Positions 1-50,930 of a stretch of 50,930 bases of DNA are shown piece by piece. The translations under genes and the position numbers were made by a program. Where the stretch lies: assembly GCA_017552965.1 (NCBI GenBank), contig JAFZNQ010000076.1, positions 86,035 to 136,964 on the forward strand, given 5' to 3'. The notes beneath the pieces are model-generated. The model saw only the letters and a program-made list of their open reading frames with translations, had not been told where the DNA came from and did no database searches. Position 1 is the stretch's first letter. The number at the start of each line of letters is the position of its first letter. The DNA comes from Abditibacteriota bacterium. Lineage in GTDB: Bacteria > Armatimonadota > UBA5829.

Positions 1-651
1 GTCTGCCCAGGTCACCTCGTCCGGCGTGACGAGGCACTCTGCGGCATACACCTGCACTCCGGCGGCGTCCGCTGCCTGCAGAGCTTCAAAAAACTCCGGA
101 TGATGCCGCAGGGAAGGAGTAAACAGCTTCACTCCCATCATCTGTATCACAAAGTATATCCGGGCCTCATAGCCCAGGCTCAGGGCGCGCTGCAGCTCCC
201 TGACGTGCTTGACGCCCCTCTCGGTGGGGGCGTCGGGAAACATGGCGACGTTGTCCAGCTCAAGGGTGACCCCCTTGACCTCCGCCAGTATCTTTTTCCC
301 GTCCTTTTCCAGATAGTAGTCCAGGCGGGAGCTGCCGAAGGTGTATTCGGGTCTGATGAGCGAAAAGCCCTGCTCCCGGGCCCATTCGCCGAATATCCTG
401 TTGGGGGCCTGGCTGTCTATATTGACCAGCCTCTCCCCCTTGTACACGGACACCAGGTCGTATCGGGTCTTTCTGACGCTTGACGGAGGAGCCGCCTCCA
501 CCACGGCCCGGGCCCCGGGCACCAGCAGCTCTTTGCACCGGCCCGTGTTTTTCACGTGGCAGACCACAGTCTCCCCTCCCACGAGGACGTGGGCTACAAA
601 CCGGTTGGGGCGTGAGAGAAAGGTGCCACAGTGTATATCAGAGTATTTCAT
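1..651 (-). CDS. sfsA: SfsA family DNA-binding/nuclease-like protein, 3' end cut by window edge
   Basis: The minus-strand frame from 651 runs open to the window edge for 217 codons; E. coli SfsA is about 234 residues, so only a short C-terminal piece is missing. Family signatures seen are the N-terminal region ending in NTGRCKELLVPGA, followed by SSRLDYYLEKDGKK and AEVKGVTLE. The last two carry the Asp and the Glu-x-Lys expected of a PD-(D/E)xK-type fold. SfsA is known as a sugar-fermentation-stimulation protein with DNA-binding or nuclease-like character; its exact role is unsettled. The start ATG is 13 nt after the encoded CCA of tRNA-Arg and has no clear Shine-Dalgarno sequence, so it is probably expressed from the tRNA promoter. 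Confidence 0.9.
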   Translation of the reverse strand, partial: MKYSDIHCGTFLSRPNRFVAHVLVGGETVVCHVKNTGRCKELLVPGARAVVEAAPPSSVRKTRYDLVSVYKGERLVNIDSQAPNRIFGEWAREQGFSLIRPEYTFGSSRLDYYLEKDGKKILAEVKGVTLELDNVAMFPDAPTERGVKHVRELQRALSLGYEARIYFVIQMMGVKLFTPSLRHHPEFFEALQAADAAGVQVYAAECLVTPDEVTWAD

Positions 652-664
652 ATTTGCCCAAAAG

Positions 665-741
<77 letters not shown>

Positions 742-751
742 TGACAGTATT

Positions 752-760
752 ATTATAGCA
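752..760 (-). promoter_or_regulatory. extended -10 promoter of tRNA-Arg
   Basis: The minus strand shows TGC-TATAAT, ten bases upstream of the tRNA 5' end. No good -35 is visible, so the TGn extension probably compensates. Confidence 0.7.
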
Positions 761-795
761 CATCTGCCTTCTCAAAGGAAAGAGCGGAGACGCAC

Positions 796-1013
796 AAAAA
801 AAGCCTCCGCACATGCCGTAGAATGGGAGAGTTTTATAACCCAAAAACCCAAAGGGGGAACGCTGTGCAGGCATTACGCGATTTCCCGCAGCCGGGACAA
901 GTCAAACCAGGCCGCTATAGGGACTCCCACTCCTGCGTGCTACTTAACGCATTCCAAATAATAAAAGTGTCGGTTTAAACGTCGTCGATTCTACGCACAC
1001 GGCAGATAGCTTC
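796..1013 (-). ncRNA. rod-shaped structured RNA, 6S RNA-like
   Basis: This gene-free stretch has a promoter at one end and a T-run (796-802) at the other, and its two ends pair. Bases 1013-1009 (GAAGC) pair with 804-800; 995-988 (CGTAGAAT) pair with 824-817. Further in, 955-949 (GGAATGC) pair with 863-857 and 936-932 (GCAGG) with 871-867. Between these helices lies a large internal bubble with an AT-rich 5' side. A 200-220 nt rod with closing stem, central bubble and distal stem is the architecture of 6S RNA, which binds RNA polymerase holoenzyme. The fold was paired by eye, and the 6S name is inference. It is not tmRNA: no tRNA-like 3' end or tag frame is seen. Confidence 0.55.
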
Positions 1014-1019
1014 ACTTAT

Positions 1020-1048
1020 AGTATAGCATATAAACCGGGCTCATACAA
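1020..1048 (-). promoter_or_regulatory. promoter of the 6S-like RNA
   Basis: The minus strand reads TTGTAT, a 17-nt spacer, then TATACT preceded by TGC (extended -10). The predicted start lies near 1013-1016, exactly where the closing stem of the RNA begins. Confidence 0.7.
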
Positions 1049-1100
1049 CAAAAATCCAAAAATTTTTCGGCTCTTTTTCCGCGCGGCCCGCCGGCAAAAA

Positions 1101-1109
1101 TGGTATAAT
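1101..1109 (+). promoter_or_regulatory. extended -10 promoter of the DUF6273 gene at 1146
   Basis: TGG-TATAAT lies 36 bases before the ATG. The leader is short and AT-rich, and no convincing -35 is seen. Confidence 0.65.
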
Positions 1110-1145
1110 ATTTATATACCAAAGATACACGGAAACAGACAATTC

Positions 1146-2264
1146 ATGAACAAACTGATCATTGCAGCCATAGTCCTTTGCGCGGCCGGCCTGACCTTTT
1201 CCCTGATGCTGCCGGGGATGTATCTGAGAGGCTACGTCCTGCCCCGCGCAGCATACCGGGCAGTAGGCCGGGTCCCGCCCCAGAGGGCCTATCCCCATCC
1301 CGGGAAGGCTCCCATAGGGACGCCCGTAGACCTTGCGCAGCAGGCTCCGAAGGGGGAGCCGAAAGGGACGACGCAGCCCGGAGCCCTTTCCGGGCAGGTC
1401 CCGGTGACGTCGGCGGCTCCCGCCCCGCTCCGCAAGTCCCCCGGCGCGAAGAGCTCCGCCGGGCAGGCGCCGAAGACCCCGCCGGCCCCGCCCAAAAAGG
1501 CCGACCCTCCGAAGATCGAGAGGCCCGAGCTGCCGGGTCTGCCGAGCGCTGCGGAAAAGCGCAGCATGGCGAAAAAAAGGACCGGGGACAACGCCAGGCT
1601 CCTGGGTCAATACGTCACTCTGCCCGACGGCATGACCGGAAAAGAGAAGGACGCCTTTCTGGACAAGCTGGCCGCCTCCGACATGAGCCCGGCCAAAAAG
1701 AAGACCGTCACTTTTGGCAGCTATCCCCAAAAGACAGACCAAAAGGAGCCCATAGAATGGGTGGTGCTGGCGGTGATACCGGACCGGTACATGCTGCTCT
1801 GCAGCAAGCGTATCCTGGAATGCAGGCCCGCTTCGGACGACCCAGCCGGCGAGCCCGCCCAATGGGAGACCTCTTCTCTCAGAAGGTGGTTGAACGAAGA
1901 TTTTTATGACGAGGCCTTCAATGAGGAAGAAAAAGGCAGGATAGCCGCCTCCCGGGTCCCGGTCTCTGCCTCCGGAAAGGAGACCGAATTCACGGAAGAC
2001 AAGGTCTTTGTCCCCTGCGTCAACGAGACCCGGCTGCCCGTCTATTTCTTCGGTCCCGACAGCAGGAAATGCGCTCCCACGGAGTTCGCCTCCGACGAAG
2101 GGACGTCGGCAAACCCGGACGCCGGCTTTGCCGCCTGGTGGATCAGGGGCGAAAAGGGAGCCGGCCTCGCGCAGATATCCCCGGCAGGGGCTCCCGCAGG
2201 CGCCCTGACGCCCGCGGCAGGGGCCAGACCCTTCGTCTGGATAAAGCTGACCAAGTCAGGTTAG
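1146..2264 (+). CDS. membrane-anchored DUF6273 domain protein with Pro/Ala/Lys-rich linker
   Basis: This is a 372-residue protein in three parts. Residues 1-30 form a single hydrophobic segment (signal anchor). Residues about 40-160 are a low-complexity linker rich in Pro, Ala, Gly and Lys. Residues about 185-370 are a DUF6273 domain, recognised by VTFGSYPQ, PIEWVVL, the LLCSKRILE strand, the SSLRRWLNEDFY helix and the DKVFVP turn. DUF6273 is common in gut anaerobes and lies near formylglycine-sulfatase-like folds; no catalytic role is established. The long linker suggests a surface-displayed domain held away from the membrane. No strong Shine-Dalgarno precedes the ATG. A U-less hairpin follows the stop codon. 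The 6861 gene holds three more copies of this domain. Confidence 0.85.
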   Translation: MNKLIIAAIVLCAAGLTFSLMLPGMYLRGYVLPRAAYRAVGRVPPQRAYPHPGKAPIGTPVDLAQQAPKGEPKGTTQPGALSGQVPVTSAAPAPLRKSPGAKSSAGQAPKTPPAPPKKADPPKIERPELPGLPSAAEKRSMAKKRTGDNARLLGQYVTLPDGMTGKEKDAFLDKLAASDMSPAKKKTVTFGSYPQKTDQKEPIEWVVLAVIPDRYMLLCSKRILECRPASDDPAGEPAQWETSSLRRWLNEDFYDEAFNEEEKGRIAASRVPVSASGKETEFTEDKVFVPCVNETRLPVYFFGPDSRKCAPTEFASDEGTSANPDAGFAAWWIRGEKGAGLAQISPAGAPAGALTPAAGARPFVWIKLTKSG

Positions 2265-2289
2265 GCGCCGGTTTCCGGCCGCGACGGTT

Positions 2290-2324
2290 TGCGCCCCGCG
2301 GGACCACGGGTCCCGCGGGGCGCA
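2290..2324. terminator. perfect 16-bp hairpin between convergent genes
   Basis: The inverted repeat TGCGCCCCGCGGGACC / GGTCCCGCGGGGCGCA has a 3-nt loop. It sits between the two converging stop codons (2264 and 2340) and has no T-run on either side. It is probably a transcription end or an mRNA 3' stabiliser for both genes. Confidence 0.55.
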
Positions 2325-2339
2325 GGTCTGCGGCGTCCT

Positions 2340-4817
2340 CTACCGCTTTATCTCAAAGTTGATGAGCGCCGAGGCCGGGCTTTGGTCCCGGACGATCCTC
2401 AGGCCCTCCGCCAGCCGGGCTCCCTTTATCTCCCACTCTTCTCCGGTGTCCGTATCCCTCACCACGTAGGTCTTGTCCTTACGGAGGTCCCTGAGGCGCA
2501 CCTCCACCGTGTTGTCCGGGCAGTCCTCCCGCCGGAAGGCCAGCAGGACTCCCCTGCCCTCCTCGGGCCTGTGGAACTGGAAGACGGTCCAGATATCCCG
2601 GCCCGTCCCATAGGGCGTCAGGGGATAATAGTCGCCCAAGACAAAGGGCGCCGCGCAGGTCATCAGCTCGTCCAAAGCTCCCCGCATGGCCCCGTAGTCG
2701 AGATCCCTGCGGCGCAGGTCCCACAGGGTGTTCAGGGAGGGGGCAAAGCAGCTCCTGATGCCGTAGGTGTCAAAGGAATTGGTCACGGTGCCCGAGTAGG
2801 GCAGCCAATAGCTTATGCCGTAGGTGTGGTTTTGCTCGCCTTCCGGGTCCCCGGCGGAGTCGCTGCGCAGCAGCGGCAGGGCCCTTCTCATGGTCTCCGG
2901 GTCGTTGCGCTGGCCTCCGGAGGCGCAGGCGTCAATGATCAGATGGGGGAATCTGGCCCGCAGGGCGTCCAGATATGCCAGATAGCCCATGACGTATCTG
3001 ATCTCGGTCATGCCCCTTCTTCCAAAGGTGTCCGCCGCTCTCCAATAGGACGCGGGGGCTATGTTGTAGTCCTGCCTGTACACGTCGATCTTTTCTCTCT
3101 CTATCATGTCGCCCACGTGTCCGGTGAGCCAGGCCAGGCATTCCGGATCTCCCAGATCCAGCAGGGTCCCTCCCAGCAGCCATTCCGGGTGCTCCCGGGC
3201 CAGCCGGGACTCCGGGTCCCCCACCCGTTCCGGCTCAAACCACACTATCACGCCGGAGCCCCTGTCGTGAGCGTAGCGGCTCACCTCTCCCAGACCCAGG
3301 GGAAAACGCTCCGGGTCCGGCTCCCAGGTGCCCGTGCGGGCCCACTCTCCCCCGCAGGGATACCAGCCGGCGTCCATCCACCAATATGCCGGATGAAAGC
3401 CCTCTGCCGCGTATCTGTCGATAAAGAGCTTCTGGGACCGGGCGTCCGCCCGGGTCATTTCCCCGTACCACAGAGAGGAGCTGGCCACGTGCATGGGAGA
3501 CGCGTTTTTCGGCATGCCCCAGGCCAGCATGTAGCTGCGCCAGATATTCTGGGCTCTCTCCCAGTCACCGCTGTAATTCATGACCATCGACAGAGGCGAG
3601 CGGACCTCTTCTCCGGGATACAGGGTAAAGGCCGCCATCTCAAAGCCTCCGGAAATGCGGGCCCGGTCCCCCTCGGACACAAAGTCGCAGCGCCACTGTC
3701 CGGGCCAGCCTACCACCGCTATGAGGCCGCCCCGGCCTCCGGTCTCCAGATTGAAATAGGGCCAGTCGCTGCCGGTGCAGCGCCCCGTAGCCGGAAACAC
3801 GGACACAGGCTCTCCCTCTGTCAGCAGGGTGGTCATGGGTCTGTAATCCGTGGGGGTGATGGCGGCGCCGGCGGCGTGATGGAGAAGAAAGGGACCCTGT
3901 CCGGGCGCAGTGATATCCAGAGAACGGATGTCACTGAGGATGGGAGTATTCTCACTGCCGTTGTTCCTGAACCACAGCACCCATTCGGACACGGGGAAAT
4001 CGACATAGTCCGTCCTCTCGCAACGCAGCTCCAGCCCCGTGGCGGGATCCCGGTAGACCTGAGTGGTCCGGGTGCGGCTCCCGTCCGGCTTTTCCGTGAC
4101 GGCGCTGTATTCCCACCCGGGCAGCAGCTCGTCGGAGGAAGAGTCGCCGTATCTGAAGAAAAAGGGAGTGTCGGAGGGGCCTCTCGGCGGCAGGGAGGCG
4201 GCGTTTTGCAAAAAGCCCAGCTCGCCCAGCAGGGTGGCCTTCCCCCGGGAGTCATACACAGCCACGTCTCCCCAGTCCGACTGGTCGCAGGCTATGTCAT
4301 CTCCGCCGTCTGTGACCATCAGATGGATGGAGTCGGTGGCCGGCAGAGGGATGTCCACCGGGACGGGGTCCATACCCTGACGGCACAGGGGCGACCTGTA
4401 GAGCTCTGCGCCCACGGAGTCCGTGATGACGAATTCCACGCTGCCTCCGCCGGAGCGGGCGTCCAGGCCCACCTCCGCGGTGAGCCTCACGGAGTCCTCC
4501 GGCAAAAAGGCCTCCACGTCCGAGACCGCGTGGGCGTATATGCCGGTCCTGTATTCCCTGTCCCCTATCCTCAGGGGCTCGCCGCCCCTTTCGTTGAGAA
4601 ACACCGGGTCGTGGTTGGCATGGACGAACAGCCCCGCGGGGCGGCCCCCTTCGGCGGCCGTTCCCGCAGCCGGGACGGAGGTCCGGGGCCGGGCAAAGTG
4701 AGCCTTGCGCCAGGCCCGGGCATCCTTCAGTTCCTTTTGGGTCGCTGTTGCCGCCGTGGCGGACAGAGCCGCCGCAATGAGCAGCAACAACAGCGCAGGC
4801 AGTAAGATGTTTTTCAT
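2340..4817 (-). CDS. secreted GH36-type alpha-galactosidase with N-terminal NPCBM domain
   Basis: The 825-residue protein begins with a signal peptide (about 1-23), followed by an NPCBM-type carbohydrate-binding domain (about 50-190, with GIYAHAVSDVEAFLP). The GH36/melibiase body runs from about 200 to the end. Its motifs include YWWMDAGWYP, VIVWFEPERV, DVYRQDYN (nucleophile Asp about 583), DACASGGQRND and RSDSAGD (acid/base Asp about 653). Family knowledge predicts retaining hydrolysis of terminal alpha-galactosides outside the cytoplasm. The leader has an extended -10 promoter and a large GC hairpin (4852-4905). A second, longer GH36-like protein is encoded at 20337. The exact substrate cannot be read from sequence. 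Confidence 0.9.
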   Translation of the reverse strand: MKNILLPALLLLLIAAALSATAATATQKELKDARAWRKAHFARPRTSVPAAGTAAEGGRPAGLFVHANHDPVFLNERGGEPLRIGDREYRTGIYAHAVSDVEAFLPEDSVRLTAEVGLDARSGGGSVEFVITDSVGAELYRSPLCRQGMDPVPVDIPLPATDSIHLMVTDGGDDIACDQSDWGDVAVYDSRGKATLLGELGFLQNAASLPPRGPSDTPFFFRYGDSSSDELLPGWEYSAVTEKPDGSRTRTTQVYRDPATGLELRCERTDYVDFPVSEWVLWFRNNGSENTPILSDIRSLDITAPGQGPFLLHHAAGAAITPTDYRPMTTLLTEGEPVSVFPATGRCTGSDWPYFNLETGGRGGLIAVVGWPGQWRCDFVSEGDRARISGGFEMAAFTLYPGEEVRSPLSMVMNYSGDWERAQNIWRSYMLAWGMPKNASPMHVASSSLWYGEMTRADARSQKLFIDRYAAEGFHPAYWWMDAGWYPCGGEWARTGTWEPDPERFPLGLGEVSRYAHDRGSGVIVWFEPERVGDPESRLAREHPEWLLGGTLLDLGDPECLAWLTGHVGDMIEREKIDVYRQDYNIAPASYWRAADTFGRRGMTEIRYVMGYLAYLDALRARFPHLIIDACASGGQRNDPETMRRALPLLRSDSAGDPEGEQNHTYGISYWLPYSGTVTNSFDTYGIRSCFAPSLNTLWDLRRRDLDYGAMRGALDELMTCAAPFVLGDYYPLTPYGTGRDIWTVFQFHRPEEGRGVLLAFRREDCPDNTVEVRLRDLRKDKTYVVRDTDTGEEWEIKGARLAEGLRIVRDQSPASALINFEIKR

Positions 4818-4851
4818 AGTATTTCCGTCATGGGCCGGGAGCCCGGTTAAT

Positions 4852-4905
4852 TGCGGTCCCAGAGCCTCTGCCGGCCGGCGCGGCTGCGCCGGTCCGGGGA
4901 CCGCA
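4852..4905 (-). promoter_or_regulatory. leader hairpin of the GH36 mRNA
   Basis: In the 5' untranslated region, TGCGGTCCC pairs with GGGACCGCA, enclosing a second stem CCGGCGC-GGCT-GCGCCGG. It begins just after the predicted start site. No T-run follows it, so a stability or translation role is likelier than termination. Confidence 0.45.
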
Positions 4906-4910
4906 TTTTC

Positions 4911-4919
4911 ATTATAGCA
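4911..4919 (-). promoter_or_regulatory. extended -10 promoter of the GH36 gene
   Basis: The minus strand shows TGC-TATAAT about 95 bases upstream of the ATG at 4817. The -35 is weak. Confidence 0.6.
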
Positions 4920-5020
4920 TATTTTCTCTGTCGGGCAGGCGCAAAAGGAGAGCCGCAGGGGCAGCGTTAGTGCAATCCGGAGGCAAATGTGATAGAATAT
5001 ATATAGTATTATTCCGAGAC

Positions 5021-6850
5021 ATGCGTATGAACGAAATATATCACGTCACTCTGCAGCCCATGGGGACCGGAGTGCAGGTCCCTGCGGGGACCCTCATATC
5101 CCGCCTGCTCTTCTCCCGTGACGTCCACGTGGAGTCTCCCTGCGGCGGAGCGGGCAAATGCGGCAAATGCCGTGTCATCGCAAGAGGAGCCCTGTCTCCT
5201 CTTTCCGACACGGAAAGAGAGCGCCTGACCCCCGGCGAGCTGGCAGAGGGCTACCGGCTGGCCTGCTGCGCCTCTGTGGCGGGAGACTGCGAGATACTCA
5301 TCCCCGCAGCGTCCCGGTCGGGAGAGCAGCAGATCCTCACGGAGACAGCGCCTGTGGAATGCGAGCCCCGGCCCCGGGCAGCCAAGATATACTGCGCTCT
5401 CGGCGAGCCCCGTCTGGGCGAAAACACCACTGAGGCCCGGCGGGTCCTGGAGGCTACAGGGGCCTCCCGTATCGCTTCCGGCCTTCTGGGGAGCCTGGCG
5501 CAGATCATCAGGGACTCGGCATACAGCTTCACCGCCACCGTGTTTGACGGGTCGGTGATCGCCGTGGAGCCCGGAGACACCGGCAGCGAGTGCTATGGGG
5601 CAGCCTTTGACATAGGCAGCACCACTCTGGCAGGCTATCTGGCGGATCTCGGGACGGGCAAGGTGCTGGCCGCCGATTCGATGATGAACCCTCAGATACT
5701 GTTTGGCGACGACCTCATCAGCCGCATCAACTACGCGGGCCGGAGCCGGGAGGCTCTGGAACAGCTGAGGCAGCCCTTGTGGCACAGCCTCTCCCAAATG
5801 GCGGAAGCTCTGGCCGTGGGGGCAGGCGTTGCCCCGGACCGGATCTATTACGCCACCTGTGTGGGCAACACCTGCATGTGCCATATAGCGGCGGGCATCC
5901 CGCCCTTTACTCTGGGGGTATCTCCCTACATACCCACCACCACCGAGGCGCTGCTGCTCCCCGCTTCCGACACGGGACTGCGCATCAACCCCGGAGGCAT
6001 GGTCCAGTTCCTGCCCTGCATAGGGGGCTTCGTGGGGGCGGACACGACGGGAGTCATCCTGTCCTCCCTGCCCATGGACGACAAGACCCGCATGGCCGTG
6101 GATATAGGCACCAACGGAGAGATAGCCCTGTGGCACAAGGGGCGCCTCACCGTGTGCTCCGCCGCCGCCGGCCCTGCCTTTGAAGGCGCGGGCATATCCT
6201 GCGGCATGAGAGGCGGCAAGGGAGCCATAGACAAGGTCTCCATGGAAGACGGCCGCTTTGTCATCCACACCTGCGGAAACGAAAAGGCCAGGGGCATCTG
6301 CGGCAGCGGACTGGTGGACGCCGTCCGGGTGCTGCTGGAGGAAGGCGCGGTGGACATGACCGGCAGATTGCTCCCGCCGGAGGAATTTTCCGGCAGCGCC
6401 GCCATAGCCGAAAGGCTCAGGGAAGGCGAAAAGGGAGCGGAGTTCGTGTTGGCCTTTGCCGACGACAGCGCCTCGGGCTACAGCCTGTCGCTGAAGCACA
6501 GCGACATCAGGGCCCTGCAGCTGGCCAAGGGCTCCATCTGCGCCGCCATCAGGACCCTGCTGGACGAAAACGGCATCACCGAGAGCGACCTGACCGGCCT
6601 GACCCTGGCCGGAGGCTTCGGCAACTATCTGGACAGAGGCTCTGCCATAGCCATAGGCCTTTTGCCCCGCATAGACCCGGATATCATCATCCCTGCGGGC
6701 AACGGGGCGGGAACCGGCGCCATACAGGCCCTGATCTCCTCGGAGCGGCTGCAGCGGGCCCGGGAGATCGCCGCCATGGCCGAGCACACAGAGCTGGCCC
6801 TGTCGGCCAGATATCAGATGAATTTAATGGACTCAATGATGTTTTATTAG
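5021..6850 (+). CDS. 2Fe-2S ferredoxin / ASKHA-domain protein (corrinoid activator RACo type, DUF4445)
   Basis: The 609-residue protein has an N-terminal plant-type ferredoxin domain with Cys41, Cys47, Cys50 and Cys82/83 (PCGGAGKCGKC...LACC). A large ASKHA ATPase region (about 185-600) follows, with AAFDIGSTTLAGY and AVDIGTNGEIAL phosphate-loop motifs and LAGGFGNYLDRG near the end. Known relatives (RACo, RamA-like activators) use ATP to reduce inactive Co(II) corrinoid proteins back to Co(I). No methyltransferase or corrinoid protein is encoded in this window, so the partner is unknown. Two starts are possible (ATG 5021 or 5027), and neither has a good Shine-Dalgarno. An earlier in-frame ATG at 4970 would add 17 residues not typical of the family. 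The next gene begins 10 nt downstream. Confidence 0.88.
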   Translation: MRMNEIYHVTLQPMGTGVQVPAGTLISRLLFSRDVHVESPCGGAGKCGKCRVIARGALSPLSDTERERLTPGELAEGYRLACCASVAGDCEILIPAASRSGEQQILTETAPVECEPRPRAAKIYCALGEPRLGENTTEARRVLEATGASRIASGLLGSLAQIIRDSAYSFTATVFDGSVIAVEPGDTGSECYGAAFDIGSTTLAGYLADLGTGKVLAADSMMNPQILFGDDLISRINYAGRSREALEQLRQPLWHSLSQMAEALAVGAGVAPDRIYYATCVGNTCMCHIAAGIPPFTLGVSPYIPTTTEALLLPASDTGLRINPGGMVQFLPCIGGFVGADTTGVILSSLPMDDKTRMAVDIGTNGEIALWHKGRLTVCSAAAGPAFEGAGISCGMRGGKGAIDKVSMEDGRFVIHTCGNEKARGICGSGLVDAVRVLLEEGAVDMTGRLLPPEEFSGSAAIAERLREGEKGAEFVLAFADDSASGYSLSLKHSDIRALQLAKGSICAAIRTLLDENGITESDLTGLTLAGGFGNYLDRGSAIAIGLLPRIDPDIIIPAGNGAGTGAIQALISSERLQRAREIAAMAEHTELALSARYQMNLMDSMMFY

Positions 6851-6860
6851 GACGGTTGAT

Positions 6861-8945
6861 ATGAATAAAAGCATTTTGATCATTCTCTTGCTCTGCCTGT
6901 GCGCATACGCAGGCGCAGACGGGCTGCAGGACAAATTGTCCGCCGCAGCCAAGGGTGACACGGTCACCATAGGTGTTTTTGAGCAGGACGGCAATGCGGA
7001 CAACGGCGCCGAGCCCGTGGAATGGATAGTGGTCAGCAAGACTCAGAATTCTGCTGTGCTGCTGTCCAAATACGCTCTCGACGTAATGGCTTACGACGAG
7101 CAGGGCACGGCGACCAGCGTGGACAGCGCCTCGGTGTCAGCGTGGCTGAAGGCCCTGTCGGCCGGCTTTACGGATCAGGAAAAAGCCCTGACCGCTCTCC
7201 TGACCCTGCCGGGCAAGGACCTGGCCTCGCTCTGCGACAGCGCCCTATTGAAGTGCAAGCCCACAGCCCTGGCCAAATCGAAGCATCCCGAAGCCGACAG
7301 CGCCACGGGCTGCGTCAGCTGGTGGCTCGCAGACAAAGGGGCGGCAGAGGGCACGACAGCCTACGTCACCAGTCTGGGGAGAGTCCAGCAAAAGGGCATC
7401 AGCAGCAAAAAGGCCGACTTTGCAGTCCGCCCCTGCCTGATCCTGTCGGAAAACGGCACCATAGACACCCTGAAGACCCTGGCAAGAGCCGCCGAGGACC
7501 AAAACATCTCGCGCCTGCTGTCCGGAGCGGAGCCCGGCGAGCTGGTCACCTTCGGAGTCTATGAACAGGACGGCAACGCGGACAACGGCCCCGAGCCCGT
7601 AGAATGGTATCTGGTGGCCAAGCAGGACGGCAAGGCGTATCTGATCAGCAGATACGTTCTGGACTGGCAGCCCTACGACTCTACGGGGAATATGGTCAGC
7701 TGGGAAGAAGCCTCCATCCGCAAATGGCTCCGGTCGGATTTCGCCGGCAAGGCCTTTGAGAGCTGGGAGCAGGATATACTGAGCTCGGCTCAGGTGGACG
7801 CTTCCCGCACCATCTACGAAAACGGCAGCGATCTCCGGAGCCTGGACGGCGGGCAGAACACCCTGGACAAGGTGTTTCTCTTCTCTCTGGCCGAGGTAAA
7901 GGACGTTCCCGACTACATGCGCAAGGCGTCTCCCACCCCCTTCGCCATGGATCAGGGCGCCGAAGCCGCCGACGGCTGCGCCCCCTGGTGGCTGCGGTCT
8001 CCCAGAAACCCGGGCTCTCAGGCGGACTTCGTGGACCTGAAGGGCAACGTGATATGCGGCGACACCTCTCTGGACAACAACGTGCCCAAATGCGGCATAC
8101 GTCCCGCCATCGAGATACCCGTGGCCGCCGACAATTACGACCTGGCCCAGGAGGCCTTCAAAAATGAAAACTGGACCGCTGCCTTTGCCCTGTTCAGCCA
8201 GCTGGGTGACCAGAAGGACAGCAGGACCATGGCCCACAAGTCCTTTGAAAACCTGCTCAACAAGGCCGAGACGGGCGACATCGTGTATTTCGGCTCCTTC
8301 GAACAGGACAACGACGCCTCCAACGGCAAGGAAGCCATCGAGTGGTATCTGCTCAAATTCAAGGATTATGTTCAGCTTATCAGCGTTTACGGTCTGGAAG
8401 CCAGGCCCTACAGCGATTCGAAGAACTCCGGCGCCTGGGAGGACTGTTCGCTGAGAAAGTACCTCAACAACGAGTTTCTCACCTCCTCCTTTACTCTCGC
8501 CGAGCAGGATCTCATCTCTTCCTGGGGGATCAAGAACGGCAAGGGCAAGAACAATACTTCCGGCGGCGGCGATACCGAGGACAAGATCATCATCCTTTCC
8601 GCCGATGAGGCCAAGGGCGTCTTTACCGGCGACAGCACCAGAAAATGCTTCTCCACCCCCGACAGGGAGAAGGGCGAGACCCATCCCTACTGGCTGCGCA
8701 CTCCCGGCAGCAGCAAAGACAAAGCTGCCTTCGTGGACGCCAAGGGCAAGATCAACTCCACCGGCTCCGTGATCACCGACGACGGCTATCTGGTCCGTCC
8801 CTCGCTGTATATCTGGATGAAGGGCGTGGAGCCCTCCCAGACCGCCAAAAACGGCAAGAAGAACGATTCAGGCATCAAGATGCCCGACATAGGCGGCACC
8901 ATCATCAGCAGCGTGATAAGCCATATCATAGGCAGCATTTTCTAA
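6861..8945 (+). CDS. exported protein with three tandem DUF6273 domains
   Basis: The 694-residue protein has a signal peptide (about 1-19) and three DUF6273 units, starting near residues 33, 227 and 472. Each opens with the same pattern (TIGVFEQDGNADNG, TFGVYEQDGNADNG, YFGSFEQDNDASNG), then an EW strand and a helix such as SIRKWLRSDF or SLRKYLNNEF. Unit 1 is the most divergent. A short helical spacer (about 425-470) lies between units 2 and 3. No catalytic motif is recognised. AGGA precedes the ATG, and the gene sits 10 nt after the ferredoxin/ASKHA gene and overlaps the upstream signals of bcp, so these are probably cotranscribed. Confidence 0.85.
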   Translation: MNKSILIILLLCLCAYAGADGLQDKLSAAAKGDTVTIGVFEQDGNADNGAEPVEWIVVSKTQNSAVLLSKYALDVMAYDEQGTATSVDSASVSAWLKALSAGFTDQEKALTALLTLPGKDLASLCDSALLKCKPTALAKSKHPEADSATGCVSWWLADKGAAEGTTAYVTSLGRVQQKGISSKKADFAVRPCLILSENGTIDTLKTLARAAEDQNISRLLSGAEPGELVTFGVYEQDGNADNGPEPVEWYLVAKQDGKAYLISRYVLDWQPYDSTGNMVSWEEASIRKWLRSDFAGKAFESWEQDILSSAQVDASRTIYENGSDLRSLDGGQNTLDKVFLFSLAEVKDVPDYMRKASPTPFAMDQGAEAADGCAPWWLRSPRNPGSQADFVDLKGNVICGDTSLDNNVPKCGIRPAIEIPVAADNYDLAQEAFKNENWTAAFALFSQLGDQKDSRTMAHKSFENLLNKAETGDIVYFGSFEQDNDASNGKEAIEWYLLKFKDYVQLISVYGLEARPYSDSKNSGAWEDCSLRKYLNNEFLTSSFTLAEQDLISSWGIKNGKGKNNTSGGGDTEDKIIILSADEAKGVFTGDSTRKCFSTPDREKGETHPYWLRTPGSSKDKAAFVDAKGKINSTGSVITDDGYLVRPSLYIWMKGVEPSQTAKNGKKNDSGIKMPDIGGTIISSVISHIIGSIF

Positions 8946-8956
8946 GGAGCGGGAGT

Positions 8957-9409
8957 ATGCTCAAAACAGGAACCAAAGCCCCCGATCTGGCCCTGCAGGA
9001 CCAGAACGGCCAATGGGTACGCCTTAAAGACCTTGCCGGCAAAAAGGTCCTGCTGTATTTTTATCCCAGGGACAACACCTCGGGGTGTACGAAGCAAGCC
9101 GCGGGCTACTCGGCCCTGAAGGACAGCTTTGCCGCTAAAGGCGTCGTCATCCTCGGCGTCAGCAAGGACAGCGTCGCCTCTCACAAGAGGTTTGAGGAAA
9201 AGCAGTCTCTCTCCATCACCCTGCTCTCCGACCCGGAGCTGGCGGCCATCACAGCCTACGACGTGTGGCATGAGAAAAAGATGGCCGGAAAAACAGGCAT
9301 GGGAGTGGTCAGGACCACCTATCTCATAGACGAAAATGGTATAATAATATATGCCGGCGACAAGGTCAGGGCTGCGGAAGACGCCGCCTCGATGCTGGCT
9401 AAGATATAA
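8957..9409 (+). CDS. bcp: peroxiredoxin, Bcp/PrxQ family (1-Cys type)
   Basis: The 150-residue protein is full length for the family. YFYPRDNTSGCTKQAAGY places the peroxidatic Cys at residue 44. The usual resolving Cys five residues later is absent (Ala), and there is no other Cys, so it must work as a 1-Cys enzyme with an external thiol. It reduces hydroperoxides in the cytoplasm. The ATG at 8957 has AAGGAG seven bases upstream, overlapping the end of the previous gene. It is followed at 16 nt by desulfoferrodoxin, a natural partner in oxidative defence. Confidence 0.93.
   Translation: MLKTGTKAPDLALQDQNGQWVRLKDLAGKKVLLYFYPRDNTSGCTKQAAGYSALKDSFAAKGVVILGVSKDSVASHKRFEEKQSLSITLLSDPELAAITAYDVWHEKKMAGKTGMGVVRTTYLIDENGIIIYAGDKVRAAEDAASMLAKI
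9337..9345 (+). promoter_or_regulatory. possible internal extended -10 promoter before desulfoferrodoxin
   Basis: TGG-TATAAT lies inside the 3' part of bcp, 80 bases upstream of the desulfoferrodoxin ATG. There is no -35. It matches the motif at other promoters here but may be chance. Confidence 0.3.
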
Positions 9410-9424
9410 AAAAGGAGACATACT

Positions 9425-9799
9425 ATGGAAATGAAGTTTTACAAGTGCTCTGTCTGCGGACAGATAGCGGCGATAGTCAAAAAGACCGGAGCTCCCCTGG
9501 TGTGCTGCGGCAAGCCTATGGAGGAGATGATCCCCGGCTCGGTGGACGCGGCTCAGGAAAAGCACGTACCGGTATATGAGGTCACCGGCGGCAAGGTCAT
9601 AGTCACGGTGGGCTCTGTGGCGCACCCCATGACCGAAGAGCACTATATCGAATGGGTGTCCCTGCAGACAGCCAAGGGCAATCAGCGAAAGGCTCTGGCG
9701 CCCGGAGCAGAGCCCAGGGTATGCTTCTCTGTCTGCGACGGCGACAAGGTGGAGGCGGTATATGCCTACTGCAACCTCCACGGCCTCTGGAAGGCATAA
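9425..9799 (+). CDS. dfx: desulfoferrodoxin (class I superoxide reductase)
   Basis: The 124-residue, two-domain protein has an N-terminal desulforedoxin-like rubredoxin centre (Cys8, Cys11, Cys27, Cys28) and a C-terminal superoxide reductase domain. Active-site ligands visible are His47 (in EKHVP), His67, His73, Cys116 and His119 (CNLHG), with Lys46 as the conserved catalytic-loop lysine. It reduces superoxide to hydrogen peroxide without releasing oxygen, typical of anaerobes and microaerophiles. It has a purine-rich Shine-Dalgarno (AAAAAGGAG) and is followed by a strong intrinsic terminator, ending the unit that starts at 5021. Confidence 0.96.
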   Translation: MEMKFYKCSVCGQIAAIVKKTGAPLVCCGKPMEEMIPGSVDAAQEKHVPVYEVTGGKVIVTVGSVAHPMTEEHYIEWVSLQTAKGNQRKALAPGAEPRVCFSVCDGDKVEAVYAYCNLHGLWKA

Positions 9800-9805
9800 G
9801 TCATC

Positions 9806-9833
9806 AGGGCAGACCCGAGGGTCTGCCTTTTTT
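9806..9833 (+). terminator. intrinsic terminator after desulfoferrodoxin
   Basis: AGGGCAGACC-CGAG-GGTCTGCCTT is followed by a T-run ending at 9833, only two bases before the ccdA ATG. Confidence 0.85.
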
Positions 9834-9835
9834 GT

Positions 9836-10480
9836 ATGATATACCTGATCACGCTCCTGGAGGGGATCATCTCGTTCATATCCCCCTGCATGCTGCCTCT
9901 GCTGCCGGCATATATCTCGTTTTTTGCCGGCGGCGGCAGACAAAAGACCGCCGCAAACGCTGCGGTCTTCGTGGCAGGCTTTACGGTGACCTTTTGCCTG
10001 ATGGGGGTATTTGCAGGCTTACTGGGCTCCCTCTTTGCCTCGCACAAGACCATAGTCAACGCAGTATGCGGCGGCATAGTCATCCTTTTTGGCCTGTCCT
10101 ATCTGGAAGTGATCCCCCTGCCCTTCTTCAGGGGAGTGCAGGGACAAAGGGCAGCCGGGGGCATGGCCGCAGCTTTTCTCTTCGGGATGGTCTATTCCGT
10201 CAGCCTCACCCCCTGCGTGGGAGCCTTTTTGGGCTCCGCCCTGATGCTGGCTTCCGCCTCCGCCAGCGCAGTGAAGGGCCTGGCGCTGCTGCTTTTGTAT
10301 TCCCTGGGCCTGGGGATCCCCTTTGTGCTCACGGCCCTGTTTATCGACCGGATGAAGGGCCTCTCTGGCGCCATCAAAAAGCATTACAGAGCGATCAATC
10401 TGCTGAGCGGAGCGTTTTTGATATTGGTGGGAGCCGCCATAGCTCTGGGACAGTTTAGCAAACTCTTGTCCCTGTTTTAA
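9836..10480 (+). CDS. ccdA: CcdA-type membrane thiol-disulfide transporter
   Basis: The 214-residue protein has six predicted membrane helices. It opens with the family pattern LLEGIISFISPCMLPLLPAY (Cys18), and a second redox Cys (127) lies in SVSLTPCVGAF, the paired cysteines CcdA uses to carry electrons from cytoplasmic thioredoxin across the membrane. The TlpA-like thioredoxin starts 10 nt downstream and is its probable extracytoplasmic acceptor. The ATG has no Shine-Dalgarno and sits 2 nt after a terminator U-run, so the transcript start is unclear (see findings). Confidence 0.93.
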   Translation: MIYLITLLEGIISFISPCMLPLLPAYISFFAGGGRQKTAANAAVFVAGFTVTFCLMGVFAGLLGSLFASHKTIVNAVCGGIVILFGLSYLEVIPLPFFRGVQGQRAAGGMAAAFLFGMVYSVSLTPCVGAFLGSALMLASASASAVKGLALLLLYSLGLGIPFVLTALFIDRMKGLSGAIKKHYRAINLLSGAFLILVGAAIALGQFSKLLSLF

Positions 10481-10490
10481 GGAGATAATA

Positions 10491-11042
10491 ATGAAAGCCA
10501 TCTATATCCTGATCATACTCGTCATAGTCATATTCGGCGCCTATGCCGCCTACGGGACCCTGGCCAAAAAGGCCGCCGCGGACAAGCCGTCGGCTCCTGT
10601 CCCGGCTGCGTCAAAGCCTGCCGAGAAGGCTCCCGACTTCACTGTCACCGATCAAAAGGGAAGCAAGGTCAGCTTTTCCTCCATGCTCGGCAAGCCGGTG
10701 ATCGTCAACATCTGGGCCACCTGGTGCGGCCCCTGCAAGATGGAGCTGCCGGACTTTCAGAAGGCCAGCCTGAAATACTCTGACCGCATCACATTTATGA
10801 TGGTCAATCTGACCACCGGCGACGAGACAGAGCAAACCGTCAGGAAGTTCATGAAGGACAACGGCTACACCTTCCCCGTCTATTATGACACGGAGCAGTC
10901 TGCGGACGGCGCCTATCAGGTCACCGGCATTCCCACCACCATTTTCATTGACGCGGAGGGCAACATAGTCTCCAAGCAGATCGGCATGCTCTCCGGGGAA
11001 GAGCTGCAGGAGGGCATAGACTCCCTCCTCAGGGAGCCTTAA
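10491..11042 (+). CDS. membrane-anchored TlpA/ResA-like thioredoxin
   Basis: The 183-residue protein has one N-terminal hydrophobic anchor (about 4-21), an Ala/Pro/Lys linker (22-47) and a TlpA/ResA-type thioredoxin domain. Its active site WATWCGPCK has Cys79 and Cys82, and the cis-Pro region is VTGIPTTIFID. It would act outside the cytoplasmic membrane as a disulfide reductase fed by CcdA, as for ResA in cytochrome maturation. AAGGAG precedes the ATG. No cytochrome biogenesis gene is adjacent, so a general role in thiol repair is equally possible. Confidence 0.93.
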   Translation: MKAIYILIILVIVIFGAYAAYGTLAKKAAADKPSAPVPAASKPAEKAPDFTVTDQKGSKVSFSSMLGKPVIVNIWATWCGPCKMELPDFQKASLKYSDRITFMMVNLTTGDETEQTVRKFMKDNGYTFPVYYDTEQSADGAYQVTGIPTTIFIDAEGNIVSKQIGMLSGEELQEGIDSLLREP

Positions 11043-11049
11043 ACAAACA

Positions 11050-11083
11050 GACTGCCGCCCGGGGGAGACCCCGGACGGCAGTC
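11050..11083. terminator. 15-bp hairpin between convergent genes
   Basis: GACTGCCGCCCGGGG-GAGA-CCCCGGACGGCAGTC is a stem with one mismatch and no T-run. It lies between the stops at 11042 (+) and 11093 (-). Confidence 0.55.
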
Positions 11084-11092
11084 CCAATATCG

Positions 11093-12286
11093 CTAAGCAG
11101 ACGAGCCGCCGAATACCCTGCCGAAAAAGTCCGCCGCGGCTTTGAAGGAGCCGGCCACAGCCTGCAGCAGACGGGTCAGAGGCGTCCCCTCTTTCTTCGC
11201 CTCGGGCGCAGGCTTTGCACCTGGCCCGGGCTGAACAACAGGCGCCTTCATATGCAGGAGTTCGGGAGCCTTCCTCAAGTATTCCTTCTGCCTTTTTTCC
11301 GACAGATCCGACCTGCGCAGCTTGCCGGGATAAGAGGGCTCCGGGCCCCCTTCCCGATAACTCCGGTTCTGCATTTCCCCGACTCTGAATCTCTTGATGC
11401 GGCCCTTGCCGTTCCACCACAGGAGATTCCCTTCAAACCTACCTAAACGTGTCGCTTGTCCTCCTGAGGCTTTCAGTCGCTCTTCGTTATATGCCATATC
11501 CTCCTTCGAAAGGATCACCTTCCAGTGCTCGGCAAGGCCGTCGGGATAGGTCATACGGACCACGTTGTCGGTCAGGATAGTCACCGCGGGATACCACTCG
11601 GGAGGTATATAGCCTGCGGAGCCCTGGAGCCCGTCATACCATACCGCTCTTGTATTATCGTAGATTTGGACCAGCACCTTGCCGGCAGTCTGCCTGATAT
11701 AATAGGTTTCTCCGGGAGTGGCTACCATATATCTGCCGTCCGGCAGGACCGCCGCGTCGGGATGGGGAACGGCGGCCAGAAGCCCCTCCTTTATCCGCCG
11801 GTCGCCGGTGAACGTCGTGTACCACACGATATTTTTGCCCCGCCTTATTGCCGAAAGGCAAAAGTCGCCTCCGAAATGCCCGCCGTCCGACTCCCGGATC
11901 AGACGCAGCTCGTAGGCAAAGCCGTTGCCCATATCGAATGATTCCAACAGCTTGTACCCGTCAAGAGACGCGGAGGGATCCTTGTCTATCTGCTGCAGCA
12001 GTTCGTTGGTGGTATACGAATACTCAAAATTCGAATGGACCGACGAAGACCACCTGTGGGTTTCGTTGATCCATATAAATCGGGCTTCGGCAAAGGTTTC
12101 CCGGCAGATCGAGATCGACGGATAGGGCTTTTCCTTCGCATATTCCGCCAGATAATAAGGCAGCCGCTCCACCTGCTTCCGTCCGCCTTTGACCGGCTCG
12201 TCGGCAAAGAGCGGAGCCGACAGCAGCAGCAGCGCCGCCGCCAGCAGCGCCGACAGCAACAAGTAACTCCATAATTTGTTTTTCAT
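11093..12286 (-). CDS. unrecognised exported protein, paralogue family member A
   Basis: This is a 397-residue protein of no family I recognise. It has a signal peptide (about 1-29) and a mixed region with GDRR, LPDGRYMVATPGETYYIRQ, VTILTDNVVRMTYPDG and AEHWKVILS. A WWNGKG strand and REGGPEPSYPG follow, then a Pro/Lys linker and a Phe-rich amphipathic tail (AAADFFGRVFGG). The same motif order is found in the proteins at 12521 and 16139, so these are paralogues. GGGAG precedes the ATG, and a promoter lies 70 bases upstream inside a duplicated cassette. It is probably periplasmic or surface-associated; function unknown. Confidence 0.8.
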   Translation of the reverse strand: MKNKLWSYLLLSALLAAALLLLSAPLFADEPVKGGRKQVERLPYYLAEYAKEKPYPSISICRETFAEARFIWINETHRWSSSVHSNFEYSYTTNELLQQIDKDPSASLDGYKLLESFDMGNGFAYELRLIRESDGGHFGGDFCLSAIRRGKNIVWYTTFTGDRRIKEGLLAAVPHPDAAVLPDGRYMVATPGETYYIRQTAGKVLVQIYDNTRAVWYDGLQGSAGYIPPEWYPAVTILTDNVVRMTYPDGLAEHWKVILSKEDMAYNEERLKASGGQATRLGRFEGNLLWWNGKGRIKRFRVGEMQNRSYREGGPEPSYPGKLRRSDLSEKRQKEYLRKAPELLHMKAPVVQPGPGAKPAPEAKKEGTPLTRLLQAVAGSFKAAADFFGRVFGGSSA

Positions 12287-12353
12287 AGTTTTTCTCCCTT
12301 GGGGTAGTTCCCAAATGTTTGTGCAAACCCTTCTGCAAGAGTATTACAGTTTT

Positions 12354-12362
12354 ATTATACCA
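12354..12362 (-). promoter_or_regulatory. extended -10 promoter for the gene at 11093
   Basis: The minus strand shows TGG-TATAAT directly after the T-run of the preceding terminator. Confidence 0.65.
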
Positions 12363-12363
12363 C

Positions 12364-12428
12364 AAAAAAGAAGCTCCGTTTTCAGTTGTGGCTTTTTTTT
12401 TGTTTTTTCACAGAAAAACGGAGCTTTT
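12364..12428 (-). terminator. terminator inside cassette copy 1
   Basis: The minus strand reads AAGCTCCGTTTT and its partner AAAACGGAGCTT, followed by TTTTTT. A second hairpin with T-run (12471-12498) lies just upstream, so the gene at 12521 has two terminators. Confidence 0.65.
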
Positions 12429-12470
12429 TCAGGCGCCGGGATGACAGAGACATCAGGCTGATCAGGCAAC

Positions 12471-12498
12471 AAAACGCAGGTCTCGACCGAGACCTGCG
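12471..12498 (-). terminator. intrinsic terminator after the gene at 12521
   Basis: The minus strand reads CGCAGGTCTC-GGTC-GAGACCTGCG followed by TTTT. Confidence 0.75.
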
Positions 12499-12520
12499 TT
12501 TCTTCATTCAAATTATAGGC

Positions 12521-13531
12521 TTATGCAAACAGCCCGGCAAAGACCCTCTTTATCTTCACTATCAAGCAGACAAACAGATTCTTTTTTTCCTTGAAGCCTT
12601 TGCTGCCTGCCGGCTCTTTTTCAGGCGAATGAGACCGCGCTTCTTTCTTTACCGCAGGCGCTTTTGAGCGCTCGATGATCGTATCATAATCCGGCTCGGC
12701 GCCGCCTTCCCAATAATTGCAGTGTTTTAATCTATCCGGTCTGCCATATATGGGTCTCGGGTGTTTTCCGTTGCTCCATATAATAAAAGGCAAAACTGTT
12801 TGAAAACTGTAGTGGGGAATCAGACACTTATCCTCAGAATCTATTTTGTAGATTTCCACTCTGCCGCTGTCAAAAGTATATCGATACACATCCTTGCCGA
12901 GAATATCACACCGGTCGGGAGTGTTCTCTTTGTTCATTCTCCACTCTTCTATAAACTGTGCCGTGTCGTAGGTCTCGGCTACCAGCTTGTCACCGACTTT
13001 GAAGACGTAATACACATACCAGGCCGTCACTATCATATATTTGCCATCCACAACGCGCGCAGTCAAAAAACGGCCTCCGAGAGAATACCACACGATATCA
13101 TTTCCATCCTTCAGGATATTCAGTTCGTTGGTATCATCTAAACGAATCGACTTGTCCGGCAGGACATACCGCATCGCCACCAAACTGTCGGAGAGCTCCT
13201 TTCTATAAACCAGCTTACCCGCAGCCATCAGCTCGGGCAAGCGTTTTTCCCAGTCGGTATCAACATATCCCCAGCAATGCATGGTATACGGTTCATCTCC
13301 GATTATGGATCTGCGCACAAGAAACAGTCGGCAATTCGGATGATTTGAAGCGAGGTCCACCGCATAGTACCGCCCTGTCGGTGTCCTCGTATAAGGCTCC
13401 AGAAAGGAAGGATACGGATTATGATGAGCATACTCTCCGGTATCGACAGCGGCTTTGTCCGCCCTTTCTTCGGCAATCACGCCGGCTGCAAAAGCAAGAA
13501 GCAATACGAAAACACAAAGAACGACTCTCAC
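12521..13531 (-). CDS. unrecognised exported protein, paralogue family member B (AT-rich)
   Basis: The protein has 336 residues from a GTG at 13531, chosen because GGGAGG lies six bases upstream and the GTG opens a clean signal peptide (VRVVLCVFVLLLAFAAGVIA). An upstream TTG in frame is less likely. Family motifs are VDGKYMIVTAWYVYYVFK, the DRC...VYRYTFDSGRVEIYK region, EGGAEPDYD, and a Lys/Glu linker ending in RVFAGLFA. Base composition is clearly more AT-rich than neighbours. The GTG overlaps the stop codon of the preceding ORF (GTGA), pointing to translational coupling. Function unknown. Confidence 0.75.
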   Translation of the reverse strand: MRVVLCVFVLLLAFAAGVIAEERADKAAVDTGEYAHHNPYPSFLEPYTRTPTGRYYAVDLASNHPNCRLFLVRRSIIGDEPYTMHCWGYVDTDWEKRLPELMAAGKLVYRKELSDSLVAMRYVLPDKSIRLDDTNELNILKDGNDIVWYSLGGRFLTARVVDGKYMIVTAWYVYYVFKVGDKLVAETYDTAQFIEEWRMNKENTPDRCDILGKDVYRYTFDSGRVEIYKIDSEDKCLIPHYSFQTVLPFIIWSNGKHPRPIYGRPDRLKHCNYWEGGAEPDYDTIIERSKAPAVKKEARSHSPEKEPAGSKGFKEKKNLFVCLIVKIKRVFAGLFA

Positions 13532-14055
13532 AACAAACCTCCCGGACAAACGAAAAACGACGAGTCCAAATCATCGTATTCGTATGAAAGAATATCATGC
13601 GGAGAATGATCGTCATAAGTTGTAACATAATCCGGTCTGCCGGCCGGATCACCGGAATACGAAAAAGTATACAAATCGTCTGCATAATATTCTTCACAAA
13701 CATTGCCCACCATTTTATAATCTATGTCACTGAAACCCGTTAGCAGATCCAGTTCTTCGTTTACCGGAACGATAAAATTGAATTTGCCGTTATCTGACAA
13801 AACTTTGAACCCATCAAACGAGGTATAAACAGCATCATTGGCCCAAAACGTATTCTCATGATACGGATAAAAGGTCATTCGTCCTTGTCCATTCAAAAGA
13901 AAAGGATAGAATTGACCGCATACTCCGGGAATTCCGATCAAACAAAGTACCCAAGTGGTTGTATGAAATACAACACACCTATTTAAGACGCTACGGCAAA
14001 ACACAGGCAAATCAAACCGCGATTTATATAAAGGATCCTCCTTTTTGCAGTTCAA
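13528..14055 (-). CDS. uncertain AT-rich ORF coupled to member B
   Basis: This open frame of up to 175 codons is on the same strand and has the same AT-rich composition as the next gene. Its TGA overlaps that gene's GTG (GTGA). The C-terminal 115 residues look like a genuine hydrophilic, Tyr/Asp-rich protein (FYPYHENTFW, FSYSGDPAGRPDYVTTYDD). The start is unclear: no ATG exists near the promoter at 14107, TTG at 14055 lacks a ribosome site, and the AAAGGAGG at about 14040 has no start codon at the right distance. A short hydrophobic stretch (TTWVLCLIGIPGVCG) could be a remnant signal peptide. It may be a 5'-damaged gene; no family recognised. Confidence 0.45.
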   Translation of the reverse strand: MNCKKEDPLYKSRFDLPVFCRSVLNRCVVFHTTTWVLCLIGIPGVCGQFYPFLLNGQGRMTFYPYHENTFWANDAVYTSFDGFKVLSDNGKFNFIVPVNEELDLLTGFSDIDYKMVGNVCEEYYADDLYTFSYSGDPAGRPDYVTTYDDHSPHDILSYEYDDLDSSFFVCPGGLL

Positions 14056-14106
14056 AGGCAGTTTTCAAATCACACGCAAACTCTTCTGCAAGAGTATTAC
14101 AGTTTT

Positions 14107-14115
14107 ATTATACCA
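14107..14115 (-). promoter_or_regulatory. extended -10 promoter for the 14055/13531 pair
   Basis: The minus strand shows TGG-TATAAT, identical in setting to the promoter at 12354. Confidence 0.6.
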
Positions 14116-14116
14116 C

Positions 14117-14171
14117 AAAAAAGAGGCTCCGTCTTCTGTTGTGTGTTTTCTTACAGAAAAACGGAGCTTTT
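14117..14171 (-). terminator. terminator inside cassette copy 2
   Basis: The minus strand reads GCTCCGTTTTTCTGT, a loop, ACAGAAGACGGAGC and then CTCTTTTTT. It ends the asd/flavoprotein transcript. Confidence 0.7.
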
Positions 14172-14240
14172 TCAGGCGCAGGCCCGAATAAAGATCACGC
14201 AAGATCCCGGACACTGCCGAATAGACCTGCATATCGGGAG

Positions 14241-14858
14241 CTATCTGATGAAGTTGGTCCTCACTCCCGGCTCCCGGTCCGGGAGCCCCAGCTTTTCTTT
14301 GCCCAGAGCGATACTCTTCATAAGAAAGGCCATATTCTCCGCCAGGCACCTGACGTTCCACATACCTTCGCCGTCCTGCAGCGCCTCTCCCGGGGCGGCT
14401 CCGTGGACGTTGTTCCAGTAATAGCCCGACGCCACCGGCATGCCGGATATGGTAAAGTATTTGTTGAGCCTGTCAAAGGCCGCGGTGGTCCCGCCTCTTC
14501 TGGCGCACACCACGGCGGCGCCCACCTTCATGCTCAGATCGCAGCCGCAGGAATAAAACAGCCTGTCGCAGAGAGCGGTGAGAGTGGAGTTGGGGCCGGC
14601 GTAATACACCGGGGAGCCCAGCACCAGACCGTCGGCGTCGCTCAGCCTGAGGGCGATCTCGTTCACCACATCGTCGATGGCGCACCTCCCCAGCCTGCCG
14701 CAGGCGCCGCAGGCCCTGCACCCGGGGATGGCCGAGTCTCCCACCTGCAGTATCTCGCTGTCTATGTCCCTCCGGGACAGCGCCTCCGCCATCTCCTTCA
14801 GAGCCAGCCCCGTGTTTGAAGCCTGCCGGGGGCTGCCGTTTATCATCAATACCTTCAT
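14241..14858 (-). CDS. iron-sulfur flavoprotein (ISF-type NADPH/FMN reductase fold)
   Basis: The 205-residue protein starts with the flavodoxin-like FMN loop (INGSPRQASNTG). It then has Cys47, Cys50, Cys53 and Cys59 in the compact spacing C-x2-C-x2-C-x5-C, the 4Fe-4S motif of archaeal and bacterial iron-sulfur flavoproteins. LGSPVYYAGPNSTL is the second flavin-binding loop. Such proteins transfer electrons, often from ferredoxin, and have been linked to oxygen or peroxide defence. The ATG is set by GCGGAGG six bases upstream; an earlier in-frame ATG would place the ribosome site inside the gene. It lies 63 nt downstream of asd in the same direction. Confidence 0.85.
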   Translation of the reverse strand: MKVLMINGSPRQASNTGLALKEMAEALSRRDIDSEILQVGDSAIPGCRACGACGRLGRCAIDDVVNEIALRLSDADGLVLGSPVYYAGPNSTLTALCDRLFYSCGCDLSMKVGAAVVCARRGGTTAAFDRLNKYFTISGMPVASGYYWNNVHGAAPGEALQDGEGMWNVRCLAENMAFLMKSIALGKEKLGLPDREPGVRTNFIR

Positions 14859-14921
14859 AGCGTTCCTCCGCATAAAAACCGGGTGCAAAGCCCGGGGGCT
14901 CTGCGCCTTGTGTCCTTGATA

Positions 14922-15950
14922 TTAGGCCTTGGGCTTCACCAGCCCCATGTCTATGGCTTTGAGCGCCGTCTGCACCGAGTTCAGGGCCGCGCCCTTGCGG
15001 ATGTTGTCCGCCACCACCCACATATCCAGAGTGTTGGGGTTGGAGGTATCCTTGCGGATGCGCCCCACGTAAGTGGGATCCTTGCCCTCGGCAAAGAGAG
15101 GCATGGGATATTTGCTCTCGGCAGGATCGTCAATGAGCTCCAGACCGTCCCAATTACTTATAGCCTCTCTGGCCTGATCTACGGTTATCTCGTCCTCAAA
15201 CTCCACGTTCACTGCCTCGGAGTGAGCTCTGAACACGGGAACGCGGACACAGGTGGCGGACACCTGTATGCCGGGGTTCGAGAGTATCTTGCGGGTCTCC
15301 TTGATCATCTTGATCTCTTCGCCGTAATAGCCCTCGAACTCGCTCTTCAGGGAGGATATCTGAGGTATCACGTTGCAGAATATCTGATAGGGATAGTTGC
15401 GTATGGGCATTTCCTCTCCCTTGATATAGGCGTGTATCTGCTCATCCAGTTCCTTTTTGGCGTCTCTGCCTGTGCCGGACACGGACTGGAAAGTGGTGAC
15501 CACTATGCGCTTTATTTTGCTGATGGCGTTCAGGGGAGCCAGAGCGTGCACCATCTGGATGGTGGAGCAGTTGGGATTGGCAACAAAGCCCTGATGCTCC
15601 CTGAGGGCGTCGCCGTTGACCTCTGGCACCACCAGCGGGACCCGGGGATCCATACGGTAGTCGTCGCCGTTATCTATGACGAAACAGCCCCGCTTGACAG
15701 CCTCCCAGCCATATATCTGGCTGGCGCCCTTGGCGCCCTCGGTGCCGGCAAAAAAGGCTATGTCCACGTCGTCAAACGCCTCGGGGGTGGTGGCATACAC
15801 GTTGTAGTCGTCGCCGTCTATGTTCTGGACTCTGGCGCTGCGGGCCAGGATCTTGATCTCGGAAGCAGGGAATCTGAGGCTCTTGAGGACCTTCAGCAGC
15901 TCTTCGCCGACTTCTCCCGCTCCTACTACCGCTACTTTATACTGTGACAT
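14922..15950 (-). CDS. asd: aspartate-semialdehyde dehydrogenase
   Basis: The 342-residue protein makes aspartate semialdehyde from aspartyl phosphate with NADPH, the branch point to lysine, threonine, methionine and diaminopimelate. It shows the N-terminal nucleotide loop VVGAGEVGEELL, NPNCSTIQM with the catalytic Cys128, and RAHSEAV with the active-site His243. GGAGG six bases before the ATG sets the start. A consensus promoter and an 80-nt leader with two small hairpins lie upstream; the leader is too short for a lysine riboswitch. The downstream threonine genes hom and thrC are 7 kb away, not in this operon. Confidence 0.95.
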   Translation of the reverse strand: MSQYKVAVVGAGEVGEELLKVLKSLRFPASEIKILARSARVQNIDGDDYNVYATTPEAFDDVDIAFFAGTEGAKGASQIYGWEAVKRGCFVIDNGDDYRMDPRVPLVVPEVNGDALREHQGFVANPNCSTIQMVHALAPLNAISKIKRIVVTTFQSVSGTGRDAKKELDEQIHAYIKGEEMPIRNYPYQIFCNVIPQISSLKSEFEGYYGEEIKMIKETRKILSNPGIQVSATCVRVPVFRAHSEAVNVEFEDEITVDQAREAISNWDGLELIDDPAESKYPMPLFAEGKDPTYVGRIRKDTSNPNTLDMWVVADNIRKGAALNSVQTALKAIDMGLVKPKA

Positions 15951-16034
15951 CGTTTCCTCCAAACAGGCTTGCCTGTAATTCTTACATACCAAGTATAACG
16001 TTCTTATGAGAGCCCGCAGACTCTCACCATTTTG

Positions 16035-16063
16035 ATTATACCACAAAGGGACAGATATGGCAA
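16035..16063 (-). promoter_or_regulatory. promoter of asd
   Basis: The minus strand reads TTGCCA, a 17-nt spacer, and TATAAT with TGG before it. It is one of the strongest promoters in the window. Confidence 0.8.
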
Positions 16064-16084
16064 ACGAAGGGCCCCGGACGACAG

Positions 16085-16111
16085 CAAGCGGGGAGACAGG
16101 CTCCCCGCTTG
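16085..16111 (-). terminator. hairpin after the gene at 16139
   Basis: The minus strand has an 11-bp perfect stem CAAGCGGGGAG / CTCCCCGCTTG with a 5-nt loop and no T-run. It precedes the asd promoter. Confidence 0.5.
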
Positions 16112-16138
16112 ACGGTATTTCTCCTTAAGACCCTCGCT

Positions 16139-17152
16139 TCACGCAAAAAGCTCCGCAAAGAAGGTCTTTATCATGCCCGGGAGCAAGGCGGGAAAGCCCT
16201 TGGCTTCACCGGCATCCAAGGCCGCGGCCTTATCCTTGCGGCCCACGGTCTTTTCATAGCTTATATCGGAGTAGCTTTCCGGAGCAGGCTCGGGGCCTCC
16301 CTTACGGAAGCACCACATCTCCTTTGGGACCTTACCTCCCGTCCCACTGAACACAGAGCCGTTGCGCCACAACAGACACTCGTTGGCGTAAAACCACTCA
16401 GGCTGGGCCGAATCCGGACGGTAGTATTTTTCTATGTTCTTTTCTACGTCTTTTGCCGACAGCCGCACCTTCCAGTGTTCGATGGCTCCCCCTTTATATT
16501 TCAGGGAAATCACGTTATCCGTGAGTATCCTGACCTCCTGCGGGCCATCCCAGGGCCTGAACCACATCCGTCCCCCCGTATATTTCTCCGCAACGAGCCT
16601 TTTGGGGTAAGCCCTGACGTAATACACAGTCCATGGCGTGGCGATCATATATCTGCCGTCATCCAGGAGCCTGACATCCCCCGGGGTCTCGCCTGTCCCG
16701 TACCATATGACCCTGCCCTTATCCTTTATCACCGAGAACGGCCGGTTCATCTGATAGTCGGCAAGGTGCCCTGCGTCGTATTGCAGGATCTCATATCTGC
16801 CATGTTTTACGGTGCGCTTTATCAGCCCCGGCATCTCCCGGCACAGCTTGTCTGTATTCTCATGGTTTCTGCTCAGAAAATGGCGGTAGTCGTAATAATA
16901 TCCTCTGAGGAGAGGTTTTTGATCAAGACGTTCGTCAACAACGATCATTCCGGCGCCGGCGATATTCCAGTTGTAGCACAGGACCTGCGACCTGTATAAC
17001 GGACTGTCGGGGGCATAATAGACGCCGTTCAGATAATCCGGCACCGTGAAAAAGGGGACGAACAGCATCTCCGGTCTGCGCGCTTTGGCGCAGACTGCGC
17101 CGATGCAGACAGCGACCAGCAATACAAATATAATACAGTGTAGTCGTTTCAT
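16139..17152 (-). CDS. unrecognised exported protein, paralogue family member C
   Basis: The 337-residue protein has a signal peptide (about 1-22, MKRLHCIIFVLLVAVCIGAV). It shares the family core with the proteins at 11093 and 12521: LDDGRYMIATPWTVYYVR, VRILTDNVISLKYKGG, EHWKVRLS, LLWRNG and RKGGPEPAPE. The C-terminal end is again a Phe-rich helix (MIKTFFAELFA) after a charged linker. Similarity to member A is the clearest. GGAGG lies upstream of the ATG, and a promoter with a T-rich spacer is at 17203. Likely exported; function unknown. Confidence 0.8.
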   Translation of the reverse strand: MKRLHCIIFVLLVAVCIGAVCAKARRPEMLFVPFFTVPDYLNGVYYAPDSPLYRSQVLCYNWNIAGAGMIVVDERLDQKPLLRGYYYDYRHFLSRNHENTDKLCREMPGLIKRTVKHGRYEILQYDAGHLADYQMNRPFSVIKDKGRVIWYGTGETPGDVRLLDDGRYMIATPWTVYYVRAYPKRLVAEKYTGGRMWFRPWDGPQEVRILTDNVISLKYKGGAIEHWKVRLSAKDVEKNIEKYYRPDSAQPEWFYANECLLWRNGSVFSGTGGKVPKEMWCFRKGGPEPAPESYSDISYEKTVGRKDKAAALDAGEAKGFPALLPGMIKTFFAELFA

Positions 17153-17202
17153 CTCACATGACCTCCTTGCAGGAATGATAGGGACAAAACACCCTCATCT
17201 TC

Positions 17203-17231
17203 ATTATACAATTCGAGCAAAAAAAAAACAA
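17203..17231 (-). promoter_or_regulatory. promoter of the gene at 16139
   Basis: The minus strand reads TTGTTT, a 17-nt spacer rich in T, and TATAAT. The ten-base T-run may also act in ending the transcript of the gene at 17235. Confidence 0.6.
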
Positions 17232-17234
17232 CAC

Positions 17235-18320
17235 CTACCTGCCGAAGAAGAGGCAAAGGACCCAGGCCCACATCAGAGCCGCCCAGCCGAGGCACACTGC
17301 CTGCCCGCAGCGCCGGCTGCCCAGGACGCGGCCTACGGCGCGGACCGTTCTGCAGCGCCGCCCTTCCGTGGCCCGCAGAGCCTCCCGGCAGGTCTCCCTC
17401 ATAGACTTTGTCTCGGCATAGCCGTCATCCACACCCTCCAGCAGCTCCAGAGCCCGGGCGTATTCCCGCAGCCGGTGAGCCTCGGCGGCGTCCCAGTAAC
17501 GCTGAAAGCTTTCGGCGGCGGCTCCCAGGGCCCGGGCCGACTCGGACAGGCGCCGGGCATCGGGCATGAGGGTCTCCGCCAGCAGAACGGCTATCCTGTC
17601 GTATTTTTCCCGGGAGAGGTTGAACCAGCCCAAACGCCGGGAATGGTCTTTATAGTGCTTGGCGTCCATTGCGCAGGCATCCCAGTCCAATCCTTCCCTG
17701 AAAAGGGGCGCAGGAAAAACCAGATCGCCTATGACTATATGATCCTGTTGCCGCCTTATCTTTCTGAAGTCGGGCATCAGGCGCAGTATTTCTTCGGATG
17801 CCTGCCTGGCCCTGTTTTCCCGTGCGATGGACTCTGTCAGAGCAAAGCGGTCCCCTGTCACAGCTTCCAGCAGCTCCATCAGGCTTTCGCCGGGGAACCG
17901 CTGCCGGGCATACTTGCCCACCCGGTCTATGATGGCGTTGTATTCCCTGTAATATTTATTGATATATCTGTTCCCGGTCCGGGTCTCTCCCCGGCGGTCG
18001 TCATACAGGTCTTCCCAATAGCTCCGGCGCTCCCGATAAGGCTCGGGACAGTACCATTTGCCGCTGTAAACGGGCCGGTCCAGACCTGCGGCGCCGTCAA
18101 GCCCTATACGGATATAAAAATACGCGGCCTCCGCCGCCGCCAGCACTCCGGCCCAGCCGGGGAACCAGAAAAAGGAAGGCTTCGGCATGATCCCCCGCAG
18201 CTGAAAAAACCAATATACTATGTTTGCCGCCAGCAGGCCTACGCAGCAGCCTGCGGCGACGTGAGTCGCCCGGGCCAGCCACAAGAGCAGCCGGCCGCAG
18301 CGCCGGACAAGCGGCTTCAT
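17235..18320 (-). CDS. unrecognised membrane protein with helical cytoplasmic or periplasmic core
   Basis: The 361-residue protein has two predicted membrane segments near the N-terminus (about 13-38 and 48-70) and one at the C-terminus (about 340-358). The middle 250 residues are charged, Arg/Tyr-rich and mostly helical (for example ARALELLEGVDDGYAE), resembling a TPR-like array without clear repeats. No catalytic motif or family is recognised. It starts 16 nt after the metallo-beta-lactamase gene with GGAGAG upstream, and so closes the operon that begins with the GH36-like gene at 23240. Confidence 0.75.
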   Translation of the reverse strand: MKPLVRRCGRLLLWLARATHVAAGCCVGLLAANIVYWFFQLRGIMPKPSFFWFPGWAGVLAAAEAAYFYIRIGLDGAAGLDRPVYSGKWYCPEPYRERRSYWEDLYDDRRGETRTGNRYINKYYREYNAIIDRVGKYARQRFPGESLMELLEAVTGDRFALTESIARENRARQASEEILRLMPDFRKIRRQQDHIVIGDLVFPAPLFREGLDWDACAMDAKHYKDHSRRLGWFNLSREKYDRIAVLLAETLMPDARRLSESARALGAAAESFQRYWDAAEAHRLREYARALELLEGVDDGYAETKSMRETCREALRATEGRRCRTVRAVGRVLGSRRCGQAVCLGWAALMWAWVLCLFFGR

Positions 18321-18336
18321 CCGTCATACTCTCCAT

Positions 18337-19368
18337 TTATCTCACAAAGGGCTTGCTGTCGGTAAGCAGCGCGACCCCCTTTCGGGAAAGCCTTACGCCT
18401 ACGGTGCCGTTCACGTTGGTGCGGTAGTGGGGCGCGTGGTGCTCCTCTGCCCAGGGCTGTATCTCCGACTTGGGCTCGTAAATATACTTGTCGTGGGCGT
18501 TGCCGTCCATGCTCACCACCATGTCCGGCGACACCGCGTCCATAAAGCCCTTGTCTATGGGCGTCCAGCTGTGATGCATGCTCTTCAGCACCTGAGCCCC
18601 GGACATCCGGGGGGCTATATGCCGCTGAGCCTCCAGGCTGATATCCCCTGTAAAGAGGACCCGCTGCCCGCCGTAATCCAGAGCGCACACCAGGGAAAAG
18701 TTGTTGTAATCCCCGTTGAGGCCCAGATATTCCATGTCGTTGTTGTAAAAGGTGAGGGATGCTCCCGACAGATACACCTTTTCTCCGTCCTCCGGGCACA
18801 CGATGGCGCAGCCCTGCTCCCGGAGCATATTGACGATCTCCGGAAACAGTCTGTTGGGCTGGTTGTAGGCGGGCTTGTCTCCGGCGGCGAGGCGCTCCAT
18901 GGTCTTCACGTCCGGGACAAACACCACGGCGCCGCGTATATCAAAGCCCTTTTCCACCAGATATTTGAGGCCGCCGGCATGGTCGCCGTGCCAATGGCTG
19001 ATGACTATATAGTCCAGCCTGTCAATGCCCAGCCTGCCGTATTCCCTCAGCAGGTGCTCCGCGGAGCTCTCGGTCTCTTTGTGATAAGGGACAAAGGTGT
19101 CCGTCACAAAATCGATGCCCAGTGTCTTGCCGCCGGGCAGCTTTATCACAGAGGCGTCGCCGGCGCTGAAATAGCGGTGAGGCACCCCGCCTATAAAATA
19201 CACGTCCGTATAGCTCTTCAGAGAGCCTCCGCAGGCCGCCGCCCCGCACAGCAGCAGGACAGCCGTCAATATGACCCACATCATCGAAGCAAGCCTGCCG
19301 GGAATGCCGGCGCAGTCCTCGGCGCTCCGACCGGCCCCGGGACCATGGTCTCGTCTGTCTGCATTCAT
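18337..19368 (-). CDS. exported metallo-beta-lactamase-fold hydrolase, ComEC-C-terminal type (copy 2)
   Basis: The 343-residue protein has a hydrophobic export segment (about 29-46, possibly with a lipobox Cys46) and an MBL domain. The metal motif SHWHGDHAGG gives His125, His127, Asp129 and His130; further ligands lie in VLFTGDIS and SMHHSW. This set resembles the extracellular nuclease-like domain fused to ComEC. GAGG six bases before the ATG supports a start at 19368; a second ATG at 19284 would give a more standard signal peptide. It is a tandem duplicate of the gene at 19372, and the last 50 residues are almost identical. Substrate unknown: nucleic acid, phosphodiester or lactone are all possible. 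Confidence 0.85.
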   Translation of the reverse strand: MNADRRDHGPGAGRSAEDCAGIPGRLASMMWVILTAVLLLCGAAACGGSLKSYTDVYFIGGVPHRYFSAGDASVIKLPGGKTLGIDFVTDTFVPYHKETESSAEHLLREYGRLGIDRLDYIVISHWHGDHAGGLKYLVEKGFDIRGAVVFVPDVKTMERLAAGDKPAYNQPNRLFPEIVNMLREQGCAIVCPEDGEKVYLSGASLTFYNNDMEYLGLNGDYNNFSLVCALDYGGQRVLFTGDISLEAQRHIAPRMSGAQVLKSMHHSWTPIDKGFMDAVSPDMVVSMDGNAHDKYIYEPKSEIQPWAEEHHAPHYRTNVNGTVGVRLSRKGVALLTDSKPFVR

Positions 19369-19371
19369 ATC

Positions 19372-20334
19372 TTACCTCACAAAGGGCTTGCTGTCGGTGA
19401 GCAGCCCTACCCCCTTCCGGGAAAGCCTTATGCCCACGGTGCCGTTCACGTTGGTGCGGTAGTGTGGCGCGTGATGCTCCTCTGCCCAGGGCTGTATCTC
19501 CGACTTGGGCTCGTATATATACTTGTCATGGGCGTAGCCGTCCATGCTGATCACCATATCCGGATCGATCTTCGCCATAAAATCGCCGTCCACCGGCACC
19601 CAGCTGTGGTGCATGCTCTTCAGCACCTGCACCTTGGTCATATCGGGAGCCATATGCTTCTGGGCCTCCGTGTCGCAGTCTCCCGTAAAGAGCACCTTTT
19701 GCCCCGCGTATTCCAGACAGCATACCAGAGAGTAGTTGTTGTAGTTCCTGTCAAAGCCCAGATATTCCTGCTCATTGTTCCAAAAGGTCAGGGAGGCGCC
19801 GGAGAGATACACCTTGTCCCCGTCCCGTGGGCTCACTATCCGGCAGCCCCGTTCCTCCAGCATCCCGGTGATCCGGGGACAGAAGCTCCTTATTTCGTCA
19901 TAAGCGCCATGGGGGTCTGTGTATAGCCTCTCTGCCGTGGCCATATCCGGGACGAACACAGTGGCGCCGGCCAGGTCGAAGCCCTGCTCCATGAGGTATT
20001 CCAGCCCTCCCGCGTGGTCGCTGTGCCAATGGCTGATGACTATATAGTCCAGCCTGTCTATGCCCAGCTCCCTGTATTGCTCCAGCAGATATTCTGCTGC
20101 CGTGACCGGCTTGCCCTTACCGTCAAGACAGAAGTCGACCGTCTTGTCATTTTTGTTGAAGTCTATCCCCAGTGTCTTGCCGCCGGGCAGTCTGACCACG
20201 GTGGCGTCGCCGGCGCTGAAATAGCGGTGTATGCCGCCGCCTATGAAATACAGGTCCGTATAGTTTTTCAGGCCTCCGCACCAGGCCGCCGAAGCAGAGG
20301 CGCAAAATGCGGCCAGCAAAAGCAGTATCTTCAT
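19372..20334 (-). CDS. exported metallo-beta-lactamase-fold hydrolase, ComEC-C-terminal type (copy 1)
   Basis: The 320-residue protein has a signal peptide (MKILLLLAAFCASASA) and an MBL core. SHWHSDHAGG gives His102, His104, Asp106 and His107, with VLFTGDCD and SMHHSW also present. The ATG at 20334 is preceded by GAGGAG and lies two bases after the stop of the GH36-like gene, indicating coupled translation. The start of copy 2 follows three bases after its stop. Compared with copy 2 it carries a short insertion (KNDKTVDFCLDGKGKP). Association with a glycosidase suggests that both act on an exported or external substrate. Confidence 0.87.
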   Translation of the reverse strand: MKILLLLAAFCASASAAWCGGLKNYTDLYFIGGGIHRYFSAGDATVVRLPGGKTLGIDFNKNDKTVDFCLDGKGKPVTAAEYLLEQYRELGIDRLDYIVISHWHSDHAGGLEYLMEQGFDLAGATVFVPDMATAERLYTDPHGAYDEIRSFCPRITGMLEERGCRIVSPRDGDKVYLSGASLTFWNNEQEYLGFDRNYNNYSLVCCLEYAGQKVLFTGDCDTEAQKHMAPDMTKVQVLKSMHHSWVPVDGDFMAKIDPDMVISMDGYAHDKYIYEPKSEIQPWAEEHHAPHYRTNVNGTVGIRLSRKGVGLLTDSKPFVR

Positions 20335-20336
20335 CA

Positions 20337-23240
20337 CTAAAACTCCTCTATCACCGGCAGCATCTCCGCGGTGCTTCTGAACCTTTTGCCCACCAGGCAA
20401 AACACGGTCCTTCTCTTCACGTCCTTATCGATATAATACAGATATGCCGTCGCGGATATTTCCAACGAACGGGAATTGGCTGCCCACAAGTAGTATCTGC
20501 CGTTTTTTTCGCCCTTAAAGAGCTTCACGCCCCGGATGCCTTCGCCGCTGAGATAGGTTTTCTCCGTATCCAGGGGCAGCCACCCGGCCCCCATGCTTTC
20601 CGTCAGGTCTCCGGCGCAGGGGAGCGCCTCCCAGATGCTTTTTGCGCACCGGTACACCGTTCCCGTCTTGTCCTCATCATAGCATACGAAATACACCGCC
20701 CTTTCCCCCGGCTTGTCCCATTCACTCACGTGGAGCAAAAAGGGCTCCGACCACTCTATGCCGCCGTCTCTCATCACTCCCAGCCTTCTGGACTCCGTCT
20801 TGGCGCCGCCGTCCAAGTCCCCGAAGGTAAAGGTATTGTCCAGCCACAGGAAGCAGCAGTCGCCCTCCCGCCGCGCGTAGGCGGACACGTCGAAAAAGCC
20901 TCCCTCGGGCCATATGGTCAGGGCCCTTACCACGTCCATTTCCAGATACAGGCGGGCGGGGTCCAGCTTCCGCCAGCCGTCCGCCGTCTCCGCTCCGGAA
21001 AAAGGCAGCCGGTCATAGAGGTCCCTGCTCAGGCTGTAGATACCGCCCGAGGTGTCGTAGTCCGGGCCGGCATACACCAGAGAATTGGGGGCCGGAGTAT
21101 TCCTTCGGTATTCCGCGCACAGAGCCTTCATATCGTTCTCGCCGCTGAAGGGCAGTCTGTCTATGAGGCTTATGGCTTCCGCCGCGGCGGGCTCGGTGAC
21201 CGGCAGGTCGGTGACGCTGTATTCCAGACAGGGAGCGCAGGCCTCCCGGGGCCTTTGGACTATCACCCCGACTGTCATCATATCGCTGCCCTTCATCACC
21301 CGGGACGCGCCGGGGTCGTCCCGGTCCGTGACGAGATAATTGCTGTCGGCCTGCAGACCCTTGCACACAAAGGCAAAGCCTCCGCCCCGGCGGAGATAGC
21401 CTATGAGCATGCCGCAGCCCTTTTCGGGGTCGTTCATCTGCACTGCCATGTTCCTTTCGCCGGACAGGTCGTAGTCCGTGAGCGTGTAGTAGTCCTTCAT
21501 GAGATACTTGTGGTCATAGCGCCATTCGTCCAGCACCTTCAGGGTGTCCGGGCCCACGGGGTCGATGTCCACTCCCACGCTCAGGGACAGCCGGGAGCGT
21601 ATCTCGTAATTCGAAAAATGGTTGTATAGTACGGAGCCCGTGAATACGTACCACATATTGCAGCCGAAGTTCTGACACTGCTGAGGCAGGGTAAAGCTCC
21701 AGAAATCGGTCTTGGTATGCATGAATGAAAAGCGCATGGTCTCCAGGTCGTTGCGCCGGCCCCCCGAGGCGCAGGAGTCAAACAGCATGCCGGGGTATTT
21801 TGCCGCCAGGCGGCTCCAGTATCGCAGATAGCCCGTGCAGGCGTGGTTTTCCGTGGCCCCCAGCCGCGGGATGCCCATCTCCTCCTCCTGCTCCCTGTCC
21901 CTGTTGGTCCAGAAAGGCTCGTGGTTGGTGTTGAAGTCCTGGCGGTAAAGGGTCAGGCCAAAACGGCTTATGAGGTCGTCTGTCAGGCGGAAAATGTGGT
22001 CCCCGGCGCGCTTGCTGCCCATGTTCACCACGGCCAGCCTGCCCTCCCGCAGCAGGTCCTCCTCCCGGAGGCTGCGCTCCATATCCGTGCCTTCGTAGCA
22101 GCGCTCCGGCTCTATCCAGAAGCAGAGCCCCATGCCCTGCCGGCGGCAGTGCTCGGAGATGCGTTTCAGGCCCTCTTCGCCTTCGTAGTCGGGAGCCGGG
22201 TTCCAGTCTCCGGTCTCTCCGGGCCTCATGCGGGTGCAGTCAAACCAGCCTCTTACGCCGCTGTAATCGTATTCCATGACGGTAAAGTATTTACGGGCTA
22301 TCTCTCCCACCCAGGGCGAGTCGATGGCAGCCAGGTCGGCTGCCAGGTCCTGGTTCAGAGGGGAGGCCACATACACCAGCTCGTCAAAGCGTTTGCGGGT
22401 GTGACGGAACAGATTGTGCTTTATGATCCACCGGCGCCACAGGTTTTGCCCCTCCTGCCAGTCGGAGCCCTTGTAAAACATCAGCGCCGTTCCCGGCAGG
22501 CGTATCTCCTCGTGAGGCAGCAGGCAAAGCCCGGTCTTCCCCTGGCCGCAGGCCAGACGGAGCATGCCCCGGGACATACGGGCCTTCATGAACCAGTTGC
22601 CCTGCCAGTTGACGGCGGCTACCACCCCTCTTTTGGGGCCGGAAAAATTGAAAAAGGGCAGATAGTCCTGGGTGGGGAGCCCGGTCACCGTGCGGACCTC
22701 CAGCTCCCCGGAGCCCCGGATCTCTCCGGTAAGGGGCTCATATTCTATGGCGGAGCAGGGTATGGTGGTGCCCCGGTTGTAGTGGACCAGAGCCTCCCCC
22801 TTCATGACCTCCGCATCCAGGGAACAGACGTCCGCTATGAGCCCTGAGTTGTCGTCCGACAGATTGACCAGACGGGCGTCGTATTCCACCACGGGAAAGC
22901 CGGGATACACTGTCTCCGTCACAGTGAGCATCAGCTGCTCCTCCACGCACACCAGATCTCTCACCCGGGTGAGCCTTTCCGCCGGGGCCTCCGACAGGTC
23001 ATAATCCCTGTGGCGGGTGACCACTTCACCTCCCCCGGTCCACAGGAGCTCCGAGGAGGGCCGGCCGTTCAGGGTAAAGGACACAGGCGCCGTGCCGGAC
23101 AGGTGCTCGCTCCGCCATCTGTCGGCGGCCGAGCAGTCCGACACACGCTCCTCAAAGCCGGTCTCCGCATATGCGCAGACCGCGAGCAGCGTCAAAAGGA
23201 GAGAGCAAAGAACGTTCACAATGTCAGCCTTGGGTATCAT
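20337..23240 (-). CDS. exported GH36-like glycosidase with long C-terminal repeat region
   Basis: The 967-residue protein has a signal peptide (about 1-25). The GH36/melibiase-type domain (about 40-640) shows WFDCTR, CFWIEPERC, LYRQDFN (nucleophile Asp about 435), DSCASGGRRND and a later TKTDFW (Asp about 512, acid/base position). About 300 extra residues follow, containing two related modules that each begin with DLYDRLPFSG or SIWEALPCAG and contain a W..LD.....YL pattern. This tail is not part of ordinary alpha-galactosidases. The ATG has no Shine-Dalgarno; an in-frame GTG eight codons later has AAGG upstream and is an alternative start. The gene begins 14 nt after the thrC terminator. Confidence 0.85.
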   Translation of the reverse strand: MIPKADIVNVLCSLLLTLLAVCAYAETGFEERVSDCSAADRWRSEHLSGTAPVSFTLNGRPSSELLWTGGGEVVTRHRDYDLSEAPAERLTRVRDLVCVEEQLMLTVTETVYPGFPVVEYDARLVNLSDDNSGLIADVCSLDAEVMKGEALVHYNRGTTIPCSAIEYEPLTGEIRGSGELEVRTVTGLPTQDYLPFFNFSGPKRGVVAAVNWQGNWFMKARMSRGMLRLACGQGKTGLCLLPHEEIRLPGTALMFYKGSDWQEGQNLWRRWIIKHNLFRHTRKRFDELVYVASPLNQDLAADLAAIDSPWVGEIARKYFTVMEYDYSGVRGWFDCTRMRPGETGDWNPAPDYEGEEGLKRISEHCRRQGMGLCFWIEPERCYEGTDMERSLREEDLLREGRLAVVNMGSKRAGDHIFRLTDDLISRFGLTLYRQDFNTNHEPFWTNRDREQEEEMGIPRLGATENHACTGYLRYWSRLAAKYPGMLFDSCASGGRRNDLETMRFSFMHTKTDFWSFTLPQQCQNFGCNMWYVFTGSVLYNHFSNYEIRSRLSLSVGVDIDPVGPDTLKVLDEWRYDHKYLMKDYYTLTDYDLSGERNMAVQMNDPEKGCGMLIGYLRRGGGFAFVCKGLQADSNYLVTDRDDPGASRVMKGSDMMTVGVIVQRPREACAPCLEYSVTDLPVTEPAAAEAISLIDRLPFSGENDMKALCAEYRRNTPAPNSLVYAGPDYDTSGGIYSLSRDLYDRLPFSGAETADGWRKLDPARLYLEMDVVRALTIWPEGGFFDVSAYARREGDCCFLWLDNTFTFGDLDGGAKTESRRLGVMRDGGIEWSEPFLLHVSEWDKPGERAVYFVCYDEDKTGTVYRCAKSIWEALPCAGDLTESMGAGWLPLDTEKTYLSGEGIRGVKLFKGEKNGRYYLWAANSRSLEISATAYLYYIDKDVKRRTVFCLVGKRFRSTAEMLPVIEEF

Positions 23241-23254
23241 ATGGTTTTGGGATC

Positions 23255-23290
23255 AAAAAAAAGACAGAGCAGCCCTGCGGCTGCCCTGTC
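23255..23290 (-). terminator. intrinsic terminator after thrC
   Basis: The minus strand reads GACAGGGCAGCC-GCAG-GGCTGCTCTGTC then TTTTTTTT. It ends 14 bases before the start of the GH36-like gene. Confidence 0.88.
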
Positions 23291-23296
23291 ACTGAG

Positions 23297-24379
23297 CTAA
23301 TCTGCTCTGTGGTTCTCGAGAATGTCTATGACCGCCTCGAGGGAAGCGGGGGCTTCGATGATGGAAGGACATATTTCCACCGCCCTCTTGGGGTCCTTGA
23401 GGCCGTGGCCCGTCAGCACGCAGACCACCCTGGCCGGCTCGGTAAAATAGCCTTCCCTGGCCTTTTTTATCACTCCGGCAAAGGAGGCGGCCGATGCGGG
23501 TTCGCAGAAGATGCCCTCGCAGCGGGCCAGCAGCTTCTGGGCGTCTGTGATCTCGTCGTCAGTCACAGCCTCGATGACTCCTCCCGATTCGTCCCGGGCG
23601 GCAGCGGCGTATTTCCAGCTGGCGGGATTGCCTATGCGGATGGCCGTAGCGATGGTCTCGGGGAACTCTATGGGCTCGCCCTTCACTATGGGAGCGGCTC
23701 CGGCTGCCTGGAAGCCCAGCATTTTGGGCAGGCGGGAGGACACGCCCTTGTCATAATATTCCTTGTAACCCTTCCAGTAGGCGGTGATGTTGCCGGCGTT
23801 GCCCACGGGGATGGCGTGATATTCGGGAGCGTCTCCCAGCGCGTCGCAGATCTCAAAGGAGCCGGTCTTCTGCCCCTCTATCCTGTAGGGGTTCACCGAG
23901 TTCACCAGAGTGTGGGGGTAGTTGGCCGCCACGGTGCGCACGATGGTGAGGGCGTCGTCAAAATTGCCGTCCACGGAAATGATCACGGCGCCGTGCATGA
24001 GAGACTGGGACACCTTGCCCATGGCCACCTCGCCTCTGGGCAGTATCACGCAGCAGGTGATGCCCGCTCTGGCGGCGTAGGCCGCCGCGGAGGCGGCTGT
24101 GTTGCCTGTGGAAGCGCATATGACGCCCTTGCTCCCCTCCTCCACGGCCTTGGCCATGGCCATGACCATGCCTCTGTCCTTGAAGGAGCCGGTAGGGTTC
24201 ATGCCTTCGAACTTGGCGTAGATGGTCAGGAGAGGGCTCACCTTTTTGGACAGGTTCACCAAAGGAATGAGAGGGGTGGAGCCCTCCATCAGCGACAAAT
24301 TGGGGGTCTTTTCCGTGATGGGCAGATAGTGATGATATCTCTCCAGCAGGCCTACTCTGTTATAAACGTTGTTGCACAT
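23297..24379 (-). CDS. thrC: threonine synthase
   Basis: The 360-residue PLP enzyme turns O-phosphohomoserine into threonine. [10 protein letters not shown] carries the PLP lysine (Lys67), [10 protein letters not shown] binds the substrate, and VGNAGN is the PLP phosphate-binding loop. The length matches the short (Thermus/Bacillus-like) form. AAAGGA precedes the ATG. It follows hom after 14 nt and ends in a strong terminator. Confidence 0.96.
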
Positions 24380-24393
24380 ATCAAATCCTTTCT

Positions 24394-25674
24394 TTATAAT
24401 ACTCTGATGCGGCTGGCAATGCTGTCAACCATAGGTATGTTGCCGATCTTGTCCAGAGCGCTGAGCATTTGCTCCTCGCTGGCCTCGTGGGTGAGCCACA
24501 CCACCTCTGCCAGACCCCGGTGGGTGTTCTTCTGTATGACGCTCTCCAGGGACACCTTGTTGTCGGCAAAGGCGCCCGCTATGGCGGCGATGCAGCCGGG
24601 CTCATCCTTGACTATGATGCGTATATAGTTGCGTCTCACCAGCGCGTTCGCCGGCGCCACGGGTATGTCGTTGTAGGGGGCCACGTTGGCTGCGCCCTGA
24701 CAGCCGGACAGTATGTTCCGCGCGGCTTCTATCACGTCGCCGGCGATGGCGCTGCCCGCAGGCAGGCTGCCCGCTCCGGCTCCGTAATACATGGTGTCTC
24801 CGGCGCCGTCCGAGGACAGGAATATGGCGTTCATGACCCCGTTCACGTTGGCAATGGGATGGTCGTCGGGCACCAGTGTGGGATGGACACCGGCAAATAT
24901 CTGCCCGTCCTTCTGCTCGGCCATGGCCAGCAGCTTGATCTGATAGCCCATCTCGCCGGCGTATCTGATGTCATAATCCGTGATGGAGGTGATGCCCTCC
25001 CGGTAAATGTCGTCGGCCCGGACGTCTGTATTGAAGCAGAGCTTGGAGAGTATGGCCAGCTTGTACATGGAGTCGTAGCCCTCCACGTCGGAGGTGGGAT
25101 CCTGCTCGGCATAGCCCAGACGCTGGGCGTCCTTGAGAGTGTCCAGGTAATTCTTGCCCTTTTTCATCTCGGTCAGCAGATAATTGGTGGTGCCGTTGAC
25201 TATGCCTATTATCCTGTTGATCCTGTTGGCGGACAGGTTGTTCTTGATGGGGTCCAGGATGGGTATGCCGCCCCCCACCGAGGCTTCGTAAAGCAGGTCC
25301 GCGCCGTGTTCCCGGGCCAGAGCCGACAGGGCGGCGCCCTCCTTGGCTATGAGCATCTTGTTGGCTGTCACCACGCTCTTTTTTGCCTGCAGGGCCTCCC
25401 GGATGAAGGCGCCGGCAGGCTTGATCCCGCCTATGGTCTCCACGATGACCTGAATATCGGGATCGTTTATCAGCAGACGGGCGTCGTCGGTCAGTATGTC
25501 CGATACGTCAAGACCGATGCCTCTGTCCGTCACGGTGTCCAGATCGGCTATCCGCTTGATCCGTATCTCTCCTCCGGCTCTGCGCCTGATGTCCTCGGCG
25601 TTGTCCGTCAGAAGCTTGACGGCTCCGGCGCCCACCGTGCCAAAACCGATAACTCCCACATTGATCACTTTCAT
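24394..25674 (-). CDS. hom: homoserine dehydrogenase with C-terminal ACT domain
   Basis: The 426-residue enzyme reduces aspartate semialdehyde to homoserine. It has an N-terminal nucleotide-binding loop ([14 protein letters not shown]), [12 protein letters not shown], a catalytic region with [12 protein letters not shown] and [11 protein letters not shown], and a C-terminal ACT domain (about 345-426). An ACT domain normally allows allosteric feedback, usually by threonine. Its ATG overlaps the accB stop (ATGA), and thrC follows at 14 nt. Confidence 0.97.
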
Positions 25675-26120
25675 TGTTCCTCCAGCCTTATCCTCATGAT
25701 GACCTGGCCCTCACTGACCAGCTCGGCATTTTTTACGTCGATGGATACCACGGTCCCGGTCACTTCGGAAGGAATGGGCGAGAACACCTTCATCGCTTCG
25801 ATGAGACACAGCTCCGTCCCCACTTCTACCCTGTCGCCCACGGACACGAATTTGGGCTGGTCCGGAGCCGGCGCGTCATAATACACGCCCACCAGGGGAG
25901 CGGTGACCTTGTAGAGGCTGTCGTCATTGTATCGGGGCGCCTCTTCCGGGGCGTCCTCGGTCACGGCTTCACGGAAGACCTCCTCCGGAGCCGGCGCCTG
26001 ACGGCCGGCAGGGGCTGCTCCCCTGACGGACACGCTGCAGTCTCCCTCGGTGATCTCCAGCTCCTCCAGATCATACTTTTCCACCAGCTCAAGAAGCCTT
26101 TTGATATCCGAATTATCCAT
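25671..26120 (-). CDS. accB: biotin carboxyl carrier protein of acetyl-CoA carboxylase
   Basis: The 149-residue protein has an N-terminal helical segment, an Ala/Pro/Glu linker, and a biotinyl domain with LIEAMKVFSPI, the biotin-accepting residue being Lys111. It carries carboxyl groups for malonyl-CoA synthesis. The usual neighbour accC is absent; instead the gene is fused by ATGA overlap to hom. A promoter with TATAAT lies 40 bases upstream, and the ribosome site is a weak AGG. Confidence 0.94.
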   Translation of the reverse strand: MDNSDIKRLLELVEKYDLEELEITEGDCSVSVRGAAPAGRQAPAPEEVFREAVTEDAPEEAPRYNDDSLYKVTAPLVGVYYDAPAPDQPKFVSVGDRVEVGTELCLIEAMKVFSPIPSEVTGTVVSIDVKNAELVSEGQVIMRIRLEEQ

Positions 26121-26161
26121 GTTTTTACCTGCGTCTTAATAGGGTTATTTACACATCTTAT

Positions 26162-26170
26162 ATTATATCA
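26162..26170 (-). promoter_or_regulatory. extended -10 promoter of the accB-hom-thrC operon
   Basis: The minus strand shows TGA-TATAAT about 42 bases before the accB ATG. The -35 is weak. Confidence 0.6.
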
Positions 26171-26240
26171 GATTGGGACAAAAATAAAAAGAGAGGCCCG
26201 ACGCAGTCTGGACCGGCAGCCGGGGACCCTGCCGGACAAG

Positions 26241-26756
26241 TCACCCCTGTCTGCAGTCCGGCATGACCTTTTCGAAGCGAAACATTTCTTCCCCGTCGCC
26301 GCTGCCGGGCTCAGGGTGATGCGAGCAGACAAACTCCGTGATCCGGAAGCCGCAGCGGTTCACATAAAAATGTATGTTGCGCTTTTCAAAATAAGGGGTG
26401 CAGGTCTCCCACACCCTGACCTCAGGAAAGCGCTTTTCTATCTCCTGCCAGGCGGCATAGCCCACGCCCTTTGAATGAAGGGCCGGCGCCACGAACAGCA
26501 GCTCCAGAAAACCCCTGTCTCCCCGCAGCTTTATCACGGCGCCGCCTGCCTTTTGGCCGTCTGCCAGGATCCGGAAGGCCTGACCCTCCCCTATGCAGTC
26601 CAGTATGGTCTGCCGGGATATTATCTGGCCGTCCTCCTCGGTGTGGGTGTCCCTCACTCCGAATTCCTCCAGCGCCCCATAATTAAAAGCCTCCTGATTG
26701 TCGCGGACGAACCGCTCGGTGTCCTCTTTTGCCAGAGGACTCAGCGTCACTGTCAT
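26241..26756 (-). CDS. GNAT family N-acetyltransferase
   Basis: The 171-residue protein has the acetyl-CoA-binding motif LLFVAPALHSKGVGYAA and the later YFEKRNIHFYVNRCGF region typical of GNAT enzymes. It acetylates an unknown amine in the cytoplasm. The start at 26756 is fixed by GGAGGTGAT seven bases upstream; the longer open frame would run through the promoter. It is transcribed divergently from the peroxidase gene from a consensus promoter. Confidence 0.88.
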   Translation of the reverse strand: MTVTLSPLAKEDTERFVRDNQEAFNYGALEEFGVRDTHTEEDGQIISRQTILDCIGEGQAFRILADGQKAGGAVIKLRGDRGFLELLFVAPALHSKGVGYAAWQEIEKRFPEVRVWETCTPYFEKRNIHFYVNRCGFRITEFVCSHHPEPGSGDGEEMFRFEKVMPDCRQG

Positions 26757-26780
26757 GATATCACCTCCGTCGGCATCTTC

Positions 26781-26810
26781 ATTATACATGAGGCGGCCGG
26801 GGGCTGTCAA
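26781..26810 (-). promoter_or_regulatory. promoter of the GNAT gene
   Basis: The minus strand reads TTGACA, an 18-nt spacer, and TATAAT. Its -35 is 12 bases from the -35 of the divergent GPx promoter. Confidence 0.8.
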
Positions 26811-26822
26811 AGGCGCCGCGTA

Positions 26823-26851
26823 TTGACAGCGGGCCCGTTTTGGGTTATAAT
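26823..26851 (+). promoter_or_regulatory. promoter of the glutathione-peroxidase-like gene
   Basis: TTGACA, a 17-nt spacer, TATAAT: a full consensus sigma-70-type promoter. A small hairpin GGCTTG-CTTGT-CAAGCC (26861-26877) lies in the leader. Confidence 0.85.
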
Positions 26852-26902
26852 AAGTTATACGGCTTGCTTGTCAAGCCGAATCCGACTCGCAAGGAGAGAC
26901 CC

Positions 26903-27442
26903 ATGATATACGATTTTTCTGTGACCACGGCGGGGGGCGACGCCCTGCAGCTGTCCGACTACAAGGGCAAGGTGATCCTCATAGTCAACACGGCCACCGG
27001 CTGCGGCTTCACCCCCCAGTACGAGCCCATCGAGCAGCTGTACCGGGACTATCACGACAAGGGACTGGAGATACTGGATATTCCCTGCAATCAGTTCGGA
27101 GGGCAGGCCCCCGGCACCGATGAGGAAATACACGAGTTCTGCCAGATACATTTCAACACCACCTTTCCCCAGATGAAAAAGGCCGAGGTCAACGGCCCCG
27201 GCGAGCTGCCCCTCTACACCTGGCTGAAGCAGCAAAAGGGCTTTGAGGGCTTTGGCGACCACCCTCTCAAGGGCATCCTCGAGGACTTGCTGTCCAAGGC
27301 CGACCCCGACTGGGACAAAAAGCCCGATATCAAGTGGAACTTCACCAAGTTCGTCATTGACCGCAGCGGCAAGGTGGCTGCCCGCTTTGAGCCCACCGAG
27401 GATATGTCCCGGGTAGAGGACTGCATCAAGAGCCTGCTGTAA
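26903..27442 (+). CDS. glutathione-peroxidase-family thiol peroxidase (Cys type)
   Basis: The 179-residue enzyme has Cys34 in NTATGCGFTPQY as the peroxidatic residue (Cys, not Sec). The other active-site residues are Gln64 in PCNQFGGQ and Trp145/Asn146 in KWNFTKF. Cys80 in EFCQIHF is the resolving residue of the thioredoxin-dependent subgroup. It should reduce hydroperoxides with thioredoxin rather than glutathione. AAGGAG precedes the ATG at 26903. It has its own strong promoter and is followed by a bidirectional terminator. Confidence 0.95.
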   Translation: MIYDFSVTTAGGDALQLSDYKGKVILIVNTATGCGFTPQYEPIEQLYRDYHDKGLEILDIPCNQFGGQAPGTDEEIHEFCQIHFNTTFPQMKKAEVNGPGELPLYTWLKQQKGFEGFGDHPLKGILEDLLSKADPDWDKKPDIKWNFTKFVIDRSGKVAARFEPTEDMSRVEDCIKSLL

Positions 27443-27465
27443 GACGCGGCGCAGACGACACACCC

Positions 27466-27504
27466 AAAAGGAAGGCCGCCGACCAAGAGTCCCGCCTTCC
27501 TTTT
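27466..27504. terminator. bidirectional intrinsic terminator
   Basis: AAAAGGAAGGC and GCCTTCCTTTT flank a 17-nt loop, with A- and T-runs giving U-tracts in both directions. It ends the peroxidase transcript. Confidence 0.7.
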
Positions 27505-27548
27505 TCCCGTGTCCGGCCCAAGGGGCCGGACCGGTATCGGAGCAACAC

Positions 27549-28688
27549 ATGGATCAGACAAAGAAGCCTCTTGACGCCCGGGACCGGGAGAGGGTCATCA
27601 TCCGGACAGGCGCTGCGGGGATAGCGGCCAACCTGCTGCTGGCCCTTTTCAAGGGAGCGGCGGGCTATCTCTCCCACTCCATAGCGGTCATGCTTGACGG
27701 CGTGAACAACCTGTCGGACGCCGGCAGCTCGGCGGTGACCATCGCCGGCGCCAAGCTGGCGGGCCGGGAGCCCGACAGAGAGCACCCCTTCGGCCACGGC
27801 AGGATAGAATATCTCAGCGCCATGATCATAGCCGTCCTGATCCTCTACGCCGGCTTTGCGGCCCTGACCGAGTCCGTCAAGTGGATACTGAAGCCCCGGC
27901 TGCCTGAATATGACGCCGTGACCTTTGTCACGGTGTCCGCCGCCATCATAGTCAAGGCCGTTCTGGGCATATATACCACCCGCGCCGGCAAAAGGGTGAA
28001 CTCCGACTCCCTGGTCAACGCCGGACAGGACTCCCGGCTGGACTGCCTCATCTCCCTGACCACCCTCATAGCCGCCTCGGTCTATCTGCTGACAGGCATA
28101 TCCACCGAAGCCTGGCTGGGCGCTGCCATATCCCTGTATATCATCTTCTCCGCAGTGAGCATGCTGAGAGGGACCATCTCCAGGATCCTGGGCGAGCGCA
28201 ACAACCCGGCTCTGGTCCGGAGCATCACGGAGACGGTGGAGAGCTTTGAGGAGGTGAAGGGCGCCCACGATCTGGTGCTGAACAACTACGGCCCGGACTC
28301 CTGGAACGGCTCCATAGTCATAGACGTGGCCGCCGCCTGCAGCGCAGAGAGGCTGGACCAGCTCATAGAGGAAATACAGTCCCGGGTGGCTGCCAGGCAC
28401 CGGGTCATACTGACCGCGGTGGGCATACACGCCGTCCTGACAGACGACCCGGACAGTCTGGCGGCGGAGAAGACCGTCCGGGAGATAGTGTTCCGCCACA
28501 GCCACATATCCCAGATCCACGGCTTTCACTACCTGAAGGACCAAAAGATCATCCGCTTTGACATGGTGGTGAGCTTTTATGCGGACGACCGCAGGCTGCT
28601 GCACGAGCACGTGGTCTCCGACGTGCAGAAGGCCTTTCCCGACTTTACCCTGCAGATAGCCATGGACACGGATTTTGCCGAAGAATAA
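27549..28688 (+). CDS. cation diffusion facilitator (CDF) metal efflux transporter
   Basis: The 379-residue protein has about six membrane helices in the first 210 residues, with the CDF signature around HSIAVMLDGVNNLSDAGSS and the loop REHPFGHGRIEYLS. The transport-site DxxxD in helix V is QDSRLD. The C-terminal cytoplasmic dimer domain carries His residues (RHSHISQIHGFHY). Such proteins export Zn, Mn, Fe or Co in exchange for protons; the metal cannot be assigned. GGAG lies six bases before the ATG. No separate promoter is evident, so partial read-through past the terminator at 27504 is possible. Confidence 0.92.
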   Translation: MDQTKKPLDARDRERVIIRTGAAGIAANLLLALFKGAAGYLSHSIAVMLDGVNNLSDAGSSAVTIAGAKLAGREPDREHPFGHGRIEYLSAMIIAVLILYAGFAALTESVKWILKPRLPEYDAVTFVTVSAAIIVKAVLGIYTTRAGKRVNSDSLVNAGQDSRLDCLISLTTLIAASVYLLTGISTEAWLGAAISLYIIFSAVSMLRGTISRILGERNNPALVRSITETVESFEEVKGAHDLVLNNYGPDSWNGSIVIDVAAACSAERLDQLIEEIQSRVAARHRVILTAVGIHAVLTDDPDSLAAEKTVREIVFRHSHISQIHGFHYLKDQKIIRFDMVVSFYADDRRLLHEHVVSDVQKAFPDFTLQIAMDTDFAEE

Positions 28689-28713
28689 AAAAGGCCGGGC
28701 CTTGGGGCCCGGC
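28687..28713 (-). terminator. intrinsic terminator after the O-antigen-ligase-like gene
   Basis: The minus strand reads GCCGGGCC-CCAA-GGCCCGGC then TTTTTT. It overlaps the CDF stop codon on the other strand. Confidence 0.8.
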
Positions 28714-28721
28714 TGCGACGG

Positions 28722-30773
28722 TCAGGAGGTGACCGACTCGTATTCTTTCAGGATGTCCTTCACCCGGCTGTCGATCTCGTCCCGGGTCCCGGAGGTGTCC
28801 CTGTCCTCCAGATCCCCCAGCAGCGTCACCGCTTCCAGATACTTTTCTTTGCCTTCCTCCAGCTCCCCGGGAGTCAGCATGCCGTTTACCAGACATATGA
28901 TGATGTAGTCCCGGTTGTCCAGCCACCTGGCGTATCTGTCGCAGGCTGCCCGGGCGTGCTCCTTTCCGGCCCGCAGGTCGTTTTCCATGAGGGCCTTGTC
29001 GGCAAAATACATGTGGGCGTCGCAATAGGAGGTGTTCACCATCTCGGGGACTCCCTTCACCTTTTCGTAGGGAGTCTTTTCCACCGTGAGGAGCCGGCCG
29101 TAATACCTGTCCGCCAGCTTGTTGTCCCCCTTTGCCACTCCGATCTCCGCCAGCTTTTTCATGGCTATCAGGGAATTGGGGTGGTATCGGAGGGCCTGCT
29201 CATACAGCTTCACCGCCTCCGGGCAGCCCGGGTCCTCTGCGTTGGCAAGGTCTGCCAGCTGCATATAGGGCTGATAGCTCTCCGGCGCTTCCCTCACGGC
29301 GTTTTTCAGCCTGGTCCGGGCCATAGAGGCGCTCTCCGTGTCCCTGGCGTAGCCGATCCACGCGGCGCTGTTGATGGGCACCATCCTGAGGGCGCTCTCA
29401 TAACGCCCGGTGTGGACAAACCAGTCGCCCAGACCGAACACGAACACCACCAGCATGCTCAAAAGGACGCACCGGGCCAATATGCTTTTGAGATACCCGG
29501 GAGCCGGGACCCGGCGGGGAGCCAGGCTCAGCAGGATGCCGGCGCACACGGCAAAGGACAGGCCCGTGGCCCCTATATACAGATCGCTGTCTGCCAGACT
29601 GTGGCACAGCAGGCCGCAGACGCCGGCGGTCAGACCCCCCGCCAGAAACACGGAGGCCTGAGGCGAACACTCTCCCAGCTCCGTCACAAAGAGCCTGTCC
29701 GGATGCCGGGCGGACCCAAAGGCGCCATAGAGCATGCAGAGCAGCCAGGCTCCCGCCAGGACGCTGCAGGGGATGCCGTATTCGTCGGCAAACTGCAAAA
29801 AGGAGTTGTGGGCGTGGGAGGTGAGGCCCGCCACTGTGTAGCGGGGATAAGCTTCTTCAAAACGGCCGGGACCCACTCCCAGCCAGGGATTGTCCAGACA
29901 CATGTCCGCTGCCGAGCGCCAGGTGTACAGCCTGAACTCTGCGGAATGGCTCTCGCTGCCTCCGCCGGAGGCGTTGGCCACTCTGCCCATGAGCCCCATG
30001 CCAAACAGTCCGAAGGCAGCCGCGATCAGCAGCGCGGTCACCGCCAGGTCCTTCTTGCCTATGGTGACCCTGCGGAGCATGAAGACCAGCGCCGCCAGGC
30101 CCGCCAGGAGCCCCACCAAGCCGAATTTGCTGCCCGTCAGGAACAGGGCCCCCAGAGTAAAAAAGAGCCCCACCGCAAGCAGCAGGCGCACGGTCTTGTG
30201 GGTAAAGGCAAAAAAGAGGGCTATGCCCACGGGGATGACCAGGGTCAGATAGCCGGCAAAAAAGTTGGGGTTGACAAAGCCGCCGAATATGCGGGGCACC
30301 CCTCCGGCAAAGAGCCGGGCGCCGTCCATAGCCAAAGCCTGAGCCACTGCCCTTACGCTGCAGAGAGCGGCTCCGCCAAAAAGCCCCAGGGCCGTGTAGA
30401 GGGCGATGTTCTTTTTGCCCGCCACCAGGCTCATGAGGACAGCCACGGCCGTCAGGGTCACAAAGCTGATGACGCTGACTGCAGACAGGTATCTGTCGGC
30501 GCTCCAAAAGAGCATGGAGGCCAGGCTGAAGACCAGCGCCGCCCCAAAGGACCAGAGCAGATACGGAGGGAATTCCGCTCCGTCGGAGACCTGCTTGTTG
30601 CCGAAATAAATATACACGCCCAGCGCCGCCAGATAGAGAGGGATCGCCACGGCGTAAAAGTTCATATTGCCTGCCATGAAGGGCGAGAGGGCCACGGAAA
30701 GGGGTATGAGCAGCAGGGACACCGCCGCCAGATCCGTCTTGCTCTCGGGCGCGGCTTTTTTAGTTCGCTTCAT
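28722..30773 (-). CDS. O-antigen ligase/polymerase-like membrane protein with TPR tail
   Basis: The 683-residue protein has about eleven membrane helices, a large extracytoplasmic loop in the WzyC (O-antigen ligase/polymerase) region (DNPWLGVGPGRFEEAYPRY, HAHNSFLQFADEYGI), and a C-terminal stretch (about 480-670) of tetratricopeptide-like helices. Relatives link O-antigen to lipid A or polymerise surface polysaccharide, in keeping with the lpt genes downstream. Its start overlaps the end of the antiporter gene by 14 bp. Family is clear; the exact reaction (ligase, polymerase or protein glycosylation) is not. Confidence 0.86.
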   Translation of the reverse strand: MKRTKKAAPESKTDLAAVSLLLIPLSVALSPFMAGNMNFYAVAIPLYLAALGVYIYFGNKQVSDGAEFPPYLLWSFGAALVFSLASMLFWSADRYLSAVSVISFVTLTAVAVLMSLVAGKKNIALYTALGLFGGAALCSVRAVAQALAMDGARLFAGGVPRIFGGFVNPNFFAGYLTLVIPVGIALFFAFTHKTVRLLLAVGLFFTLGALFLTGSKFGLVGLLAGLAALVFMLRRVTIGKKDLAVTALLIAAAFGLFGMGLMGRVANASGGGSESHSAEFRLYTWRSAADMCLDNPWLGVGPGRFEEAYPRYTVAGLTSHAHNSFLQFADEYGIPCSVLAGAWLLCMLYGAFGSARHPDRLFVTELGECSPQASVFLAGGLTAGVCGLLCHSLADSDLYIGATGLSFAVCAGILLSLAPRRVPAPGYLKSILARCVLLSMLVVFVFGLGDWFVHTGRYESALRMVPINSAAWIGYARDTESASMARTRLKNAVREAPESYQPYMQLADLANAEDPGCPEAVKLYEQALRYHPNSLIAMKKLAEIGVAKGDNKLADRYYGRLLTVEKTPYEKVKGVPEMVNTSYCDAHMYFADKALMENDLRAGKEHARAACDRYARWLDNRDYIIICLVNGMLTPGELEEGKEKYLEAVTLLGDLEDRDTSGTRDEIDSRVKDILKEYESVTS

Positions 30774-32103
30774 GCTCCTCTTCTCCCGCGCTGTATTTGG
30801 TCAGAGCCCACTTCAGCAGAGGCGGGGTCACCACCGTGGTTATGACCACCATGATCACTATGGCAGAGTAGGTCCCGGAAGATATGACGGCCTTGCCGTC
30901 AAGCATGAGCGTCATGCCGGTGGCTGCAAAGATGAGGCCCACCTCCCCTCTGGGGATCATGCCCAGGCCCACTATCAGCCGGTTCACGCTCTTGTCCGTG
31001 ACCCCCAGGCCGCAGGCCTGCTTGCCGATAATGGCGCACACGGTCAGCACCGCCGCAAACACCAGCACGCTGCTGTTGCCAAAGGAGGTGATATCCACAG
31101 TGGCGCCCATGCGCACGAAGAAGATGGGCACCAGCATGCCGGCTATGGGGGCGATGAGGCTGTCCACTCTCATCTCACGGAACTTGCGTATGTCTCTCCA
31201 CTGGACCTCGTCCAGCACCAGACCGGCGGCAAAAGCGCCCACGATGCCGGCCAGCCCCATCAGTGAGGCTATGTAGCTGAGGCCGAAGCAAAACACCAGG
31301 GCTATACACAGCATGATATTGTCGGAGCGCAGGTGTGAGGCCACGGCAAAGACCTTTTTGGCCACCCGGCGGCCGAAGGCCAGCACCACGCCCAGAAAGA
31401 GTATGCTCTTGCCTATGATCAGCAGTATGCTGACGGGAGACAGAGCCTCTCCTCCGGAGGCGGCCTTTACCAGCCCTGTGATGATGGCCAGGACAATGAG
31501 CCCCTGCACGTCGTCAATGACTGCGGCCCCCAGTATGATGCGGGCTTCCTTGGTGTGCACCTTGCCCAGATCCATCAGCACCCGGGCAGTGATGCCCACG
31601 CTGGTAGCGCACAGGGTGGCGCCTATAAACATCTGGCCGTACAGGCCCTCGTCCTTCAGAAAGACGGCGGCGGCTCCCCACCCCAGCAGAAACGGCACCA
31701 CCACGCCCACCGTGGCAGACAAAAAGGCGGAGGCGCCCACCTTGGCCATTTTGGCTATGTCCGATTCGAGGCCCACCTGAAACAGCAGGAATATGACGCC
31801 TATCTCCGACAGCACCGCTATGTTGTTGTCGGTGGCCACGAAGGCGAACCAATTGATGTGGAAGAGATTCAGATTGCCTATGAGGATGCCGAACACCAGC
31901 TCGCCCAGCACCGCAGGCTGGCCCAGTCTGACAAACAGATCGCCGCCCAGCTTGGCAACCACTATGATGATAATGAGTCCCAGCAGTATGTGATGCACCT
32001 GACCGGCCACGTCTCCGCCGGAGGCAAAAAGCTCGCCGGAAGCCAGAGTCATCAGAAGCAGTATGGGGATCATACGCGGCATGGAATGCAATTTCTTAAA
32101 CAA
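30760..32103 (-). CDS. cation/proton antiporter, CPA2 (Na+/H+ or K+/H+) family
   Basis: The 447-residue protein has about 12-13 helices and an extra N-terminal hydrophobic segment. CPA2 signs are LGELVFGILIGN, IGVIFLLFQVGLESD, and the ion-binding motif GAAVIDDVQGLIVLA with its Asp-Asp pair; GMIPRGEVGLIFA is a later family motif. It exchanges Na+ or K+ for protons. No cytoplasmic TrkA domain is present. The start is a TTG at 32103 with GGGAGAG upstream; an ATG seven codons later is an alternative. A promoter with TTGACA lies just upstream. Confidence 0.9.
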   Translation of the reverse strand: MFKKLHSMPRMIPILLLMTLASGELFASGGDVAGQVHHILLGLIIIIVVAKLGGDLFVRLGQPAVLGELVFGILIGNLNLFHINWFAFVATDNNIAVLSEIGVIFLLFQVGLESDIAKMAKVGASAFLSATVGVVVPFLLGWGAAAVFLKDEGLYGQMFIGATLCATSVGITARVLMDLGKVHTKEARIILGAAVIDDVQGLIVLAIITGLVKAASGGEALSPVSILLIIGKSILFLGVVLAFGRRVAKKVFAVASHLRSDNIMLCIALVFCFGLSYIASLMGLAGIVGAFAAGLVLDEVQWRDIRKFREMRVDSLIAPIAGMLVPIFFVRMGATVDITSFGNSSVLVFAAVLTVCAIIGKQACGLGVTDKSVNRLIVGLGMIPRGEVGLIFAATGMTLMLDGKAVISSGTYSAIVIMVVITTVVTPPLLKWALTKYSAGEEEHEAN

Positions 32104-32144
32104 TATATCTCTCCCGCTGTTTTTTTCTCAAAATACCATATTAT

Positions 32145-32173
32145 ATTTTATATGTTCCCGCCCGGTTTGTCAA
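32145..32173 (-). promoter_or_regulatory. promoter of the antiporter / O-antigen-ligase-like operon
   Basis: The minus strand reads TTGACA, a 17-nt spacer, TAAAAT. It diverges from the tRNA-Leu promoter. Confidence 0.75.
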
Positions 32174-32207
32174 ACGCCGGGATCCCGGCCTTTTTTTGAG
32201 CGGGGTA

Positions 32208-32236
32208 TTGACTTGCGGCCGGAAGTATAGTAAAAT
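32208..32236 (+). promoter_or_regulatory. promoter of tRNA-Leu
   Basis: TTGACT, a 17-nt spacer and TAAAAT, 13 bases before the tRNA 5' end. Confidence 0.75.
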
Positions 32237-32249
32237 AATAGTGTGACCC

Positions 32250-32337
32250 GGGGATGTGGCGGAATGGCAGACGCGCTTGGTTGAGGGCCAAGTGAGGGCA
32301 TTTCCTCATGTGAGTTCGACTCTCACCATCCCCACCA
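32250..32337 (+). tRNA. tRNA-Leu(GAG)
   Basis: A class II tRNA of 88 nt with encoded CCA. The acceptor stem is GGGGATG/CATCCCC, the anticodon stem CTTGG/CCAAG holds loop TTGAGGG (anticodon GAG), and there is a long variable arm and T-loop GTTCGAC. Confidence 0.96.
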
Positions 32338-32342
32338 GAGAG

Positions 32343-32371
32343 AGCAGAGCCTTGGCTCTGCTTTTTGTTTT
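32343..32371 (+). terminator. intrinsic terminator after tRNA-Leu
   Basis: AGCAGAGCC-TT-GGCTCTGCT is followed by TTTTGTTTT. It separates the tRNA from the dehydrogenase trio. Confidence 0.85.
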
Positions 32372-32404
32372 ATCCGCCGGCGCAGCCGGCATCGGGAGAA
32401 GGAT

Positions 32405-33220
32405 ATGGTCGATTATGGATTGACAGGCAAGACTGTCCTGATCACAGGGGCCAACAACCCTCAGGGCATAGGGGCCGCCACGGCTCTGGCCTTTGCCCGC
32501 CAGGGGGCCAGGGTGGCTCTGGTGTTCAAAAGGGTGCCGAGACCCTGGGACGAGCAAAAGACCGGGCTCAACGGGCCGGACAGGTATTACAAGGCCAACG
32601 CCGGGGACGCCGGCGACACGGAAAGCAGGCTGCGGGCAGCCGGGGCCGACTGCATGGTCATCGAAAGCGACATATCGGACGAGGAGCGGGTCAGGGACAT
32701 ATACGCCCGGGTGGCGGAGCGCTTTGGCCGGGTCCGCGTTCTGGTGAACAACGCTGCCGCAGACGACGAGACCGGCCGGGACACCTCGGAGACCGTGACA
32801 GGGCAGGTCATAGACGACACCTTTGCAGTCAACGTCCGAGGCAGCCTGCTGATGATCCGGGAATTCATCAGACAAAGGGACGAAGGCGGCGGCAGAGTGA
32901 TCAACGTGTCCACGGATTCGGCGCAGGTATTTGCGGGACAGATCACCTACGGAGCCAGCAAGGCGGCTCTGGAAGCCCTTACCCGCAGCATAGCCATGGA
33001 GACCGGCAAATACGGCATCACCGTGAACTGCGTGGCTCCGGGCCCTACTCAGACCGGCTGGATAGACGCAGATCTGGAAAAGGCGGTCATCCCCCTGATA
33101 CCCATGGGAGAGCTGATCAGGCCGGAGGATATAGCCGACGCCATCCTGTTTCTGGCCGGCGACCGGGCGAGAATGCTGACCGGGCAGGTGATAAAGGTGT
33201 CCGGCGGACACGCCCTGTGA
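32405..33220 (+). CDS. short-chain dehydrogenase/reductase (SDR, FabG-like)
   Basis: The 271-residue protein has an NAD(P) loop TGANNPQGIGAA that is longer than the classic TGxxxGIG, as in some extended FabG-like enzymes. It also has the NNAA motif, Ser in NVSTDSAQV, and YGASKAAL with the catalytic Tyr and Lys. It should be an NAD(P)H-dependent oxidoreductase on a small carbonyl or alcohol; substrate unknown. AGAAGGAT lies directly upstream of the ATG. Its TGA overlaps an in-frame GTG of the next gene. Confidence 0.9.
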   Translation: MVDYGLTGKTVLITGANNPQGIGAATALAFARQGARVALVFKRVPRPWDEQKTGLNGPDRYYKANAGDAGDTESRLRAAGADCMVIESDISDEERVRDIYARVAERFGRVRVLVNNAAADDETGRDTSETVTGQVIDDTFAVNVRGSLLMIREFIRQRDEGGGRVINVSTDSAQVFAGQITYGASKAALEALTRSIAMETGKYGITVNCVAPGPTQTGWIDADLEKAVIPLIPMGELIRPEDIADAILFLAGDRARMLTGQVIKVSGGHAL

Positions 33221-33240
33221 AGGCAAAGGCAGAAGACGCC

Positions 33241-33792
33241 ATGATAGTCATCATTACAGGCGCCTCCCACACGGGCAAGACCCTTCTGGCCCAGAGGCTG
33301 CTGGAAAAATACCGCATTCCCTATCTGTCCGCCGACCATCTGAAGATGGGCCTCATACGCAGCGGCATGACCCGGCTCACGCCGGAGGACGACGCCCTGC
33401 TGACGGGATACCTGTGGCCCCTGCTGCGGGAAATGATCAAGACAGCCATAGAAAACCGCCAAAGCCTCACGGTGGAGGGCTGCTACGTCCCCTTTGACTG
33501 GCGGAAGGACCTGGAGCCCGAATACCTGCGCCACGTGCGTTTTGTCTGTCTGGCCCTGACGGCAGAGTATATAGACGCCCGGTATGAAGACATAGTCCGG
33601 CACGCCTGCGACATAGAGGCTCGGCTGACGCCGTCGCCCTCCCGGGACGCTCTCGCGGCGGACAACAGGGCATATATCGAAGGCTTTCGCCGGGCCGGCG
33701 AAAGAGTCGCGCTGATAGACTCGGACTGGGAAGGCGCCGTCGGGGCTATTGCGGAAGAAATAGCGGAGGAAAAGCAGACACAAGGGTCATGA
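33241..33792 (+). CDS. P-loop NTPase, small kinase-like
   Basis: The 183-residue protein begins IVIITGASHTGKTLLAQRL (Walker A) followed by SADHLKMGLIRSG, a pattern like adenylate-kinase or 2-phosphoglycerate-kinase-type small P-loop kinases. Later it has TVEGCYVPFDW and an Arg-rich lid-like region. Substrate cannot be assigned. The ATG at 33241 is used here; a GTG at 33217 in the same frame would overlap the dehydrogenase stop (GTGA) and add eight residues. Its stop overlaps the next ATG (ATGA), so the three genes are translated together. Confidence 0.8.
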   Translation: MIVIITGASHTGKTLLAQRLLEKYRIPYLSADHLKMGLIRSGMTRLTPEDDALLTGYLWPLLREMIKTAIENRQSLTVEGCYVPFDWRKDLEPEYLRHVRFVCLALTAEYIDARYEDIVRHACDIEARLTPSPSRDALAADNRAYIEGFRRAGERVALIDSDWEGAVGAIAEEIAEEKQTQGS

Positions 33793-34439
33793 ACTACCGC
33801 ATCATAGACAAGGACACCTATTACCGCAGCGGCGTCTATCGCCACTTTACGGAGGACTGCAAGTGCTCCGTCAGCATGACGGCCGGGGTGGACGTGACGG
33901 AGCTGGCAGAGCATTCCCGCAGGGCGGGGGCGAAGTTTTATCTCGATTTTCTCTATCTCCTGTCCCGGGCCCTGAACAGCCGGGACGACTACAAAATGGG
34001 GTATCTGTGGCAAACCGATGAGCTGGTGTGCTATGACACGATCCACCCCATCCAATACGTGTTTCACGAGGACACGGAGACCTGCACTCCCGTCTATTCC
34101 CGCTACTCGCCGGACTACGACCGCTTTTACCGGGAGGCGCTGGCAGATCTGGAAAAGGCAAAAAAGACCCGGGAATACCTGCTCGACGCGGCCGGCCACC
34201 CCAACTGGTTCGACGCCTCCTGTATCCCCTGGCTCTCCTACGATTCCCTCTCGGTGGAGCTGCCGGACGGCTATCTCTATTTTGTCCCCATAGTCAACTG
34301 GGGGAGATACCGCTCCGAAAACGGCAGGCTCGTGATGCCCGTCACGGTCCGCCTGAACCACGCTGTGGCTGACGGCTACCTGGTGGCTATGGTGTTTAGG
34401 CTGCTGGAGCGGGAGATGGCGGCTTTTACAGCCAGGTGA
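33789..34439 (+). CDS. chloramphenicol-acetyltransferase (CatA)-like protein
   Basis: The 216-residue protein matches type-A CAT length. RLNHAVADGYLVAMVF corresponds to the HHAVCDG active-site motif with the catalytic His, and the Ser-containing region PWLSYDSL is also seen. Many such homologues in anaerobes acetylate substrates other than chloramphenicol, so antibiotic resistance is not proven. It is the last gene of the overlapping trio, followed by a bidirectional terminator. Confidence 0.88.
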   Translation: MNYRIIDKDTYYRSGVYRHFTEDCKCSVSMTAGVDVTELAEHSRRAGAKFYLDFLYLLSRALNSRDDYKMGYLWQTDELVCYDTIHPIQYVFHEDTETCTPVYSRYSPDYDRFYREALADLEKAKKTREYLLDAAGHPNWFDASCIPWLSYDSLSVELPDGYLYFVPIVNWGRYRSENGRLVMPVTVRLNHAVADGYLVAMVFRLLEREMAAFTAR

Positions 34440-34446
34440 CAGACAG

Positions 34447-34474
34447 AAAAAGCAGAGCCTTCGCTCTACTTTTT
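34447..34474. terminator. bidirectional terminator between convergent genes
   Basis: AAAAAGCAGAGC-CTTC-GCTCTACTTTTT has one mismatch and U-tracts both ways. It serves the CAT-like gene and the GH127 gene. Confidence 0.78.
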
Positions 34475-34476
34475 GT

Positions 34477-36576
34477 TTATTCTGCGTATTCGAGAGTCCA
34501 TCGGAAGGGCTCTCCGGCGAGGACCGCCCCGCCCTGCCCGTCCGGCGAGGCAAACCTGTTGCGGCTCACTATATACCACCTGCCCTCCCGGTCGCTGATG
34601 AGGCGCAGCCTGCCCTTTGCTCCCCCGGCATGCAAATAGTCGTCCAGGTATTTGTCCCCGGTCCGCAGGAGGTGATATCCTGCGATATCCGGCTCTGCCT
34701 CAAACAGCGCCTTTGCCGGCGACAGCAGGAGCCTGCCCTCCGGGTCCGGGCTCAGATACAGGTCTCCGGCTGAGATATAAAACCGGAGTTTGTCCGGAGT
34801 CCACCAGTTTGCGGTGGGGAACCAGCAGGTCATCAGGGACTCCTCGTCCAGAGTCTTGCCGCAGGAAGCGTAGTCTGACACCGTGAAGCTGCCGCCGCCC
34901 TCCTCGGCTATTTCCAACGTCAAGAGAGCGGGAAAGGCTCCGTTGATGCAGGGCCTGACAAAGACGGCCCCATCCTTTTGCGCAGGTCTGTAGATCCGGA
35001 CCATATCCCCTCCCGCGCGGGCGTCCCGGGCCAGCGCCAGAGGCCCTCTCTGCAGGGCAAAGTGCTCCTCGCAGGCCTCGGTCCGTCCGGGCAGGGCCCG
35101 GATGATGCGGGTGGTCATATCCATCTCCAGCTCCACCAGATCCCCCCGGGACCATTTGCGGCGGATGACCGTCCAGCCCGGCTCTGTCTCCAGGGCCTCG
35201 CCGTTCAGCCGCAGACTTGCGCTGCCGCACCAGCCGGGTATGCGCAGACTGAGGGCAAAGCTGCTGTCGCTCTCCACCCTGATCCTCACGCTGCCTTCCG
35301 TCGGATAGCCTGTGCTGACGTCCAGAGCGCCGAAAGGCAGCTCGGCCCGGCCGGTCTCGTAAAAACACACGCGGCAGCCCTCGCCGTCGGTCATCACGGC
35401 GCAAAGAGGCATGAGCCCGGTGGCAGCGGAGCCTATGCATTCGCAGCAGCCGTAGCTGCCTCCGTCCGCGAGAGGCTTTTCGCCGCCCCGGGCCCGGCCC
35501 CGCCAGGAAAACAGCAGGGCTGCGTAGCTGTCAAAGGGATGCTCTTTTTCCGGCAGGTTCACGGCAGACAGGACGGCGTTGTAGGCGGCCCTTTCCATAG
35601 CGTCGGCGTAGCGGGCCTTGCCGGTGATCTCCAGCAGCCTTTCGGCAAATTTCAGCCAGGTGACCGACACGCAGTTTTCCTGCATGATATCGGTCAGCGA
35701 GGGGTCGCTCTGCAGACAGGCGGCATTGTTCAGCAGCTCCCCTTCGGCGCCGCAGCAGCCTATGATGGTGACGTCGCTCTTTTCCATGGAGTCAAAGAAG
35801 TTCTCCGCCATCCGGAGATATTTGTCCTCGCCCGTCACCTTGTAATACTCGCAGATACCCTCGAAGCAGGAGATCATCTCGTAGGCCTTGTCCACCCCGT
35901 ACTGACAGGGATACACCCGGTTTTCCAGAGCCAGCTCAAATATATTGCACCAGTCGCAGCCGCCGCAGTCTATGATGTATCGGGCAAAGTCCAGATACCG
36001 CTGCTCGCCGGTCAGGACGTGCAGCCTCACCATAGGCTCCAGTATGGAATTGGAGTTCATGGCGCCCCAGTCGGCAGAGGTCTTGCGTATATCCAGTCCC
36101 CCGGGGCCTATCTTGCCGAGGATGTAGTCGGCGTGCCTCTTGCAGGCGGCCACTATCCTCTCCCTCAACCCCGGCTCAGGACAGCAGATATCCAAATAAT
36201 ACTCCATGGCCAGCAGCACGTATTTGCGGCACCACATATCCCAGCCCGCAAACTCAGTGTCCACCGTATAGGTGGAAAACCGCCCCAGCTCGTCCTGAGT
36301 GGTGAGCATATCCTCCACCGTGTCCGTCAGGACCCCAAGGAGTTCTTCGTCCCGGGTGTATCCGTAGGTGATGCAGGCTCCCCGGAGCATCTTGCCCCAG
36401 TATTCCCCGGCCCAGGCCCGGGTCGCCCCGTCCTTACGGACTCTGTATTCGTTGACGAACTTGGCCCACAGGCCTCTTCGCTTCAATTCCTTGTCCGCTA
36501 TCAGACGGCAGGCGCCGTCCAGAACGCCCTGCCATTTCTGAGCCCCCGCAGGGCAGATGTTCATGACCTTGTTCAT
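34477..36576 (-). CDS. GH127 beta-L-arabinofuranosidase-like protein (copy 2)
   Basis: The 699-residue protein has an (alpha/alpha)6-barrel core and beta-rich C-terminal part. The zinc/thiol catalytic set of GH127 is visible: Glu300 and Cys302 in QENCVSVTW, and Cys377-Cys378 in YGCCECIGS, one of the latter being the nucleophile in characterised HypBA1. The family hydrolyses beta-L-arabinofuranosides. No signal peptide is seen, so it may act in the cytoplasm on imported oligosaccharides. GGAGG before the ATG at 36576 decides the start over a longer frame. It has its own promoter and terminator and is a close paralogue of the gene at 36793. The last 100 residues look like a lectin-type addition. 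Confidence 0.88.
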   Translation of the reverse strand: MNKVMNICPAGAQKWQGVLDGACRLIADKELKRRGLWAKFVNEYRVRKDGATRAWAGEYWGKMLRGACITYGYTRDEELLGVLTDTVEDMLTTQDELGRFSTYTVDTEFAGWDMWCRKYVLLAMEYYLDICCPEPGLRERIVAACKRHADYILGKIGPGGLDIRKTSADWGAMNSNSILEPMVRLHVLTGEQRYLDFARYIIDCGGCDWCNIFELALENRVYPCQYGVDKAYEMISCFEGICEYYKVTGEDKYLRMAENFFDSMEKSDVTIIGCCGAEGELLNNAACLQSDPSLTDIMQENCVSVTWLKFAERLLEITGKARYADAMERAAYNAVLSAVNLPEKEHPFDSYAALLFSWRGRARGGEKPLADGGSYGCCECIGSAATGLMPLCAVMTDGEGCRVCFYETGRAELPFGALDVSTGYPTEGSVRIRVESDSSFALSLRIPGWCGSASLRLNGEALETEPGWTVIRRKWSRGDLVELEMDMTTRIIRALPGRTEACEEHFALQRGPLALARDARAGGDMVRIYRPAQKDGAVFVRPCINGAFPALLTLEIAEEGGGSFTVSDYASCGKTLDEESLMTCWFPTANWWTPDKLRFYISAGDLYLSPDPEGRLLLSPAKALFEAEPDIAGYHLLRTGDKYLDDYLHAGGAKGRLRLISDREGRWYIVSRNRFASPDGQGGAVLAGEPFRWTLEYAE

Positions 36577-36675
36577 TGATCCTCCGTGTATGACGCCGGC
36601 GCAGCCCGGGCGCCGCTTTTTCCCTTGCGCCCGGAGAGCAGCCTGTCCGGGCCTTTGCGGGACCTTGTCCACCTT

Positions 36676-36705
36676 ATTATACCCTGTTTAGCAGTCTTTG
36701 TCCAA
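36676..36705 (-). promoter_or_regulatory. promoter of the GH127 gene at 34477
   Basis: The minus strand reads TTGGAC, an 18-nt spacer and TATAAT, with a leader of about 95 bases. Confidence 0.7.
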
Positions 36706-36739
36706 CACCGGCGGACCTGCCCGGCGGCAAGACGGAAAT

Positions 36740-36770
36740 AAAAAAAGGCAGAGCCGAAATGCTCTGCCTT
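36740..36770 (-). terminator. intrinsic terminator after the GH127 gene at 36793
   Basis: The minus strand reads AAGGCAGAGC-ATTTCG-GCTCTGCCTT then TTTTT. Confidence 0.85.
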
Positions 36771-36792
36771 GCTGCGCCGGAGGCGCGTATGG

Positions 36793-38928
36793 TCATTCCA
36801 GGGTCCACCTGTAGGGCTCAAAGGAGCACAGCACCTGCCCGTCCGTAAAGTTGGGCCTTACCAGCCTGCAGGTCAGCTTGTTGGCTATATACCTCTTTCC
36901 GGCTCTGTCGGATATCAGGCGGAACTCCGACTCCTCGCCGCCGGGTTCCTGGGCCCAGCCCAGGACGTATCCGGCGCAGCGGAGATAACGCCCTTCGCTC
37001 ACCAGCCTGTAAAAGCCGGCGCCGGTCTTCTCCGCCCTGAAAAGCGCGCCTCTGTTCTTCATGGAGCAGGTGCCGTCCTCGTTAAAGCCGATATAGCCGG
37101 CCTGACCGCAGATGGCAAACTCCTCTTTTTCCGGGGTCAGGTAGTCCTCCTCCGGCAGCCAGCAGGTCATCAGGGAGCGCATGTCCAGAGTCTTGCCGCA
37201 GGAAGAGTAGTCCGCCACGTGAAACACGCCGCCGTTTTCATCCCGCACGGCCAGGGACACCAGCGAGGGGAAGCAGTCGTTCTGCCACAGCTCCACATCT
37301 GCCCTGCCGTCCTTTTCCGCCGGTCTGGCGGGGAGCATGACGTCCTCGCCCAGCCGCAGGTCTCTGGCCATCACCAGAGGGCCGCGCCTGAGGGCGGTGT
37401 GGCGCTCGCACACCTCCAGCCTGCCCGGGACAGCGTGTATCACGTAGGTGTTCATATCCAGGACCAGCCGCACTTCGTCCCCCTTGCTCCACCGGCGGTC
37501 TATGACGGCCCAGTCTCCCGGCTCCGCCTTTTCGGCCGCGCCGTTGACAAAGAGGGAGCAGGAGCGGCACCAGCCGGGGATGCGGAGCCTGAGGGCGCAG
37601 GAGCCCTCCGCTTCCGCCGTGATCCTGATCTCGCCGTCCACCGGATACCCGGTCTCTATGCGCCACACGCCAAAAGGCGTGGCTGCAGCCCCCTGCTCAT
37701 AAAAGGACACGTACACTCCGGTATCGTTCCACATGACGGCGGAAAGAGGCATAAGGCCGGAAGCAGCGGAGCCGATACACTGGCAGCAGCCGTAGCCGCC
37801 CCCGGCGGCCAGAGGCTGCCAACCGCCCCTGCTCTTGCCTCTGTGAGACAGCAGCAGGGCGCCGTAGGTGTCAAAGGGCTGCTCCTCCTCCGGCAGGTTC
37901 ACAGCGGACAAAAAGGCGTTGTAGGCTGTCTGCTCCATCACCTCGGCATAGCAGGCCTTGCCCGTCAGCGCCAACAGCTTGCCGGCAAATTTCAGCCAGG
38001 TGACGGACACGCAGTTTTCCTGCATGACTCCCATCATGGCCGGGTCCGTCTGGTTGGTGGCGGAGCGGTTGAACTGCTCTCCGTGGGTGCCGCAGCAGCC
38101 GGTCACGGTGACGTCGGTGTCCCTGACGGCGCGGAAAAAGTTTTCGGCCATACGGAGATACCGCTCCTCCCCGGTCAGCTTGTAGTATTCCAGTATGCCC
38201 TCAAAGCAGGAGATCATCTCATAGGCCTTGTCCGAGCCGTAGTCACAGGGCAGAGTCCTGTCCTCCAGAGCCTGGGCAAATATGTCGCCGTAGGCGCAGC
38301 CCCCCGCGTCTATGATATAGCGGCAATAATCCAGATAGCGCTTCTCCCCTGTCAGCGCATACAGCTTCACCATGGGCTCCAGGATGGAGCAGGAGTTCAT
38401 CCCGCCCCACCAGTTGGAGGTAAACACTATGGGTATGCGGCCTTCGCCGGGCCCCACCTTGTCTATGATATAGTCCGCATGCTTTTTCAGGGCCTCGATG
38501 ATACGGGCCTTCAGGTCTTCGTCCCGGCATATGTCCAGATAATACTCCATGGCCAGCAGCACGTATTTGCGGCACCACATATCCCAGCCCGCAAACTCCG
38601 TGTCCGGCGTGTAGGTGGAAAACCGGCCCTGCTCGTCCTGAGTGGTGAGCATATCCTCCACGGTGCCCGTGATCACGTCGTAGAGCTCCGGGTCACCGGA
38701 ATAACGCCAGGTGATACAGGCGCCCCGGAGCATCTTGCCCCAGAACTCTCCGGCCCAGGCGTTGCGCTCGCCGTCCCTGCGGACCCTGAACTCATTGACG
38801 AATTTGGCCCACAGGTCCCGCTGCTTCAGCTCTCTGGTCTCTATATACCGGCTCGTGCTGCCCAGCACGCCGTCCCAGTGCATGGCGCCGGCTTCGGGGT
38901 AGCGCAAAAGGGGATGTATCTTATTCAT
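36793..38928 (-). CDS. GH127 beta-L-arabinofuranosidase-like protein (copy 1)
   Basis: The 711-residue paralogue of the previous enzyme keeps the full catalytic set (Glu304, Cys306 in QENCVSVTW; Cys381-Cys382 in YGCCQCIGS). Shared blocks include DMLTTQDEQGRFSTYTPDTE and GWDMWCRKYVLLAMEYYLDI. No signal peptide is evident. The ATG overlaps the stop of the phosphodiester glycosidase gene by eight bases, and GAGGA lies just before it, so translation is coupled. Two divergent copies suggest different linkages or aglycones in one arabinan- or extensin-like substrate. Confidence 0.88.
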   Translation of the reverse strand: MNKIHPLLRYPEAGAMHWDGVLGSTSRYIETRELKQRDLWAKFVNEFRVRRDGERNAWAGEFWGKMLRGACITWRYSGDPELYDVITGTVEDMLTTQDEQGRFSTYTPDTEFAGWDMWCRKYVLLAMEYYLDICRDEDLKARIIEALKKHADYIIDKVGPGEGRIPIVFTSNWWGGMNSCSILEPMVKLYALTGEKRYLDYCRYIIDAGGCAYGDIFAQALEDRTLPCDYGSDKAYEMISCFEGILEYYKLTGEERYLRMAENFFRAVRDTDVTVTGCCGTHGEQFNRSATNQTDPAMMGVMQENCVSVTWLKFAGKLLALTGKACYAEVMEQTAYNAFLSAVNLPEEEQPFDTYGALLLSHRGKSRGGWQPLAAGGGYGCCQCIGSAASGLMPLSAVMWNDTGVYVSFYEQGAAATPFGVWRIETGYPVDGEIRITAEAEGSCALRLRIPGWCRSCSLFVNGAAEKAEPGDWAVIDRRWSKGDEVRLVLDMNTYVIHAVPGRLEVCERHTALRRGPLVMARDLRLGEDVMLPARPAEKDGRADVELWQNDCFPSLVSLAVRDENGGVFHVADYSSCGKTLDMRSLMTCWLPEEDYLTPEKEEFAICGQAGYIGFNEDGTCSMKNRGALFRAEKTGAGFYRLVSEGRYLRCAGYVLGWAQEPGGEESEFRLISDRAGKRYIANKLTCRLVRPNFTDGQVLCSFEPYRWTLE

Positions 38929-40339
38929 TGTCCTCTATGACCACTTCGATCTCTTTGGCAAAGCGGCGGCCGCCCACGTGGGCGGTGACGGTGCCCTTGC
39001 CGGAATTGATCACCTTGAACAGGCCGCCCTGGTCCACAAAGCCCACCGAGCCCCTGAGACCCCAGATGATCTGAGAGTTGGGGATGGACTTGTCCGACAG
39101 GCTCAGCTGATACTCGCCGGGAGACAGGGTCCCGTCGGGAAGGCCCTGTATGACCGGGTCGCCCTTCACCTTCACGGGGGTGGGCTTGCCCATGATGAGC
39201 AGGGCGTTGGAGATATAGCGGGTGTATCTGTCGGAGGGCGAATTGACTATGGAGCCTTCCAGACACATGGTGGAGGAGCCTCCTCCGTCAAAGTTCACCG
39301 CATCCCAGGCGCCGAATTCCAGCAGCAGGTCGCCCAGCAGGTCGTAGGGAGCGCCGGTGGATATCTTCTGCCTGCCGTCCACCACCATGATGATCAGGGT
39401 CTTGCAGTCCTTGCTGATGCCCAGAGCCGTCCTGGGATGGGCTACGTAAAACATGCCCTCTTCCTTGATGTTCTCGGAGTCAAAGAGCCTTTGGCCTGCG
39501 GTGAGGATCTTGTGGGGAGAGCCGTCAATGGCCGTCTTTATTTTTGTCCAGTCTCTGCCGGAGGGGCTGATGAACTCAAAGACCACCTTGATGACGTCGC
39601 CCTTTTTGGCAAAGGCCTTCAGCTCGGCGGCCCGGGTGCCGCTGGCGGATATGACTATATTGTCGTCGGCCACCGGCGAATCGCAGGTGTTTTCGCTGAC
39701 GTCGGTGACTATGCCGTAGGAGGGATGGGCCAGCGAAAATGCAGGCTGCTTGCACAGCAGGGTCATCTCGGTGCAGTCGCCCTCGGTGCAGGTGCTGCCG
39801 CCCATGCGGTAGTTGAACACGCCTATGATGTTTTCCCGTCCGTCGTAGCCTATGTCGCCGTCCACGTAGCTGAAGTCCAGAGTCTTGCCGGTGGTCTGGT
39901 TTACCAGGGTCCCCCTGAACTCGGGCCTGTCAAAAAACGCCGTGTTGTGGTCGGTGAAGGCTATGGGCATAAAGGGCGAAGGCTGGCTCACCAGCTCCCC
40001 GTCCACTATCTGTGCGCCCAGAGGATCGGACCACCAGCTCATGTCAAAAAAGCAGGCGTTCACGCCGGCCAGAGCGCCGTATTTGTCCACCAGCATGGGC
40101 ACGGTCTCCCGGCCGTACACCTTGTCCGTGCGTATGCGGTCCTGACTGAGGACCGACTTCATTTCCACGTTTTTGCTGGCCAGATCCACTTTGAGCACGT
40201 TGATGATCCTGTTGGGGTCTTCCCGCAGCACCTGGATATACTTTACGCCGTCGCCCAGGTCCTTCTCAAAACGCTTTTCGGCAAAGGACGGAGCGCACAG
40301 CGCCAGCGCTGCCAGCAACACACAGAGATACCTTTTCAT
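38921..40339 (-). CDS. exported phosphodiester glycosidase family (NAGPA domain) protein
   Basis: The 472-residue protein has a signal peptide (about 1-20) and an NAGPA-type domain (about 90-375) with AGVNACFFDMSWW, MVVDGRQ and AVNFDGGGSSTM. A C-terminal Ig-like/bacterial beta-sandwich domain (about 390-470) follows. Relatives remove sugars linked through phosphodiesters, as in the human uncovering enzyme; many bacterial ones act on cell-wall or surface glycans. GGAGG precedes the ATG. It probably heads the transcript that includes GH127 copy 1. Confidence 0.9.
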   Translation of the reverse strand: MKRYLCVLLAALALCAPSFAEKRFEKDLGDGVKYIQVLREDPNRIINVLKVDLASKNVEMKSVLSQDRIRTDKVYGRETVPMLVDKYGALAGVNACFFDMSWWSDPLGAQIVDGELVSQPSPFMPIAFTDHNTAFFDRPEFRGTLVNQTTGKTLDFSYVDGDIGYDGRENIIGVFNYRMGGSTCTEGDCTEMTLLCKQPAFSLAHPSYGIVTDVSENTCDSPVADDNIVISASGTRAAELKAFAKKGDVIKVVFEFISPSGRDWTKIKTAIDGSPHKILTAGQRLFDSENIKEEGMFYVAHPRTALGISKDCKTLIIMVVDGRQKISTGAPYDLLGDLLLEFGAWDAVNFDGGGSSTMCLEGSIVNSPSDRYTRYISNALLIMGKPTPVKVKGDPVIQGLPDGTLSPGEYQLSLSDKSIPNSQIIWGLRGSVGFVDQGGLFKVINSGKGTVTAHVGGRRFAKEIEVVIEDNE

Positions 40340-40400
40340 ACTATATCCTCCGATATGAAAAAATCAAGGCTGCCATGACCCGGAGGGTCTGCAGCCCTGT

Positions 40401-40406
40401 ATTATA
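40401..40406 (-). promoter_or_regulatory. possible -10 of the NAGPA-GH127 transcript
   Basis: TATAAT on the minus strand, 62 bases upstream of the ATG at 40339. The -35 is poor. Confidence 0.5.
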
Positions 40407-40414
40407 CGCATTGA

Positions 40415-41719
40415 TTATTTGGCCGGCCGTGATTCGGCGGGGACCACGTTGAATATCACCGGCACGTCCACGATGCCGTCGGGAGTGGAGACGTTGAACA
40501 GGAAGGTCACTTCTCCGAAGGTGCCCAGAGGAGGTATCACCTTGAACTCCACGTTCTGGGTCTTCTTGACCAGAGGCATCACCTTGTAGCTGATGGTCTG
40601 CTTGCCGCCCTTGGGCTGCCATCCGGCGGGCGGATTGATGGTCACGGCGCCGGAAGGAGTCTTGCTGCGGGAATAATTGGTGATCTTCACGCCTATCCTG
40701 ATCTCCTTGTCGTCGGAATACATGGGGTCGGGAGCGATGGGCTCTATCTTCACGGAGGGCACCACCTCAAAGCTCTTCATGGCGGCGCCGATCTTGGTCT
40801 CGCCCACGAACACCTCGGCTCCCAGCACCCAGGTGCCGGGGGTCATATCTTTGGCCGTATTGGTGTGATAGGCTCTGGTGAAGGTGCTCTTTTTCTTGAT
40901 GTCGCCCACCACTATCTTGTAGGAGTTGACGAACCGGTCCAGAGTCCCCTCGCCGCCCAGCACTATATTGCTGATGCTCACGGGCTCGCCGGACTTGTTG
41001 GACAGGGCTATCTTGCCGTCCAGGGTCTCTCCGGGAACGATGATCTCTCTGTCCAGCTTCAGATCCAGGGTCAGATCCCCCAGTATGGCCGACTTGTAGG
41101 TCACCAGAGTGCACTTGCGGGTGTTGTCGGAGAGGTCGGCGGGGTTGAACATGATCCAGGGGGCCTCGCTGCCGGTGGTGTGCACGGCCACGTTGAAGCC
41201 TATCTCGCTGCCCGGCTCAAAAGCCTTCAGCTCTCTGATGGCAGTCCTGGCGGGTATGGCCAGCTCCACGGAATATCTGCCCTTTGTGATGCCGCTTTCG
41301 CAGAGGATGCTGTCGGCGTCCACCGGGCTCATCATGCTGACTGCCGCCTCGGACAGAGTGTTGCTTTCGGCCTTGTATGCTTCGAGGCTCTCGCCGCCCA
41401 TCACCTTGAAGAGATAGGCGCCGTTGGCGCTGGTCCAGCCGCTGCCGGTGGAGTCCAGCACCACCGCCACGTCGCTCAGGACGCCGGCCGTCACGGCCAC
41501 GTAGAGATACTTGCTGTCCCAGTTGGTATATACCCTGATATCGGTGTTGCCCGAAGGGATATCGCCGGCTTCGTAAAACTGATCCCACTCGTCCTCGTTG
41601 TAAACGCCGTCTATGACAGGACTTCTTTTCAGCAATTCTCTGTCGGGCGAATCCAGCGTCTGGCAAAAGGCCAGCGCGCCGAAGCTGAATATAAGCAGAG
41701 CCAATACTAACTTTTTCAT
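40415..41719 (-). CDS. exported carbohydrate-binding protein (CBM9-like plus NEW3-like domains)
   Basis: The 434-residue protein has a signal peptide (about 1-19). An N-terminal domain (about 30-215) resembles the CBM9-like sugar-binding/DOMON fold (IDGVYNEDEWDQF, SKYLYVAVTA, RYSVELAIPART, EIGFNVAVH). Two beta-sandwich segments follow; the last (about 340-430) resembles the NEW3 domain associated with NPCBM proteins (NPPAGWQPKGGKQT, VTFLFNVSTPDG). It has no catalytic motif and probably binds glycan in the periplasm or at the surface. The ATG at 41719 has AAGGAT at proper distance; an ATG two codons earlier does not. It lies 53 nt downstream of rsmA without a clear promoter. Confidence 0.75.
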   Translation of the reverse strand: MKKLVLALLIFSFGALAFCQTLDSPDRELLKRSPVIDGVYNEDEWDQFYEAGDIPSGNTDIRVYTNWDSKYLYVAVTAGVLSDVAVVLDSTGSGWTSANGAYLFKVMGGESLEAYKAESNTLSEAAVSMMSPVDADSILCESGITKGRYSVELAIPARTAIRELKAFEPGSEIGFNVAVHTTGSEAPWIMFNPADLSDNTRKCTLVTYKSAILGDLTLDLKLDREIIVPGETLDGKIALSNKSGEPVSISNIVLGGEGTLDRFVNSYKIVVGDIKKKSTFTRAYHTNTAKDMTPGTWVLGAEVFVGETKIGAAMKSFEVVPSVKIEPIAPDPMYSDDKEIRIGVKITNYSRSKTPSGAVTINPPAGWQPKGGKQTISYKVMPLVKKTQNVEFKVIPPLGTFGEVTFLFNVSTPDGIVDVPVIFNVVPAESRPAK

Positions 41720-41772
41720 TGTCATATCCTTGTATTTAAGGCGATACCGCCAGAATATCGATAGATCCGGGG

Positions 41773-42597
41773 TCAGGACCCCTCTGTCTCACACGCCGTG
41801 TTGCACAGCAGCGCGTATTCCTCGAGAGTCAGACTCTCTCCTCTTCTTGAGCCGTCTATGCCGCTCTCCGCCAGCACCCGGGCTGCCTTTTCCCTGCTCC
41901 ACCACAAGAGCTCCGAATTGGCGAGATTGTTGAGCAGGGTCTTTCTCCTCTTGGAATAGGCGGCCCTGATGATCCGAAAGAGCAGGGTCTCGTCCGCTGC
42001 CTCCACCGGCGGCTCGGAGCGGAAATGCAGCTCTATGACGCTGCTGTCCACCCTGGGCGCCGGGAAAAAGCACCCCCGGGACACATTGCGCACCCGGCTC
42101 ACTGCCGCATAATAACGGCAATACAGGCTGAAGGAAGAGCACTCTCTGGTCCCCGGGGGAGCCAGAAGCCTGTCCGCCACCTCCTTCTGCACCATGAGCA
42201 CGCAGCCCGAGAGCAGGGCTCTCGCTCCTATGAGCTTTTGGATGATGGGAGTGGTGATATAATATGGCAGATTGCCTGCGCACACTGTCCTTGCGCCCGG
42301 CAGAGCGGACATATCCCACTGCAAAAAATCACCCGTCACGATGGCGACGCCCGGCCTGCCGGTATATCTGTCTGCCAGCCGTCCGGCCAGCTCTTCATCC
42401 GCCTCCACGCATACCAAAGGCTTGCCCAGCTCCGCCAGAGGCTCCGTCAGGGCGCCGGTGCCGGGGCCTATCTCCAGCACCGCATCGCTGTCAAAGCGGC
42501 TCACGGCGGCGACTATCTCGTCGATGATATGCCTTTCGGTCAGCCAGTTCTGCCCCAGAGACTTTCGGGGCCTGGTCTGCCCTTCGCGGGAACACAC
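41773..42597 (-). CDS. rsmA: 16S rRNA dimethyladenosine transferase RsmA (KsgA)
   Basis: The 274-residue SAM methyltransferase dimethylates two adjacent adenines near the 3' end of 16S rRNA. Seen are SLGQNWL (family N-terminus), VLEIGPGTGALTEPL (SAM motif I), GNLPYYITTPII (motif IV), and FFPAPRVDSSVI and YSKRRKTLLNNL in the C-terminal part. The start is a GTG at 42597, with AAGGA upstream inside the end of the previous gene, two bases after its stop. It closes the gltX-lpt operon. Confidence 0.96.
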   Translation of the reverse strand: MCSREGQTRPRKSLGQNWLTERHIIDEIVAAVSRFDSDAVLEIGPGTGALTEPLAELGKPLVCVEADEELAGRLADRYTGRPGVAIVTGDFLQWDMSALPGARTVCAGNLPYYITTPIIQKLIGARALLSGCVLMVQKEVADRLLAPPGTRECSSFSLYCRYYAAVSRVRNVSRGCFFPAPRVDSSVIELHFRSEPPVEAADETLLFRIIRAAYSKRRKTLLNNLANSELLWWSREKAARVLAESGIDGSRRGESLTLEEYALLCNTACETEGS

Positions 42598-42599
42598 GG

Positions 42600-43013
42600 C
42601 TAATCCTTGTAGTGCAGATCCCTGTTGGCGTCTATATACCTGTGGGCTATCACCCAGGCCGCAAAGTCGTCTATGTTCCTGCGGGGCTTCAGCATGGAAG
42701 ACGGCAGGAAAAACAGGTACCAGGGCTTGCGGTGTCTGGCCCAGTAGCCCTTCCGCGCCTCCCAGGTGGTGTTGGTCTCGTCCACCAGGTGTATGTCCTT
42801 GATGCCGTATTCCTTCAGCTCCTTGACGATATCCTCCGAACGGGTCCCGTCTCCGCAAACCACGTGAGCGGTAGGATAATTGGTCTTGTAGTGTTCTACG
42901 TCTTCACAAAAAGAAGATCTGGAGCACACCTTGCGGGTGATGGTCCCGCCTACGGAATTGACTACCGCTATGCCGACCTTGCTCTTGCCCGGATCTACTG
43001 CTATGACTATCAT
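42600..43013 (-). CDS. RNase H-fold protein, YqgF/RuvX-like (putative pre-16S rRNA nuclease)
   Basis: The 137-residue protein opens with AVDPGKSKVGIAVV, the Asp-containing first strand of the RuvC/YqgF fold. It then has VVCGDGTRSE, LVDETNTTWEAR (compare VDERLTT in YqgF) and a last acidic site RRNIDDFAAWVIAH. This fits a YqgF-like nuclease, which matures 16S rRNA 5' ends or resolves junctions. Position next to rsmA supports an rRNA role. Both neighbours overlap or abut it (ATGA with the DUF3084 gene). Confidence 0.8.
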   Translation of the reverse strand: MIVIAVDPGKSKVGIAVVNSVGGTITRKVCSRSSFCEDVEHYKTNYPTAHVVCGDGTRSEDIVKELKEYGIKDIHLVDETNTTWEARKGYWARHRKPWYLFFLPSSMLKPRRNIDDFAAWVIAHRYIDANRDLHYKD

Positions 43014-44560
43014 TTATCTACCTCCACTCTGGTATTCCTCGTACTGACCACGTCCGAGCTGTACAGGTCTCTCGCCGCATACAGCCGCACGGTCACAGCC
43101 GAGGACGCCGCCTTTATCTCATCCATCAGCCCCAGTATCACCGCCACCTGCTCCGTGAGAGACGTCTCCCGGTAGGAGGAAAACAGTCTCAGAGCAGGAT
43201 TGCGCTTCATGGCCTTCTGGCAATAATAAGCGAAGAGAGGAGACATCTGGGCAGGCACGGCTCCCTTGTTCACAGACTCCGTGAGCACGGTGTTGCTGTA
43301 AAAATCATAGAGGTCCGTGAATACCTCCGCCTCCGACTGGTGACCGGAAAAGGTGATCTCCGATATCAGGCTGTCCATGTTGTATATGAGCTTTTGCTCA
43401 TGCAGACGGAACTCCACGGGTATCAGGCTCAGCTCGGAGGATGTCAGGTTGCCCGCGGAGGACACGGTCACCAGAGTATCGCCGCCCTTGTTCTTGATGG
43501 CTTCGGCGGCGCTCATCACCATGACCCGGATGTTGTCCTCATACACGTCCCCGGCCTCGTCCCGGAAGACCAGCCTCACGTAGGCCGACTTGAAACCGGC
43601 TGCCGCTTTTTCGCCCTCGGCGCTGATAGGCTCACCCTTATAATAGCTTTTTATATTATAGCAAATTTCATTGGCGTTTGCAAGCAGCTGCATCAGAGAG
43701 GCGGATATTTCGGGAATGCTTTTGTTGCCGTCCACCACGCCTCGCGCTATCTCATCCTCCTGGCGGATGACCACGGTGGAGAGCCGCAGATTGGCGTATT
43801 CCTTCATGGCTTCCTTGGCCACGTCCAGATCGTGCTCCGCCTGCCTCAGGTTTTCCTGCACCAGAGCCAGGCTCTCTTTGGCGGTGTCCAGCTCCTTTTT
43901 GGCCGCGTCCTTTTGACGCTGCTGCTCCTGCACCTGCAGCATCAGCTCCCGGAGCTTGCTGCTGTCATCCTCCAGCTGGATCTCCATCTCCTTCAGCTTT
44001 TCTTCGTCCCGGGCCAGCTGGGCCTCTTTTTCCTTCAGGGTCTTCTCCGAAGACGAATTCTGCTTTTTGAGGACCTCCAGGTCCCGCCGTCTCTCCTCTA
44101 TGTTCCGCTTCAGGGCCCTGACCTGTCCCGCGGACACGGCGTAGGCGGCTTTGGCCGAGTCATAATTCTTCCTGGCGGTGAGATAGTGAGCCTTGATGTC
44201 CTCATACTCCCGGCTCGTGGCCTGAGTGTCCTTTTCCAGACGGGCCTGCTCCGACAGCAGGGCCTTGTTTGCCACCAGCAGCTCTGCGGATTCGCGGCTC
44301 AGCTTTTCGTTTTTCTTCAGTATGGACTGGCCGTGAAAAATGACCTGTCTGAACTGGCTGTTGATCCCCGTCAGCACCAGCAGAGCCAGCACGGATATGA
44401 TCATACCGGTGATGACGGTAGAGACTATAGCCGTGTGCTTGGGCCTGAGGCCGAACATGGTGAGGCGCTTCTTGCCCAGGCTCCTGCCTATGTAGTCCCC
44501 TACGTAGGCCACGAAGCCCGAGACCAGGATCATCGCCGCAAAAAATACCGCTGTGTACAT
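43010..44560 (-). CDS. DUF3084 family membrane coiled-coil protein
   Basis: The 516-residue protein has two membrane helices at the N-terminus (about 3-22 and 46-67) joined by DYIGRSLGKKRLTMFGLRPKHTA, the DUF3084 signature. A long coiled coil (about 75-245) rich in Lys, Glu and Gln follows, then a mixed alpha/beta C-terminal domain with SELSLIPVEFRL. The family is best known from cyanobacteria and related lineages; function unknown. Position within lpt genes suggests an envelope role. ATG shares one base with the permease stop (TAATG); its own stop overlaps the next ATG. Confidence 0.88.
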   Translation of the reverse strand: MYTAVFFAAMILVSGFVAYVGDYIGRSLGKKRLTMFGLRPKHTAIVSTVITGMIISVLALLVLTGINSQFRQVIFHGQSILKKNEKLSRESAELLVANKALLSEQARLEKDTQATSREYEDIKAHYLTARKNYDSAKAAYAVSAGQVRALKRNIEERRRDLEVLKKQNSSSEKTLKEKEAQLARDEEKLKEMEIQLEDDSSKLRELMLQVQEQQRQKDAAKKELDTAKESLALVQENLRQAEHDLDVAKEAMKEYANLRLSTVVIRQEDEIARGVVDGNKSIPEISASLMQLLANANEICYNIKSYYKGEPISAEGEKAAAGFKSAYVRLVFRDEAGDVYEDNIRVMVMSAAEAIKNKGGDTLVTVSSAGNLTSSELSLIPVEFRLHEQKLIYNMDSLISEITFSGHQSEAEVFTDLYDFYSNTVLTESVNKGAVPAQMSPLFAYYCQKAMKRNPALRLFSSYRETSLTEQVAVILGLMDEIKAASSAVTVRLYAARDLYSSDVVSTRNTRVEVDK

Positions 44561-45684
44561 TACATCTTCACTCTCAGATTGAAATACAGAGCCGCTCCCA
44601 GCCCCAATATGTTGGCGCCGAAGGACCCGGCAAAGGGCGTCAGGGTCCCGTCGTAGGCCAGCTGGGAGCCGTAGTTCCACACTATGTAATACAGGCCTAT
44701 TACCAGGAGGCTGATGCCTATACCCACGCCGGCGCTGCTCCGGTGGCTCCTGATGGCCAGAGGCGCCGCTATCAGTCCCAGTATGATGCAGCTCATGGGC
44801 AGGGCCAGCCTGTTCCACATGAACACCTCGGCTTTACGGGTGTCCCTTTCCTGAGACTCGGGCTGGGCCTTGTAGAGGCGGACCAGCTTCCGCAGCTCAA
44901 AAAAGCTCATGTTCGACACGCTGTTGTGCATCTCCGCCTTTTGCAGGAGCTCCAGCTCCTCCACGTCCTTTTCGATCCTCACGGTGTCCGTGCGGGTGGA
45001 GCCGAACAGCACCCTCGCGCCAAAATCGTCTCCCAGCTTCTGGGTGTAGCCGTCGTAGAGCTCCCAGTCAAAGCGGCGGCTCTTGTCCGTCATGCCCTGC
45101 CAGACAGCCTTTTTGGCGTATATCACCAGGCTGGGCGCTCCGCCTTCAAACCTGATGATGGTGATGTCGGCGGCCACTCCCTTGGATATGTCAAAGCCTC
45201 CGTCGGCCCGCACTATGGACCGGGTGTTCTTGTCAAAAAACATGACTGCTCTGGTGTCCGGAGCGGCGTTGTCTTTGGCTTCCGCCTCCAGAGCCTGCAG
45301 CCGCATATACGAAGCGGGCGCTACGAAATCATTGAGATAGTAGCTGACGCCCGCAGCCATCAGCACAAAGGCGATGACCGGCACCAGCAGCCGCCTGTAG
45401 CCTATGCCCGCGGCAAAGCAGCTGATCATCTCGCTCTCCCCGCTGAAGCGGCCTATGGAATATATCACCGCCAGCAGAGTAGCCATCGGCAGGGTGTAAA
45501 AAATCACCGTAGGCATATAGTAGAGGATCATCAGCCCCGCCGTGGCGAGAGGCAGCCCCTCGCTGATCAGCTGGCTGATGTCCTGGAGAAAGTCTCCCGC
45601 AAAAAACAGCATGGAGAAGGCGGCTATGCCGAACAAAAAAGGGCCCAGGAGCTCCCTGAACAGCATTCTGTCGGATATCTTCAT
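44560..45684 (-). CDS. LptF/LptG family lipopolysaccharide export permease
   Basis: The 374-residue permease has three N-terminal and three C-terminal helices flanking a periplasmic jellyroll domain (about 130-265). MLFRELLGPFLFGI, YYMPTVIFYTLPMATLLA and WNRLALPMSCIILGLIAAPLAI are YjgP/YjgQ features. It forms the inner-membrane channel with LptB and passes lipopolysaccharide to LptC and LptA. Only one such permease is present here, so it may form a homodimer or pair with a product encoded elsewhere. ATG shares one base with the lptB stop (TGATG). Confidence 0.93.
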   Translation of the reverse strand: MKISDRMLFRELLGPFLFGIAAFSMLFFAGDFLQDISQLISEGLPLATAGLMILYYMPTVIFYTLPMATLLAVIYSIGRFSGESEMISCFAAGIGYRRLLVPVIAFVLMAAGVSYYLNDFVAPASYMRLQALEAEAKDNAAPDTRAVMFFDKNTRSIVRADGGFDISKGVAADITIIRFEGGAPSLVIYAKKAVWQGMTDKSRRFDWELYDGYTQKLGDDFGARVLFGSTRTDTVRIEKDVEELELLQKAEMHNSVSNMSFFELRKLVRLYKAQPESQERDTRKAEVFMWNRLALPMSCIILGLIAAPLAIRSHRSSAGVGIGISLLVIGLYYIVWNYGSQLAYDGTLTPFAGSFGANILGLGAALYFNLRVKM

Positions 45685-46403
45685 CACATCTCAAAGTTTT
45701 CGCCCAGATAATACTTCCGGGCCACCGGGTCGTTGGGCAGATCCGCAGCGGAGCCGGCGGTGCGTATGATGCCGTCTCCCATGATGTAGGCTCTGTCGCA
45801 TATGGCCAGGGTCTCGCGGACGTTGTGGTCGGTGATGATGATGCCTATCCCCTTGTCCTTCAGGCCTCTCACCAGCTCCTGTATGTCATTGATGGATATG
45901 GGGTCCACCCCCGTAAAGGGCTCGTCCAGCAGTATGAAAGAGGGGCCCGTGGCCAGGCTCCTGGCTATCTCCACCCTGCGGCGCTCGCCGCCGGAGAGCA
46001 CCCGCCCCAGCCTTTTGCGGACCTTTTCCAGACTGAACTCCGACAGGAGGCGCTCCAGTATCTCCCGCTGCTCGGCGCGGCTCAGCTTCTGGTGCTCCAG
46101 CACCAGGCGTATGTTGTCCTCCACGGATATATTTCTGAACACGGAGGCTTCCTGAGCCAGATAGCCCATTCCCAGCCGGGCCCTCTTGTACATGGGCAGA
46201 CCGGTGATCTCCCTGTCGTCCAGATACACGTGGCCGCCGTCCGGCCTGATGAGGCCGGTGACCATGTAAAAGGAGGTGGTCTTGCCGGCGCCGTTGGGCC
46301 CCAGCAGGCCCACTATCTCGCCGGTCTCTGCCTCAAAGGACACCTTGTTGACCACCCGGCGTCCCTTGTATTGCTTGACCAGCTCGGAGGCATAGAGCTT
46401 CAT
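45684..46403 (-). CDS. lptB: LptB, ATPase of lipopolysaccharide export
   Basis: The 239-residue ABC ATPase has Walker [13 protein letters not shown]-loop YLAQEASVF, signature [16 protein letters not shown], Walker [14 protein letters not shown] and the H-loop [11 protein letters not shown], all in the LptB pattern. It powers extraction of lipopolysaccharide from the inner membrane. Its ATG overlaps the lptA stop (ATGA). Confidence 0.97.
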
Positions 46404-46924
46404 TCGCCCTTACCTACAGGCAGAGTGACCCGGGCTCTCTCCGAGTCCCCCTCGATGGCAAATAGCTGCTCGTCCTCGCCGGCTGTCCGGGACAGGTTGA
46501 TGGTGGCCCGGCTGCCGGTGGCAGTCATGGGGGTGTCGCCCACCACGCTGTCTATCCTGACGCTGCCGGCCAGAGTCATGACGTCGTTCTCATAAAAGGC
46601 GCTGTCGCACCATATGTGATATTGGCTGTCTCCGGCCTTGTATTCCATGACCACACCTTCGGTGATGACGGCCTGGCTGATGCCCTCCAGGCCCTTTGCT
46701 GCCTTGCCCTCATACACCAGCTTCAGGTCCCGGCATTCGATCTGCAAAAAGGCCTCCTCGTCCCTGACCGCGAGAGACGTGCCGCCCTTGGCGGTCACCA
46801 CTTTTTTGTTCATGGATATACTCTTGGCCCGCAGCTTCACCGACCCGTCCTCGGCCGCAAATTCCGCCGCGAACGCGCCTGCGCAAAGCGCCGCCAGGAG
46901 CACTGCAAAGAGCAGTCTTTTCAT
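46400..46924 (-). CDS. lptA: LptA/OstA-like periplasmic bridge protein
   Basis: The 174-residue protein has a signal peptide (about 1-20) and an OstA-type beta-jellyroll: LRAKSISMNKKVVTAKGG, IECRDLKLVYEG, YHIWCDSAFYEND and LAGSVRIDSVVGDTPMTATG. It would form the periplasmic bridge in lipopolysaccharide export. GGGAGGG lies before the ATG at 46924; an earlier GTG/ATG-like codon in frame is less suited. It starts 14 nt after lptC. Confidence 0.87.
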   Translation of the reverse strand: MKRLLFAVLLAALCAGAFAAEFAAEDGSVKLRAKSISMNKKVVTAKGGTSLAVRDEEAFLQIECRDLKLVYEGKAAKGLEGISQAVITEGVVMEYKAGDSQYHIWCDSAFYENDVMTLAGSVRIDSVVGDTPMTATGSRATINLSRTAGEDEQLFAIEGDSERARVTLPVGKGE

Positions 46925-46938
46925 ACAGGCCCTCCCTG

Positions 46939-47544
46939 TCAATCTGACACCTCAAAGCTCTGAAGCGCTGTATCCAGCACCATCTTTTTTCCGCTCATTA
47001 TTCCCATATCGGTGGTCAGCCGAGCGCTCGTTGCGTATATCTTGCCTGCCCTGCTGTCCCATTTTATACTTTGGGCCACCAGCACCGAAGCATTTTGGGC
47101 GGAGGTGACCTTTACCCTGCCGCTGCACTCCACCACCCCGGTCCGGGCATAGAGCACAGCCCGGTCCGCGATGAGGTCGGCGGCGTATTTGGCCTCCCTG
47201 TCATACACGGAGGCGGAAAAGTCCTCCAGCGACACGGTGCTGTCTGTCTGACGGCCCGAAAAGCGGCGGGCATGGGCAGACATGCTCTTGCCCTTTTCGC
47301 CGGCCCACTCAAAGGTCACGTTGCCCGTGTCCACCCGGACCTCGGGTATCTCCTCCAGCTCGCTGCGGAGCTGCTCGTCTTTTTTGCGGGCTTCTTCCTC
47401 GCCGGTCTTTATCTCCTTGTCCAGGACCTCTTCCTTCTGACGGAACTCCCTGGCCGCCGCGCTGCGCCGGGCGCTCTCGGAGGAGCCGTGGCGGCAGCCG
47501 CACAGCACAAAGAGACACAGGAGGAGGACCAGAGCCGTTCTCAT
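46939..47544 (-). CDS. lptC: LptC-like lipoprotein
   Basis: The 201-residue protein has a signal peptide and lipobox (LFVLCGC, Cys17), then a charged helical stretch (about 25-65). An LptC/OstA-type beta domain with GNVTFEWAGEKGKSMSA, YDREAKYAADLIADRAVLY and GVVECSGRVKVTS follows. Known LptC is a membrane-anchored periplasmic protein; here the anchor would be lipid. Its stop is 14 nt before lptA. Order lptC-lptA-lptB-permease supports the call. Confidence 0.83.
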   Translation of the reverse strand: MRTALVLLLCLFVLCGCRHGSSESARRSAAAREFRQKEEVLDKEIKTGEEEARKKDEQLRSELEEIPEVRVDTGNVTFEWAGEKGKSMSAHARRFSGRQTDSTVSLEDFSASVYDREAKYAADLIADRAVLYARTGVVECSGRVKVTSAQNASVLVAQSIKWDSRAGKIYATSARLTTDMGIMSGKKMVLDTALQSFEVSD

Positions 47545-48281
47545 AATCTGTTGTCCAGCAGCCTTTTTCCGTTGTTGTAGAAGATGTCGGCCTTTTCCCC
47601 TTCGTCCAGAGAGGAGTTCTCCACAAAGGCCTTGAATAGGGAGCCGTCGGCGTAGGGCAGACTGCTGCCGTAAAACAGCCGGTGGGAGCCCAGGCTCTTC
47701 AGGGTGTAGTCTATCTTGTCGCTGCTGATCTTGCCCGACAGCTCCAGGCTGATATTGGTGTTGGAGACTGCCGCCAGCACCGCGTGCTTCCAGTCGTCCT
47801 CACCCATGCCCAGTATGATGAACCGCATGTTTTTGAAGGTCTGGGCCAGGCCCTCTATGACCTCCACGTCTCTGGCGTCCCTGGCGTGGATGAGCACCGG
47901 GGCGGCGTAGCGCCTCTGGGAATTGAGGATCACCTCGCAGGTGCTCTTGAGGAGCTTGCTCTTCAGATTGCCGGTGACTATCTTGATAGCCACCATGCGC
48001 TCGTTGAAGAGATACCTGCGCATCTCCTCGCTGCTTTCGTCGGGAAAGGCCGTGTTCACGGTCACAGCGCCGAACAGATTAGCCTTGCCCTGATATTTTT
48101 CCACGGTCTGAAAGACCAGCCGGTTCCCCGCCACGAAGTCCACCGTGTCCGACAGGGTGGAGGATATGACCGCGGCTATCACGTTGTTTCTCTGCATGCT
48201 CCCCAGCAGATTTTCTGCCGAGAACTGATTGCCCAGCACGGGAATGGCGCCTATCTGGCAGTTGATATCGATGATCTTCAT
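47541..48281 (-). CDS. amidohydrolase-fold protein lacking N-terminal metal histidines (copy 2)
   Basis: The 246-residue protein has a TIM-barrel pattern of the amidohydrolase-2 type (MKIIDINCQIG, VLIHARDARDVEVIEGL, MRFIILGMGEDD, HRLFYGSSLPYADG, KADIFYNNGKRLL). The first strand lacks the usual HxH metal pair, reading DINCQ. His in VLIHARD and Asp in the last strands remain only in part, so activity is doubtful. It is a paralogue of the next upstream gene (48278), and both ends overlap neighbours by ATGA. Role unknown. Confidence 0.75.
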   Translation of the reverse strand: MKIIDINCQIGAIPVLGNQFSAENLLGSMQRNNVIAAVISSTLSDTVDFVAGNRLVFQTVEKYQGKANLFGAVTVNTAFPDESSEEMRRYLFNERMVAIKIVTGNLKSKLLKSTCEVILNSQRRYAAPVLIHARDARDVEVIEGLAQTFKNMRFIILGMGEDDWKHAVLAAVSNTNISLELSGKISSDKIDYTLKSLGSHRLFYGSSLPYADGSLFKAFVENSSLDEGEKADIFYNNGKRLLDNRL

Positions 48282-49003
48282 GAATTGACTCCTAACAAAG
48301 AGGCGCTGTTAGTGTAGAATATCTTTTCCTTGTCCCCGTCGGGGATATGGGCCGCCAGCACAAAATCCCTGGCTATGCTCACAGACCTCTCGCAGGCGCC
48401 GGAGCCGAAGAGTATCCGGTCCGCCCCCACGCTGCCGTGGAGCAGCTCCAGAGTGGCCGGCATGCTGAGCCCGCTGGTCTCCACCATAAAGGCGGCGGAC
48501 TGTCTCACGGCGGATATGGCCTCCGCCAGATGCAGATGGTCCACCCCCTGCAGTATCACGGGATAGTCCAGCCGGGAGGCTGCCCGGAACACTCTGGTGA
48601 TCTGTCCGGGACCGGTGACGGAGATCATCACCGGCAGCCGGACCTGAGCATTCAGAGACAGCAGCTCCTCAAACACCAGGTGCTCGGCGTCCCATTCCTG
48701 CAGGTCCGGGAAAAACCTCAGCAGCCTGAAGCCCGCCTCCTTCAGCTTGGGCAGCAGCTCCTTTTGGCCAAAAAAGCCTCTGGGGTCCACCGTGGCCGCA
48801 GGCAGCAGCCGCTGCGAGTCGGAGCAGGCCTTCAGGGTGCGGGCATTGCCGTCCCTGTAGCTGTAATATATGCCGTAGCTGCACAGGGTCACCGCCTTTT
48901 CGGCGCCTCCCTCCTCCAGCCTCTGCTCCAGCTCAGCGCTGCCGTTGCCGGCAGTGGCGCCGGTATAGGGTCCGTAAACCGTGTTGATGTCTATGATCTT
49001 CAT
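48278..49003 (-). CDS. amidohydrolase-fold protein lacking N-terminal metal histidines (copy 1)
   Basis: The 241-residue paralogue of the previous protein starts MKIIDINTVYGPY, again without the HxH pair. Its barrel strands are visible (FRLLRFFPDL, VRLPVMISVTG, YPVILQGVDH, AFMVETSG, DRILFGSGACE) and its end is KEKIFYTNSASLLG, like the KADIFYNNGKRLL of copy 2. Start overlaps the gltX stop (ATGA). Its function and reason for sitting between gltX and lptC are unknown. Confidence 0.75.
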   Translation of the reverse strand: MKIIDINTVYGPYTGATAGNGSAELEQRLEEGGAEKAVTLCSYGIYYSYRDGNARTLKACSDSQRLLPAATVDPRGFFGQKELLPKLKEAGFRLLRFFPDLQEWDAEHLVFEELLSLNAQVRLPVMISVTGPGQITRVFRAASRLDYPVILQGVDHLHLAEAISAVRQSAAFMVETSGLSMPATLELLHGSVGADRILFGSGACERSVSIARDFVLAAHIPDGDKEKIFYTNSASLLGVNS

Positions 49004-50466
49004 TCCTGATCCGCCTTGTATTCCATGGCCGCCTTGTAGCGGGCGACGGTTTTTTCCTTGCCCAGGAGCTGCAGTATCTCAAACAGTCCGGGGCCCCAGG
49101 TGCGGCCGGTGACAGCCATTCTGGTGGGGTGTATCACCTCCGCGGGCTTCAGCTCCATATCGGCAGCCACGCCCCGGACGGCAGCCTCTATGGCCTCCAG
49201 GGTCCAGGGCTCCACAGCCTCCAGAGCCTCGATGAGCCCGGCGGCTATCTGTCTGAAATTGTCCTTGCGGAAGTGCTTCAGACCCTTGGGCTCGTATTCG
49301 GTGACGTCCCTGTAGAAGAATTCGGACAGCTCCACCGAGTCCGACAGGGTCACCAGCCTGTCCTGTATGAGGCGGGTCACCTCCAGCAGATACTCTTCCT
49401 CCTCCGGGGTGGGAGCGTCGCCCACAAAGCCTGCCTTTTGCAGATAGGGCCTGATGAGCTCTCTCAGCTCCTCGCAGGTCTTCATGCGTATGTATTCGCC
49501 GTTCAGGTCCTTGAGCTTCATCAGGTCAAAAATGGCGGGGTGATTGGCTATGCCCTCCAGAGAAAACCTGTCTATGAGCTCTTCTCTCGAATACAGCTTC
49601 CGGTCCTCCCCGGAAGCCCAGCCCATGGTGGCCAGAAAGTTCAGCATGGCTTCCGGCAGATAGCCCTCTTCTATGTAGCTCATAAATGCGGTGGCCGTGT
49701 CCGAACGCTTGGACAGCTTTTTGCCTCTCTCGTCCAATATAAGGGGCGGATGGACCCACAGAGGGGGCTGCCAGCCCAGAGCTTCATACAGCTGTATGTG
49801 CTTGGGAGCGGAGCTGATCCACTCCTCGCCCCTGATGACGTGGGTGATGCCCATATGGTGATCGTCCACTATGCTGGCGAAGTGATAGGTGGGAAAGCCG
49901 TCGGCCTTGATGATGATGAAGTCATCCTCCAGCTCGTTCTTGAAGGACACCTCTCCCCGGACTATATCCGTGAACACGGTCTCCCCTTCTCTCTTCATCT
50001 TGAAGCGGATCACGGGATGGGGGTTGTCCTTCAGCTTCTCCTCCACCTGCTCCGGAGTCAGATCCCGGCAGGCCCTGTCGTAGCCCGGGGGCAGCTTGGC
50101 CGCAGCCTGCTGCGCCCTCAGCTCCTCCAGCCTTTCCCGGGTGCAGAAGCAATAGTAGGCCTTGCCCTCATCTATGAGCTGTCTGGCGTATTTGTGATAC
50201 AGCTCCAGCCTCTCGGACTGAAAATACGGGCCGCGATCGCCGCCTGCGTCGGGGCCTTCGTCCCATTGCATGCCCATCCATCTCAGTCCCTTCATCATAT
50301 CCGAGAGAGAGTTTTCCACGTATCTGGTCCTGTCCGTATCCTCCACCCTGAGGATAAAATCACCCTGGGTGTGACGGGCATAGAGATAGTCAAATACCGC
50401 CGTACGGATGTTGCCTATATGGGGCGATCCCGTAGGGCTGGGGGCAAATCTGGTGCGTACTTTCAT
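49000..50466 (-). CDS. gltX: glutamyl-tRNA synthetase
   Basis: The 488-residue class I synthetase has FAPSPTGSPHIGNIRTA (HIGH-type motif), EDTDRTRYVE, and KLSKRSDTATAF (KMSKS-type). The C-terminal anticodon-binding domain follows (about 320-480). Length is normal. Whether it also charges tRNA-Gln cannot be judged, as no gatCAB or glnS is present here. The ATG is preceded by AAGGAAG. It heads the ten-gene operon, with its promoter about 60 bases upstream. Confidence 0.97.
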   Translation of the reverse strand: MKVRTRFAPSPTGSPHIGNIRTAVFDYLYARHTQGDFILRVEDTDRTRYVENSLSDMMKGLRWMGMQWDEGPDAGGDRGPYFQSERLELYHKYARQLIDEGKAYYCFCTRERLEELRAQQAAAKLPPGYDRACRDLTPEQVEEKLKDNPHPVIRFKMKREGETVFTDIVRGEVSFKNELEDDFIIIKADGFPTYHFASIVDDHHMGITHVIRGEEWISSAPKHIQLYEALGWQPPLWVHPPLILDERGKKLSKRSDTATAFMSYIEEGYLPEAMLNFLATMGWASGEDRKLYSREELIDRFSLEGIANHPAIFDLMKLKDLNGEYIRMKTCEELRELIRPYLQKAGFVGDAPTPEEEEYLLEVTRLIQDRLVTLSDSVELSEFFYRDVTEYEPKGLKHFRKDNFRQIAAGLIEALEAVEPWTLEAIEAAVRGVAADMELKPAEVIHPTRMAVTGRTWGPGLFEILQLLGKEKTVARYKAAMEYKADQE

Positions 50467-50527
50467 ATCAGTCTTCCTTCCGCCGGGCAGCCGGGCTGCA
50501 TGATAAAAATTCTACATATACACTACT

Positions 50528-50556
50528 ATTTTAGCACCAATCGGCCTCTTTTTCAA
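50528..50556 (-). promoter_or_regulatory. promoter of the gltX-lpt-rsmA operon
   Basis: The minus strand reads TTGAAA, a 17-nt spacer and TAAAAT with TGC before it. Confidence 0.78.
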
Positions 50557-50592
50557 GAGAGGGGCTCCGGGCTGCGCCCCGTCCGCCAAAGG

Positions 50593-50617
50593 CAAAAAAG
50601 GGTCCCGAAGGACCCTT
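50593..50617 (-). terminator. intrinsic terminator after tRNA-Ala
   Basis: The minus strand reads AAGGGTCC-TTCG-GGACCCTT then TTTT, a stem capped by a stable UUCG tetraloop. Confidence 0.9.
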
Positions 50618-50619
50618 GG

Positions 50620-50695
50620 TGGTGGAGATAAGGGGACTCGAACCCCTGACCCTCACATTGCGAACGTGATGCTCTTCCAGCTGAGCTACATCCCC
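50620..50695 (-). tRNA. tRNA-Ala(CGC)
   Basis: A 76-nt cloverleaf with encoded CCA. The anticodon loop TTCGCAA gives CGC (codon GCG), and the acceptor stem has the G3-U70 pair that marks alanine tRNAs. Confidence 0.96.
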
Positions 50696-50705
50696 ACGCA
50701 ATTCT

Positions 50706-50734
50706 ATTATAGCACATTCCCGGGAAAATTGCAA
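50706..50734 (-). promoter_or_regulatory. promoter of tRNA-Ala
   Basis: The minus strand reads TTGCAA, a 17-nt spacer and TATAAT with TGC before it. Confidence 0.8.
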
Positions 50735-50762
50735 AGAAAAAGCAGGGCTTGCGCCCTGCTTT
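50735..50762 (-). terminator. intrinsic terminator after the DUF1559 gene
   Basis: The minus strand reads AAAGCAGGGC-GCAA-GCCCTGCTTT then TTC. It sits directly upstream of the tRNA-Ala promoter. Confidence 0.82.
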
Positions 50763-50776
50763 CTCGTCAGATGACA

Positions 50777-50930
50777 TTAGTCGATATCGTAGCCGTCGGT
50801 GTCGGCGGGCATGCCAAAACCGTTGGAGCGAACTCTCAGCCAGTGATAGTCCCAAGCGGAACCGTTCCAAGGCAGACACTGACCGGCAGCATGGGTGGCA
50901 GCATGGCCATCGAAGAAGCCGCAGAGGAAC
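50777..50930 (-). CDS. DUF1559 pseudopilin-type protein, C-terminal 50 residues only
   Basis: The frame entering from the window edge ends at a TAA at 50777. The visible end contains FFDGHAATHAAG, with a DGHA motif like the H-x9-DG region of DUF1559 prepilin-like proteins, then a closing stretch LRVRSNGFGMPADTDGYDID. These proteins have a type-IV-pilin-like N-terminus and are abundant in Planctomycetes, Verrucomicrobia and Armatimonadota. The N-terminal methylation site lies outside the window, so this call rests on the tail alone. Confidence 0.65.
   Translation of the reverse strand, partial: FLCGFFDGHAATHAAGQCLPWNGSAWDYHWLRVRSNGFGMPADTDGYDID

Follow-up and report, generated by a model that had tools for sequence, protein, structure and literature searches.

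Four adjoining genes in the genome of an uncultured rumen bacterium (Abditibacteriota) encode a GH36-fold glycosidase, two metallo-beta-lactamase-fold (MBL) hydrolases and a membrane protein (Table 1). We think the chances are about even that they form a small secreted-hydrolase transcription unit restricted to one species or genus, and not a conserved system. None of the other genomes searched had the set, so a local gene group is a better description of it than a new biochemical system. Within it, the GH36 protein belongs to a small clade that keeps the catalytic pair of its family and appears to have lost a residue that contacts the sugar. The window is the whole stretch of DNA that we analyzed (50,930 nucleotides). 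It comes from a 2.78-Mb draft genome (G000) with two genus-mates, G001 and G002.

Table 1. Features of the four-gene group, in window positions
Feature	Positions	Strand	Evidence or remark
GH36-fold glycosidase, 967 aa	20337-23240	-	Pfam Melibiase, motif alignments, fold match
GH36 C-terminal tail, aa 681-967, two divergent repeats	20340-21200	-	
MBL1, putatively exported stand-alone metallo-beta-lactamase-fold hydrolase, 320 aa	19372-20334	-	SHWHSDH, FTGD, MHHSW
MBL2, tandem paralogue of MBL1, 315 aa (343 aa if ATG 19368 used)	18337-19284	-	
Membrane protein, 361 aa	17235-18320	-	ORFan in searched genomes
Intrinsic terminator after thrC	23263-23290	-	12-bp stem, 4-nt loop, T8

The four genes are real and have an operon-like layout on the minus strand of the window. 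They lie where the original prediction put them, behind a strong terminator that separates them from hom-thrC. When codon usage was scored with training on other genes of the window, each gene's own frame was the best of six (GH36 +0.246, MBL1 +0.244, MBL2 +0.271, membrane protein +0.150) and all other frames were negative, so the long antisense open reading frames are shadows of these genes. No terminator was called within the intergenic gaps of the group, and the four genes are probably cotranscribed. The gaps had been given as 2-16 nt. We reproduced gaps of 2 nt (GH36 to MBL1), 3 nt (MBL1 to MBL2) and 16 nt (MBL2 to the membrane gene), but the 3-nt gap needs the upstream start of MBL2, and the resulting 28-codon extension scores as non-coding (-0.177). 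The start at 19284, with a gap of 87 nt, is therefore more likely.

The first protein was proposed to be GH36-like, and fold, catalytic residues and sugar-recognition motif all agree. The Pfam Melibiase profile (E 2e-10) covers only residues 331-504. An AlphaFold model built from 28 relatives (mean pLDDT 77.8, mostly above 80 over residues 35-680) has the GH36 fold, with an N-terminal beta-supersandwich, a (beta/alpha)8 barrel and a C-terminal beta domain. Its match to GH36 alpha-galactosidases (Foldseek 1.3e-32; Z 28.4 over 584 residues, rmsd 3.7) covers residues 35-678 in Foldseek and VIA, with the tail outside the comparison. Over these residues the fold is common to AgaA/AgaB of Geobacillus stearothermophilus, L. 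brevis 3mi6 and Paecilomyces 6jhp (Z 25-28), at 13-18% identity, and these enzymes also share the nucleophile, the acid/base Asp and the CXXGXXR motif. The nucleophile D435 (YRQDFN) and the acid/base D498 are invariant in 27 alignable sequences; the roles of this Asp pair in GH36 have been described [PMC5094572, PMC7688924]. CXXGXXR, the galactose recognition motif of subgroup I [PMC5094572], is present as C490, G493 and R496 (CASGGRRND). By its fold and catalytic pair, the protein would be a retaining exo-glycosidase. Hydropathy places an N-terminal hydrophobic export segment on GH36, MBL1 and MBL2, and all three are probably exported.

Two features make the window protein unlike known GH36 alpha-galactosidases: it has no equivalent of Asp366, and it carries a C-terminal tail of 287 residues made of two repeats. 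Asp366, in the numbering of AgaA, is the conserved subsite -1 Asp and contacts the -1 sugar [PMC7688924]. At this barrel strand an aromatic-x-D-A motif is found in 24 of 24 other GH36 proteins compared, whereas the Asp366 column is deleted in all three clade members that span the site and nowhere else in the alignment. The region reads YDYSGVRGWF in the window protein, FDYAGAYGWF in a paralogue on another contig of the same genome (G000:C115) and FDYGGSAGWF in the G002 orthologue of that paralogue. The clade thus seems to have lost the Asp366 equivalent, as judged from an alignment that crosses a low-confidence loop (residues 327-330, pLDDT below 50), and a neighboring acidic residue, for example D325, could replace it in the window protein. 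The missing subsite -1 Asp casts doubt on the proposal that the glycosidase takes off galactose. Given the loss of Asp366 and the gain of the tail, the sugar that the enzyme attacks outside the cytoplasm is most likely a terminal residue that differs from plain alpha-galactose.

The clade consists of four sequences, all from one rumen Abditibacteriota genus: those of the window genome and those of G002 (MAG: Abditibacteriota bacterium isolate RGIG10284 Yak_Rumen). A scan of the genome collection for the clade matched only two G002 contigs. The tail, predicted as a 300-residue repeat, is indeed a two-copy repeat: its self-alignment scores 77, compared with 27 ± 4.3 (maximum 49) in 500 shuffles. 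Its modeled structure is mostly beta, with confidence ranging from moderate to low. Both full-length clade members, the window protein and the C115 paralogue, have the tail, and it is absent from 290 other genomes of the phylum. The galactose-recognizing Asp would have been lost, and the tail gained, in a young clade.

The same genome has about a dozen more GH36-type genes (13 matches, of which two belong to a single gene), spread over many contigs (L050-L060) and including window positions 2340-4817. They fall into several motif classes, one of which has WFDA/RTDS replacing WMDAGW/RQDFN. Some, such as the protein encoded at 2340-4817, carry an NPCBM-type N-terminal domain, unlike the GH36 protein of the four-gene group. 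On contig C54 (L055, 7379-9193, plus strand), a protein of MBL-flavodoxin-rubredoxin type directly follows another GH36 gene; we rejected it as a relative of the MBL pair, since it is of a flavo-diiron/rubredoxin type by sequence and unrelated to them.

Conservation of the four-gene order, by which the original prediction was to be judged, largely failed to appear: no other genome searched had the set, the G002 contig ending inside GH36. When the MBL and GH36 match tables for 60 relatives were read together, no MBL match outside the window genome lay within 10 kb of a GH36 match. The nearest GH36 paralogue (41%) has an antiporter gene beside it, as is also the case in G002. After it come an intergenic hairpin and a gene on the opposite strand, and neither an MBL nor a membrane gene adjoins it. 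In G002, the orthologue of the window GH36 (66-67% over 309 aa) lies on a contig that has hom-thrC, then sfsA, MatE, pentapeptide and aminotransferase genes, then GH36. G002 is 84% complete, the orthologue is cut by the contig end at about codon 311, and the remainder of the gene was not found elsewhere in G002. Because the contig ends inside GH36, MBL and membrane genes could follow there unseen. In G001, genes that by sequence are SGNH-hydrolase-like and sialidase-like come after thrC, and each of the three species in the genus has a different post-thrC region.

This variability, together with the lack of MBL matches close to GH36 (within 10 kb) in other genomes, would also be expected if the genes were chance neighbors, with a secreted glycosidase and a duplicated secreted MBL sharing a transcript through rearrangement and acting on unrelated substrates. 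However, gaps of 2 and 16 nt without a terminator are typical of genes that are kept together, and both MBL copies are still under purifying selection. The pair is a tandem duplication with 66% identity (dN 0.26, dS 0.76, dN/dS about 0.34). The 3' quarter (18337-18560 and 19372-19600) is clearly closer at the DNA level than the remainder, and its greater synonymous likeness (dS 0.38) suggests partial gene conversion. We regard a chance grouping as somewhat unlikely. A restricted secreted-hydrolase unit is the reading that we prefer.

What such a unit might do depends in part on the MBL pair. MBL1 and MBL2 match Pfam Lactamase_B (E about 2e-12 each), and both keep the metal-ligand motifs HxHxDH, TGD and HH. 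Motif II is SHWH[SG]DH, that is HxHxDH and not HxDxDH. The best solved relative is the pneumococcal phosphorylcholine esterase Pce/CbpE (E 2e-9, 40 bits), with ComEC second. Pce has in common with the pair the MBL fold, the HxHxDH motif II, the motif IV Asp and export, and in the alignment its motif V His also has a counterpart. From the solved relatives and motif II, we place the two proteins among metallohydrolases of the ComEC/Pce branch; they would be duplicated, exported, dinuclear enzymes. Their ligands suggest that they are probably phosphodiesterases or esterases, and phosphodiesterase action is plausible.

The likeness to a teichoic acid phosphorylcholine esterase, with HxHxDH as in Pce, and the operon-like layout are what one might expect if GH36 and the MBLs attacked the same extracellular polymer, a phosphodiester-linked glycan, and the four products together made up a single pathway for stripping it. 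The match to Pce is remote, however, and its choline-binding repeats are missing: both MBL proteins end with the MBL domain and have no Pfam match elsewhere. Moreover, the neighborhood is not conserved, no MBL genes adjoin the closest GH36 paralogue, and the unit lacks a transporter or a further glycosidase. We therefore find a single pathway improbable, and the phosphodiester-glycan idea for the group possible but unsupported. We consider it very improbable that a GH36 with a rebuilt -1 subsite and two Pce-like metallohydrolases dismantle a phosphodiester-linked or otherwise charged rumen glycan, helped by the membrane protein as an accessory dedicated to the task. Both the substrates and any joint action of glycosidase and MBLs are ones that we infer. 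A literature search for GH36 with metallo-beta-lactamase found no described system with this content, in agreement with the original prediction.

The pair was also described as two exported ComEC-type MBLs. Exported stand-alone MBLs of the ComEC/Pce branch they appear to be, but they lack the HxDxDH and HHGS of ComEC. ComEC/Rec2 is their best NCBIfam profile (E 1e-8), and ComEC nuclease domains in the PDB match at E 5e-7. The C-terminal beta-lactamase-like domain of ComEC (COG2333 type), which shares NNxSLV and TGD motifs with the pair, has Mn-dependent phosphodiesterase and nuclease activity [PMC8579336, PMC12455585], and by analogy the pair might be nucleases that are secreted in the rumen to salvage nucleic acid from outside the cell. 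Several differences make this extremely improbable. ComEC nucleases have Asp instead of the second His in motif II [PMC8579336]. HHSW stands in the pair where many relatives from the phylum have HHGS, and S728 of ComEC, in the HHGS region, is implicated in substrate contact [PMC12455585]. The proteins, at 320 and 315 aa with a single N-terminal hydrophobic segment, lack the transmembrane competence domain and the OB domain, and they have no DNA-binding domain.

Stand-alone exported MBLs annotated as ComEC/Rec2 family, from other bacteria, plasmids and relatives in the phylum, are like MBL1 and MBL2 in size (about 300-350 aa) and mostly in having HxHxDH. Those of the phylum, in contrast, mostly keep HHGS and were not found adjoining GH36 genes. 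No close relative of the pair was found in 60 related genomes, where long alignments outside the window genome reached at most 32% identity, or in whole-collection scans of GTDB genomes and IMG/VR. We rejected a role in defense, since PADLOC gave only weak MBL-fold matches, and a phage origin: the PHROG matches of the pair are phage tail or unknown proteins with the same domain, and nothing else is phage-like.

The fourth product was predicted to be a membrane protein with a helical core. Probable N- and C-terminal transmembrane segments flanking a soluble part with predicted helices fit this description, but confidence in the single-sequence model is too low for it to be used (pLDDT 42), so that the core is helical by prediction only. 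The charge pattern weakly suggests that the helical part faces the cytoplasm. No Pfam, NCBIfam or PADLOC profile matched the protein, PHROG gave only a marginal match (E 0.008), and no PDB entry matched better than E 1. Plasmids yielded no relative, and 290 other genomes of the phylum no counterpart.

Elsewhere in the window, three genes (16139-17152, 12521-13549 and 11093-12286, minus strand) belong to a family of exported proteins of about 340-400 aa with no Pfam or NCBIfam match. The family occurs at 24 loci in this genome and at 20 in G002, and is absent from G001 and 18 other relatives. Such a large expansion of secreted paralogues, confined to part of a single genus, is more striking than the four-gene group.

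Overall, the earlier interpretation is partly supported. Because the gene set is not a conserved system, its own weight is small. The GH36 clade is more concrete and can be tested: it has kept the catalytic pair, lacks the sugar-recognizing Asp and is found in a genus of rumen Abditibacteriota, whose rumen members are little studied. The activity of the clade would tell whether GH36 has come to act on a new sugar.
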